This document shows positions 1 through 64,000 of a stretch of 64,000 bases of DNA, one piece after another. Position numbers and translations under genes: made by a program. This DNA is from Nymphaea colorata (lineage: Eukaryota; Streptophyta; Magnoliopsida; Nymphaeales; Nymphaeaceae): NCBI RefSeq assembly GCF_008831285.2, contig NC_045146.1:9250972-9314971 (forward strand), given 5' to 3'. How positions within the stretch are numbered: the first letter of the stretch is position 1; each line of letters begins with the position of its first letter. Below the pieces are notes generated by a model, which had not been told where the DNA came from, ran no database searches, and saw nothing but the letters and a program-made list of their open reading frames with translations.

Positions 1-974
1 GAGTTCACTTTTAGGGTACTGTTTGAGATTAAACTTGTCTCCTCTAGCAACTGGAGTATCTCTTGGTTTGCAATCTTTCATGCCATATTGTTGAAGCACC
101 TTATCAATGTAGATCTTTTGTGATAATCCAAGAATATCCCGAGAACGAACTCGAAATATCTGGATCCCCAATACAAAAGATGCATCACCAAGATCCTTCA
201 TGTCAAACTTTGTTGATAAAAATTTCTTAGTTTCATGCAATATACTCACATCATTACTTGCCAACAATATATCATCCACATATAAAACCAGAAAGATAAA
301 TTTACGTCCACTAAACTTTTAATATACACATTCATCAACCATATTAGTCTCAAAACCAAATGAAACTATAACTTGATGAAATTTGTAATACCACTGACGG
401 GAAGCTCGCTTTAGCCCATAGATAGATTTCTTAAGTTTGTAGACCATTTTCTTTGCATCTCCTAAAACAAAGTTTTCTTGTTGTACCATATATATCATTT
501 CATCAATGTCTCCATTTAAAAACATTGTTTTAAATTCATCTGATGCAGCTCTAAGTCAAAATGAGTCACAAATGACATTATGGTCCTGAAAGAGTTTTTC
601 GACGAAACAGGAGAGAAAGTCTCTGTATAATCAATGTCTTCCTTTTGAGTAAAGCCTTTTGCAACAAGACGTGTCTTATACCTTTCAATGTTTCTTAATG
701 AATCCCTCTTGGTTTTAAATATCAATTTACAACCAATGGGGTTCACACCTTTACGCAAGAGAACAACGTCCCATATGTCATTGTCTATAATAATGGACTT
801 TATTTCCTCATTCATGGCATCTATCCACTTATGAGATTTAGAACTCTTCATCGCTTGTTGGAAGTTAATAGGATCATCTTCCCTTAAGCTCATATCAACA
901 TCATGTTCTTGGAGATAGACAAAATCATTTGAAATTGTGCTTCTTCTATCTCTAGTGGATCTCCTCAATGGCAC
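1..974 (-). pseudogene. Copia-A reverse transcriptase (degenerate, partial)
   Basis: Minus-strand translation in two overlapping frames gives the copia RT: a leader segment with WIDAMNEEIKSI, the block YKTRLVAKGFTQKEDIDYTE at about 640-680, YKLKKSIYGLKRASRQWYYK at about 385-445, and the catalytic YVDD motif at about 262-285, followed by DMKDLGDASFVLG. A stop lies near 318 and a frameshift near 520-530. The enzyme would copy element RNA into DNA in the virus-like particle. The C-terminal part and RNase H continue to the left, beyond position 1. Confidence 0.92.
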
Positions 975-1108
975 CTCTACTTAGTTTTCTTGAGGTTGTT
1001 GAGTTTATTCTTCAGTGGTTTGAATAGGGAGGTCATCATCATTGCCTTCTTCTGAATATGTTGATGGAACAATGGTAGGAATGAAAACCTGACTATTGCT
1101 TACAACAT

Positions 1109-1890
1109 CTATATGAGTAGACTCAAGTCTCTCTTCAAAAGCAATGCTTCTAACCTCATAACCTCTCCCAAACTCAATATCCTCAAAGAAATGGGCATTT
1201 CTCGTTTCAAAGAAACACTTACTGGTTGGATTATAGAACTTATAACCCTTTGATCTTTCAGAATATCCAACAAAATAACAACTAACCGTCCTATAGTCCA
1301 GTTTCTTTTTGTTAGCCTATATGGCCTCGCTTCAGTTCGACATCCCCATACATGAAAGTGCTTCATACTAGGCATTTTGCTTGTCCATAATTTATATGGG
1401 GTTTTTGGTACTACTTTTGATGGCACTCTATTAACAATATAAGCTACAGTTTTTACTGCCTCTCCCCAGAGGGACTTCGGTAAGGTAGAATGATTTATCA
1501 TACTTCTTACCATATCCATAAGAGTCATGTTTTGTCTCTCAGCTACACCATTCATTCTGTGAGAACCCGACATTGTTTATTGAGAGACTATACTACATTC
1601 CTCTAGGTACTTAGCAAAAGGGTCTAGACGTGGTTCACCTGATCCATCAAATCTACCATAGTATTTATCACCACAGTCAGATCTTATTGCTTTAATCATT
1701 TTTCCTAATTGATTCTCAACTTTGGCTTTAAATGATTTGAAAATGTGTAAGGATTAAGACTTCATTCCTAACCATAACAAGAATAATCGTTTATGAACGT
1801 GATAAAATATTGTTGTCCATTCCAACAAGTCGTAAGGAATAGACCACAAACATCTGTATAAATCAGTTCTAAGATGTCTGAAGCTCTATT
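1109..1890 (-). pseudogene. Copia-A integrase core (degenerate)
   Basis: DDE-type integrase in pieces. The upstream part (about 1740-1890) reads like the first catalytic Asp block (FITFINDYSCYG). At about 1640-1700 comes IRSDCGDKYYG, equivalent to the usual RSDxGGEY second-Asp block. The 154-codon open piece at 1109-1573 contains NGVAERQN with the Glu region, then [20 protein letters not shown] and the HVWGC block. Stops and shifts separate the pieces, so the protein is not functional. It would insert the cDNA into the host chromosome. Confidence 0.9.
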
Positions 1891-1914
1891 TACACCTGTT
1901 TTCTTAATATTTGT

Positions 1915-2190
1915 TCATTTTCCCTTTATACATTCAATGCAAACATTAAAGTCTGCAAAATCAAGGGATTCAAGAATTCCATTTGACATAAGCCTTTTGA
2001 TCATTTGTTCAGAGATATGTCCTAAGCGTCTATGCCACAACATAGCAGAATTCTCATTGGCTAATTTTTTTTTAGTACCACTAGACGTAACATGCAAAGT
2101 TTCATGATATGAAGCAACCGTATCAAGCAAATAGAGGTTATCGCTACAAGATAAAGAACCAGTGACAATCAAATTTGAGTGCAGAAACAA
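1915..2190 (-). pseudogene. Copia-A GAG-pre-integrase domain
   Basis: The translated segment contains LWHRRLGHISEQMIKRL and ends with the CIECIKGK pair of cysteines. This is the zinc-binding H-H-C-C module that precedes the integrase core in Ty1/copia polyproteins. It lies between the protease remnant and the integrase, in the expected order. The open stretch of about 90 codons is intact, but it is cut off from its neighbours by frameshifts. Confidence 0.9.
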
Positions 2191-2336
2191 CTTAAATTTA
2201 CTTCATCCAAATGAACAATAATAACCAAATTTGTCCAGTGAGGAAATAGAAATCAAATTCCATCTAAAAGACGGTAGTACATAAGTTTCTGTCAAATTTA
2301 AATAACAACCAGTCTTTAACAATAACCGAAAATCTG

Positions 2337-2698
2337 CTATGGCTTCAACCTTCGCCATCTTTCAGCATCATTTGACGTTCGACAATCTAAGCAGGCATGC
2401 ATAAAAACATTTATGTGAGTAGTAGCACCTAAATTTACCCACCAAGTGTTTCTGGTTACTGAAGTTAAATTAACCTCAGAACAAACTAAAGTGAGAAGTG
2501 TAACTTTTCTTTCACGCCATGCGTGATACTTAGTACAATCCTTCTCCATATGACCTTCACCCTTGCAAAAGAAGTAGCCTTATTTGCGTTCCTTATGCTT
2601 CTTCTATATCTTAATTAATGAATTATCAATTGTAACTTCCTTAACAGTCTTTCCTTTATTACTATTAAAATTTGACCCATTTAACTCAGGAATAGTAC
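2337..2698 (-). pseudogene. Copia-A gag tail, zinc knuckle and protease start (broken)
   Basis: From 2698 leftward on the minus strand the frame begins with TIPELNGSNFN, the N-terminal gag motif. It then jumps to a Lys-rich spacer and the zinc knuckle YFFCKGEGHMEKDC at about 2530-2585, where the first Cys of the CCHC motif is Tyr. Further on, WWVNLGATTHI (about 2420-2460) is the aspartic protease motif, in which the usual Asp-Ser-Gly-Ala reads Asn-Leu-Gly-Ala. The missing Cys and catalytic Asp, plus two stop codons near 2580-2620, show the copy is dead. The short distance from LNGSNF to the knuckle shows that most of gag is deleted. Confidence 0.85.
2694..2698. repeat. Target site duplication, left copy (AGTAC)
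   Basis: AGTAC directly precedes the TG of the left LTR. The same five bases follow the right LTR at 12257-12261. Removing the element and one copy restores a continuous gag reading frame on the minus strand. Confidence 0.9.
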
Positions 2699-2869
2699 TG
2701 TAATTACCCCAAATTTTTTCAAAAAGAATGCCCTTTTTTATTAAAAACACAAAACCCAATTTTTGGATCTAAATTGGTCCAAAGCTACAATCCAAATCCA
2801 AATTAGATCCAAAAACCCAAGTTCAAAACCAAATCAAGCATTTGAGATCCATTTACCCTTCCTTTTAAC

Positions 2870-3410
2870 AAAAGGACCTCCTTTTAGAGAGTGATTTTGG
2901 TCTTTTTGGTAAACAAGACTCATTTGCCCCTCTTTTTTATAAAGAACTTCCTTTTAGAGGGTAATTTTGGTCTTTTTGGGTGGACAAGGCCAATTTGCCC
3001 TACATTTTGATAAAAAAAATCTCCTTTTAGAGGGTGATTTTAGTCTTTTCAGGTGGACAAGATTAATTTGTCCTTCTTTTTGACAAAAAAATCTCCTTTT
3101 AGAGGGTTATTTTATTCTTTTTGGGTGGACAAGATCAATTTGCCATTTCTTTTGAGAAAAAATCTCCTTTTAAAGGGTGATTTTAGTCTTTTTGAGTCGA
3201 CAAGACCAATTTACCATTTCTTTTGACAAAAAGTATCCTTTTAGAGGGTGATTTTAGTCTTTTTGGGTGAACAAGACCAATTTGTTCTTCTTTTGACAAA
3301 AAAACTCCTTTTAGATGGTGATTTTAGCCTTTTTGGGTGGATATGACCCATTTGCCCTTCCTTTTGACAAAAACATCTCCTTTTAAAGAATGATTTTAGT
3401 CTTTTTAGGT
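2870..3410 (+). repeat. ~60-70 bp tandem repeat array in LTR U3
   Basis: About eight imperfect units of the form CTCCTTTTAGAGGGTGATTTT, then a CTTTTTGGGTGGACAAGA block, then an AATTTGCC block. The array is upstream of the TATA box, so it is in the U3 promoter part. It recurs in the 3' LTR at about 9470-10010. Translating it gives only repetitive spurious ORFs. Confidence 0.85.
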
Positions 3411-3450
3411 AAAAAAAATTCAAATTTAAGGTTTTGGCTATAAAATCCTC

Positions 3451-3458
3451 TATAAATA
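3451..3458 (+). promoter_or_regulatory. LTR TATA box
   Basis: TATAAATA lies about 750 bp into the LTR, followed by a CT-rich stretch where transcription would start (R region). The same box is at 10052-10059 in the 3' LTR. Assignment is by motif and position only. Confidence 0.6.
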
Positions 3459-6400
3459 CTCCTCACTTCCCCCCTCTTGGGCAAGATTGGCCTTTGGGAG
3501 AAACTCTAGTGTATTCTCACTTGAAGACTTAGAGTTTCTCTTGAGCTCTCTTTCTCTCCCTCTTCATCTTTTCTCTTCTCTTCAACTTGGAGCACGCCAC
3601 AACCCTCTTGGAGGCATCATCTTGGAGCTTCACTCAAGGGGATCTTCAATCTAGGGTGTTCATTTTTCCAAAAGCTATTCTCATTAGATGTATGTAATCA
3701 ATATATCATCTCTTTCTTTCTTCATTTTCCTCTCTTCTTCATCTCTCCATGGCCAAAGAAGATAACACTCAACCTCTTTTTAGAGACAAGAGGCTATGCT
3801 CAAGTGCACCGGGAGCATGGAAAGATGAGATAATCTTTTATTTCATGATTGAATCATGTTTTCCCTTTTATTGAATGTAGCATTGTCGTGTTTTCTTCAT
3901 TTTCTTCTCATCTTTATCTCCCCATGGCCAAAGGAGATAACACTCAATCTCTTCTTAAAGACAAGAGACTATGCTCAAGTGCACTGGGAGCATGGAAAGA
4001 TGAGATGATCATTTATTTCAGAGTTATATTATGCTCTCCTTCCTAGTTGAATCTTTCTCTCTCTCTCTCTCTCTTTCCTCCCTTGAAAATTGTCCATGTA
4101 TCACCCATGCATAGTTGTTTTGTTTTTCGTCTATATGTGAATGTATGGTGGGAATGAAAGTGTGGTTTAGGGATTCTTTATCTTCATATTGATTTTTGAG
4201 GTTAGGACTTCTCCAACCCGGGGAAACCCTCACGAATATGTACATGTTAATATGCATTTGCATGACATTTCGCGTTAGTTTCCTTTTAATCATCCCATTA
4301 AGAACTCTAATGAACATCTTATTGTATGATTTGTTTTCTTTCATACCCAATAGTGGAAGAAATATATCTCTTGTGGCAAACCAAATCATAACATTCTATG
4401 TTTTTATATAAATCATATTTTCCAAAACATTTTCAAAAGAAATCTCTCTAATGCGGTCTCAGAGACTTAGCTTAGGCTCTTGCATGAGTCCAAGCTCCCT
4501 TCCGGCCTATATCAAAATTTGAAGTCGGCTATTTTCAAATCATTCCTTGATTTTCATATTCATGAAAACGTATGCATATATACATGTCATATACATATGC
4601 ATGCACATGAATATCTTTCTTTGTTGTTTCTCTTTCTATGATTTAACATACTTTTATAAACTCTTGTATACGTATATATAAATATATATATATATATATA
4701 TGTACGTGTATTCCATTTTAAAATCTCTCTTTCTCTTTCTAAAATGATATTCTCTTCTCTACTTGATATAAACATCATTTTCATAAGCTTTCATATATGT
4801 ATACAAATACATATCTTTCTTTTTCAAAACATGTGATTTTATGATTTTCAAGATATTTTTCTTTATCTATATCCCTCTTTGGATCTTAGTCCTTCATCTT
4901 TTTCATTCTTCCAATATCTTACCATTTAATATTTTAATTTTTCATTCACCGACTTCATTAAGACCACAACTCAAGTAATGACCCAATATTGGATTCATGC
5001 TTGATGGTCTACAATCCCAATCCATTTTCAAAAACTTTTCTTTCCTATATATGATAACTATAAAAATAAAAATCTTAGATGTATGTTATGGTAGGAATGC
5101 CTTAGATGAATATTGTGTTAGGAATGAGTCATTTTTCTTTCATTCATCTTAGGATTGATGCATCCATGCATTCACTTCCACTCAATATCATAAATGAGCA
5201 CAAACACATCTCTAAAAGAATTTAGGGAAGATGAGATGAAGCTCTAACTAAGTTGTAACCGAATGAGAGAAAAATCTCAAGCCTACTTAAAGTCTTAAGA
5301 GAACACTAAAATGATTTCAAAGTGATTCTCAAGCTTTTCAAATGATATTTAAAAGATTTCTCAACTCTAGTTTTCATCAAAATGTTTCACATTTTCAAGC
5401 AATTGTTCAAGAACCTTTTCAAAAGTTTGAAACTTCAAACTTCCAATATTTTTTTACACCGCATATAGAAAAGATGTTTAAGCCAAAATGAAATACTTCA
5501 ATAATAAACATAGCCCTTGGATTGATTACCCCCGGTAAAGGCGCTGTGAACGGTTGATCCTCGTACCGACGGGCGAGTCCCTTTCTCTTTTACTTTCAAA
5601 TAAAAATCTCATTTTTCTAGAGCACTCCAAAATCAACCAAAAATTTTGGGGATGCAAACAAATGGCGATCGTGATGGGACCCGTCATCGTTTGGCTATGA
5701 TTATAATTGATGCATTTTTACTAACTTGAACATCCCACATATTGTCAATGATAAAGCATGTCCCCTATTTTGACATTGACCCCATTGGCACTTCATTGCA
5801 TTGCTTAGTGATTGTGTTTGCTTTCTTGCATATCAGACTAATTGAGGAGGATCAATCATGTACACCTAGATCTAGTATCAAATAGAACCCTCCTTAATTT
5901 AAGAGTTGTTTGAAGATAATGTTTGTTCTTCTTCTTATTTTAATCATCATCTTAGGCAACATTGCATTACAGACAACTCATTTTACATGATTTCTCATAT
6001 TTTAAAATTTCTCATACCTATTTTGTCCCGGTCATCATGTTATCGGGCTTAGTCTTAGGCGGTAGCACAAGACTAAGCTTTACAACTAGACCACACCTTG
6101 GGCGGTAAAACCCCCTCGTTAGTACCATAAGTGGTAATTTGTGGTATATCGACGAGTGTCCAAGAAGAAGTTGATAAACCTTACCATTAGTTGCCAAATG
6201 AAGAAGTCTATGCTCGTACTAAGCCTCTTGGCTAAAGTATATTGGCATATCTTATATGAAATAATTATACTCAATCAAACCCAATTCAATTTTGGTCCTA
6301 TGCTCCTTTTCCAAATAAATGCATGATAAATGTGACTTTAAAAAATGTTGGATGTTTATCATTATATGATGATTGCATGTTTGTTTTTCGTACAATCTTT

Positions 6401-6569
6401 GATCAATTGAATAATTTTACATTCCATTTTCTTATTTAAATCAATGTCTTCTTCGATCATCTCTATATAATCTTCAACATGATCACACCATAAGCTCATG
6501 CCTTAACCCTACTACCTAAATGACATTGATTTTTCAAATATTGTCATCCGTTTTTTTGAATCACTTTAA

Positions 6570-7900
6570 GATCTACATTTTCAATCTCTCATCTATTCAT
6601 TTGTCCAACTTCATATTTTTAAACATGATAGCCAGTTATTGGCTTAATTACGAACTTTGCTTGACTTAGGTCATGCATTTTTTTGCTCTCATTTTAGTCA
6701 AATATTTTTTAAGTTTCAATACCTATGATGTGTCTTTCCTCACATTTTACTATTTTCATAATTTCATTGGATCATCAATTATTCCTTGGCAAGTCTATTT
6801 CTCTAGAGTTGCTTCAAAATCTACATTTTATTATACATTGTCAATCCCTTATTTATTTGTCCGACCTCATATTCTTGAACATGATGGCCACCTATTAGCC
6901 CAATTATCAACTCACTTGACTCAAGTCATGCATTATTTTTTTTCCTCATTCATATACAGCCAAATAACTTTCTAGCTTCAATACACATAGTGTGTCTTTC
7001 TTTCCATGGGTCATCAATTATTCTTTGACAAGTCCATCTTTTTGAATTGCTTTAAAATGTATATTTCATCATACTTTGTTAATCTCTCATTTATTTGTCT
7101 TACCTCATGTTTTCTAACTCAATTACCAACTTTGGTTGGCTTAGGTCATACATTCTTTTCCTTATCCTTAATACTCATAGGATGTATTTCTTTGTATTTT
7201 ACTACTTCTATAAGTTGGGACATCGATTGCTCCTTGTCAATCCATTAGTTATTTGTCTGGAATTACATTCTTGAACGTGACTCTGCTTGACAATTTTCTA
7301 GCTTCAACACCCATAGTATATCTTTCTTCCTATTTTATTACTTTCAAGATTTCATTGGGCTATTATTTTATTCCAAATTGAATGTCAATCTTTGCCTTAC
7401 TCGATTATACTCTATTTTCAATCATTAGACATGCATGAATCAAACATCATCTATTGATAGATTGCTCGTAATTCTCTTTATCTTCCTATGTTATCAACTT
7501 GATATCTTTATATGAGAATCACTATTTACCAAGCATATTTCTACAATAAATTTCTTTCATACAAGCTTTGTCCCAATTGCGTGTCAAAATTCAGACATGT
7601 GATATTACCTTTCACTCTCACATAGAATTTTTCTTTATATAATTTTGTCTATTCATTCTATTGAGGCAACTTCCATAAGTATCTCCGCCTCAATCTCAGT
7701 CCGTGATCAACATGTGCTTGACTCGGGCCATACATTCTTTGTTTCCACACTTATATTTAGCCCAATAATTTTTTTTGGCTTCAAAACATATGGTGTGCCT
7801 TTCTACCATTTTTCTACTTCCATGATTTTATTAGGTCATCATTTATTTCAAGATTTTTGCTAATGCTCTGATTACATTCTATTTTCATTCATCAGACATT
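6570..7900 (+). repeat. Degenerate ~220-290 bp tandem units
   Basis: Each unit follows the same order: a fragment like CTCATTTATTTGTC, then TCATATTCTTGAACATGA, then a CAATTATCAACT-like piece, CTTGACT(C/T)A(A/G)GTCAT, then TGTGTCTTTC and CATCAATTATTC. Three to four units are visible, much diverged. They may be old internal amplifications of the element body. Confidence 0.65.
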
Positions 7901-8824
7901 TGATTTTTGACTTATTCATTCACCCCGTTGAATCTATATCTTCCTGAGTCAAAAATCATATATTTATACTATACTCAAGATTTAATTCTTTCGAAATTGA
8001 GATGTTCCATTTTCCTATATTATCAACTTGATATCTCGCTATGAGAATGATCATCTACCGATCATATTCTTATAACAAATTTCTCTCCTACAAGCTTTGT
8101 CTTAATTTCTTCACCTCAGAGACAAAACACAAATTCTTGCATACCAAAGTTCATATATATGTCATTACCTTGCACCCTCATTTCCCCGTTAAGGGAACAT
8201 ATACCTCATTTTTATAATTTTGCTCATACCTTATTTGATTGAGGCAATTTTCATTACTTTCTTCGCCTCAGTCTCAATCCAAGACAACAACCTTTTATCT
8301 TCTAACCAGCAATCTATTTTGAATAAGATCCTATCAATCATGGCAATTGCTAATACCACGACATTTTTTAATATTTCAAGGATATTTCTAAATATCTTTT
8401 GCGACAAATATTTTTCATGAACAATTATCATTGTCCATAGAAAAAAGGATAATATCCCAATCAAATCAACCAGCTGTTAAGGTAAAGATTTGATCAAGCG
8501 CAATCAGGCCGCTAGGCTCGAAGCTTTCTAAAAGCTAGCTCAACCATGTCACTAGACAAGGGATCTTTATGGAGTAAGCGCAACTTAGCCGTTTGGCTAA
8601 GGGTTTTTTCAAAGCAAGCTCAACCCAAACGCTAGTTTGAGGAATTTTAACAAGTTCAAAATCCAACCTTGGGTGAAAACAAAAATTTCACCAAAAGGCA
8701 CTCGAGGTGATAGGAAATTTTCTTGTCACAACCAATGAAGGAACAATAGGGTCTCAGCCATTGCTTCAACAAAGGTGTTCGAGGTGATGAAGGTTATTTC
8801 TTAGCATTGCCACTTGTTTTTGAG

Positions 8825-9210
8825 CAACCCATTCAGGAAAGGGGTAAAACCTGAAACTATAGACCAAAGAGCAACCCACGCAGGCAAGGGGTTAAACCTG
8901 CAATGCAAGCTAAAGAAACCCACGCAGGTAAAGGGGTTAAACCTGCACTGCAAGCCAAAGCAACCCACGCAGGTAGAGGGGTTAAACATGCACTACAAGT
9001 CAACACAGCCCACACAGGTAAGCGGTTGGACCTGCAAGCTAAAGCAATGCACACAGGTAAGGGGTTAAACTTGCAATGCGAGCCAAGGCAACCCATTTCA
9101 GGGGGGTTAAACCTGAATTCAATATTGGCAAACTCATGCAGGCAAGGGGTTAAATTTGCAATATAAGCTCAAACAACCCATTTAGGTAAGGGGTTAACCC
9201 TGAAACATCT
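8825..9210 (+). repeat. ~44 bp minisatellite near the 3' end of the LARD interior
   Basis: Eight to nine imperfect copies of CAACCCACGCAGGTAAGGGG followed by TTAAACCTGCAATGCAAGCC. Unit starts fall near 8873, 8916, 8961 and 9005, so the period is about 44-45 bp. Spurious overlapping ORFs exist on both strands because the unit is GC-richer and lacks stops. This is not a CRISPR: adjacent units differ throughout and have no unique spacers. Confidence 0.88.
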
Positions 9211-9299
9211 CTCCAAAAATGTTTTGTTTGAAAAATTTGTGGTGCTTATCTTTGTCACTAAGCACGGTTAGCACCAGCTCAGTAACAAAGAGGGGCATC

Positions 9300-12256
9300 T
9301 TTAATCACCCCAAATTTTTTCAAAAAGAATGCCCTCTTTTATTAAAAACACAAAACCCAATTTTTGGATCTAAATTGGTCCAAAGCCACAATCCAAATCC
9401 AAATTAGATCCAAAAACCCAAGTTCAAAACCAAATCATGCATTTGAGATCCATTTACCCTTCCTTTTAACAAAAAGACCTCTTTTTAGAGGGTGATTTTG
9501 GTCTTTTTGGTAAACAAGACTCATTTGCCCCTCTTTTTTATAAAGAACTTCCTTTTAGAGGGTAATTTTGGTCTTTTTGGGTGGACAAGACCAATTTGCC
9601 CTTCATTTTGATAAAAAAAATCTCCTTTTAGAGGGTGATTTTAGTCTTTTCAGGTGGACAAGATTAATTTGTCCTTCCTTTTGACAAAAAAACCTCCTTT
9701 TAGAGGGTGATTTTATTCTTTTTGGGTGGACAAGATCAATTTGCCATTTCTTTTGAGAAAAAATCTCCTTTTAGAGGGTGATTTTAGTCTTTTTGAGTCG
9801 ACAAGACCAATTTGCCATTTCTTTTGACAAAAAGTATCCTTTTAGAGGGTGATTTTAGTCTTTTTGGGTGAACAAGACCAATTTGTTCTTCTTTTGACAA
9901 AAAAACTCCTTTTAGATGGTGATTTTAGCCTTTTTGGGTGGATATGACCCATTTGCCTTTCCTTTTGACAAAAAAATCTCCTTTTAAAGAATGATTTTAG
10001 TCTTTTTAGGTAAAAAAAATTCAAATTTAAGGTTTTGGCTATAAAATCCTCTATAAATACTCCTCACTTCCCCCCTCTTGGGCAAGATTGGCCTTTGGGA
10101 GAAACTATAGCGTATTCTCACTTGAAGACTTAGAGTTTCTCTTGAGCTCTCTTTCTCTCCCTCTTCATCTTTTCTCTTCTCTTCAACTTGGAGCACGCCA
10201 CAACCCTCTTGGAGGCATCATCTTGGAGCTTCACTCAAGGGGATCTTCAATCTAGGGTGTTCATTTTTCCAAAAGCTATTCTCATTAGAGGTATGTAATC
10301 AATATCTCATCTCTTTCTTTCTTCATTTTCCTCTCTTCTTCATCTCTCCATGGCCAAAGAAGATAACACTCAACCTCTTTTTAGAGACAAGAGTCTATGC
10401 TCAAGTGCACCGGGAGCATGGAAAGGTGAGATAATCTTTCATTTCATGATTGAATCATGTTTTCCCTTTTATTGAATGTAGCATTGTCTTGTTTTCTTCA
10501 TTTTCTTCTCATCTTTATCTCCCCATGGCCAAAGGAGATAGCACTCAATCTCTTCTTAAAGACAAGAGACTATGCTCAAGTGCACTGGGAGCATGGAAAG
10601 ATGAGATGATCATTTATTTCAGAGTTATATTATGCTCTCCTTCCTAGTTGAATCTTTCTCTCTCTCTCTCTCTCTTTCCTCCCTTGAAAATTGTCCATGT
10701 ATCACCCATGCATAGTTGTTTTGTTTTTCGTCTATATGTGAATGTATGGTGGGAATGAGAGTGTGGTTTAGGGATTCTTTATCTTCATATTGATTTTTGA
10801 GGTTAGGACTTCTCCAACCCGGGGAAACCCTCACGAATATGTACATGTTAATATGCATTTGCATGACATTGCGCGTTAGTTTCCTTTTAATCATCCCATT
10901 AAGAACTCTAATGAACATCTTATTGTATGATTTGTTTTCTTTCATACCCAATAGTGGAAGAAATATATCTCTTGTGGCAAACCAAATCATAACATTCTAT
11001 ATTTTTATATAAATCATATTTTCCAAAACATTTTCAAAAGAAATCTCTCTAATGCGGCCTCGGAGACTTAGCTTAGGCTCTTGCATGAGTCCAAGCTCCC
11101 TTCCGGCCTATATCAAAATTTGAAGTCGGCTATTTTCAAATCATTCCTTGATTTTCATATTCATGAAAACGTATGCGTATATACATGTTATATACGTATG
11201 CATGCACATGAATATCTTTCTTTGTTGTTTCTCTTTCTATGATTTAACATACTTTTATAAACTCTTGTATACGTATATATAAATATATATATATATGTAC
11301 GTGTATTCCATTTTAAAATCTCTCTTTCTCTTTCTAAAATGATATTCTCTTCTCTACTTGATATAAACATCATTTTCATATGCTTTCATATATGTATACA
11401 AATACATATCTTTCTTTTTCAAAACATGTGATTTTATGATTTTCAAGATATTTTTCTTTATCTATATCCCTCTTTGGATCTTAATCCTTCATCTTTTTCA
11501 TTCTTCCAATATCTTACCATTTAATATTTTCATTTTTCATTCACCGACTTCATTAAGACCACAACTCAAGTAATGACCCAATATTGGATTCATGCTTGAT
11601 GGTCTACAAGCCCAATCCATTTTCAAAAACTTTTCTTTCCTATATATGATAACTATAAAAACAAAAATCTTAGACTGTATGTTATGGTAGGAATGGCTTA
11701 GATGAATATTGTGGTAGTTATGAGTCATTTTTCTTTTATTCATCTTAGGATTGATGTATCCATGCATTCACTTCCACTCAATATCATAAATGAGCACAAA
11801 CACATCTCTAAAAGAATTTAAGGAAGATGAGATGAAGCTCTAACTAAGTTGTAACCGAATTAGAGCAAAATCTCAAGCCTACTTAAAGTCTTAAGAGAAC
11901 ACTAAAATGATTTCAAAGTGATTCTCAAGCTTTTCAAATGATATTTAAAAGATTTCTCAACTCTAGTTTTCATCAAAATGTTTCACATTTTCAAGCAATT
12001 GTTCAAGAACCTTTTCAAAAGTTTGAAACATCAAACTTTCAATATTCTTCTACACTGCATATAGAAAAGATGTTTAAGCTAAAATTAAATGCGTTAATAA
12101 TAAACATAGTCCTTGGATTGATTACCCCCGGTAAAGGCACTGGGAACGGTTGATCCTCGTACCGACGGGTGAGTCCCTTTCTCTTTTATTTTCAAATAAA
12201 AATCTCATTTTTCTGGAGCACTTCAAAACCAACCAAAAATTTTAGGGATGCAAAAA
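9300..12256 (+). repeat. 3' LTR of the LARD-like element
   Basis: Aligned base for base with 2699-5660. The terminal TG is TT here (9300-9301), so this end has mutated since insertion. Tandem units recur at about 9470-10010, the TATA box at 10052-10059, and the CCATGGCCAAAG duplication at about 10350 and 10525. It ends GATGCAAAAA at 12256, directly before the right TSD. Confidence 0.93.
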
Positions 12257-12261
12257 AGTAC
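12257..12261. repeat. Target site duplication, right copy (AGTAC)
   Basis: AGTAC follows the last base of the 3' LTR and matches 2694-2698 exactly. Confidence 0.9.
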
Positions 12262-12310
12262 TCAAATTTGCAGATATAATGGCAGAAGTTACTGTACAAG
12301 AACAAAAATA
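12262..12310 (-). pseudogene. Copia-A gag N-terminus
   Basis: Minus strand: TSAIISANLS is read up to the TSD, and the other side of the insertion continues TIPELNGSNFN in the same frame. This matches the N-terminal LNGSNF block of plant copia gag. Just upstream the minus strand has a polypyrimidine run ending TTCTTGTACAG, which looks like a splice acceptor. A spliced leader is therefore possible. Confidence 0.75.
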
Positions 12311-13009
12311 TAAAAACATGCTCACAATCAATACATGTATAAAGATGAAATAACAAATATAAATAAATTTAAGTACAATGGCTTAAATCGCATCACAAGG
12401 TACCGGTGCAACATTAATATCTAATCTTTGAATTGAAATATTAACTGCAAGTGGTATTCTTGGTCAACAATAAATATAAATAATTAGCCTTATCAAATAA
12501 CGAGTCTGTCTTTGAATTGACTTACTATTCACATGGAAACCTGTAAATTATCACATATTCATTGTCTTGTATACTTATACCTGACCAAGCAACAATCCTC
12601 CTTTGGGTTGATCATTACCTGCATGAATTAAGTATACTATCATCTAATATTTGAAACAGGTAAAAATTCATACAACAGAGGTCACTTTGGCAACATAAAG
12701 TATAAATCTACTCATTTCGAATAATATATATAACCAAAGATCAAACTCATAGTCCAAATATTCATTTAAGATACACCCATAATTTTAATAACATGCAAAA
12801 CATGATACATATACTAAAATTTACACATAAAATTGTCTTACATTTAATCTAAAACCAAATGATTCAATGAAATATGCCCAAAAGAGTCCAACATTTTATA
12901 AACATGTACCATAATTGTCCATAAGTGGGTCAAGAACCACTGAATTGGCCTTAAAATGGCATGTATCATTTTTAAACTACAATTAAAACACCCACATGGT
13001 CCTAAATAG

Positions 13010-13270
13010 GGCTGAACCGGTTTAAAAATTAGACGAACTGGCCAAAAATAGACCGAATTGGTTGTGAAACCCACTGAACTGGTTGGGAAATTGCAAAAAT
13101 TGGTTCTAAAACTGAATGAACCGGTCTGAAAAGCCCTGAATTGATCTGCCAGTCTTAAAAGGGTCTCAATCGGTAAGAACCGTTTTAAAATTGGACTAAA
13201 TCAGTTTAGAAAAGTACGAACCGGTTTTGAATGGAGTTGAATCGTTCCTAAACTTAATGAACTGGTTTGA
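13010..13270. repeat. GAACCGGTTT-type short interspersed units
   Basis: The motif GAACCGGTTTNAAAA or close variants (GAACTGGTT, GAATTGGTT, GAACCGTTTT) recurs every 20-35 bases about ten times. The core ACCGGT is palindromic. The spacing is irregular, so this is an old decayed minisatellite. Confidence 0.7.
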
Positions 13271-13304
13271 TTCTCTTCAGAATCCGTTAAAAAAAACTGC
13301 TTTT

Positions 13305-13665
13305 CAAAGTTTAAACCGTATGAATACGGGTCGGGTCCGACATGACCCGATCCGGATTCGAAAGAACCGTATTTTCAAAATGTAAACCGTATGGATAGGG
13401 GTCGGGTCCAACATGTCCCGACCTGGATCCGAAAGAACCGTATTTTCAAAATTTAAACCATATAGATACGGGTCGGGTCCGACATGGCCTGACCCGGATC
13501 CGAAATTCTTACCGCAAAAATTTAAACTGGATGGATACGGGTCGGGTTCGATAGGACCCGACCCGGATCCGAAGTCCTTACCGCAAGCGGTCTCAGGCGG
13601 GCGGCATTTTTTTTTTTTAATTCTTATGGATCCGGGTCGGGTCTGTCATGACTCGACCTGGGTCC
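13305..13665. repeat. ~70 bp tandem units with palindromic GGGTCGGGTC core
   Basis: Four clear units, plus a fifth separated by a T run, of the form AAACCGTATGGATACGGGTC, then GGGTCCGACATGACCCGACC, then a CGGATCCGAA block. Unit starts lie near 13308, 13377, 13447 and 13516. In each unit CGGGTCGGGTC pairs with GACCCGACCCG across a short loop, so every unit can form a hairpin. Confidence 0.85.
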
Positions 13666-14470
13666 GACCGCCTGCCTACTGCACGAGCGGTTTTCGGCAG
13701 TGGAATCGCCGCTCGATTTGCCAAACACCGAACGGCAGATCGAGCGACAGAAACCCCTCCGGCACAGTGTGGGTGGGCACCGGCGGGTCGCACGGCCTCG
13801 TCCGGCGACTGCAAACTCGCCGGATGTGGCCGTGCGAAGGTGGGCAAAGTTCCTTTTCTCCTGCTCCTTCAGAAAAGGCGAACAAACTGGCTATCTCCTC
13901 CTGCCCTTCCCGCCACATGACCGGCCATCGTCCCTCCCTTTCCCTCCTTTTTTGTGGCTGCAATGGAAGCCCGACGGCTTCCATCGTCCACGTGGTGTTC
14001 GCCTCATGGTGGGTGCCGGTGGGTGACTTCACAACGGCCAGTCATCTCCCAAACGGCCGGCCGTCGCCCGGTGGACGGTGGAAGTCGGTCGTTCCCTTTC
14101 CCTTCCTTCTTTCTACTACTGCAACGGAAGCCCGACGGCTTCCATCGCCCTAACAGCCGGTGTTGCCCCTCCATCATTACTTTGCCACGAACGTCACCGG
14201 AGGAGGAGGAGGCAACGCTTCTCCATAGAGAGGCAAGAAAGGGGCAGGGGAGAAGTCGACACTGCCCGTCGCTCCTTCCCCACCTTCCTCTCTAGCTTGC
14301 CATGGCGTGCAGTAGAGAATGGGAAAGGGGCTTCGATTGATCCCTATGGCTGCCATACGATAGAGAGAAAGAAGGCCCAAACCATGGAGCAAACGCACAA
14401 ATTCATCCAAAAATTGTGCGGATGCAACAACAATTAACCCAAAAATTTCAATGATTCAACAATGAATATA

Positions 14471-14483
14471 GGCTCTGATACCA
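14471..14483 (-). other. Copia-A primer binding site (initiator tRNA-Met)
   Basis: The minus strand reads TGGTATCAGAGCC, the standard plant copia PBS complementary to the 3' end of initiator tRNA-Met. It lies five bases internal to the LTR end. Confidence 0.93.
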
Positions 14484-14488
14484 ATTGA

Positions 14489-14976
14489 TGAGAGATTTCC
14501 TCAAGCATACACAAAAACGAATATGCCCTAAAACAAGATCTTGTTCATGCTAAATCATTGAATCAATACTTTAACTATAGCGAAAGCATACTGAATCCAT
14601 TTGAACAACTGGATGGTAGATCGTAGTGGGATCTTTCGGGTTCTGTGTGGAGCACATGCGGTTTCTCTCAGATGGGGAAGAGACAATCCTAAAAAGCAAT
14701 GTTTTAAGCAACCGTGCACGACCCCAAGAACCACTACCCTTTTATATTATGAGCAATAACAGATTCTACTCATCAAAAAATCTATAATTGCGTATAGTTA
14801 TCTATACATTATAAAATACCCCATACCGTATTAAATGGCGTGATATCCCAAAACGTAATCACTTAATCAGATATTTACATTAAGATAATCATAATGTCTG
14901 AAATTCCTCATTGACATATGTCAGCCCACTAAATGATCCTTACAGTTAAATCATAATCAAACATGTTACTCTCACA
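14489..14976 (-). repeat. Copia-A 5' LTR (488 bp)
   Basis: On the minus strand it begins TGTGAGAGTAAC and ends AAATCTCTCA, so the ends TGTGAGAG and CTCTCA are inverted. A TATA-like ATATAAAAGGG occurs at about 14737-14747 on the minus strand. The inner end abuts the PBS. The partner LTR is beyond position 1, so divergence cannot be judged here. The next five bases (14977-14981, AGTGT) should be the TSD. Confidence 0.85.
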
Positions 14977-15810
14977 AGTGTTAAAGCCCGTGGAGCGGAT
15001 CTTGCCCATCTGCGATTGATACCTCACCAAGATTGGCTCTAATAATGATCAGTCCCGCCTGAAGGATGACGTTGGGGTTCAATCAATTGTCGGCTTAATT
15101 TCGTTTTCCCTTTCGATATTGGCAACGCTGTAGCATTTGTAGCCACAACTTTTTTCTTTTCTGATGTCTCAGGGAGGAAAAACAAAAAGAAACTTCGAAT
15201 TTAAAATGCTCTTTTTCTTCAACAGCTCAAGCCCTTTAAAATGAGCCACCAAAAATCTCGACCTATTTCAGCCTTACGAATCTGAGCTTATGGGTTTTCA
15301 CGTGTTCGTAACCTAGCTAGCTCTTGATTTTAGCCAATAGTGGACGCTATGAAAGTGAATCATGGACCACTACATATATTCTCCATTAATACACTCTGTC
15401 CATTGCATTTACATAGTGCTGGAAGAATGGCCTTAGAATCCAACAAGGGCTCCTTCACCTCCTAGGTATGATATGACTGCAACTTGGAGCAACTGAAATT
15501 TTCATCACTCCGCTGCCAATTTTTGAAAAAAATAGGAGTTGACGTCTGTCAAAAAGTTTCAATATTTTTATTTACGCATGGCTGTTGGGGCCTCCCTAAA
15601 AATGAAATGTTGGCTCTGCCACTGCGGATGTGTCCTTTTGCGTAATCTCATACACAACGTTGGACCTCAATTATTTTCAATGAGGTTAAATATTGTTATC
15701 ATATATATATATATATAATCAACGAGTGAAATTTAAACTACCTTATACATGTGAAGGCTAAATACTGCAAGTGGAACTACGCAGGGAGCTGTGTGGGCTC
15801 CACCGCCCAC

Positions 15811-15981
15811 ATCAGCCATTTAAAAATTTTATATGGATTGAAGTTAGACCAAGTTCAGCTACTTGTGGCGCCCACACCAGATCGGGGTCAACTGATTCAG
15901 CCTGCCCTTCAAAAATTTTATTGGAATTAAAGGTGGACGTAAGTACACCCACTTGTGGTGCTCACACTAGATCCGGGTGGT
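15811..15981. repeat. ~89 bp imperfect direct repeat followed by an A-rich tail
   Basis: AAAAATTTTA at 15822 and 15911, then CTACTTGTGG or CCACTTGTGG, and finally CACACCAGATCGGG or CACACTAGATCCGG, define two units 89 bases apart. An A-rich AAAAAAG run follows at 16005-16035. A retroposed origin is possible but not shown. Confidence 0.65.
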
Positions 15982-16912
15982 CACTCTAGTGCCTCGCCCC
16001 CGCTCAAAAAAAAGAAAAAAGAAAAAAGAAAAAAGATCAGTGTACAAAACTAGCTGCACTAGATTCTGCGTATCTTTTTTAATTTCGGCACATATGTGGT
16101 AATTCCCTCCTCTCGATCCACTTTTCTGTTTCCCACTGTCTTGATATCAAACTTAGTAATTTAAGATTACAAGCCTTGGCATTGCTTCCGTGTCACGCGT
16201 CGCCTTCCATATCCTTTTTCATTTTACCGTTTTATGGACGGGGCCCGGGAACTGCACCTCACAGCACAAAAATTATCGATCGGGACGGGGAGCACTTGGA
16301 GATAATTGGCATTTGCAAGTGGGTTCAGATGTCCCAGACTCATCTCTTTCTTGTTGTTTCCATTCAGAGAGAGAGAGAAAGGGAGAATCCAAAGGGAAAG
16401 CAAAGGCCAGCAGCAAATGAGGCAATACGGAAGAGGTCAGACGCATGGGACACGAAAGGAGGTCCACTAAATCTGTCCCCTTCCTTTGTCAAAATTAATG
16501 CGACGGAAAGCGGCTTCTCATGGCCAATTAATAGGATAGTCACTTAGCTTTTCTATAACACGAAGAGGGAGGGAGAGATAGAGAGAGAAAAGGTTCAATA
16601 TCACCCGAAGGGGTTAACCAGATTGATGAGGTGAACAATAATGGCCTTTTTTGAGGTTACCGTCCTTCCAGGTGAAACAAAATAAAAAAATAAAGGCAAA
16701 GCAGAAAGGCGGTTGAGACTTGGATATGGTGAGCTTTTCCACGGTTGATCTTCCACGGGCATCACGTTTTACATCCAGCTCGGGTGATGATGCCGTCGGC
16801 AAGGTTGGGCTCTTCTCCCCTTCCAGCTGAAAGTACCAAGTTACCACTATTGTTTCCAACAACACAACACCCCTTTGGTGATTTCATGAACGGCCGAAAG
16901 CAAGCCCAGGAA

Positions 16913-17086
16913 GACCTCTTTAGTGTGTAGGACAGAACAGAAGACCTCCTGCTGTGCAGCACAAGCTCGGAATTTAGCATTCACACTTGCTTCTTATACG
17001 ACCTCTTTAGTGTGTAGGACAGAACAGAAGACCTCCTGCTGTGCAGCACAAGCTCGGAATTTAGCATTCACACTTGCTTCTTATAC
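16913..17086. repeat. Perfect 87-bp tandem duplication
   Basis: 16913-16999 and 17000-17086 are identical base for base, each starting GACCTCTTTAGTGTGTAGGA and ending CTTGCTTCTTATAC. The period is a multiple of three, so one plus-strand frame stays open through both copies; that alone is not evidence of coding. It lies about 600 bp past the EIL stop codon. Confidence 0.97.
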
Positions 17087-17439
17087 CCCTTTATCCTGCA
17101 CCTAATGGATGTAGCGTTTCTCACCAAACACAACCAACTTGAACATATGATCCTCAGCAACAACACTGTAACAGTGTGGTTAACCTCTTAGCAGTACAAA
17201 CTGAATACCGTATCACGTGTTCGGCCGCCACCCCTCACATGAGAATAAGAATCATAAAGCATTACGTAGTTAACCATAACACAGAGAGAGAAAGAGAGAG
17301 AAGCTAAACACAGGATTTATCTGACCAGAATACAGGTATAGCACATCTTTTACTTATATATTATCCAAGAAAATTACTTCAAAGCAGAACATATTGGAGA
17401 GAAGGTTTACACGACAGCTACAAGGGGCAGACTACCCTT

Positions 17440-17696
17440 TGTTTCTAATAATCAATCTTCTTACCTTTAATTTTCCGGGACAAACATACAACTTACGGAA
17501 CAGCTAAATCTGAGATAACGAGTTTGCAATCGGAGCATCCTTCTTCTATGAAAAACTATGGCATGTTTACTTTCTTGATCACGTATACTGGTCAAGAATC
17601 TCAACCCGGTTGAGACAGTAACACTGCAACAATGGAAAGGCACTTCTGTAACAACAAAGGTTCACCGTTGGGGAGCACGGTGAAAAGTTCAATTGG
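17440..17696 (-). other. Probable EIL 3' untranslated region
   Basis: Sequence after the stop codon on the minus strand, without coding signal. No canonical AATAAA was seen close by, so the end is approximate. In Arabidopsis the EIN3-binding F-box mRNAs, rather than EIN3, carry the known U-rich 3' UTR control; nothing comparable is evident here. Confidence 0.45.
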
Positions 17697-19535
17697 TCAA
17701 GCAAACCAGAGAGACGACTCCAGCTTTTGCATCTCCGGCCCCCGTGGAAAGGAGTCGGAATAGTCCATGGGTATAAAGGATGCTCCAAACTTGAAACCAG
17801 AGCTCATGTCATGGGGAAATTCGTCAAAGGCCTGGTCCAACATCTTGCACTGATCTAATTGGAGATCATCTCGGAGGAGGAGATTCATGCCAGAGTTATG
17901 GGCGCCAAAGTCACTTCCTTCAAAGGTACTGTTGCTTTCATGTCCTCCAGTCTGAGTATTACTAGTCTGTGGAAGGTCAAGAAGGTTCTTATCATCGGCA
18001 GGAGCCAGGCTTATTTGGTTCTTGCTCTGCTGCTCATACATAGCGAAGAGATGGTTGATCGATTTCTGTCCGTCCACCGGAATTCCCAGGCCGGAGAGAG
18101 GCACGGGATTGGAATTAACAACCATATTCTGGGGAGTTCGTTGCAGCATAGGAGGAGGAGGAGGAGCTAGCAAATTGGCATCCTTGCTCGGCACATAAGC
18201 AGTTCTGCTTACAGTAACAGCCGGCGGGTTCGGCTGCTGCATCCCATGCAGAGTGACCCCCTGAGGGAAACTCCCCGAGTAAAGGCAGTTAGATACCTGG
18301 TTGTTCCTCGCGCTTTTGTGCAGGAAGCCGATCCCATGATCGCGTTGGAGGCGCTCGATGCTGTCACAGGTGAAGACCTTCTGGTCCAGCATCAGATGCT
18401 CGACTGGAAGCTTCCTCTTCCGCGTGCAGTCGGGAGGAGTTTCTGCCTTGATCGATTGAAGCTGGAACCTCTCTCCTGCGATCGACCCCAGGCTGAAGAC
18501 ATCAGGCTTACGCTCCTGGATCTGCATGTCACCGTCGTCCTCATAGCCATCAACATCATACTCGTTGCTTAATCCACTGAAAGCAAGCATCCCGCTTCCG
18601 CTCAGGGACGCCATGGGAAGGCTGGCGTCCGGGTTCATCTGGCGGGCGATAATCTCCTCCTGGTTTACCACAGCCGACCACGTCGAACTTTCCTTTGCTG
18701 TCATCTTGTCCTGCAGGCATTTCGACTGCCGAACAAGCCTCCGGATCTTGTCCATATCCGGAGAGATGTGCTTTATCACAGCAGTGAGCACACCAACCTT
18801 CCATGCCTTCTTGAGGTCGTGAGGCTTCTTGTAAGGGGGAGGACCCTGGTCCTTCCGCAGCCCCAACTGAGGCCACCAATCCTCCTTGCCGGTCGGCCAC
18901 CACGGTGGAGCTAAACCTTTCTCCAGCGGGAACCGCCTCTGAGGCGGTTCGCAGTGCTGCATAAGGGCAGACAACAGAGACCCCAGCGTGGTGTCCTGTA
19001 GCTCCTGAAGAGTCTGAGGTGTAGAGACCATGGCCGGGCTTTCCTCGTCGGTTCCGGGAATAGCGTTCTCCGCCTGATACTTGGCAATCGCAGCAGGGCC
19101 ATTCCGGTCGAACCGGACCTTCTCCTTCCACCAGGCGCGCAGATTATCAGAGGCGCCGCTGACGGGTTTTCCCTTCTCGGGGATGATTCCGTAGACGAAT
19201 CCCTGTGCCTTGCAGACCTCCATCATCTTAAGCATGTACTTGAGGATCCCGTCCTGCGCCCTGGACATCTTCTTCCGCCGTGCCTGCTCCTGCGACTGCC
19301 TCTGCTTGGCGATGTCTCCGTTCTCCTTGGCCTTATTCTGCTCCTTCAGCCGCCTCAACCGGATTCGGTCCCTCCACATCCTCCGCTCAAGCTCATCGAC
19401 ATCAATCTCCTCCTCACTCTCGTCGTCATCCTGCAGCACCTGTTCTTCGTGCCCAATTGCTTGGTCGCACTCCGAAGGCTGGAGTGGCAGAGGAAGGAGA
19501 TCGAAGCTCCCTCCAAAACCTATATCTTCGTACAT
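17697..19535 (-). CDS. EIL: EIN3/EIL-family ethylene-response transcription factor, 612 aa, intact
   Basis: EIN3-like nuclear regulator that binds promoters such as ERF genes when ethylene signalling stabilises it. Seen in order: acidic N-terminus with [18 protein letters not shown] (37-53), first basic region [17 protein letters not shown] (52-68), second basic region [20 protein letters not shown] (86-105) followed by [18 protein letters not shown] (112-129), the tryptophan-rich [15 protein letters not shown] block (211-225), and the basic [15 protein letters not shown] motif (236-250), which is near-invariant in EIN3. A Pro-rich stretch (LAPPPPPML) follows in the variable C-terminal half. 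The single uninterrupted coding exon and ~600-residue length fit the family. The start is set by the acceptor 17 nt upstream and by the conserved N-terminus. It is GC-richer than its surroundings. The exact orthologue (EIN3 or EIL1-5) is not resolved. Confidence 0.97.
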
Positions 19536-19552
19536 ACCCGTGGAGTTTTCAC

Positions 19553-19826
19553 CTGAACCAATTCAAAAGACCACAACTTACAAAACACAGGAAACCAGCT
19601 GCCTTCATGACCCAAATAACTAACAATTCGGGAAACAAAGAACCGATTGCAGAAACAACGAACCTGGACAAAGAAGCATGACGGAATCGAAGAAGACGAG
19701 GAGAAGGAGGAGAAGGGAGAGGAGCCTCCGTCTCAGGCACGACAGAGAAAGCCAAACAGCAGGGCAGAACTACGACGGCTCGAAATTCCCCTGCATCCAT
19801 ATGTTGAAGAAGGAAAAGGCGTCAGC

Positions 19827-19859
<33 letters not shown>

Positions 19860-20149
19860 GGAGAGAGAGAGAGAGAGTGGCACAAACGAATCCTCAACCT
19901 CGAAAACCTAGGGGCCGTCCAGTTAACAGGAGATAATGAAACAGCAGGGTATAAAAGCATGGAATCGAATCGCCGGAGAACTGGATAATAAGTCGGAGAA
20001 GGTAGTTACGCAGAGTGACAAGACGAGGAAATAAACACTAAAGAAAAAAGTATCCCACCAGAAAACCATAAATGGGACCGGAAAAATAGGAACCTAGTTC
20101 TGCAATGTTCCACACCAGAAACGGCGGTAGCTGGATCTCGGGAACATAC
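19553..20149 (-). other. Predicted intron in the EIL 5' untranslated region
   Basis: On the minus strand a good donor (CTCTTAG then GTATGTTCC) starts at 20149, and an acceptor (ATTGGTTCAG then GTGAAAAC) ends at 19553, leaving 17 leader bases before the ATG. Leader introns are known in EIN3/EIL genes. The intron contains a (GA)n run on the plus strand at 19826-19877, CT on the transcript strand. RNA evidence would fix the sites. Confidence 0.6.
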
Positions 20150-20620
20150 CTAAGAGAACAGGCTTTCCAAAGATCACAATCTTTACATAGAGAGACTCTC
20201 CTTTTCTTCAACGCCCCAACTAAATAAGCACCGAAAAACTATGAAAAACAATCCGATCAACGGCACAAAGCCAGTGCGGATCGTAAAAGAGGCGAAGCAA
20301 AAAATCTCCGTCTTCAGCACCGCAGACAAAACAAACGGACGGTAAACAGCAAAATCGCAGACAATTAAGCCACTTGGAGGCCAGAAAGCACGACGGCGTC
20401 CCTAACAAAGCCTCGAGAGATAGGAGCTCCAGAAAGACTCGCCAGAGAAAGTCCCTGTGCCGTTTCACCTTCAAGTCTCTCAGTCGTCGTCGTTTTCACC
20501 CTCAAGCCCTTCAGCTTCACAAGCCCTGCAATGTCGAGAGAGAGAGAGAGAGAGAGATAGAGGGAAGTGGCAACAGCAACAACAAAAGCAACAAGAAGGG
20601 TTTTTTTTTTTTTTTTTTTT
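20150..20620 (-). promoter_or_regulatory. EIL leader exon and proximal promoter, CT-rich
   Basis: Upstream of the leader-intron donor the minus strand is CT-rich, including (CT)n at 20536-20556 and an A run from the 20602-20620 T tract. CT-microsatellites near transcription starts are common in plants. No convincing TATA box could be placed, so the start of transcription is unknown. Overlapping ORFs of 60-118 codons here are low complexity. Confidence 0.45.
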
Positions 20621-20639
20621 CCTGCTCTTTTCAATCCTT

Positions 20640-21941
20640 TCCACCAGTAATAGAGGACGGGAGGGAGACGAAAGAACGCGGTCCACACGGGGTAAACCAC
20701 GTCTCATCTGACAGACTTAACCACGGTTAGCCCTCTCGTTCTCTCTCCCTCCCTTGTCGTTATTTCGTCGGACTAAGTTCTCGACATTTATGGGAGGGAG
20801 CTAAATTTAAACTTTTAAGTTTCATATTCTTAAAATTAACGTTCACGTATTCTTATCTTTAAAAGAAACGTACTCGAATTCATTCATGCTGCTGACGCCT
20901 TCTTAAGTATCTTTACTTCCTCGTTTTTTTCTTATTAATTTTTAGTTTTACAAGAAATCGTGGCGTATATACTAAATTGAATTTATTTTTTCGATTTTCT
21001 AGTTTAGGAAAAGAAATATAAAAAATAACAGAAAATCATTTTTGATGACAATAAGGCAAAATGAAAACTGATAATAAGTAGTGGCGGCACCACAGCATTT
21101 GGCTGAGATTTATACACCAGTGTTGTAATTGGTTGAAATGGTACCTCAAACTATATGTTATTGAAATTGGCTTCGATCACTCCATGCTAATGGATTCCGT
21201 GGCGAATCAGTTTAACCAACTCACCAGGTCGTATTTATTTTTTAAATATTTTTAAATGTTCTCACTAATTTTTCATTGGTAGATAATTTCTTTCTTATTG
21301 TTTACAAAAATATATATATAATATTTTTTTTTTTCTTTCAACCCATAGCCGTTTCGTGGTTGAACGAGCGGTCGATTCACTGGATGCGGATCAATTAGGC
21401 GGAGTCAGCGACTCAGCGCTCTTACATAGCATGCATTCCGTCTTCTTCTACGTTTCTCTTTCATATTTTCTTCATTTTATTATTACCTGTCCTTGTTTTC
21501 CTTTTCCCTCTTCGCCATCTTTTGGGAGACTAGCTTCCTCTTAGGGACTGATAGTTGTGTTTTTAATGTTCAGCATTTCCGACAAAGCTGTTTATATATA
21601 AAACTGATTGATTCCCTGATGGTCATGATGTGATATCTCGCCCCCAGAGTTCCAACTCAAAACACCCTCTTTTCCCACTTCTTTGTTATACCGTCTTGGT
21701 CCCCTTGCCACAAGTCGATGGCATTTGCTAACACGAATGTCCGTGTTCTCAACTTTCTCCCCTGTTACCAAATGCCCTTCTATTCTACGTCCTCTTGGCT
21801 TGCCATCCTTAACTGCAAAGCTGCAGGTTATTCTTGGGCAAGATGGAAACCAAATCTTATGCATTACTCTTTCCATGAAAAGGTCGTGCATGGGGGTAAT
21901 TGTGGGGCCCATAAAATTTCACTTTCCATTTTGCCTTCGTA
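20640..21941. other. Intergenic, upstream of EIL
   Basis: AT-rich with T runs (21327-21336) and no recognisable gene. A 106-codon minus-strand open frame at 21592-21912 matches no family I know. Confidence 0.5.
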
Positions 21942-22644
21942 TAGGGCTGAACAACTAGTTGAGCTAGATCAAGCTTAACTCGAACTTGGCTTCTTTATAA
22001 ATGAATCTAGCTCGAGTTCAAATATATTTTTGAAATGTTAAATGAGTCGAGTTCGATTGTAAGAACTCAACTCCTTTAAACTAGACTCATTTTGATTACA
22101 CAATAATATTTAATTATAATGAAAAAAACCTATAAAAAAGAGGTTTTTACTAATGAGAGAAAAAAGTCAATAAAAATAAGCAAAACACCATTATTGTCTT
22201 TAGTAATGTTTTATCATGAACGCCGGTGAAAATAGTATCAGTGATACTGTTACTGGCATTTCAACAATATGTCAGTAAAAATTAGCCTTTCATTGACATT
22301 TTCCACAATACGTCAATAAAGATTAACCTTTTACTGACGTGAAAGAACTCATCACTAAAAACTCTAAAAGTTTTTTTGACAGAAGGCTTTCGTCAGTAAA
22401 AATGTTTTTCACTGACTTGGAAATGAGACATGCTTAACATAAATGAGTTAAACGAGTAGCAAGTATACAAGTTAAACAAGTTAAAAGAAATGAAACATGC
22501 TTAACATAAATGAGTTAAAGGACTTGAGTTCGAGCACAATGTTGTATCGTATAGTCTAGCTCGACTTGAGTTCGAGTCATGTTTGAGCTCGACTTTTCTG
22601 AGTCGAGTTGAGCTTGAGCTGCTCAACTCAACTCCTGTGCCCTA
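21942..22644. mobile_element. Non-autonomous hAT-like TIR element (703 bp)
   Basis: The left end TAGGGCTGAACAACTAGTTG and the reverse complement of the right end (TAGGGCACAGGAGTTGAG) form degenerate TIRs rich in GAGTTGAGCT and CGAGTTCGAG repeats, as in many plant hAT MITEs. The flanks CCTTCGTA and CCTTTGAC agree at five of eight positions, a possible decayed 8-bp TSD. The interior (22190-22430) has a different repeat, GTCAGTAAAA on both strands. No transposase is encoded. Confidence 0.6.
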
Positions 22645-25600
22645 CCTTTGACTAAAAGAATGGATTACCGCATGTACAATCCCTTTTTTATATATGTTTT
22701 TTGGCAAGCTTACATGGTTTTCTTCTGATATAACATTGGTTACCAATAGTGAATCATAAGCCTCAATGCATACATTTCCCTTCCCCATTGAGTATATATT
22801 GAATTTATTGACATTTATATTCTACCTTTATACCTTGGTGAAGAAATATATCAACTGCCTTGACCTACATTGGTAAAAATGAAGACCTTTTGATTGAAGA
22901 AATAACAAATCATCTGCTCATCTTTATATTTGTCAAGTAGAGTGGCAGGAAATAATGAAGAAGAAAATTTTAATATTGCAAAATATCATGTTGAAGAAAT
23001 GAAATGAAAAATGAAACAACGACAGCCATTACAAAGTTGTGAGGCTATATGAAGTAGTGAGTGGACCTCTATGCCATCATGTTTTTGTTCCAAATCAAGT
23101 GTGGTATATTTTCAGTGTCATGCTATTATTGCATATTCAAAACTTCATATTGATGGTTGGATGTTTGAAAATATGAATCAAATGTTTCCACTTGTTGATA
23201 AGCTGGCATGGTTACAAACACCGCAAGAGAATGCTGCAGCAATTTGTATGGAACTCAACCCACTGATTTTGCCCACCAAACTTGCCAGCAACTTGTTCGA
23301 AATGTTGACATTGTTTGCTAAATTGCACTTTTGCAATTAAATTGCAGAAAGTGTGAACATATTCCACACTTTGGAACCAAATCACACATCATTTTTCCTT
23401 AAAACTAATTAAACATTCATACCATAGAATTAAACCACACACCAATTTCACCTATCAACTAATGAAATAGGCCATCTATGGAAACACAACAATTTTTGCC
23501 TATAAAACTTTTCCCCTTAAATGATGCTTTATTGCATGTTAAAACAAAAGAAAACTGATTCAATGATTTTTTATATTGCATATCGCTTGATGACAATGCT
23601 ATCTTCATCATCTAATAGCAATGAAGAATTTGAATCTCAATTAGTGGAAAGTGAAATATAATGAATAGAAAAGTTGTACAAATGGCACAACTAAAAGAAC
23701 AACAACCTTTGTCAATGACCATTGATCTGCACCTAGAGCTTAAACCTACACATGTATGTATTTCTGCATTGTATTTGGGTATGCAACCCATTTTCATGTG
23801 CACTCCCAAGTCCATCTAGTATTTTTAGGTTGTATTCTATAATAAGGAAACACATTTAAAGCTATTAGCCCCTTCAACGGACAGGTGATGACAATGTTTT
23901 GCCCAAGGTCCTTACCTTTACATTGAGTCTGCCATCAAGTTAGTGCTAGGGATGGTAGTGAAGGCGACGTTAGGTGGCCAGCAACTGCTGGTGGTGGATG
24001 GCAGTGGCCATCGACAATTTGATAGTAAACTTTTTTTTTTTGTGCTTTTTAGGGTTTATAGCTTGGGGTTGTCTATTAGGTTGCATTTGTTTCAGCACAT
24101 ATCTGAGATCCGTAGTGATATGACTTAAGTTTTTGTTTAGATGGCACAAGTTTGAGGTTTTCTATTAAGGGTTATTTTTTGTCCTTCTACTTTTGTGTCC
24201 ATCAATGGCCCCTTTGGTGAGACAAGTTTCATCTTTTGGTTTGTAACGTATAGAATTTATGTTGGATGGCAATGGATTGACAGCGGAACGAACTGTATTT
24301 ACAATTTTCTTTTTGCTATACTTTTTTCTCAAGTGTTACTTTTTATTATATTACTTGTTATGATAAAATATTGTGTCTTTTTTGCTGCTTCAATTTTATT
24401 TTACTTGCAAAGTTATTGCTTTTATTGCTTTTAGAGTCATATTTTTGAAGCAACAACTTGTTCATGTGTTCTAAATGTGTTGCTTTTGGTTTAAATATGT
24501 TACACTATCCAAAATGTTCATGTACTAAAACATTATTTATGTTTTACTATTTTGTGATTAATGTTTTCATAAAGTTTACTTTTAGGGACAACCAATCTTC
24601 ATGACCTAGTTTGATCCATTTGCCACATGACTTCCAATATGTTTAGTTATCACAAATTTGACTAAGTGATGCCAATTTTCTAAGTAGTTCATTCCAACAA
24701 TGTTGTTATTCTTCAATAGAGTAAACTTTTCCTAGATGTCAAGGCTTTCTTTCTCCTTTGTCACTGTTATCAAGGAGGCCACATGCTTTTTATTTTCTTG
24801 AAAGAAACCTCATACATCAAAATGTAGGATCAAAACTTGATTGTGAGTCTTCAATTTGAAGACCTCTCTACCATTATAGTGGTATGCATACTTGTACTTT
24901 GAATTGATATTATTATATCAAGTGGTCTCTTTAGAATTTTGTAGAAAACTTAATGCATTTTTTTGATTTATTGAATATACAAGAAGTTAACCCTAAAAGT
25001 ACAAATAATAAAAATATAGCAACTATTTTATGAAGTTTCCCTTTTTCTTTTGCTGGAAATGTAGTATCTTTCACAATCAAAAGTTGGAAAAAATGGGGAA
25101 CATTAAGCTACTAAACTAGAAATTGTTAAAAAATGTATTCATGTACAAACAATCTGCATTGTAGTTTCTTTTAGCGTTATAAATTTAGGATGCAATGGCA
25201 TCAAATATTCAATTCCATTTATCTTCTTGATTCTTTATCATGCATTAGAATATGATTGATATGTAGTAAACATCTTTTATCCAACATTGGAGTTGCAAGA
25301 AGATTGCTTAGTGCCTCAACTTTATACCATATTATAATGTTTTCCATCATGACCTGCAGTAAGAAAGTGAACTCAATTGTCACCTTCTTTTTCTTATCAT
25401 AAACAAAAACTTGTGAAAATTAGCCTTCGAGTTTTCAAGCTCTCATCTGAAAGGAAGTTTCGGGCAGCTATTTGTCTTGGATCTTGCTCAATGTGAATGT
25501 TTTGAAAAGCTGAGAAGAGAACTAGGACCATTCATTTGATTGGAGTGTAGAAAGGAAACGCAAGCACTGAACAAGATTATTTTTGGCTTCTCAACCTACA

Positions 25601-26689
25601 AATTTATAGAAAATGGTTTGAAGTAACACTGTAGAGATTTGGACTGAAAGAAGCCATGCATTTGTGAGAAGTCTCAATGGAGATTCAAATTTGCAATACT
25701 TGTAGTTATTAAAATATGTTGATAAGAAATCTAAGCATATAACAGTTAAACAATTCTATGCTACATTAAAACAATTGTCCAATTGACATCTAAATTTAAA
25801 AATTTATACACTTCCTTAGGCACACTTGCTAAAACTATAGCTAGAGCTTATGTTGTTGTAGTCAAACCTTACATATGGGTTCTCAACATAACCTATTTGA
25901 TATGAATGATACCTTAGATAATGTTGTTGTCTTGGACATTGACTTTTCATATCCTAAAATGTATGTATTTAAGTTATAAATAAACTCAAAGTTCTTTCCA
26001 TTAGAATAATATATGCAAATTGAGATGATTTCATGTTTCAAGTGAATTTGGAAATGCATAGAAATTGTACTCAATGTTGAACTACCTTCACCTGTTAAAC
26101 TAGTAGAGCATTTGATTTTCATGAGAATCATTTGATGATTCCAAGAAGATTCATTGGTAGAAATTAAGTTACAACTATAAAAGCTAAGTTGTATTTTTAA
26201 GAGTCTAAAATGCCCTTCAAAAGAGGAAAAAGAGAGAAATAAATAACTTTTCTTAAACAAAACCTTTTGTCACTTTTTGAGAGGTATTTTAGACTTTTAA
26301 AGAACAATGTAACTTCTATATTTACAAATTATTCTCAAAATATGATTTCCTTATATATATATATATATATATATAGATATTGTCTATGTATCACTAAATC
26401 TAACACAATGGACCGTTCATTTTCAACTAGTCCCTGGATTCTCATTCCACAATCTCCATTGCATTTTTTTGGATGTTTTTAAACCAATGGGCCTGACTTG
26501 AATTCTGATATGGATTTGATAATAAAAACTTTGTTAATCAAATACTATAATCTTCAGATTTTCCTAAACAACAATTTCAAGTTTTTCTTGAGAAAAATGT
26601 GTCTAAAATTCTTAGGATATAAGATCCTAAGACCTTAAATAACGATTCACCTCATAACCCATAAAGGAGGATGATAATTGCAAAACCCA

Positions 26690-26734
<45 letters not shown>

Positions 26735-27240
26735 GGTTTGCAAGGCCCTCCTCTCTCTTAGTTGTTGTAATCACCTACAAGCAGAAATTACTAATATTAG
26801 TTTATTTCCACAAAACTACCATTAAAACTATTTTAAGTCAAAGTACCTTAATATGAACTAAGCTAAATTGGCTGAAAGTGAACAATTGATTGGGTGAAGT
26901 TTTTATTTTAATAAACTATGTGCATCACTTTGTATTAATCCAATACTATTTTCTTTATGCATAAATTTGAAAAAGTCATGCTGGTTTTTACATAACCACC
27001 TATTGGAAATGAAACTATTTTTACACTTAAGATTATGAGCAACACAAGTTTACAAGGTACGTCTTGACTATTGATGCAAGTGGATGATAAAGAAAGAACA
27101 AAGAAGAGTGGGAAAGATGTATGTGGCTCAGCTTTTGGGAGCTTATGCCCATAGTAAAGGCATAGGTTTCTCCTTCAGTTTTGGAAGCCTTCTCATTTTT
27201 CATTGTTTATAGGATTTTTTGTTAACCAATTACCTTCTGA
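22645..27240. other. AT-rich intergenic stretch
   Basis: No gene family recognised in any frame; open frames are short and without homology known to me. Contains an (AT)n tract at 26352-26375, a 40-base (CT)n tract at 26693-26732, and an imperfect inverted repeat at 26187-26225 and 26270-26320 built around GAGTCTAAAATGCCCTTCAA. Confidence 0.5.
26693..26732. repeat. (CT)n microsatellite
   Basis: Twenty uninterrupted CT dinucleotides. It produces a spurious Leu-Ser ORF. Confidence 0.95.
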
Positions 27241-27249
27241 TTGAGTTTG

Positions 27250-27742
27250 ACCCATGCCTCTTGAAAATGATTCTTCGATAGCCCTTTAGTAAAAATATCT
27301 GATATTTGCTTATGAGAATTGATATACTTAGTATTGAGTTGCCTTAAAGCAACTCACTCCTGGACATAGTAGAAATCAATCTAAATATTCTTTGTGCGAC
27401 TATGAAAACCACGATTGGAGTTTATGTGAAGAGCACTTGCACTGTCGCAATATAAAGTTGGAGGAGAATCTATTTAAATCCCTAGATCCTTGTGTAAAAA
27501 TTTCACCGAAGATAACCCAGCTGCTGCCAAGGCCATCGCTCTATACTCTGCCTCAACACTAGACTGGGTGATGCTATTTTGCTTCTTAGCATTCCACTAC
27601 ACTTAACTCTAAGAAAAACACAAAATCTAGTAGTTGACCATCTTGTCTCACTACAACCAGCCCAGTCCAAGTCAGGGAAAGCTTTTATTTGAAGGTTACT
27701 ATGAGCAATTATGCTTAAGCACATGTAAAATGTGTCTTTCAC
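27250..27742 (-). pseudogene. Copia-B RNase H
   Basis: The minus strand gives IKAFPDLDWAGCSETRWST at about 27630-27690, an AEYRA-like region near 27530, and then SRTKNI followed by INSHKQISDIFTKGLSK towards 27270. These are the first Asp block and the C-terminal HxRTKHIExD...DIxTKxL pattern of copia RNase H. Frameshifts and a stop in place of a residue near 27395 break it. Confidence 0.85.
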
Positions 27743-29310
27743 ATATCATAATATCCTCTTTACAGTCTGAAAATGTTCATGTGAAGGCTGTTACATATGG
27801 TTGACATAACTAACCACAAAAGAAATATCTGGCCGAGAAAGGGTCAAATATTGCAGTGACCCAACGATCTTTCGGTACAAGGTTGGATCATTGTATAGTT
27901 CTTTATTCTACTCATGCATTGAAAACTTAGTAACAATAGGCATGTTCACAATCCACCATGCCAGCCTTTTCCAGAATGACTTTAGCCTATTACTATTGGG
28001 ATAAAAATAGCTCAAATGACAACCAAGACACCTTATACCAAGAAATGTTGGAGTTTATTGAGGTCCTTAACCAAAAATTCTTGTTGTATTTTTTCAACAA
28101 AAGCTTGCATCATATAACGAGAGCTTCTAATTAAGATCATATCCCTTATGAGAACAGCTATATCCAAGGAAGACACATGGTAAACACCTTAATTTAAATT
28201 TATTTTATACATATTGCTGAAAATATGGATAACATCTAAGAAAATCATAATGCAGGTGTCGTTCAAAGACTTTTAGATAAGGAGAATTCATATTAAGGGA
28301 GCTATATGACAATCTATTTATGAGAAAATTGTGCAACTAAAGGCTTGAAACTAGAATCACATAGGGATATGCACATGAAAGACCATTGTAAGTTCAAGTT
28401 GAGTCACACTTCTATGATTTCATTCAGCCAGCCCATTTTGCTTTTTAGTGTGGAGGCACTAAAATTGTTGTTTGATCCCCATCAATGCAAGGAGAGAGGA
28501 AAATTTTTGACAAACATACTTGCCACCCTTATTATATTGAAAAACATTTATTCTCTTATCAAAATGCGGTTCAACATATTTATAGAAATGATTGAATCAC
28601 TCAAGAAAACCAGATTTAAATTTACAAGGATATAGACATGTGCAACGACTATAATTATCAACAAATAAACCATAATACTTGTACCCTAATTGAGAGATTA
28701 CTGTAGCTAGTCCCTATCAATCAGAATGGATTTTGTCAAACAAGGAAGAACTAGACCTTTTAGGCTAAATAAATAGAAGTCGACAAGATTTGCCTAGCTG
28801 ACAACTCTCACAAATAGTTACTAGACACCTTATATGAAACTTGTATCAAATTATTTTTCTAAAGATGTTTGACAACTTGAAGGTTTGGGTGACTGAGCTG
28901 AGCATGCCATTGATCTTATGATGCACATTGAAAATGATTCAAAAAAAATGAAGACTGAACTTTATGGTTGTCTCCAATGCAATGTAGTCTATCCTTCTTA
29001 TACCCTTGTGTTATCATCATCTCTGTTCTCCTATCCTTTATAATACAAGGCAACCCATTAAACTCAAAAATATAATATAGGTATTGTGTCAGTTGACTAA
29101 CAGATATTAAATCATTTTAAAGTTGGACACATAATATACTTTGGAAAATGGAACATGTCAGCCATTAGAAGAGATAAATCCATGACCAACATGATATATA
29201 GATAAATAATCTCCATGATTTTGTCATTTCCTTTGTAAGGAATTACCCATCATGGTGAGTTGATGCTCCTAAATTGGCATACTAATCTGAATCACTTGGA
29301 TATGTGACTA

Positions 29311-29600
29311 TCATGGCAGCAAGCGCCTTCTGGGCATCATCAACTTGAAAGGCATGGTTAAATCTTTCAAAGCATTTAAGAACATAATGATATTGTTTGC
29401 CACAAATTTAACAAACAATAGGTTCATTCCCTCTTTTATCATCAAATTTACGTGTGTCTGAAGATGTTGAGCCACCTTTGGTGTTGCTTTTCTTGTTTTG
29501 ATATGAACATCGAAACCAACCATTGCATCCTCCTCACCCTCAGCCAGAATAGCCTCCTTGATTTTGGTTATTTTGATTGATCATGGCCATTTGGGGAAAT
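29311..29600 (-). pseudogene. Copia-B gag C-terminus with zinc knuckle
   Basis: Reads CQICGKQYHYVLKCFERFNH, followed by a segment ending DAQKALAA. This is the typical CxxCxxxxHxxxxC-RFDH tail of one common plant copia gag group. Upstream is a Gly/Ser/Lys-rich linker, and weak gag similarity continues to about 29840. Confidence 0.8.
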
Positions 29601-29849
29601 GCAGAGAACTTGGACCTAGCATCATAACTCTGTAGCAAAGGAATTATCTCCTAATAAGTGGGCATCAGTGGTTTCAGGATTGAGGTGAGGCTTCATAGCC
29701 TTCTCCAAGACCTTGCAATAGGTAGGAGACACATGCATTGTCATTCATGAATTTCCCAGTGGCTGATCAGTCATCATAGATTGCTTGAATTTTCTGATGT
29801 GTTCTACCAAGGCTTCTCCAAGCCTTTTGTGTATTACAGCTAGTAATCT

Positions 29850-32800
29850 TTGGTTTAGCAATGTATATAATAATATGCTATACTTGTAATCTCTGGTTTA
29901 GAAAAAGGAAAAAATATGAGCTATCATATATCTCAAGGTAGAAGTGATTATTCAACAACAAATGATAAAATAAGTATTAGTAGATTTAGCATAAGTGCAT
30001 CTAGTTATCCCAATTGTGTTAGTAATTTAGTATCTTTTTGTTTGGTTTTTTCATTCTTATTGTAGAGTCCAATCTATATTTAATTTTCTAGATGTTCCTA
30101 AAGCTTTTACATAAACGGTTGAAGTTTAGATTGTTGAGAATGTTGTAAATATATATTCTTATTCTTGTATCTATAAGGTGGTATTTTTGTTTTTGCCTAG
30201 GTTCCATTTAGATGTTCATATACACTGTAATGTGGTTTTGATATTTTAATTGTTGAATAGTTGATTTCTAGTCTCTCTTATGTTCTTCATCTTCTGCTTC
30301 TTCTTCCTTTTCTTTTTTTGTTTTCTTTCTTATTCTTTTGTTTTTTCTTCCTTTTTTCTTCTTTTATTCTTGTTCTTGTTCTTATTATTTTTCTTCTTCT
30401 TCATAATCAAGATCATAGTATGCATTTGGTTCTTTTTCTTCTTCTTGTGTCTGAAGGAGAAAGAGTATGCTTTGGTGTATTACTATCTTTTATATTGAAC
30501 TACAAGTGAGAGAGGCCTCAAGCTCAATTGTAGAAACACTCTGTATATCTACATGCTTTTCAGATTTTTTCAATTATTTTCACCATAGAGCTTTTTGTTT
30601 TGCTTTTTTCTTAAAGTTTAAAGGCATACACACCTCTTTTCTCTTTAACAACAAAATGAGTAATGGTAGGGTCTTGATGGATAAGTTTGGGCAACATCTT
30701 GGCTACTTAGCTACTCATCTATCATCACATATCATTTTTATACGTGAAACATAACATTTGAAAAGGAATGTAGTGTTGTAGGGGGGAAGTGTTAACATTT
30801 CTATTTTATAACACCTGAAAAAGGATATGTTCATTGTTGGGATGTCTATTAAGAAAATGTGCTAATGCATATTTTACATCTTAGTATAGATACATCTCTC
30901 ACACTTTTTATCAAATCACGCTCAAAGTCTTGAATGTAGGTAGTTTTATGGCAAGGCAATAGCAGCAAGGAGCACTTAAGGGATTATTGGAGCCAGAAAA
31001 ATGTTAGTTTATTTTGAGTTCATAAATGGCAGATGTCTAGATTATATTGTACTACCTTGAAAACATATAGCAATTTGTTTAGGATTTGTCAATTTTTAGC
31101 TTTACGAAACCCATCTTAGATGTATATAATCTATATTCTCTTGTGTAGTCTCAATTGTGGGCAATGACGTATGCTTTATCTTTTGATAAGTAGGCTGTTA
31201 AATCTGAGACATATAGGGTGGGTTGAGTCGTGTTTTATTGGAGAACCATCTGTTTTATTTTCCAATTAAAGACATGTAGAATGGGTTGAATCATGGTTTA
31301 AATTATTAACCGATGACTCATTTTTATAGGCTATTTTATTTGTAGTTATACTGAAGGATAAAATTACTTTTTATGCATAATTGCATTTTTCATATGTTCT
31401 CATATTTTGTCTTAAGTTCTTAAGTAGGATATAATGGCAAACCCCTGTAGGCACCATAGTTGTTAATGTAAATGAGGATTGCTAGCAGCCATTCATATTA
31501 GGGAAAATAGATGCAAGACAAGAAATTTGTTTTATAAGTGTCAAAATTTTGTATGTATTGCTATTACCTTCAATAGTTTGTTTTTATTGTATAAGGTTTA
31601 GTAGGTTGCCTTTAACTTCCTCTTTCTTATCATTGTAGGAAACTCAAAAAATTTGTTAGTTCTTTCAATGTTGTCATGACAAAGAAGGTTCCCATTTGTT
31701 GAAAGAAGATAATGTTCATTTTTTGCTCATTAAATTGGATAATGTAGAAAAAATGTTACTATCTTTGCATGAGAAACTTCAAGAAGTACATGTCCATTTA
31801 CATGACGATGAAGTCAAATATACATGGAGAATGTAGGAAGAAATAACAGAAGGAATAAACTGTCTAAATATTAATAATGTAGCCAATGTGAATGTGTATA
31901 CTATTGGTACTTCATATTGTGATGGATGAAAACTTGTTGCTATCGATTATGTACAATAAAAAAACATGCAAAATGTTGCTTATTTTACCTAGGATAAATT
32001 TGCGGTTGTGCTAAAGGCATATGAAGAAAAGTTGTGGCTTGTAATAATATTTGTTTATTCCAGCACATTTCAATTTTTTCTGTTTATTTATTATGATATT
32101 CCAGCATAATGTAACTGCCCCAATCTATTTCTTGATGTTGAGATCACAACCCTAATGGTTAGGTAGACATAACTAAGATGATAGGAATTTCAATATTTTT
32201 AGATGATAGTTACAAAAGATGTTGTCAACACTTTTTGTGTCTCTTATCACATGCTATTTCATATCAAAGTTGAACATAAAATCATCAACCCTTAATTTCT
32301 TGTACAATGTCGTTAATTTCAACAACAATACAAAGGAACAAAATAAACAAATGACAAGTTCATGCTAGTAGTAAGAACCCTACAATTTTGAGGTGTCTAA
32401 TAAAACCAAATAACATCATTTACAATGCCACAAGGAACATTGTCAAAGTTTTGAGATGACTGACTAGTTACAGCAAATAACATCATGTACATTTTGAGGT
32501 GTTTAGATACAACAACAAAAAACCATCTAGATTTTAGGATTTTCTTGTAACACCTAGTCTACCAGCTAATTTGCAACCAAGGTCACTCAACTTCAACTAT
32601 AGCTTTGAGACCATGGCAACTAGACCTAAAAATAGCAAAAAGGATAACTTGTACACTAATGATCTTAATGCAATTCAAAAGTTTCATTATAGCATATGTA
32701 CAAAGTAGAAAAATACTTGCTTACACCATGATCAACAAGTCTATGATACTAATCATATTGTTCATTGCCTATTGATGCACATCCGATAAAAATAAGTAAA

Positions 32801-33020
32801 CTAGAATGTAAAACTGAAAAATATGTCAATACGCTTAGTTAACAACTTTACCTACATGTTTCAATTTTAGACAATTTCTCTTATCGTGGTATGTTCCTCT
32901 ACATAAATGACAAATCCTTGGTTTTATATCATCATTATCAATTGAAATATTCCTATATGCTTATCAAATACATAAATAAGTTTTATGCAATTAGAATATG
33001 TGAGGTGTACAACTGTACGT
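29850..33020. other. AT-rich intergenic stretch with a TTC-rich tract
   Basis: No recognised gene. 30280-30420 is a long TTC/TTTTC-rich tract that yields Phe/Leu-only ORFs. At about 31650-31830 the plus strand reads as a short helical-looking peptide (LDNVEKMLLSLHEKLQEV) with stops on both sides. It may be a decayed exon, but I cannot name it. Confidence 0.5.
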
Positions 33021-33558
33021 TGCTTGCATGCTTAGACTACATGTGTGTAAATCATGCTCAATGTTACCACAAGAAGCACCTTCTCTATTCAATTTGCTTT
33101 AGTGAATGCTTGAAATGATTCTCCTTGAACTCCTTTTAGTGGTAGCTCATATATGATTATTGACAACTTTAATATGTTCTTCTTCCACTTCTATGTTTAA
33201 CAACACTTTTTCTACACACTTTCATTGACTTGCCTTGCTTCAACAACATTGGTAAGTGACTCACTCAATTATAGGTTGTCGAGATCTTGTAACAATTCAT
33301 CAATTCTCTCTAATGCTTGATCAACACATATGTGACATAATAATGCTTTATTCATGCACAAATTTGCCTTTAATTAAAGAATGTTCATGTTTGTTAGTAC
33401 ATAAGTATTTCATATGATTTTGATTGGAAACAAGAAAATCTTTGTAGACAACGTTTCTTAACAAGATTAGTTCATCTTTTGAGTACATAAATAGGTGGTA
33501 ATTTGTCTACTCATTCTACATAGAATACTGCAAACATATGACAACACACAAACACCTA

Positions 33559-35410
33559 GGGCCCGTTTGATGGGCTGGAAAAGTATTGTAGCCTAGGAAA
33601 AAAATTTCAAAATTTTAAAATATTTCTGGTTTATCAAACGCGGAAATATATTTCTGACCATTGAGGCTGGAATCGGAAATATATTTCCGGAAAAATATTT
33701 CCATTGCGAGAGGTGGAAATATTTTTCTAGGTTTCTTTTTGCCCGTTAGGGCACGCTCGCTACACTCTTCATCTCCTCTCAACGGCAGTTTTTCCATTCC
33801 CCGGCCATCTCCACAGCAATGCCACCTTTGTGCAGCAGCTCGACCATTCGGTATCACCACCCTTGTTCTCTTTTTCCTGCCGGCCCTTTGTGTGAAGGAT
33901 GGAGGTGTGTCTAGGATCGACTGCTCAGTCCCTTTTCCCCTCTCACGCTTCCGTTCATCCTTGCTTCTTTGGTTTCCCTCAGAACTTCAGATTCCCCCAT
34001 TACAGCACTCATGGAAGAAGGCAGAGCCTGGTCATTACGAATGCCGTTGCGGTGGAGCAGAGTTCTCAAATGAAGGTTTCCCTTGTTAAGATTGGTACAA
34101 GAGGAAGGGGTTGTTTCTATTTTTCTTTTGCTGCATTGTTGTTGGTTGTTTTCTGTATATTCAGTGGTCTCCATTGCATGTAGTTGGTGTGATCTCTATT
34201 GCTTTTCTATTGTTGAAAGTTCATGTGCGTATATGTTACTTTTTCTCTATTTTATTGATTTGAATTAAATTAGATGAGATTAAAGGATATTCTTTCTACA
34301 CGAAGCGCTAGAAGTGCTCTTTTGTTTTTGCATCCTTTTCCACTTAGATTGATCTTTTGAAGCTTAACTTCTGAAAATGTGTTTTCCAAACAATGTGTGG
34401 TTTACCACTCCATAATGGTGATGATTAAAAAAAACAAATTCATTTGTGAACATCTTTTGTTTTGCTTACTTCTCTGTTGAAAAAAGTGGAAAATTTCACT
34501 GTTCATATGAAGCTGGATTGTGAATTGGGCACATATGTTCTGCAAGTTACTGCTTATTGTATCATTATAGATACACTTGATTTAGCATAACCAAGACATG
34601 CTCTGCCTTGCCGATTGTAATTTTCTAACTGCATTTTGTTGCTGGCGCTTCCTTCAGCAGCTCCCTTGACGAAAGTAATGTGTCTGGATCATGCTTTTTG
34701 GTAGGTTATGCTTCCATTTTCCTTTTCCGTTCTTGAATCTGAAAGAGGTAGTTGTTGAGAGTAATAGGTTACGACAGCTTAAATATTGACACTACAAGAA
34801 GATGAATGTATGCACCTATTATCAGTTTCCAATACCTATGTTTCTGCTATAACATAGTTAACACCATAGTCGTGGTGACTGGAAAGCAGCAAGTTTTCAA
34901 AGGAACTTTTCTCAAGACCCTTCATGGTAAACACTGCAATATGGTGTGAAAGTGGAGGAAGATGGTGTGAAAGTGGAGGTTGTTCTCATAATTGGCTTGT
35001 TCCAGGCTTCTGCCTTGCTCTTTGCTAGTAGTATTAAAGTATATGTGCGAAGGTTAATATTTTATTAAGAAATGTTATTTTGGCAATTGATGTTATATTA
35101 TTTATTAAGATTATAGTTGTTGAATAACTGATAGTTGATCTTCACGTTCATTGTATCGCTGGTTGTGGTTTGGTAAATGGTTTATTATTTATCTTTGTGT
35201 TTAAGAAACTATATCAAAAGATTATGTAAATCTGGAAATATGTTTCCTTATTATCAAACTAAAAAATAACTTTCTGTTAATATGGAAATGTATTTCTCAG
35301 TCATCACACACACATCAAAATGGGAAGGATTTTTCTCATTTCTTTATTCTAAAAAATATATTTTCAGAAATATTTTTCCAATTCCAGTTTCCAATCCATC
35401 AAACGAGCCC
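33559..35410. mobile_element. PIF/Harbinger-like non-autonomous element (1852 bp) carrying a HEMC exon (Pack-type)
   Basis: The left end GGGCCCGTTTGATGGGCTGG and the reverse complement of the right end, GGGCTCGTTTGATGGATTGG, are near-identical TIRs. The flanking 3-bp TSD is CTA (33556-33558 and 35411-35413). The short TSD and GGGC-TTTG ends fit PIF/Harbinger (Tourist) elements, although TTA is the usual target, so the superfamily is likely but not certain. Subterminal GGAAATATATTTCC-like palindromes occur near both ends (33640-33735 and 35230-35380). It has no transposase. It carries the first exon of porphobilinogen deaminase and interrupts an FRS SWIM finger. Confidence 0.85.
33899..34107 (+). 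pseudogene. HEMC: Captured exon 1 of porphobilinogen deaminase (hydroxymethylbilane synthase)
   Basis: A 69-codon open segment starts at ATG 33899, with a Ser/Phe-rich chloroplast-transit-like N-terminus (ending near HGRRQSLVITN). It continues as AVAVEQSSQMKVSLVKIGTRG, interrupted here only for reading. The last part equals the start of mature plant HEMC, where IGTRGSPLALAQ follows. Here the match stops right after GTRG plus two bases, where the plant gene is expected to have its first intron, and intron-like T-rich sequence follows. The enzyme joins four porphobilinogens in plastid tetrapyrrole synthesis; this fragment lacks all catalytic domains. GC-rich sequence before the ATG (33730-33898) may be its 5' UTR. 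Confidence 0.75.
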
Positions 35411-37169
35411 CTAAAGATTTCCATAATTTGTAATAACAACTTAACATTTTTTGAAAAACATATTACATGAAATTGTGTACTTTTTAGTAATTATGAAAGG
35501 TGACTGACATCGTATCCTTTGCTTAATGGTATACACCATCACCTTATCATCAACTTGAGTAATCAACATACTACACATCATAGTTATGATCAGTTCTTTT
35601 ATGAAGTACTTGAACATCTCTGGCATAAATGAATCTCTAAATGATATTCTATAAAATGGAGTGTTTTAATAGGCTCAACCTCATTGTTCATTTTGAATTC
35701 CAAGTTGTTTTTGTTGTGCCATTGTCTATCTATTGCTTCTTGATATTTCACAACAAACTTTTATAAACTATTTATGGATTAACTCTATTCTTGAAATAGT
35801 TGTTCATGCACTCACTTCATTGAATTGTGGACATTCTGACCGTAAATGTATCACTAGAATATGGTTTACGCTTTGTCTCTCTCACTATATAAGTTGATCA
35901 CCCAATCAGTGGTTTCTAATTAAAGATATAATTATCATTTCAATACATCTTTCTTCAAATTCTTCTGTTGACTCTAACTTCAAAAACCACACATCCTATA
36001 ATTGTTTGAAATGTCTATTTTGTTTCAACAAGTTGCTCAAGTATGTTGGCACTTTTTGCATTATATGGCAATTGCAATATCTATGAACAGGTTATGGAAA
36101 GACATCCTTTGCAGTTTTTCTCATTGCAACATTTTGATTAGTCACTATTAAAATATGAGTTTGATAGCCCATCATGTTTAGCCATTCATCAAGAAGCCAC
36201 TTGAATGTTTCAACCTCTTAACCCACAACCAAAAATCATACTTTTGTTATGGTGATTTACATTTGTAAATGGAGCAAATGGCATATTGTATTTGTTCTTC
36301 TTATATGTTGTATCAAACGACACAATGTCTTCAAAATACTGATATTTTTTATGAGCAATTGCATCTACCCAAAAATAATTTCCAAAAATCCTGGTCTCAT
36401 CTACTTGAATGGAAAAATAAAAAATAGATTTTCAAGTGTCCTTTATTTGAAACAATTCTTCATAGGTTGTTGTCTTACATCCATAACCTATCATGCTTTC
36501 AATCTAGATCCAACCATAGTTTCCACAATATGTTTTTCAGGTTATTTCATCTTCTTTGCCGTCTTTTGGAAATTCACATTTGATGGTAAATGTAAGTAAT
36601 GACTATGTGCATATTGTGTATTGAACGCACACCATTTATTCTACTTTGAATCCATTTCGATGGACATCTGGGCCTTGCAGCCACATTTCAATAATGGCTG
36701 TTCACTTTTCTCATTGTGTTCCTATTTCTTCAAACCATTCTTCTTCCAACAATACTGCTTTCAATGTAGAATACATTTTCTATTCTTCGAGTCATATATC
36801 CTTATATCAAACTCACCTTGTCTTGCATATGTATTCCAAAACTTATGTGCACTTTTTAAACTATCAAATTTCATTTCACTCTCTAGTGTGATTCTTTTAC
36901 AACAGTTGGCACTAACCCTTGTTGCATGTTTGTCTCCTCGATACATAGTCTGTCACTGTTAGCATCTATTTCTTCATTTCATCTAATTCTTCATCACCCT
37001 CATTTCATCAACCACAATCTTAGCATCTATGGCTTTGCCATTTTCATTTTATTCATAATCAAAGTTTTTGGACATCTTCCTTAACATCAACATCTGTTGT
37101 ACTTTTGTTTGTAGATGTATCTAGCTTTTTCCATGTTTGAACTTATAGAGCTGCAATTTGTATCCATTT

Positions 37170-39500
37170 TAAAACACCTTTAGAACATAAAATGAACAAT
37201 ATTAAATTATTGGAGTTGTAAATGACAATATGAATTTTTGTTCACAATGATTTGCATGAACACTGAAAAAGAATGAGGCAAATCATATGATAGCACCTTT
37301 CTTTTAGGAAATTGTTTTATTCTTTAAGCAGCCTTGGTCAATTTGCTGCCATATTAAGTTTGATACAAAGATCCAAAACTTTTAAATTTTTAATGGCTAC
37401 ACAAACTTGTTTACATGCCTCCACAAAAAAATTCAAGAGAGATTGAACAATTTAGGAGAACAGTAATTGCAATTGTAGTTGAGTTGACCCACTCCAATAG
37501 ACTCAAATACTCAATCCAAAAATGATCTTTATGGAATTGAATTTTATCCCATCCTTTGAATTAGAAACAGAAAATGCAACTCAAAAACCGATTTGGACTA
37601 TTGCTATTGATATGCTTAATAAAAAAGAATCAAATTTAAAGTTCCTAAAAATTAGGAAAAATAATTTCGATTATTTTGACTCCAAAAAAATTTTGTGCCG
37701 CTGTGATGGGCTTGTTCCCCATTGGTGGAGAAGAGTAGAGACTACTCATGGAAAAGGGGCAGTGGACACATTTGTTGTAGTGAAAGACTAAAGAATGTCT
37801 TTGAAGTAAAGATGCATGCAAAAAAGCATGGGCTGCACTCCACATGAAGCAATAAGGTACACTGTCTGATCTTTTTCACTAGTTTCTTATCTCTTGATTT
37901 TTCCAATGCAAAGATTTAGATGAACATTGTTAAATGAAACGAGTTGTGTGCACTAAAAAGCTGTTTCGTTTGGAAGAGCCGCCCAACCACCTCCTGTTTC
38001 ATTTAACAATGTTCATCTAAATCTTTGTCCTCAACGTTGTTGTCGATAGATCACATTGTTGCAGTGCACACAACTTGTCTGGGTTGGAAGTATGGCTGGG
38101 AGGGAGAAGGAATACAAAGGGTAGGAGGAGAGAAAGAGCAGTGAGGGAGAAATGAGGGGAACCTGCTCGACAACCTTGAGCAGCTTTTTTTTGGGACTGA
38201 ATCATGGTTGTCCAATTGCATGCAATCAAACAGCTCGGTTTAGTTGTGAGATACATTGGTCTCCTTGTTCGTGGAGACCGATACTTTCTAGAAGCTTTCT
38301 TGTTTAAAATTGTTGTTTTAAAATTCTGTCAACATGTGCTATACTATTTCTTTTCCATGAACAAACAATTTATTTTCATTGAACTGTCTTGATCTGGAAA
38401 CATTGTATCTTAATGTTCTTATGACAACGAACCATCTAAATGAACCTTGTTGGTCACCCTTTTTGACAGCATGGGAGAAATTGAAAAAATTTGTAGGAAA
38501 ACCATTGAAAACAAGTAAACCATTGCAAAAGTCCTTGATGCCTTACCTTCAAACCTAAAGATTTAGACTTGTACTGGTTGTTGAATTCATGTCATCAAAA
38601 TTTTTAAGTTTGGAGGTTTATTGGTTTCTTGTTTACGAAGTCCTTGATGTCTTACCTTAAAAATTCATGTGAAAGCATTGATGTTGAAGTTCAAAATACC
38701 AAAAGGATACTGCCATAGTATTGGAAACAAATTGACAAGGAAAAGCATATTTGTTGTAGAATGTGCATTGCAAAGGCTAGATAGAAATGAATTGTTACAA
38801 GTTGCCACATAAGGTTAAGCAATCACTTGTGAGTATATCTTGTCTATATGGAAACATATGGTGAATATAAATGCGTAAAACCATAAAACTTAGGATAGTA
38901 AAAATATTGAGAAAAAATGCTAGGTTTAAAATCAATACCATTTAATCCCATCCATTGATTATTTTGTCAAAAATCCATCTTACCCAAGGGTTTAGAAGGA
39001 CATGTGGAAGGAGTGTCAAATCTGTTCAACTTTCATAGCATCCTTATTCCTATTCTTGAGGGAAAAAGGATAGGCAAACTATCTTGTATTTTGATGGATA
39101 TTAGACATTGGCATATTGATTTTTCCATGAAATAAGGGTTCTTTTGATCTCATGAACTATTGAAAATCAAACAAGCCTTGATATAATTGGAAATATCTTA
39201 TATTTATTGGGAGCTTTATGTTAAATATGATTCATGCTTTTGCTTTATAGATTAAGGTGATTTTTTAATGGAGTTTCTTCTTTCAATTAAGATGGGATTT
39301 TTTCCTTCATGCAAAGAAAAAGGAATTGTGCTTAAAGTTCTTAGCTCGAAATGTTAACCAAGTGTTTGTTGTGGAAAGTGACTGAAATGATTGACTTCAT
39401 TCATGTTGGATCAGACTTAGATTGTTGATCAACAGTTTGCACCTAGCACAACCCCTCATTCTAATATATTCTGCATTAAGCGGATATCCAATTTGTCTTA
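37170..39500. other. AT-rich intergenic stretch with a strong inverted repeat
   Basis: No gene recognised. The notable structure is the perfect inverted repeat at 37909-38027. Short open frames near 37522-37791 and 38017-38256 have no known match. Confidence 0.5.
37909..38027. repeat. Perfect 32-bp inverted repeat with 55-nt loop
   Basis: Arms 37909-37940 (CAAAGATTTAGATGAACATT and on to GAAAC) and 37996-38027 are exact reverse complements. The loop is 37941-37995. A second perfect 13-bp pair, AGTTGTGTGCACT at 37942-37954 and its complement at 38063-38075, starts in the loop and ends outside the right arm, so the two pairings cross. Either strand would fold into a long hairpin. It may be a small-RNA precursor or the remnant of a rearranged foldback element. 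Confidence 0.93.
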
Positions 39501-39517
39501 GGATGTCAAGGTGGAGA

Positions 39518-39532
39518 CTCTCTCTCTCTCTC

Positions 39533-39598
<66 letters not shown>

Positions 39599-39604
39599 AT
39601 ATAA
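39518..39604. repeat. (TC)n then (AT)n microsatellite
   Basis: (TC)8 at 39518-39534 is followed by 24 AT dinucleotides at 39539-39586 and a short GTAT run. Confidence 0.95.
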
Positions 39605-42261
39605 ATCTTTGTATGATGTTTGGCCTTGGACAGCTGTTGTGTACATTTTCTATTATTTTTTCTGGTTCCAAATATGATTACTGGTTAGTCTCATAAAGAG
39701 ATCGACTTAAAGGTATCATGGGCATTATTTTGTTGGATTGAGTTACATGTACATCAACTGCCTTCCAAAAATGACGTTGCTGAATTTACCTTTACAAGTT
39801 CAGCTAATTCTGCAAAGTTGGTTATGAAATTTCAGATGATGAGCTGATGTTCTGACATCAAAACTTAAGCACTATTTGAGGTTCATCTTTGGTACCATTT
39901 CTGTTACCTCATAAATAAATTGACTGGTGTTCGTGGTGGGAGGAGCAGAGGCTATAATATAAGCATTTTCCCCCCTTTTTAACTGTCGACACTAATACAT
40001 TTACTATAGTTTTATAGACACTATCAAGGTTGCCTTTTAAGTGTAGACAGGATCAATCTTCCATCGTTCACCTAAGGTTGAAAACAGGGTTTTGATGTGT
40101 TTATCAATCTCTTAAACATGTATAACCAGGTTGGCTCATAAACATGATAATGATGCTTAGATGAAGTCTGCCAATGGTATTGCCGATTATCATGTTAGTT
40201 TTCATATTGATCTATCAAGTCAAAAGTTGGGTATGTTTTTGGAAGTATTGACTAAACCTTTTTGTTGCAAAGTATCTCAAAAAGATAGAATATGATTCCT
40301 CTTATGTTGCTCCCAAAAGCATACTCAACTTCGATCGTTTGCTTGATTTAATATTCTCACTTCCAAATCTACTGTGGAATATATATGTTGTTACTCTTAG
40401 TTATATATCACTTGAAAAAGACATTCCTAATAAGAATTAGGTTGCCAGTGGTACTCTTTCATAGAAGAGGTTTGTGATAAAAATAAAAAAAGGTTTTGAA
40501 ATCCATGTAGTAGAACATCCTAGTTATCAAAAAGTAGTTGTTCTTATGAAACAAAAAGGTTGCAGATTTGATAATTTTGTTCATATTCTATTCAGTTAGA
40601 AAGTGAGATAAAGTACCTTTTTAAATGGCTCCTAACTTCTCTTACTTTTTCCTTTAAAATATGCACAAAAAGGTGTAAGTGCTATATGAACAACATTATT
40701 TTTTCAGAAAAAAGAGAAAGAACTATGGCTAATATAAACGGCTGCTAAATGACTTACACACCTATGCCACTGACCTTGACTACCGCTGCCACCGCAAAAG
40801 ACTTTTCTTATTGCTACGAAGAGGACAGCGCCGTTGGCTAGTCGCTAGGGCGGCAGCCGTCGCCAATAAAGTTATTGGAAACGGCAATAACGTTATTAGT
40901 GATGGGCTGATGGCAGTGGCCGTTGCAATAGCAATAGCCGGTTTAGGTTGGGTGTTTGGATATGTTGTGGACAGTTTATCCAGTTACGGCACCCAACACT
41001 TACAACGGATCAGATCAAGTTGTCCGCCAGTCTGCCAAAAAAAAAGGGGATAGAAAATTGTGCGTAAGTTTGTCTGCTGTAAGCAATGACGAGTAGACGG
41101 TTGGTGGGGAGAAGAGGACTTCTCCCCGCCCTTTCACGAAGAAAATCCAAAAAGGATAGCGGTAGGCGATAAAGAAATGAGCGAGGATCAAGGCAGACGG
41201 ATTCTGCGCATATAAGAATTTGCATATGGTTTTGCGCACCACGTGACTTGGAGACTAACAGTCACTGATCAAATGTTCTGGTTTTTTTTTTTTCCAATTG
41301 ATTAATCAGCTCCTTTTTGTCTTTATTGTTACACTTAAAAAAGGAAGTTGGGTTGTTTTGGAAAATATTATTCAGTCGAATGCGATTCGGCTGTAAGAAT
41401 GATCAGTGCATGAATAGGACGAATACCTTCCTTTTTTTTTTTTTTTCTTGGGTAAGATAAAAGAGCATCCGTACTGTCCTATTCCTTCTTATCCAAATCT
41501 GGCACTTGCCAGGACCTTTGGTTAACTCTACCCTACTGTCTAAAATCGACTGTGCGTTGGATTGATTGGTTAAAACAATATATCTCAAATTTTGAAAATT
41601 AAAAATAAAATGTATTATCATAAAATAGAATAAAATCTGAAAATAATATAAGCATGACCAGACTATGCCTTAGGGGTTAATAATACGTGAAGGGTGGATA
41701 CTCCAGCGAGCCCGTTGAAAAAAAAAAAAATCTCTCATTTTTAACGAGTGTCTAGAGAAGGGGTAAAAAAAAGTGCAAGAGATTATATTTGTTTAACGTG
41801 AATAGCATAGCATAGCATAGCTCTCTTCCTTATGTTATTCTTGAAGAAAGTTTCAAAAAAATGGTGGTAATTATGCCCCCTCGTTGTTTTAATAACATAG
41901 GCGTACACCTCATTAGAATATATATGCTAATTAGACCGACCATTAAATAATTAAGTACTTCCATGACGCCAGGTTTAGTGTACATTAATACCAATTACCA
42001 AGGCAAGTCATAACAGGGGGTTAAGTTTTCGTGTATAATGTACGCGTCTTAATTGCCTGTCCTCTAACAAGTACGTGGAGAACTCATGTCTCTGGTACAC
42101 CTAACTCTGAGCTGGGAACATGAAGGAACCAATAGATAACCGACTGGACGTACACCTCGAATATATATAAATAAGGTCTCAATGTTTTTTTTTTTTTTGT
42201 TTAAATTTTCTTGCCATGAAAAAGTCTACTTTTAACGTTAAAAGTTTTAAGAGTTCATTTA

Positions 42262-42303
<42 letters not shown>

Positions 42304-42943
42304 TAAATCATGAAAAACAAATGGGAACAGAAAGAAACCGCATTCACAACTAATCCTGTTCACATCCCTTTGTGATAAACATGGATATCAAGAGAAAGTG
42401 GCCACTGGTCGGTTCATGCCAATTTAATATCAAAGCTTATCCAGTCACACGTTATTTATAAATATTCACTTGCTACTACATGCCAACGCTACGAATTAGT
42501 TAAAGACAGATTTATGTAATTTATTGGACACGTTAATTTGCGATTGCCAAATTTGGTGTTGGCAAGAACCAAACCCGAACAAAATAAAAGTTACCTGCAC
42601 GTTGCGGACTTGCCAAAAAAGGGATCGGACAAGAAAGAATGGAAAAAATAAGGGGAAGAAGAATAAGATCACGGCCAGCTGACAATTAGGTCCATAGTCA
42701 AAGCTAGCTAACACTATATTTTACTGTAGCTGACTATTGTACTGGGGCGGGCTGCAAGAGAGCCGCGCGTTTATTATATTTATTTAATAAAACAGCATTC
42801 ACATCAGCACGCGGGCCAACTCAGATTAACTTAGTTGGATCCAGTTTTTGCTAAACTCAATTTAAATATCTGATCTTATGTATTATAATATTTGAATTGG
42901 ACTCAGATTTAGATGAATCAACTTCGACTTCGGTATCTATCTA

Positions 42944-43012
<69 letters not shown>

Positions 43013-45900
43013 GGGGTTTGACTCTCATGCATGAGATGTTTCAAAATTTATTTGCAATTGGGGGACAGATCTTAGTTGATCGGGTGTAAGTCAGCTCTGA
43101 AATAATATATCCCCGACTAAATGCATTGCAAATTCAATCATCAATCAAATATGTGGGATCCATTTACATCCTGATTAATAACATACGAAAATGGGCGCTC
43201 CATCCATATAATTGTAGCTGCCGAGATGCACCCCTCCAATATTGAAAAGCATCTTGCACCGAAATTGAGCATAAATTAATATGAGGCCGACTTAGGTGCG
43301 CCATCCCGATGATTTTTTAATTAATTTCCTATTTTTTGACATAAAATTACTCCTTTTGCAAAAAAAAAACAAAACAAAACAAAATAAGAAAGAAATCGAA
43401 AAAGCCAAATTTGAAATACTGATGTGCTTGATATATATATATATGCAAGACGACAGATAAATAAATTGAAGGATTCACCCTCATATGAGAATTACATTCC
43501 ATGTGTCATTAATTGGCCGGTGATAGCTAGGTGCATATGTGCCTGGTAATTGATCGCCCACGCATGGCCTTAAGAATATATAGACCTGTTGCAAATTAAG
43601 CGTCGTCACGACTTATACCCGAAATTTTAATATAGTTGTTAACATCACAAAGTTTGAAATGTGAAAGGATGTCAAACCATATGCTTAGGCTGCTTTTGCC
43701 TCCCTAAAGCTTATACCCCATAACCCAGGAATTCTCCCAAGTTCAAGTTATATTAATGATTGGATGCATTAAGCACTTATATACGAGAGGGGGAGTCAAA
43801 AGAAAGGCCGTAACATTCGCTGCATGCATGCTGCTTCAGAAGAAGCAGACACATGTACATGCCAAGTCTAATTATGTTCGTCAACGTCTTCCTCGGGATG
43901 TCTATGAAGACCTGTGTTCATCGACGTCTTCTTCACATGTCAATGAAAGTAGATCTTTTCCGACATCGCTGTCTGAACGTTGTTAAAAATCAATTTTGAC
44001 CGACGGCCTTTTTTCCACGCGTTGGTGAATCCATAATTAGCTTGCCTATATAACACCAAATCCTTTTATTGCAGTATTTGATTACTCTCCACTCTCACCT
44101 GAATGTGGAATATTCAGAATGATCTCCCTTTCACTTCCAAGCAGAGTGCAGGAAGGAAGCTATATTAGGAGCTAGCCTCTGTTACAGTTCAATGCTTCCG
44201 CCAATAGCCTTGCTTCTTGCTTCACGTTATAACTTTCCCCAATCTGGTCGACTATATGTTATTCTGGCATTTTAGTTTCAAGCATTTCACTTCTTGCCTT
44301 CCATTTCACACACGTTGCTTCCTCCTCTACCTTTTTCATCACTTGCTGGTAACTAGCAGGACTTCTTATATTAGCCTATGATAAATCAGTGCAGTGATAG
44401 TAGAAAAGGTACAGCAGGCAAGCAATGTGGCGCAGTGCTAACGGAGAAGCAAATGCTTTATAGTTGATCAGATTCGAGGAAGTAACGTGAAGCTGCAAGA
44501 AGTAAGGTTGAATAGAGGGCATGGATTTTAAAAGCGAGAAGCAAGTTTCCTGGAATTTAGGAAAGGAAAAATTTTCGTGTACCTACTTTAACACTGTAGA
44601 TTCAACTCAATATATCCATTGGATAATAGAGATTCCAATGCTAATAGTCTTATCACAGTTTCTTGTCTGCTTTCGAGGACAGGAAGTATCATGCTCTTGT
44701 CTGGATCCCAAAATAAAGATTGCCGGAGCCTAGCTATCTGATTATCTCCTACAACTTGGCATTCGTTTATCTCATCTCTTATCAGCAAAATGTCTTTCAA
44801 ATAATCCATCAGCTACCGATCCTTTTGACAAGCACTCAAACAATTTGAAAATAATAATAAAGAAAAAGAAAGCAGGTGGTTAGTTGAATGTCTTGTTCCA
44901 AAGAGGAGAAAATTAACAAAAAAGTATAAAGACATAATGGAGTGCAGGCTATATATTGACAAATTTCCGCTAGCTAGAGGCCAAATGAAAGTTGTTAAGA
45001 CTTTCTTTATTAGATTAATGAATGTAAGCTTAACTGCGAGGATCCGGTCGCCGCAGCTTATTGGACAGACTTGGTTGCTTCTATTGTTCATCAACTCCCA
45101 TGCTATTCTGTTAATAATTAAGCATTCCAGCAGACATAGCATAAGCAGGACTTCGTCCTTTAGTGGCACTTTTTTCTTTTTCCTTTTCTTTTTGAATTAG
45201 AAAACTGTGGTTAGGCAGACCTCCAAGGCCATATATATAATAAATTAGCTACTGGCCAAGGAAACCACTAGGGGTGTTTTATATATCCTTTCAAAAAATT
45301 ACGAACTCAAGAAGCGGGTATCATGGTTGGCTGCATTATGAGGAAAGCTAGCTGGTAGGCGAGCCTAACTAAGCTGAGATGGCCTTGTTCAGGCTCGTTC
45401 AGTAAGTTTGAAAAGCATGCCTGCATGAATGCAGTAGTTGGCAAACACGTTAAGAACAGCCATGCCAATAGCATTTATGGACAAGGTCAGATCCTTGCCA
45501 AATGACAATTAAGGATGGTGGTAGCAGCAGGGGTCTTAGAGGTCGGTTGACTCGTGTTCCATGACATGACAGATTGGCCGTCCTATTCTCCACACTACTT
45601 CCCATTTTTCCGAAATATGTGTATCTGTTCTGTTTAGATTTGATTCAAGTGGAACATGTTTGTCTTTTATGTCTATTTTGTTTGTTCTGTTGGCTATAAC
45701 GGCAAATACATCACTGTTACAGCATTCTTTCGCTTTTCTAATAAAAAAAAATTCACATAAACATGATAGTTGCCTAGATTGACATTGTTTATAATTTATT
45801 ATTACTTACTCAGGTAATCGCCAAGGACCACTTCTGCTTACTAACAAAATTAACCTCATAATACCCTGCAGTATACCAAAAATACATTTAATGAAATTAG
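39605..45900. other. Intergenic stretch without recognised genes
   Basis: Contains (AT)n at 42265-42299 and a longer (AT)n at 42949-43011, T runs at 41281-41293 and 41432-41447, and an ATAGC repeat at 41803-41821. Minus-strand frames at 44588-44809 (73 codons) and 44813-45169 (118 codons) are open but match no family I can name and have no visible partner exons. Confidence 0.5.
42949..43011. repeat. (AT)n microsatellite
   Basis: About 31 uninterrupted AT dinucleotides following a CTAT run. Confidence 0.95.
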
Positions 45901-45920
45901 AAGATAATGTTATCATGATT

Positions 45921-46150
45921 TTAGTTGGTTGTTCGGTTGTTTCCACGGGTCATTCTAGTTGAAAATAAACAATCAATTGTCCCAGCAGCAACAGTTAACA
46001 TCCATGGAGCTCCATTGATTACTGACGGAGAAGAAGGGAAACCCCTGACATTCATCTCTGTGGAAAATAGAACAGTCACTCCTTCAGTGACAGCATGGAA
46101 AGAATCGCCCATCCTATTGATGCAACACAGAAGTTCACATCCGTAAGAAC
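45921..46150 (-). pseudogene. Subtilisin-like protease (subtilase) exon fragment
   Basis: The minus strand reads SFHAVTEGVTVLFS, then, after a short stretch, INGAPWMLTVAAGTID. Plant S8 subtilases have SFHAVxxGIxVVxSAGNxGP followed by NVAPWxxTVxAxTxDR. Here the SAGN oxyanion-hole block is altered (Ser then TEMN), Val in NVAPW is Gly, and a frameshift separates the upstream GSFHAV context near 46110. The catalytic Ser region, propeptide and PA domain are absent. An isolated decayed exon. Confidence 0.75.
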
Positions 46151-46281
46151 ATCAGAGCTCGCAGACAGGGGAAGCCCCTGATACATTGGCATCTCACTGA
46201 CAGGTTGAGTTAGCCATGCTACAGCGAGCTCAGCTTGGTCAAAGGTCCAAATTAACCAGGAACTTAGTTAAGAAATTAAAA

Positions 46282-46283
<2 letters not shown>

Positions 46284-46365
<82 letters not shown>

Positions 46366-46415
46366 AGAAACTACATAAACAAAGAAGAGAAACAGAATTG
46401 TATATTTTTTCTATA

Positions 46416-46485
<70 letters not shown>
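46284..46485. repeat. Two long (AT)n tracts separated by 57 bp
   Basis: Tracts at 46284-46362 and 46420-46485 flank a short unique piece with AAACAGAAACTACATAAAC. Self-complementary tracts of this length can form cruciforms and often mark unstable sites. The Tyr-Ile repeat ORFs across them are not genes. Confidence 0.95.
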
Positions 46486-46488
<3 letters not shown>

Positions 46489-46489
46489 G

Positions 46490-48490
46490 TAATAGTAATG
46501 GCATTTGCCAATGGTTCTAGATTGTTTTGTATTCCTGTATGTCATTTCCGCTGATGCATCTAACAGGTTTAGTCATGTTTGAGAGCCAATATGCACTATT
46601 TGCAGATGTTATTTAATCCTTGTATTCGAATATCATGGTAATATATCATGCATGTACTTATACCTTTATAGACATTGAACGATAGAGTGGAGCTAATTAG
46701 TTTTAATTACATGAATGATATGCACAGCGGAATGTGGATTGCACTTTTTCATGCGTCTTTCCAGGTACTGGGGCGCCAATTTAAGTTCAACACACTACAA
46801 CAACAATTAATATTGGCAACAGAGTTCACTGATGATGGTTTTGGGGGATAGAAATTCCACCTTTGCACTGCAAACTAAGGCTCGCGTTAATTTTTACTGA
46901 GTGAAAACTTTTCGAGTGAAATACACACGACAGAAGAAGAGACGGAGAGAGGAAAAAGCTGGAGAGCAAAGGGAAAAACGAGAGGTGATGATGAGAAAAA
47001 ACCCTAGGTATAGAAGACGGAAGGCTTTCAAGAGAGGAGAAGAGAGCAGCGACGACATCTTCTTTTCATTTCTCTTGATCTGATGCCACTGAACGATGTT
47101 GTTTCCGTTGTGGACATTTCGGACAAGCTACGCCTCCGAGCATTCTCTTTTTTGCTACTTGCTTTCATCCTTTTCTTCCACACAAAGAACAAACAAGAGA
47201 GATCCCCTTTTAGTTCCTTCTGCTTTTTAATTTCCCTTTTCCTTATGAAGGAAACCAAAATTGTACGTGGGAATTGAGAAGGCAATAATTGGTTTCCATT
47301 TGATTCTTTCTCCAATTCCTCTTCACATTTCCTCATTGATTCTCTCCTAGTGTCATCCTTAGAGGTCGTTTGATTGCTGTCCACTGGGACAGGACAGACA
47401 GGACGTACTCTCCATTACACCACTGTCCTGTCCTTATGGACAATGGTGTTCCTTGTCTACCGTTTGATGATTTTAGGAACAAAACACTATGTTCTTCTTG
47501 TCCGGCATTTGTTTCGTGTGTCTGTTCTGTCCGTCCTGTCTTATATTTGTTTTTGTCTTGTTCAATTTATCCGTTCTGTCTGATGTTTAATCCTGTCTGA
47601 CGTTTGTACTGAAAGAAATCTTTAATTTCAATATCTCCTGTATTTATTTCTAAAGAATATTTTATTTACAAGTACAACTTCATCAGCAATAAATAAGAAA
47701 AAACAAAAAACTTAGAAGCTTCTTATCAGGAAGCAATACAAAACGCCAATGAACAAAGGGAGAAGCATTCACATAACATTGGAAGGAACATGTTCAAATA
47801 ATGTAAGAGTGTGCACCCTTCACCTCGGTTTTGAAAGTATTTCAAATGAACTCTTCTTGTAAAGAGTAAAAGCATACATTTAATCAAATACACAGGAACC
47901 AGTTCAGAATGTCACAACCACAACCACAGTTGTAACAAACCTTTTATGAAAAACTGGAAGAACAGTTGACACTTTCACAAGAAGAATGTGATGGAAAGAA
48001 AGAAATCTGGCGGGTCTCTTAGACACAACATGACATCTCTTCAAATATCTTTACAGTTCAAGCAGGAAAGGCTTTCAATTAAACATAAAATGAATCATTC
48101 TTCCTGAATGCCATAGTACAAAAACAGGCATCTCGCAATTTTCCCTATCAATGTTAACAAGTATTAACAAGTATCGAACAATTACAAAAGTATCTGATAG
48201 ATGAAGCAGGGATTATTACATCGACTGTAAAAGCAAAGTACAACATTGATATATTCACCTGTATCACAACATTGTAGAGAACAATGAGGAAGACACTATC
48301 GTCAACTTACTTCCAATGGTAACCGAAAGGCACCTAGCCACCATCCAAAGGATCATGTCAGGGCAAAATCATGCCCAGGCAACGTCTTCACCACCACTGA
48401 TGAACTAAAACACCATGGTCCCATACAAATTGTTTAAAATATTCAATTGTTGTAAGCCATAAAACAAAAACAACTATGACAGCTTGCTAG
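46490..48490. other. Intergenic; possible transposon end at 47360
   Basis: No gene recognised. At 47360 TTAGAGGTCGTTTGATTGCT resembles a TIR start and is followed by repeated GGACAG/CTGTCC motifs, but no matching opposite end was found. 46900-47080 is purine-rich with AAAACCCTAG, a motif common in plant leaders, but no frame follows convincingly. Confidence 0.4.
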
Positions 48491-48494
48491 ATAA

Positions 48495-49105
48495 CTAGTA
48501 TTCTGTCCTGCACACTACTCTTCCCATTGAAGTCATGCAATACTTGAGAAGATGCATCACCGTCTGGTTCCTGCATTTTAGAAATTAAAAAGACAAACAA
48601 ATAATTAGGTTATCACCATAAAGTATTAAAATAATCAAGTATAATTAAAACAATGACATATAATATAATGAGAATGTTACACAATCAATATCTTACTTGA
48701 AACATAATCATTCCACATTGTTGAAGTAATCAGCCCAGCAACAGCTTGATACTTTTGTTTTTTTCCTTCTTGAAATGGTAGCATGAGGAGCTGGGGACTG
48801 TGTAAAGAGAGATAAGACCCTGTATTCTTACTAGACAAATTATGTCTACCAATCAAGATTAAGTGGTTAAAAAAACATGTACCTTGCTCTTCTTTTAGAT
48901 TTTGGAAAATGATTCATACTTGTTTATAGTATGTGATGATTTCTATATATGTTAAGGCTCTTTGACTGTCACTTTGCATCCTAATTTTGTGTTACTTAAC
49001 TTTGATAATGCACCAATAACAAATGAAGTAATCTGCTCACGACCTTACCTCAACGAGAAGCTGCTGTTGGGCTGCAATGGAAGCTACGGTTGGTCTGCTG
49101 GTAGC
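48495..49105 (-). CDS. Possible 3'-terminal exons of an unrecognised minus-strand gene
   Basis: A clean 57-bp phase-0 exon at 49049-49105 (acceptor ...CATTTGCAG, donor GTAAGG) encodes ATSRPTVASIAAQQQLLVE. A second candidate at about 48700-48797 lies between a TTTACACAG acceptor region and a GTAAGATATT donor, reading LPFQEGKKQKYQAVAGLITS in one frame. A last segment at about 48495-48570 can end in a stop after SSVQDRILVI. The frames can be joined, but only with a choice among nearby AG acceptors. I recognise no family and found no upstream exon, so this may be chance. Confidence 0.25.
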
Positions 49106-49109
49106 CTGC

Positions 49110-50535
49110 AAATGATAAACGACAATGGGAAAAGGGCAAGAAAAAGGAATACAGTAAAATACAGTTATCATGCTTGTTCTTGGAAAAAAAGGAAAACAAT
49201 GTTTTCACAGGCAACAAGTGATTACCACACTATTATTAGATCATTGTAGAATAAAAGCAAACATCACCACACTATTATTAGATCATTGTAGAATAAAAGG
49301 AAACATCTATAAGAATTTTTGTTTATTTAACCAAAATGAACCTCAATTAAAATCAAGAGGAGCAGGTTGCCAAACCCAATAAATGAATACAGTGGCTAGA
49401 CTTCTCATTTCAGATGGCAGCACACAGAAAAGAATACCAGTCCTTTTATGGCACTTATAAAATGCTTACTATTTATATTTGGGATATTATGTTAGGTGTG
49501 AAAAAAATACGTATTTGTACTTTCAAACTTAAAAACTCTCTTTTAACAGGAATAAAAGGCCAAGCCTTTTCGTTGTGTATCAGTTTTCGATGTAAGAAGG
49601 GAATTCCAACAGTACCACTCAAAGCCAAGTTTCTATGTTCTGTCTCGTGAAGGAGACATTTATTTTCCCTTTTAAAATGGAAAGACAGAGAAAGAGGATG
49701 GTGACAATATAATGGTCTGGTCTGCACACTTGACGCATAACAACTGCTAAAAAGAGAGAGAAAGAGAGAGGGAGAGAGAGAGAGGATGCACATTACGACA
49801 AAAAAAAAATATTTGCTTTCATTTGGTAGATAATGTAAACAATTAAGGTTATATATTACAACAAGTATTTTATATACATCAAATTGGTAAAAATGACATT
49901 CGATAAACAAGGCCTCTTCAGCTAGAGTGTACACATCGTCTCAGCCTCTGTAACAAAAACAGAGACGGCCGACTAGTATTACAGCGACATCTCAACTTGT
50001 CGAAGTTGAGTAAAATGGATCCTGTTCAAAACAGAAGTAGCCAACCAGTAAAAATGGATCTCAAACTGTTGACATGATTACAAGAGAGTTCTTGCATGAA
50101 AGTAGTCACAGAAAATGTGTGCTATTAACAAAAAAGCAGGTTTAAAAGTTGAAAAATAATTAACTTGTCAGGCGAACAAAGACTGAAAGCAAAAAACATG
50201 TTTTTTTGAAAAAAAAAAGTCAAAAATCAAAGAAATGCATGTTTTTTTCATGTTTCCCCTTTTTCATTTTTCATGTTTTTAACATTGTTTTTGGTTATGT
50301 ATACGTGTACTTTAGCTTAATGGCAACGACCATGACAAGAACAGGCCAGCTTCTGATCAAGAAGAAGGGATACTCAAACACTCAATCAAACAAGAAAAGG
50401 GATAAAGAAGTCAATGGAACTGATTGAAAGAGGTAGACAGGAGGGAAGGGAGACAAGCACAAAGCAGCAGTCTAAAAAGTGAAACAAAACAAAGATCAAG
50501 AAACAGGTGAGAGACTCTGCCTCATGCTTCCTAGT
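49110..50535. other. Intergenic
   Basis: AT-rich with a GA-rich run (49752-49785). The 153-codon minus-strand frame at 49473-49934 crosses that run and has no known match. Confidence 0.45.
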
Positions 50536-50539
50536 GCTT

Positions 50540-50737
50540 CTATCCTATGTAAATAGGAAGCCTGATGGCTATGAGGAACAGTCCAAAGAGATGATGGAGT
50601 GAACCAAAATGGAGATCCCACTGGTGTGCAGGTTTGCAAACTCCACCACTCTGTTCTGGTTGGGCAACTGAAACAGCAAGCTTGGAGTCAAGAACACAAA
50701 CAACACCGTCACCATCACCACGGGACCAGAATGCAAT
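50540..50737 (-). pseudogene. DUF3339 small membrane protein pseudogene
   Basis: The minus strand shows the ~68-residue plant DUF3339 protein: VTVLFVFLTPSLLFQLP, then NRVVEFANLHTSGISILVHS, then, in another frame, LFLIAIRLPIYIG and a stop. Members normally read VVLFVLLTPGLLFQxPG...VEFGxxxTSGxSIxVHxxI...IxxxAIGVHIYTG, two membrane helices. Damage: the expected ATG is ATT at 50735-50737, one base is missing after the Trp, and one base is missing after HSIIS so the frame ends at SLDCSS. The length without indels matches the family. Confidence 0.85.
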
Positions 50738-51651
50738 ATTCTTCTCCTCGACTCACCTTAGACCCAGAGACAGAGGAAATGCACACCTCCGAAATGAATT
50801 GCCATCCTTCACAATCTGGACGTGCATTCTCCAACCCCCGCCTCTGGCCAATCTATAGAAAAACTTCGTAACCTTAACCAGATTTTATATTCCATCTGCT
50901 CTCTCAAGAATAAAATAGTGACATGACCAACTCGTGAACCATTTTCTCTTTTTCCTTACAAAGAATCACATAGTATTCTTAAAAAAGTTAGAAAGACTCG
51001 CCCAATTCAAATGGGCCGTATTACTTTATTTATCAAGAGATTATCTTAGCAAAAGTTATAAGGATTTTTTTTAAAAATAAAAGATAAATATTCCTCAAAT
51101 AGCGGATACAGTTTACAACAATAAAACTGAAAAGGAATTAAATCTGGTGGCATGTGTATCTCCTTAGGTTATACCTGGCATCTCCATAGAATTCAAATTC
51201 AAATCTCTTGAAACCGAAATTTAACCCTTATCCTTAACACGCTCCTTCAATCTTAGCATGGTGCCAATAATGCTCAGGTTGGATCTACGCTGGTCAAATG
51301 TAGCAAAATTCAGAAGATTTGTAGGACCATCAGCCAGCTGCTCGTTTGACCTAATAAAATCCACAGCAATGTCCTTTATTTATGTGATTTCAGACAAAAT
51401 TAGCATAAGCCTTAAGATGTTTTGCCTGTAACTGGATTTGACGCCAAATATGTGGTTACTCCATAATACAGGGGCTGCACACATCTGAAACCTAACTCCT
51501 TGAGTGGAGATTAACTACTAAAAAGCACTTATTACTGATGGTAAAAAACCATGGGTAAAAGCCTGAACACCGTCAGTGATAGTTTCACTTACGAGTGAGC
51601 AGAACAATCAATAAAATGGTCACCCTCACTGACAGTATCATCAATCTGACA

Positions 51652-52470
51652 TTATTTAATCCAAAGAAGTTCAACAGTACCTCTGGCTAGAGATTTATAC
51701 TCAGCTTCAGTGCTCGACAAAGCCACTGTTTCTTGCTCTCTAAAGTACCAAGTGACAAAACTATATCCCATAAATACTACACATGCACTAGTTGTTTTTT
51801 TATCATCTACCCACTCAACCCAATCAGCGTCAGCAAATGCTTGTAACAACAATAGAGAGTTGCAGGGTTTAAACTACAACCTTTAGTCAAGAGTAACTTG
51901 TATATACCTTAAATTTTTTTTAACAATTTTACATGAACTTCTATAGGACTGCATATATTGACATGCTTTATTTATGGTGAATGAAATATCCAAATGAGTC
52001 ACGCAAGCATAATGAAGAGCATCTACTATGCTGCATCGAGAGATTGATCTTGGAATAAAAAGGCTTATTTGTGCAGTTTGGTGGATGAACTCATCGGAGT
52101 CATTTCTTCCTTTGCATTAGCCATTTGGCTCGCTAAATAACATTGCTAAGATAATTTTTCTGTCCAGGTAGAATCTCATTTCCATGATATAAAACTTCTA
52201 CTCTTAGGAAATAAGAAAAACATCCCATGTCTTTGATGAAAAGTCACCTTTTTTTAGCTCCCATATTATACTCTGAGTTACTGAACAAAGGGTACCCGTG
52301 ATGATGAATTATCAACATATACTAGAATTTTTAGACAAAAAGTGGAGCATCGGACTGAGATATCTGAAATTCATGATTAAGAGGAAACTCACTTACCTGT
52401 ATGTACCAAGCTTTCGGAGCATATTTCAACCCATAGAATGCTTTCTCAAGTTTGTAGACGTAAGAAGGAA
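51652..52470 (-). pseudogene. Copia-C RT end and RNase H
   Basis: The minus strand at about 52400-52470 gives YKLEKAFYGLKYAPKAWY, the copia RT KLxKALYGLKQAPRAWY block. About 51900-52130 gives TPM-SSTKLHK and further RT-connection text with stops. 51652-51852 gives FADADWVEWVDDKKTTSACV and SSTEAEYKSLARGTVELLW, the RNase H core with its Asp and Glu residues kept. The YVDD block is missing, so a deletion lies between the two RT pieces. Confidence 0.88.
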
Positions 52471-52659
52471 ATTGTTAATCAACATATCCATTCGACTGAA
52501 AACGACCATCGAGTCCTCCTCGAAAATTGCTTCGCCCACAACCTCTATAAATCACAAAGGCTATACGAGTGTTCTTAGCAGTTACGATAGCCTTAGATTT
52601 CAACATCTGGACTCTCTTCTCTTGGTTTTAAAGAAGATCACATAGATTTGGAGAACATG

Positions 52660-53283
52660 AGTTTCTCTACTGAAGAGCTGGTAGTAATGGAAGTTACAAA
52701 GCTTTCATAATCTTTTGGTAGACCATCCAAAGTAATCTAAACAAGGTCAGAATTTAGCAGGTTTTGGTCGGTAGTTGCTAATGTTGTGGCCAAGGACTTT
52801 ATTCGATCTAGGTAGGTAACCATGTCCGAAGACTCCTTGATAAAGTTTTTTCTAAGAAGCATGAACTATACAGGAGATTGCGGGCCACAAGATCGCTCTA
52901 TGTATTCCCAGGCATCTTGGGCTTTTTCAATGTGAAAGATCAGGTCCAAGATTTGCTCGGGAACAGTTGCCTGAATCCAACTCAATGCTGTTTGGTCGGG
53001 AAGCTCTCATTCATCATAGGCTGGAATTGGTTCTCACTATTGTTTTATTTCTCAATGGACTGACATGGTGCATGAACTTGTGCCATCAACAAACTTTAGC
53101 AACCCTTGAAATTTCATTATGGATTTGTTCTGGTCTCGCCAGAGCAAGTAGTTTGTTTTGTCTAGCTTCACTGAACCTAGACACTATAGCATCCAATTGA
53201 GTAGGATCCTCCCGAGTGCGAATTGCTGCAATAATTTCAGAACACAAGCATGACAATTTGATGTACCGCTCTAGAGCTTCAAT
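52660..53283 (-). pseudogene. Copia-C gag (UBN2-type) remnant
   Basis: Starting beside the PBS, the minus strand reads LERYIKLSCLCSEIIAAIRT and on to LKFVDGTSSCTM, then a region with YDEWELPDQTALSWIQATVP, AQDAWEYIERS and finally LDGLPKDYESFVTSITTSSS at about 52680-52740. These are typical landmarks of the plant retrotransposon gag domain. Frameshifts and stops break the frame. The hAT MITE lies immediately upstream. Confidence 0.82.
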
Positions 53284-53567
53284 TAAGGGTGGGCGCTGGG
53301 CCGGGCGGCCGGCGGGGGCCTGGGACACAGCCCGGCCCAGGCCCAGCCCGATCTGGGCCCGCTAATATTTTAAAAAAATATTTTTTATTATTTTTTAATT
53401 TAACAATATATATTTTATTATTTAAAATATAATTTATATTAAAAAAATTATAATTTAAATTTTTTTTATTATAAAGGGGCTGGGCCTGGGCCGATACCAA
53501 AATATCGGGCCCGGGTTTTGGGCCTGTCGGGCCCACCCAACCCGGCCTGGCTCGATGCCCACACCTG
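53284..53567. mobile_element. hAT MITE, 284 bp, with perfect 8-bp TSD
   Basis: The ends TAAGGGTGGGCGCTGGGCC and, reverse complemented, CAGGTGTGGGCATCGAGCC form hAT-type TIRs. Identical 8-bp flanks GCTTCAAT lie at 53276-53283 and 53568-53575. Subterminal GGGCC/GGCCC-rich arms surround a very AT-rich centre (53365-53475), so the whole unit can fold back. It encodes nothing. The exact TSD and position inside Copia-C show it arrived later. Confidence 0.93.
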
Positions 53568-53575
53568 GCTTCAAT

Positions 53576-53588
53576 GGCTTTAATACCA
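53576..53588 (-). other. Copia-C primer binding site (mutated tRNA-Met type)
   Basis: The minus strand reads TGGTATTAAAGCC; the canonical site is TGGTATCAGAGC. It abuts the LTR end at 53589 and, on its other side, the right TSD copy of the MITE with no base between. Confidence 0.8.
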
Positions 53589-53864
53589 TGAAAGGTTTTG
53601 AACCAAAAATTAAAAAAAAAAAAGCTGTAAAGAGACTCATCTAACTCAGACGAGTTATCAAGAGATTATCTTTACAAAAATTACAAGGTTGTTATAGAAA
53701 ATGAAAAGATAATTATTACTCAAATAGTGGATACTGTTTACAAAAATAAAACTGACAGGGAGTTAAATCTGGTGGCATGCGTATCTTCTTAGGTTATGCT
53801 GGATATCTCTACAAAATTCAAATTCAAATATATTGAAACCGAAACTTGATCCTTATCCTAAACA

Positions 53865-56800
53865 TTTATTAAACATTGTTGTAAAGATATTGAAAGCTCG
53901 TAATTGGCAAGATGACGTTTTCTATGCGTTGTGAAACAATTTGAAAATTTATGCACTTTTCTTCTACTCATTGTGAAGTTTGTTTCTCAGTGTGGCTAGA
54001 AGCTAGTGAAATTTGGATGCGTTTTATATGTATGTGTTATAAAAAACCCTTTCTCTTCTGTCGCAAGATGAGTTTGTTTCTTAGAAAGCTTACCTGTCAC
54101 AAGTTTTTGTTTATGGTTTTTTGTAGGATAGTCCAAGTCACAATAATTTACTTAATTCCATGCTCTACCATCATTGCCCTTTTTGTAAAAATGGAGTTTT
54201 AATTTTTCTTACTTTTTGCTCATTAGAAGAAATTTTCTCAGTGTTGCTATGAGCAATTTAAAGTCTCTAAATTTCAAAATCGCATGTTATGCTTTTTTAT
54301 TTCTACTTTTTCTACTTTAGGAATAAACATAAAGAAATTGGTAATTTCATTTGGTAGAGTCTCTTAGTATGACATAAATTGTTGAAAAGAAATGGCTCTG
54401 ATTTGAATCATTCAAAATATGTTTATTGGAATAGCGATCCAAACAAAATTGATGTAAATAAATTTATTCCAATCGGAATATAAAATTGACTATTTGATCC
54501 TTTTTTTTTGTGTATATCTTCTACCTTTTATCTATCATTATGTTATGATATAGGAAAAGGTCTTATAGAAGCCCGCTTTAGGAAGTGTTTGAAAGATGAC
54601 CTCAACACAACGAGAATGGATAATGATGGGAAAAAAGTGGAATCCAAACAAAGGGAATTGAGGCCTCAAGCAAGTCCTAAAAAAAGATAGCCGAAAGTGA
54701 AATTCCTACACCCAAAGCCAAGTAGATAGATAGCATTGCAGGGATTAATCCACCTAAGGGGAACCCCTCAGTCCCCAAGCTGGTCCAAGTGGAGCCTGGT
54801 GATTACACATATGGTTGCTCCTTCCAAAGTCCAATAAGTTATACTCATGCTTCACCGTAAGGAAGAAAACTTGCTAAAGGAGTGCATTAGACCCTAGCGA
54901 GGGTCATAGGTGGGATGAAGCCATTCGCCTTCATGAAGAGGATAGTGCATTCAGATAGGTTTGTCAATCGTGCCAAAAGCTTAACCATGGAAGCTGCAGT
55001 GAAGAGTGTATAATTTTCCTTATACACTGGCTTCATTAGGCTATCAATCCAATGAAGCAATAGCAAGAAAAAGGGTACCAAGCAAGCAAAGCAAAAGAGA
55101 GAGCACAAGAATGGATATAACAGAGCTCCTGGTGAAAGGTGCATATGAATTGAACCAATAGTAGGGCTTAATCCAATATAAATAAAATCAAACAAGGAAG
55201 GAGCTCTTTTCACCTTATCCATTGGGCTTAGCCTTGTCATTGGGGCTCTTGTTGTTTGCTTTGACATTTGACATGTTTTTTGTTTCTATAGGAAGAGCAG
55301 AGCAGGGACAGAGACTGGCGAGGGTTGACATTTTTTAGGAAGGTCATGGTAGGCAACTCATAAATGCTATTCCACATAAACTAATGATGTGGCTTTCACC
55401 ACAAACAAACCAAGAGCACCACGTCATGTTGGTAAAAAAAAAAAGATGTTATTCATGCCATTGTTGGATCCACACTACCAGCACACTTTTAGTAGGAGAG
55501 GGAACCACACCTTTCTGCCCCGGATCTCAACCCCTCCAGCTAGATGGAAAATGCCTACTTCTGAGTTGGTTACCCACATACCTTTCTCTCTTGTCATTCT
55601 CACTAGCCATAAAGAGAAATTCTACACGGGTCTGCCCCACCTGTGCTTATCAGTCGATATCAACTCGAGCAAACAGAATGAAGAAACCTAGGGCAATGCG
55701 AGACTAGCATTTTTCAATTCCTGGGCGGTCTCAATCTCTGGGCATAGAGGACTCCTCGATAACATTCAGGTAGAGACTGTCTTTCATGAGTTCTACCAGC
55801 TTTCCTACTATAATGTTTGCAATTCAAGGTTGGACATTATGTTGGGCTAGAGGCTGAGCTCTATTTGGGTGGTTAATCTGGTTAGGCTGATTTATCAAAT
55901 GTGGGGTAGGGTTTGTCTCATAAGGAAAGATCCGAGGCTAAAGGGGCGGCTTGGTAAGGAGGAGCTCTTTGAAATAACTAAGCATTGACCAAACCCCTAT
56001 TTAGCACTGAAAACAAAAAAAAGGGAAAGGTAACCAAGATTATCAATCATTTCACTTGTGCGGAAAGCTCGGAAAACAAGAGCCTTCCACTGAAGGGAGC
56101 TTCAGAAGTTGGGTAAGTAGTGGGTTCACAAAGAGTGTGTTAAGTACACTACTATGTGATTTGGCTTTGTGCAAAGCCCTATGGTGAACTTTGCAATTGT
56201 GCATTTCATGAAAAGCTGTATGTTTTGCAAGTGCATGCTTTGTCCAAAGCCCTCAGGTTGATGAGCAAACTGCAAAGAACTTGCAAAGTTAAGACTTTGC
56301 TCATGACATGCTTCACTTTGCAAGTGCATTCTTTGTGTAATGTGAAGCAAGCTTTGTGAATTCTTTGTGAAATCGTTCACAATGCTCCCATGCTTTTCGT
56401 GTGTGCTTTTTCTACAAGGACTTACGTTTCAGTGCTCAGAACATTGAGGCACAGCTCTCATCCTCATCTTTTGGCTGATTGCAGATGGATTTGGAAATGA
56501 AATGAGTGGAACTTGACCACTTAACTGAAAGTGAAAGAACTCAATCAATAAATGGAAAGGATAAGTGCTATTCAAAAGTCTAACCTACCAATTGTAGGAT
56601 GCTCATTAAATTAAGAAGAAACTAATCTTGGCCTCTATGACAATAGAATTGAAGGAGCATTTTGACATTCTTTTTGGTTGTATAGAACAATTGGACCCTC
56701 ATATTATTCATATTATGATGAGAGAGATATTAGTTGAAAATTCATATTACCCAATCTCAAAGTTATCATATCCATTGGGGGATGAGTGGAGGACGGCATG

Positions 56801-59800
56801 CTAGTCTAGGGATGGTGTATTAACATGAGTGAGAGGAAGGCCAGTGGGGACAAACAAACAAGAAGAAGGAAGCTTTCTTTGCTCCCTTCGCCAAAGGTCA
56901 GCGTGACATTGATGAATAATCACATGATATATAGCTTTCAGACTGGTTTTATCTTTATATATATATATATACAAGGACATAATCAATTTGTTTTTTGTTC
57001 ATTTGTTTTCTAGTTTTCATTAATCCAAAATTATGCATTTGATATAGGTTTAATCTAGTGAAGATTAGTAGGAAACTTATGTTTATCAAGGTTTTTAGTG
57101 ATTGAAAAATCAATGGATGAAATTAGGTCAGATTTGTGGCCAGACATCTGGAAATTTGCATGTTTGAGTGAAAATGTTATGTTATGATGTGTTACATTCC
57201 TTTTTATTGTAGAGAAAGCAAGAAGGCTTTTGGTGATATCGTCATTTCTGATGGTTTGAAAAACAACCAGATTTGCACTCTCACAGGATAAACAAGTTTT
57301 GAGGTAAGTTTATTTGGTTTCATTAGTCTACAGTTTCTAATCATTTCATTATTCGGTATCTTGAGTTCCTATTTATGCTCAATATGATTGAATTCTCTTA
57401 GTTCTTCAACCTTTTTTTCTTACCTCAGCTTGACCTTCCCTTTTATTAAGTAGTAATATAAAGCCCATCTATGAAATGAGACTTTTTATCTAGCCTATGT
57501 ATAGGCATGGGTCTGACCTTGTATTTTATTGTCTTTTATTTACTGTTGGGCTTTGCCTAAATTATTTCCTTGTATGCTTCAATGTTCCGCAACATTGTTT
57601 GCTTTTCTTTTGCAATGTCTTATTAGTGGAGCACCTCTGATTTGTTGTCTTCCACTACTACTCTACATAACAATTTCCTTTCTTTTCCTTTGCTTTTATT
57701 TGTGTCATATTAAATGCCAACACTTATCGACGAACTTTGGTTTCTCTTATAAGCATTTTTTGGTAATCTAAGTTATGTCATTTTGCTGTTTATTTGGTCA
57801 TACCTTGTTCAGAACATGGCATTAGTCAATGCACAACTAGGCAGGGTGTTGGATGAGCCATGGAGGATGAAGACAATAGTATTTGAACCTTAAAACTCTA
57901 CCATCTCTTCTTACTAGATAATGAATATTTTTACTTGTAACATACATATTTTAAATTAAGTGACTGATTAATAATGTGATCTCCTCTCTTGATTAGTAAT
58001 TTATTATCTTGAAAAATTTGCACCTTTTTTATTTAGTATTAAAGGCATAGTCTAATATATCTTGCAATGATGGGCATGGGTTGATGTTGAAGACTTGAAG
58101 TGAAGAAAAATGAATGCAAGAAAAAACATGCTCATGTCATTGAGTTGAAGGGTATAGTTTATGTAGTTGTAACACACTCTATTTCTGTTATAAATTTGTT
58201 TTGATGTGTGGAGAAAGGCAGTGTGTACAAAGAGCATACTCCTTTGTCTTCTTTGTTTTCTTTGTTTCTACATATTACCTTAGTTTTCTACAAGGATCAT
58301 TTATTGATCAATGACCCAATCATACCTTTTTCCTATTTGGTGGTGAATATTGTTTTGAGCCAAATAGAATGTTTATCATCTTGTCATAAATATTATATGC
58401 TACATATGCTTTGCTTCATTGAGATTGTAGAAATTATTGTTTGTTTTGAATGCAAAAGAATTCGAGCTTGAAGTAATATGAAGCAATAGTTAGAAACAAA
58501 GATGACACAATTAAGCATGTTGATGTCATGGAAGTTAATCAAATTCACACCAACTTCTTTCACTTCAAACATACATAGTATTGATAACATAATGATTGGA
58601 AAATGTTTGAATCTGCATTAAACCATGATGGCTTAAAATAGGTGTTGGTCTACTTTCGCAAGTAAAATCTTATTAACGCTATTGTTTGTTTTGTTCTATT
58701 GTACACTTATAGGGATTCAAGCCCATCTAAATGATAGATTGTTCGTTACTGAATGATATTGGTTGGCTGAACTATGAAGATGCATAATGTACTACTAGTT
58801 TTCATTTGGTTCTTTTTTGTTGTTTGAGTTGGTACAATTTTGTTACTATCTCAGGTTACTTCTCTTTTTATCATTACCTTCATTGTCCAAGTTTGTGAGC
58901 TTTTTAAAGTCACCTAGTATTTAAGAAAACAAATGAATAAGCCAAAGAAACACAAATAAAATGCTCAACACGGCACCCCTTAAAAGTGGACCCTATTATA
59001 CAATAAATGTTAAAGATAGTTTTAGGCACCTAAACAAGACTCGATGTTTTAAATATGATCATTCAAGCTTTACAAGTTACGCTCATATACTTGGATGAAA
59101 CTCGATTTACTAGCATAGACTTCTTTAGAGGTTGCTTGGAGCAATGGCTTTTTGATCTCCATGTACACTTGCTAATATACCTGATTGGACTACATGGTTT
59201 ACTAGTACAAGCAAGGGTGTTTATTAAGCCAAATTTGTAGTCCAGCTACGAGGCTTACCCCTAGACTTGGGCCTGATGTGTAAAACCCATAATCTGATGG
59301 CCAAGACAAATAGGTGTAGGTAATTTTAAAACATGAACGTACAGCGAAAAAAAACCAGGCTTGAATGTAATGACACCTAAGAAAAAGTGTAATAAGAACA
59401 AATACGTGCATATTTTTTTATAGCAATGCTAAATTAAGGAGTGATAAGTAATCCTAAGATCTAAATAACCATAGATAAATTCTCATTGCTTGGTCTTGAT
59501 CATGCTAACATGAGCTCAAAAAATAAATGACTAGTTGGGTTTTATCTAAGGTTCCTAGGCTACAAAAATCTGATTAAGGAATTCTAAATAGAAAGACGGA
59601 GAAAGTAATTAATCATGGATAAGCCCCATCATGGTTTACAAAACTGTGAATATCCCCAAAAGTTTTAACTCTTTCCTACAATGAGGCACATTTTAGATGC
59701 ATGGACATGGTCTTCAAGAAAGGTGCATTTTTGAAAGGAATGACTTGTCTCCATTTTGACAATGTGGTACCAAAATAGAGGGGATGGAATCCACGTGCTG

Positions 59801-60650
59801 GCATGAAGTCCGATCATTCTTGGTGCTTTTACTAGGGGTAAGTGGCCCAAGGGTTAAGCTATGCATCCTATGATCTATAATGTGTTAAGTATTCAAAAGC
59901 AAACAATTACACAAGGGTCACAATTTTGAAGAAATAAACTGCAAAGTGAAAAATTTATTAGTGCTTCAAACCCTCCAAAATCCTTTGAAATACCTTTAAA
60001 TACGTCTCTAAGAATATTTGGCCTGAGATGTCCATCTCAAAGTTGGATTAGATAACACATTCAATGGTTAGGAGATCCGTCAGCTGGTCTTCAAAGAAAA
60101 TATGGTATGTTTTATAACACTAAACATTTGTGTTGACTAGTGATTGTGTGGGCCACAAACTGATGAGGTGTAATTTAGTTAACAAATGGGAGTTAGTCTT
60201 GGATTTGCAATTGAGGATCTTGGTTGACCGAGTTACGTTCGAGTATGAATTTTTGGAATGAAAGTTATGTATAATACGGGAAGTTAGGTGTAAATTCTTG
60301 GATTTTGATCAGCGGTCGAGTCGGGTCCACCTTAAGAGGGTTGATCCAGTTTAGGGTTTGGATTTGAGGTCTGATATAATCTGGTTTAGTTTGAAGGGTT
60401 TGGGTTTAAGACTTGGGTCAGATGTCTTGATATGATCTGACTAGTTGTTAGAATTGGATAGGTGGATATGGATTAGATGTCTTACCTGATCTACTTTAGA
60501 TGTTGAATTTGGAACAGAGATCTTGTCTAATCTAGTTAACAATTTTGGGGATCTGGATCAAAGGTCTTGCTTGATATGGTTGTATTGGCATATAAGAATT
60601 TGAGAACATTGGTTTGAATCAGATTTGAATATGATCAACTAAATCAATTC
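53865..60650. other. Intergenic stretch without recognised nuclear genes
   Basis: 54550-56110 is less AT-rich than its flanks and has no TE signature; it may be organelle-derived. 56125-56370 is dense in CTTTGC/GCAAAG palindromes. 56957-56972 is a short (AT)n. Open frames up to 126 codons (54887-55267) match nothing I know. 60290-60600 is a degenerate repeat of GAT(C/A)TGGTTTAG-like pieces. Confidence 0.45.
56125..56370. repeat. Cluster of CTTTGC/GCAAAG motifs in both orientations
   Basis: Motifs such as GCTTTGTGCAAAGCCCT, GCTTTGTCCAAAGCCCT, TTGCAAGTGCATGCTTTG and TTGCAAGTGCATTCTTTG recur about every 20-40 bases on both strands, so many alternative hairpins are possible. It is a decayed palindromic minisatellite. 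Confidence 0.7.
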
Positions 60651-63600
60651 TAGATAAGAATGTGGGGGTAGGCCCCCTTCCTTTATTGATAAAAAATAAG
60701 CATATTTTAGCAAAAAATAGGGCTCAAAAAGCCCTAGCTCATAGCGAAATTCTCGCAAAAAGGACTCCATTCATAATTTGGCACTACCCACCTTTTACAA
60801 TGCATAGCATCCAAAATAGTTCGATAGTTTTGGGTGTCAGCCATCCTCTTCTAGTCTGGAGTTTCCAATACAGCTAAGCTAAGGCAGTACGAGAATTAGG
60901 TTTAGGTGGTCGATTGATTCTCCACTTTCTCAAGTCTCTCTTTTTGTTTTCATTGTCTGCCTTTATGACAATAGTACCCTCCTATTCTCTGCTATTCCCC
61001 GTGGCGAGGAGGCAATTGAGAAACACACTATTCTCAAGGGTCCCGATGCTATGGTCCATCTAAGCAACCTCAGCATACAGAAATGCCTAGCGTAATGCCT
61101 CACCAAGCCCGTGATGCCCATCTTGGCTTGTTTCCTTTAGGTAGATATGTGAATATTCAGCCAGATATCTTGCCTCTTGCTTCATTGACCCCACAGAATG
61201 CTGGATTGAAATCATTTTTTTAGTTTAATGCAACTAAGGGAGTTTCATTTGTAATAGAGCAGGTGCTCTCTACACCTGTTCCAGAATATATCCTTAGTTT
61301 TGAATAGCCTGTCCTTATGGCCATGTTTTGCACCATTGTGCAGTCTCCATATGAACAGATGAAAAGATGGAAGATGTCCTTCTAGCACTTCTCAAGGCTC
61401 TCTCTTGGAGTTTCCCATTAAACCACCACCCAAAGCTTTGAGTTTGATTGTAGGACCTGCTTCTAGAGAAGGCGAACTACAAAGCAATTGAAAGTAGGTG
61501 GTTTTCCTTCTGAAGAACCAAGAGACAAAGATAACACCTATTGGCCAGGTTCATTCTAAGTCTCTACGAGTAAACATCCAAGGGTAACCTTCCAAGCAAA
61601 GCAATGTAGATCAGCCAACTACCAAGTAGCACAGCCTGGCCTTTCCAAATCTTCTTCCTTCATGCCTCCTGAGAAACCTTGCTTCTAATTCTGTTCCAAA
61701 TCATCTTTTCCCTTGATAATTTATTGCATACCTTGTCATCAACTCGTCTCATGATCCCAAGGTGAGAGTTGGGAGACCGACATTAACCCTTAATTGACGA
61801 ATAATCCCAGTTAACTTGGAGCACTACCCAGTTAATAGGTGTCCTTCATTGATACCAGAAGAACCCCAACAAAAAGCAGCCTCCTTTCATCTGGAACATG
61901 GTGGATCAGTGGGGAGCCACACCATCTGTTAGTCTATATTTTGGCTTGAGATGTATTTGATATTTTCTCTTGCACTTGCCTTTAATGTCATTGGGCGACT
62001 TCATGATTTTCTTCCACACAGCTGAGATCTGCCTCCCTTGAAAGAAATCTAATAGATTATGGTTAATGAGGTACCTGTCCTTTATCAACCAAGCCCAATG
62101 GGAGTTTGAAGTGAGAACTCGACATGCATGGAAGGAAAAGTTGGCTTTGTTAATCTCCTTAATGCTTCAGAGGCCCACTCCACCCTCATCACAAGGGAGA
62201 CTAAGCTTTTTCTAGCAAACACAATGGCATGCTCTCGAGTCCTCTAAATCTCACTAAAAGAAGCTGGCACACATCCATTCTATCTTTGCACAAGTATTGG
62301 GAGGAAGCTAGACTAAAAGGCTCTAATAGTCAGGGAGGGCCACAAGCATATGCTTCACTAGGCATAATCTACCTGCCAAAGAGAGAATCTTCCTTTTTTA
62401 AGTAGTAATTTCTTGCCCAATTTTAATCACTAGGGGCTACCATTGGCGCTCTAGGAGGTCTCCTTGTTGCTGGGGACTATTGAAATAGGTGAAAAAAAGC
62501 TTTTTGCTAGACCAACCACACTCTTGTTCCACTTTATCAAGAGTTTGTGCAAATTCGTTAAACTCAAGTACAATACTGTTGGAGGCATTCATAGTTAATC
62601 CAACACATTTCCCAAATTCATATAGACATGCTTTTAAGCCCCTAAAGCATTTCCTCTTACTCTGAATAAAAAACAAATTGTAATCAGGGTAAAAGGTAGT
62701 AAAGAGAGGAGAGAACAAGTTACACATTTTTCAAGCATGGCTATACCCAGCTTGAATGCGAGACTCTATGGGCCTGGAGAGAATTTTCATAACCAAAATA
62801 AACAAATATGGGGACAGAGGGCCCCTCTGCCTGATGCCTTGACATAGGAAAAACCATGCACCTTCTTTCCCATTAATTAACACCACAGTAATGACTGAGG
62901 TTACTATGGTCACCACTTTGCTAGTCCACTCAGAATAGAATCCCATATACACCAATGTATTTTCCAAAAACATTCAATGAACATAGGCATAGGCTTTGTT
63001 GAGATTGATTTTAACACAACAACCTTGCTCTTCCCTTGATTAGTGGTGTGGATAGCTTCCAAACTAAGCATGAAACTGTCTTGAATACATCTTCCTTGCA
63101 CAAATGCATGCTGATTATCTAAGAGGATGTGACTTAGGATGGGATGCAACCTTAGGATTATAATACACGTGATAAAATTTAGGAGGTTGTTGTAAAGATA
63201 AATTGGCCTGAACTTGTCCATCCTGTTCGCACCCTTCTCCTTAAGGATGAACACAACGTGGGTCTGCTAGTCACAAAAAATTGTTAATGGCTGGCCAACA
63301 TGTCCCCTATTACCCATCTAGCCCTGGCGTAGCATCTTTGTTAGACTTTAAGACTACCCATTTGATAACCTAGGATATAACAAGCTTACAAAGCATCAAA
63401 GTTTCATCACAAAAAACAATAGGACTGGAAGCAATGTCTCGGGAGGAGGAAGCCCATAGAATTCCTCCATAGAATCACTACTACCCAGAAGGTCTAAAAT
63501 AAAGAAATGCTAGCATCAGATATCTTTAAGATGTCATAAACTGTTTGTCCATCAAAAAACAAGTTGATATTTTTCTTTGTTATTTGGCCCTTGACCTGCG

Positions 63601-64000
63601 CATGAAAAATTCCATGTTTTGGTTGTCATCTTAAAGATATTTGAGTCTAGATTTTTTTTTTCCATGAACTTCTCACAATTGAGAAGTTTGATGAGCTCTA
63701 GGTTGAGAAGATGCTGTTTACCAACATTTCCACCACCAATGCTCAGGTCCTTTTAGGATACTAGTGAGTAGCGATATCAGGAATATCCCCCTCTTGCATC
63801 AGGTGGTATCGACATGGATCATCACACTGCATATTACATTCATCTAAAGCCATCTCCTCCTCCTTTTCTGCATTGATACTCTAGATTACTAGAGAGCTTA
63901 TGGCTAGTGAACCCAACTCTCTCTATGATCCTTAACAAAGCAAGAAAAACCCCTAGCATACGGTCTCTTTCCTCCAATTAGAAAAGATTTTTGACCAACT
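60650..64000 (-). mobile_element. LINE (non-LTR retrotransposon), 5' part beyond the window
   Basis: On the minus strand, text like FFHAQVKGQ and LLGSSDSMEEFYG-type linker appears at about 63430-63640, then a KDATPGLDG motif (usually KAPGPDG) near 63320, and the RT palm and fingers to 62437. A C-terminal zinc-binding region follows at 61900-62300, and a 3' end with TTATCAATAAAGGAAGGGGG lies at about 60670-60695. Many stops and shifts show it is dead. The endonuclease domain should lie to the right of the window. No poly(A) or TSD was identified at the left end. Confidence 0.85.
62437..63254 (-). pseudogene. LINE reverse transcriptase (broken)
   Basis: Three overlapping open pieces. 62910-63254: MDKFRPIYLYNNLLNFITCI then LDNQHAFVQGRCIQDSFM, the RPISLxNxxYK and NQxAFVxGRxIxDN blocks. 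62731-62973: FLENTLVYMGF and FLCQGIRQRGPLSPYLFILV, the GxRQGDPLSPxLF block with Asp replaced by Arg. 62437-62727: the region after the expected FADD, with LKACLYEFGKCVGLTMNASNS (LxxFxxxSGLxxNxxKS). The catalytic FADD itself is lost at the junction between the last two pieces. Confidence 0.9.

Follow-up and report, generated by a model that had tools for sequence, protein, structure and literature searches.

This locus raises the question of whether a mobile element has captured exon 1 of HEMC, the gene for porphobilinogen deaminase, and whether that exon could spread a plastid-targeting signal, as a preliminary description proposed. We analysed a window of 64,000 nucleotides (the whole stretch of DNA considered here, C9:9250972-9314971), and genome searches spanned 407.8 Mb in 783 contigs. 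At a probability of about 93%, we favour a non-autonomous Pack-PIF that captured part of HEMC from C14, was inserted at CTA on C9 and later decayed.

An element with a piece of HEMC inside

The element is an insertion on C9 that occupies 33559-35410 of the window (1,852 bp) with CTA on both flanks, in agreement with the size, terminal inverted repeats (TIRs) and 3-bp target-site duplication (TSD) first reported for it. Its TIRs are 15 bp long and differ at one base, and the extended arms are 23 nt long and 87% complementary. Its parts are as follows.

33556..33558: left TSD, CTA
33559..33573, plus strand: left TIR, 15 bp, GGGCCCGTTTGATGG
33559..33756, plus strand: left terminus of the transposable element, common to dispersed copies at 75-91% identity in the element-wide genome search; A/T-rich, with GGAAATATATTTCC motifs
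33757..33853, plus strand: 97-bp stretch between the left terminus and the HEMC piece
33854..34946, plus strand: captured HEMC segment, comprising exon 1 with 45 bp of 5' flank before it and the start of intron 1 after it
33899..34107, plus strand: HEMC exon 1 copy, from the transit peptide to IGTRG and the AG of a split Ser codon; frame open
34107..34109, plus strand: site at which 18 bp of the C14 gene have been deleted in the element; GT splice donor gone, element reads AAGGGGTT
34956..35172, plus strand: element-internal stretch that recurs at loci on C5, C14 and C1, of which the one on C1 has a DDE_Tnp_4 match
35173..35410, plus strand: right terminus of the transposable element; the matches of some copies start already at about 35103
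35396..35410, minus strand: right TIR, GGGCTCGTTTGATGG
35411..35413: right TSD, CTA

A genome search with 33750-33860, which covers the 97-bp stretch, returned that sequence itself and no second locus.

Searching the genome with the captured segment alone gave three candidates, all of them scored: the segment itself, a locus on C14 and a locus on C11. The composite is therefore single-copy in the assembly. The C14 match consists of 1,070 bases at 89% identity plus a 40-bp piece and extends over both exon 1 and the start of intron 1; the donor locus lies at C14:10949609-10950741 on the minus strand, with 89% identity to the captured segment when gaps are counted and 85 mismatches among 1,076 aligned sites. 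Exon 1 of the C14 gene ends in ..GGTACAAGAGGAAG/GTAGGC and is followed by an intron of 7,575 bp, which gives way to exon 2 at ..GGACAG/TCCATTGGCACTTGCACAG. Exon 1 splices in frame (AG/T) to ...IGTRGSPLALAQAYETR..., the joined frame running ..KIGTRGSPLALAQAYETRDKL.., and the joined product of 204 residues matches 4htg ('Porphobilinogen deaminase, chloroplastic'), which we take to be the Arabidopsis protein, at E 8.3e-74. As this match begins at residue 50, it takes in the final 20 residues encoded by exon 1. A genome search with the Pfam profile Porphobil_deam found four exon matches, two each on C14 and C11, and the C14 exons lie downstream of exon 1 on the same strand. The 73-residue peptide of the element had no match in the PDB up to E 10, so the identity of the segment as HEMC, which had been proposed from its transit peptide and IGTRG start, is shown through the host locus. 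The HEMC paralogue on C11 was considered as donor and rejected, as it matches over 155 bases at 73%, against 1,070 at 89% for C14.

When the exon 1 differences were polarised with C11 by parsimony, seven fell to the element, seven to the C14 gene and six were ambiguous. Because seven changes lie on the C14 side, the present-day C14 gene is not simply the ancestor of the captured copy; CpG hypermutability could mimic part of these changes. As an observation on the host genes, there are two HEMC genes (L009/L029 and L027/L028), the one on C14, whose intron 1 measures 7.6 kb, and the other, shorter, on C11. By parsimony, equal numbers of polarised changes since the capture fall in exon 1 of the C14 gene and in the copy in the element (7 vs 7), hinting that the C14 transit peptide may be under loose constraint.

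Elsewhere in the window, positions 2698-5661 and 9299-12257 form a direct duplication of about 2.96 kb at 97.5% identity, with starts 6.6 kb apart and internal repeats offset by about 71 bp. The minus strand carries an EIN3-like transcription factor at 17697-19562 (a 621-codon stop-to-stop frame; EIN3_DNA-bd, E 5.4e-131) and, at 516-1576, a Copia-type retrotransposon remnant in several frames (RVT_2, E 3.7e-18 for the scanned part, 516-980).

Apparent decay of the captured exon

The preliminary description held that the open segment stops where intron 1 is expected, and the C14 gene has its exon 1 boundary at the same place, but in the element the GT of the donor has been deleted. The donor site reads AAG/GTAGGC in C14, AAG/GTAAGC in C11 and AAGGGGTT in the element, which lacks 18 bp at the end of exon 1. 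Since C11 has a donor at the same place, the GT donor is ancestral. The 69-codon frame that starts at 33899 is open and continues for 25 codons past IGTRG into intron-derived sequence, ending at a stop after 94 codons.

One alternative is that the exon has been retained as a functional transit-peptide module, either expressed from within the element or fused to adjacent sequence. Its ATG and 69-codon frame have been kept, and at seven sites where C14 differs the element agrees with C11. In addition, one codon before the ATG the element has a stop in the same frame, whereas the C14 frame continues without a stop to another ATG further upstream. In C11 the ATG that lies upstream is in a different frame, so the start at 33899 is probably the true one and the stop before it in the element may be harmless. 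An open frame is nevertheless what neutral change would often leave: in simulations with the mutation spectrum taken from intron counts, 60% of runs kept the frame open when 20 changes were made, as did 76% when there were 10. Mismatches to C14 were found at 5 of 45 flank sites, 20 of 209 exon sites and 60 of 822 intron sites, and the exon is no better conserved than the intron (p 0.31). The 20 exon differences comprise 18 non-synonymous and two synonymous ones, against a simulated mean of 15.6 non-synonymous in 20, with 18 or more in 16% of runs. Selection on the captured exon, for which we looked in these comparisons, was indistinguishable from neutral change. The first 50 residues contain three Lys and Arg in the element, compared with eight in C14 and four in C11, and only about 45 bp of HEMC sequence lies upstream of the ATG. 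Together with the deleted splice donor and the readthrough into intron-derived sequence, these results make a working module very improbable.

Of 30 CpG sites in C14, 12 read TG or CA at the corresponding place in the element, compared with 1 of 16 in the reverse direction (p 0.018; the count is unpolarised), an excess that fits what decay of methylated DNA would leave. Neither of the properties of a functional transit-peptide exon considered here, a splice donor and coding constraint, was found in the element. The proposal that an intact exon on a mobile element could spread a plastid-targeting signal is not supported, because the donor is lost, no constraint is detectable and the captured segment has a single element copy in the assembly. 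The captured exon shows no detectable constraint and appears to be a decaying passenger without function.

Recurring ends, transposase-bearing relatives and superfamily

Judged from the window only, the TIR pair is not far above chance: with up to three mismatches allowed it has two matches there, and 14 of 100 shuffles had at least two. Across the genome, the TIR preceded by TWA (TWAGGGCCCGTTTGATGG), with at most one mismatch, gave 778 matches (372 forward and 406 reverse), compared with none for the reversed control pattern in the same search, so the recurrence that was expected of true ends is found. A search with the whole element, in which 40 of 925 first-look candidates were scored, returned at least 56 matches, which are of three kinds: the termini (roughly 2-206 and 1548-1858, all numbered from 33556), the HEMC locus (299-1368, or to 1391 past an indel) and a 215-217-bp tail stretch (1401-1617) found on C5, C1 and C14. 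Two sister elements, 1,418 and 1,382 bp long, align over their whole length at 86.5% identity, which indicates that the family amplified long copies. Only TIR pairs with equal 3-bp flanks entered the TSD tally, six including this element (CTA); the other five, among the fetched loci, have TAA (three), TTA (one) and CAA (one). At a further locus, L016, both TIRs are present and their flanks are unequal.

The tail-sharing locus on C1 resembles the element at positions 1-135 (80%), 1398-1614 (90%) and 1642-1811 (77%) of the element itself, has a DDE_Tnp_4 match between the shared parts and has CTA before its left TIR. We looked for its right TIR and found none, and its upstream ORF had no Pfam match. 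Three further loci, chosen because a DDE_Tnp_4 match sits between convergent TIRs, all have perfect 15-bp TIRs, with TSDs of TAA, TTA and TAA; beyond the TIR they show no similarity to the element at E 1e-4. The one of the three that was scanned (L054) has a Myb/SANT-like ORF besides DDE_Tnp_4 between the same 15-bp TIRs. Assignment to PIF/Harbinger is supported by this relative, which shares portions of both termini and codes for a DDE_Tnp_4 transposase. These results bear out the description of the locus as a Pack-type PIF/Harbinger-like element, with HEMC inside the TIRs, recurring ends and DDE_Tnp_4 in a relative.

An observation that counts against PIF/Harbinger is the TSD of this copy, CTA rather than TTA or TAA, which would suit membership of another TIR group such as hAT or CACTA. 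The left edge, TAGGG, also recalls hAT ends. Inspection of the flanks by eye, however, revealed no 8-bp TSD at the element, sister copies have 3-bp TAA or TTA TSDs, and DDE_Tnp_4 and Myb/SANT genes lie between the same 15-bp TIRs, with DDE_Tnp_4 also in the C1 relative; we therefore regard another TIR group as highly unlikely. Published Pack-PIFs depart from the canonical TSD as well: PMC8903248 gives TTA/TAA for 52.4% in rice and 81.2% in maize.

A different gene piece, probably in a related element, was seen on C5. A Lysine_decarbox/LOG-like exon at L051:5300-6040 (C5:12513300-12514040) adjoins the PIF tail common to these loci and is close to a right TIR; the left end of this element was not found. 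The exon shares 96% identity with C3:12179387-12180109. Upstream of it, the C3 locus has another exon-like frame, which has no Pfam match of its own; no TIR within two mismatches was seen at the C3 locus. The C5 exon is probably a second captured gene. It is conceivable, if a long shot, that the HEMC copy is a transcribed, translatable transit-peptide segment with intron-derived readthrough, in a lineage that repeatedly captures and distributes gene pieces (HEMC and the LOG-like exon on C5); such a PIF/Harbinger lineage would supply new plastid-targeted or chimeric peptides.

That the HEMC piece came by segmental duplication and has TIRs around it by chance would suit the single copy of the composite, but it can be dismissed, since both termini are the ends of a large transposable element family and the HEMC homology lies wholly within them, with none outside the TIRs in the whole-element genome search or the C14 alignment.

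Origin, age and comparison with known systems

The Pack-PIF reading would start from a deletion derivative of a transposase-coding element, the centre of which would have given way to a copy of about 1.1 kb of the C14 HEMC gene. The product would then have been inserted on C9, generating the 3-bp CTA TSD with transposase supplied by a related element, and decay would have followed. The piece may have been gained by template switching while an excision gap was repaired, as is generally proposed for Pack elements. Alternatively, it may have been gained by mobilisation of neighbouring insertions, a route put forward for Pack-TYPE capture in PMC8903248. The composite is flanked by the CTA TSD but has one copy in the assembly, and capture may also have taken place after insertion, at the present site. 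PMC7015852 gives Ks 0.9 at 107 Ma for Nymphaea colorata, from which we calculate a rate of about 4.2e-9 per site per year. Read at that rate, and if this species is the host, the intron divergence of 0.077 would place the capture roughly 9 million years ago; the capture would be more recent if methylated DNA decays faster.

Among known systems, Pack-MULEs resemble the element in capturing gene fragments that include exon and intron. Mutator TIRs are long, with TSDs of 9-11 bp; the element, with 15-bp TIRs (23-nt arms) and a 3-bp TSD, is not a Pack-MULE by this structure. Tourist-like MITEs share its PIF/Harbinger-type ends and TSD but, unlike them, it is 1.85 kb long and contains host DNA. For 'transit peptide' together with 'Pack-MULE', the literature search led to a paper on EPSPS amplification. 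Among the matches listed, 'Pack-PIF' occurs in PMC8903248 only, and no Harbinger gene capture in Nymphaea is described in their titles or abstract openings; the main text of PMC8903248 contains no occurrence of 'Nymphaea'. The remark that gene capture is less well known in PIF/Harbinger elements was fair, but Pack-PIFs have been described in rice and maize, according to PMC8903248. Like those Pack-PIFs, as presented there, the element has PIF/Harbinger TIRs, a 3-bp TSD, no transposase and a piece of a host gene. Unlike them, its host is probably a water lily, it is single-copy in the assembly, and it contains exon 1 together with some of intron 1 but no longer the splice donor. The locus is thus a new example of the known Pack-PIF process, ordinary though clear. 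It probably extends Pack-PIF capture to water lilies, it shows how a captured exon decays, with loss of a splice site and change of CpG to TG or CA, and it is a clean case in which one genome contains the donor gene, the sister copies and also a relative with a transposase.
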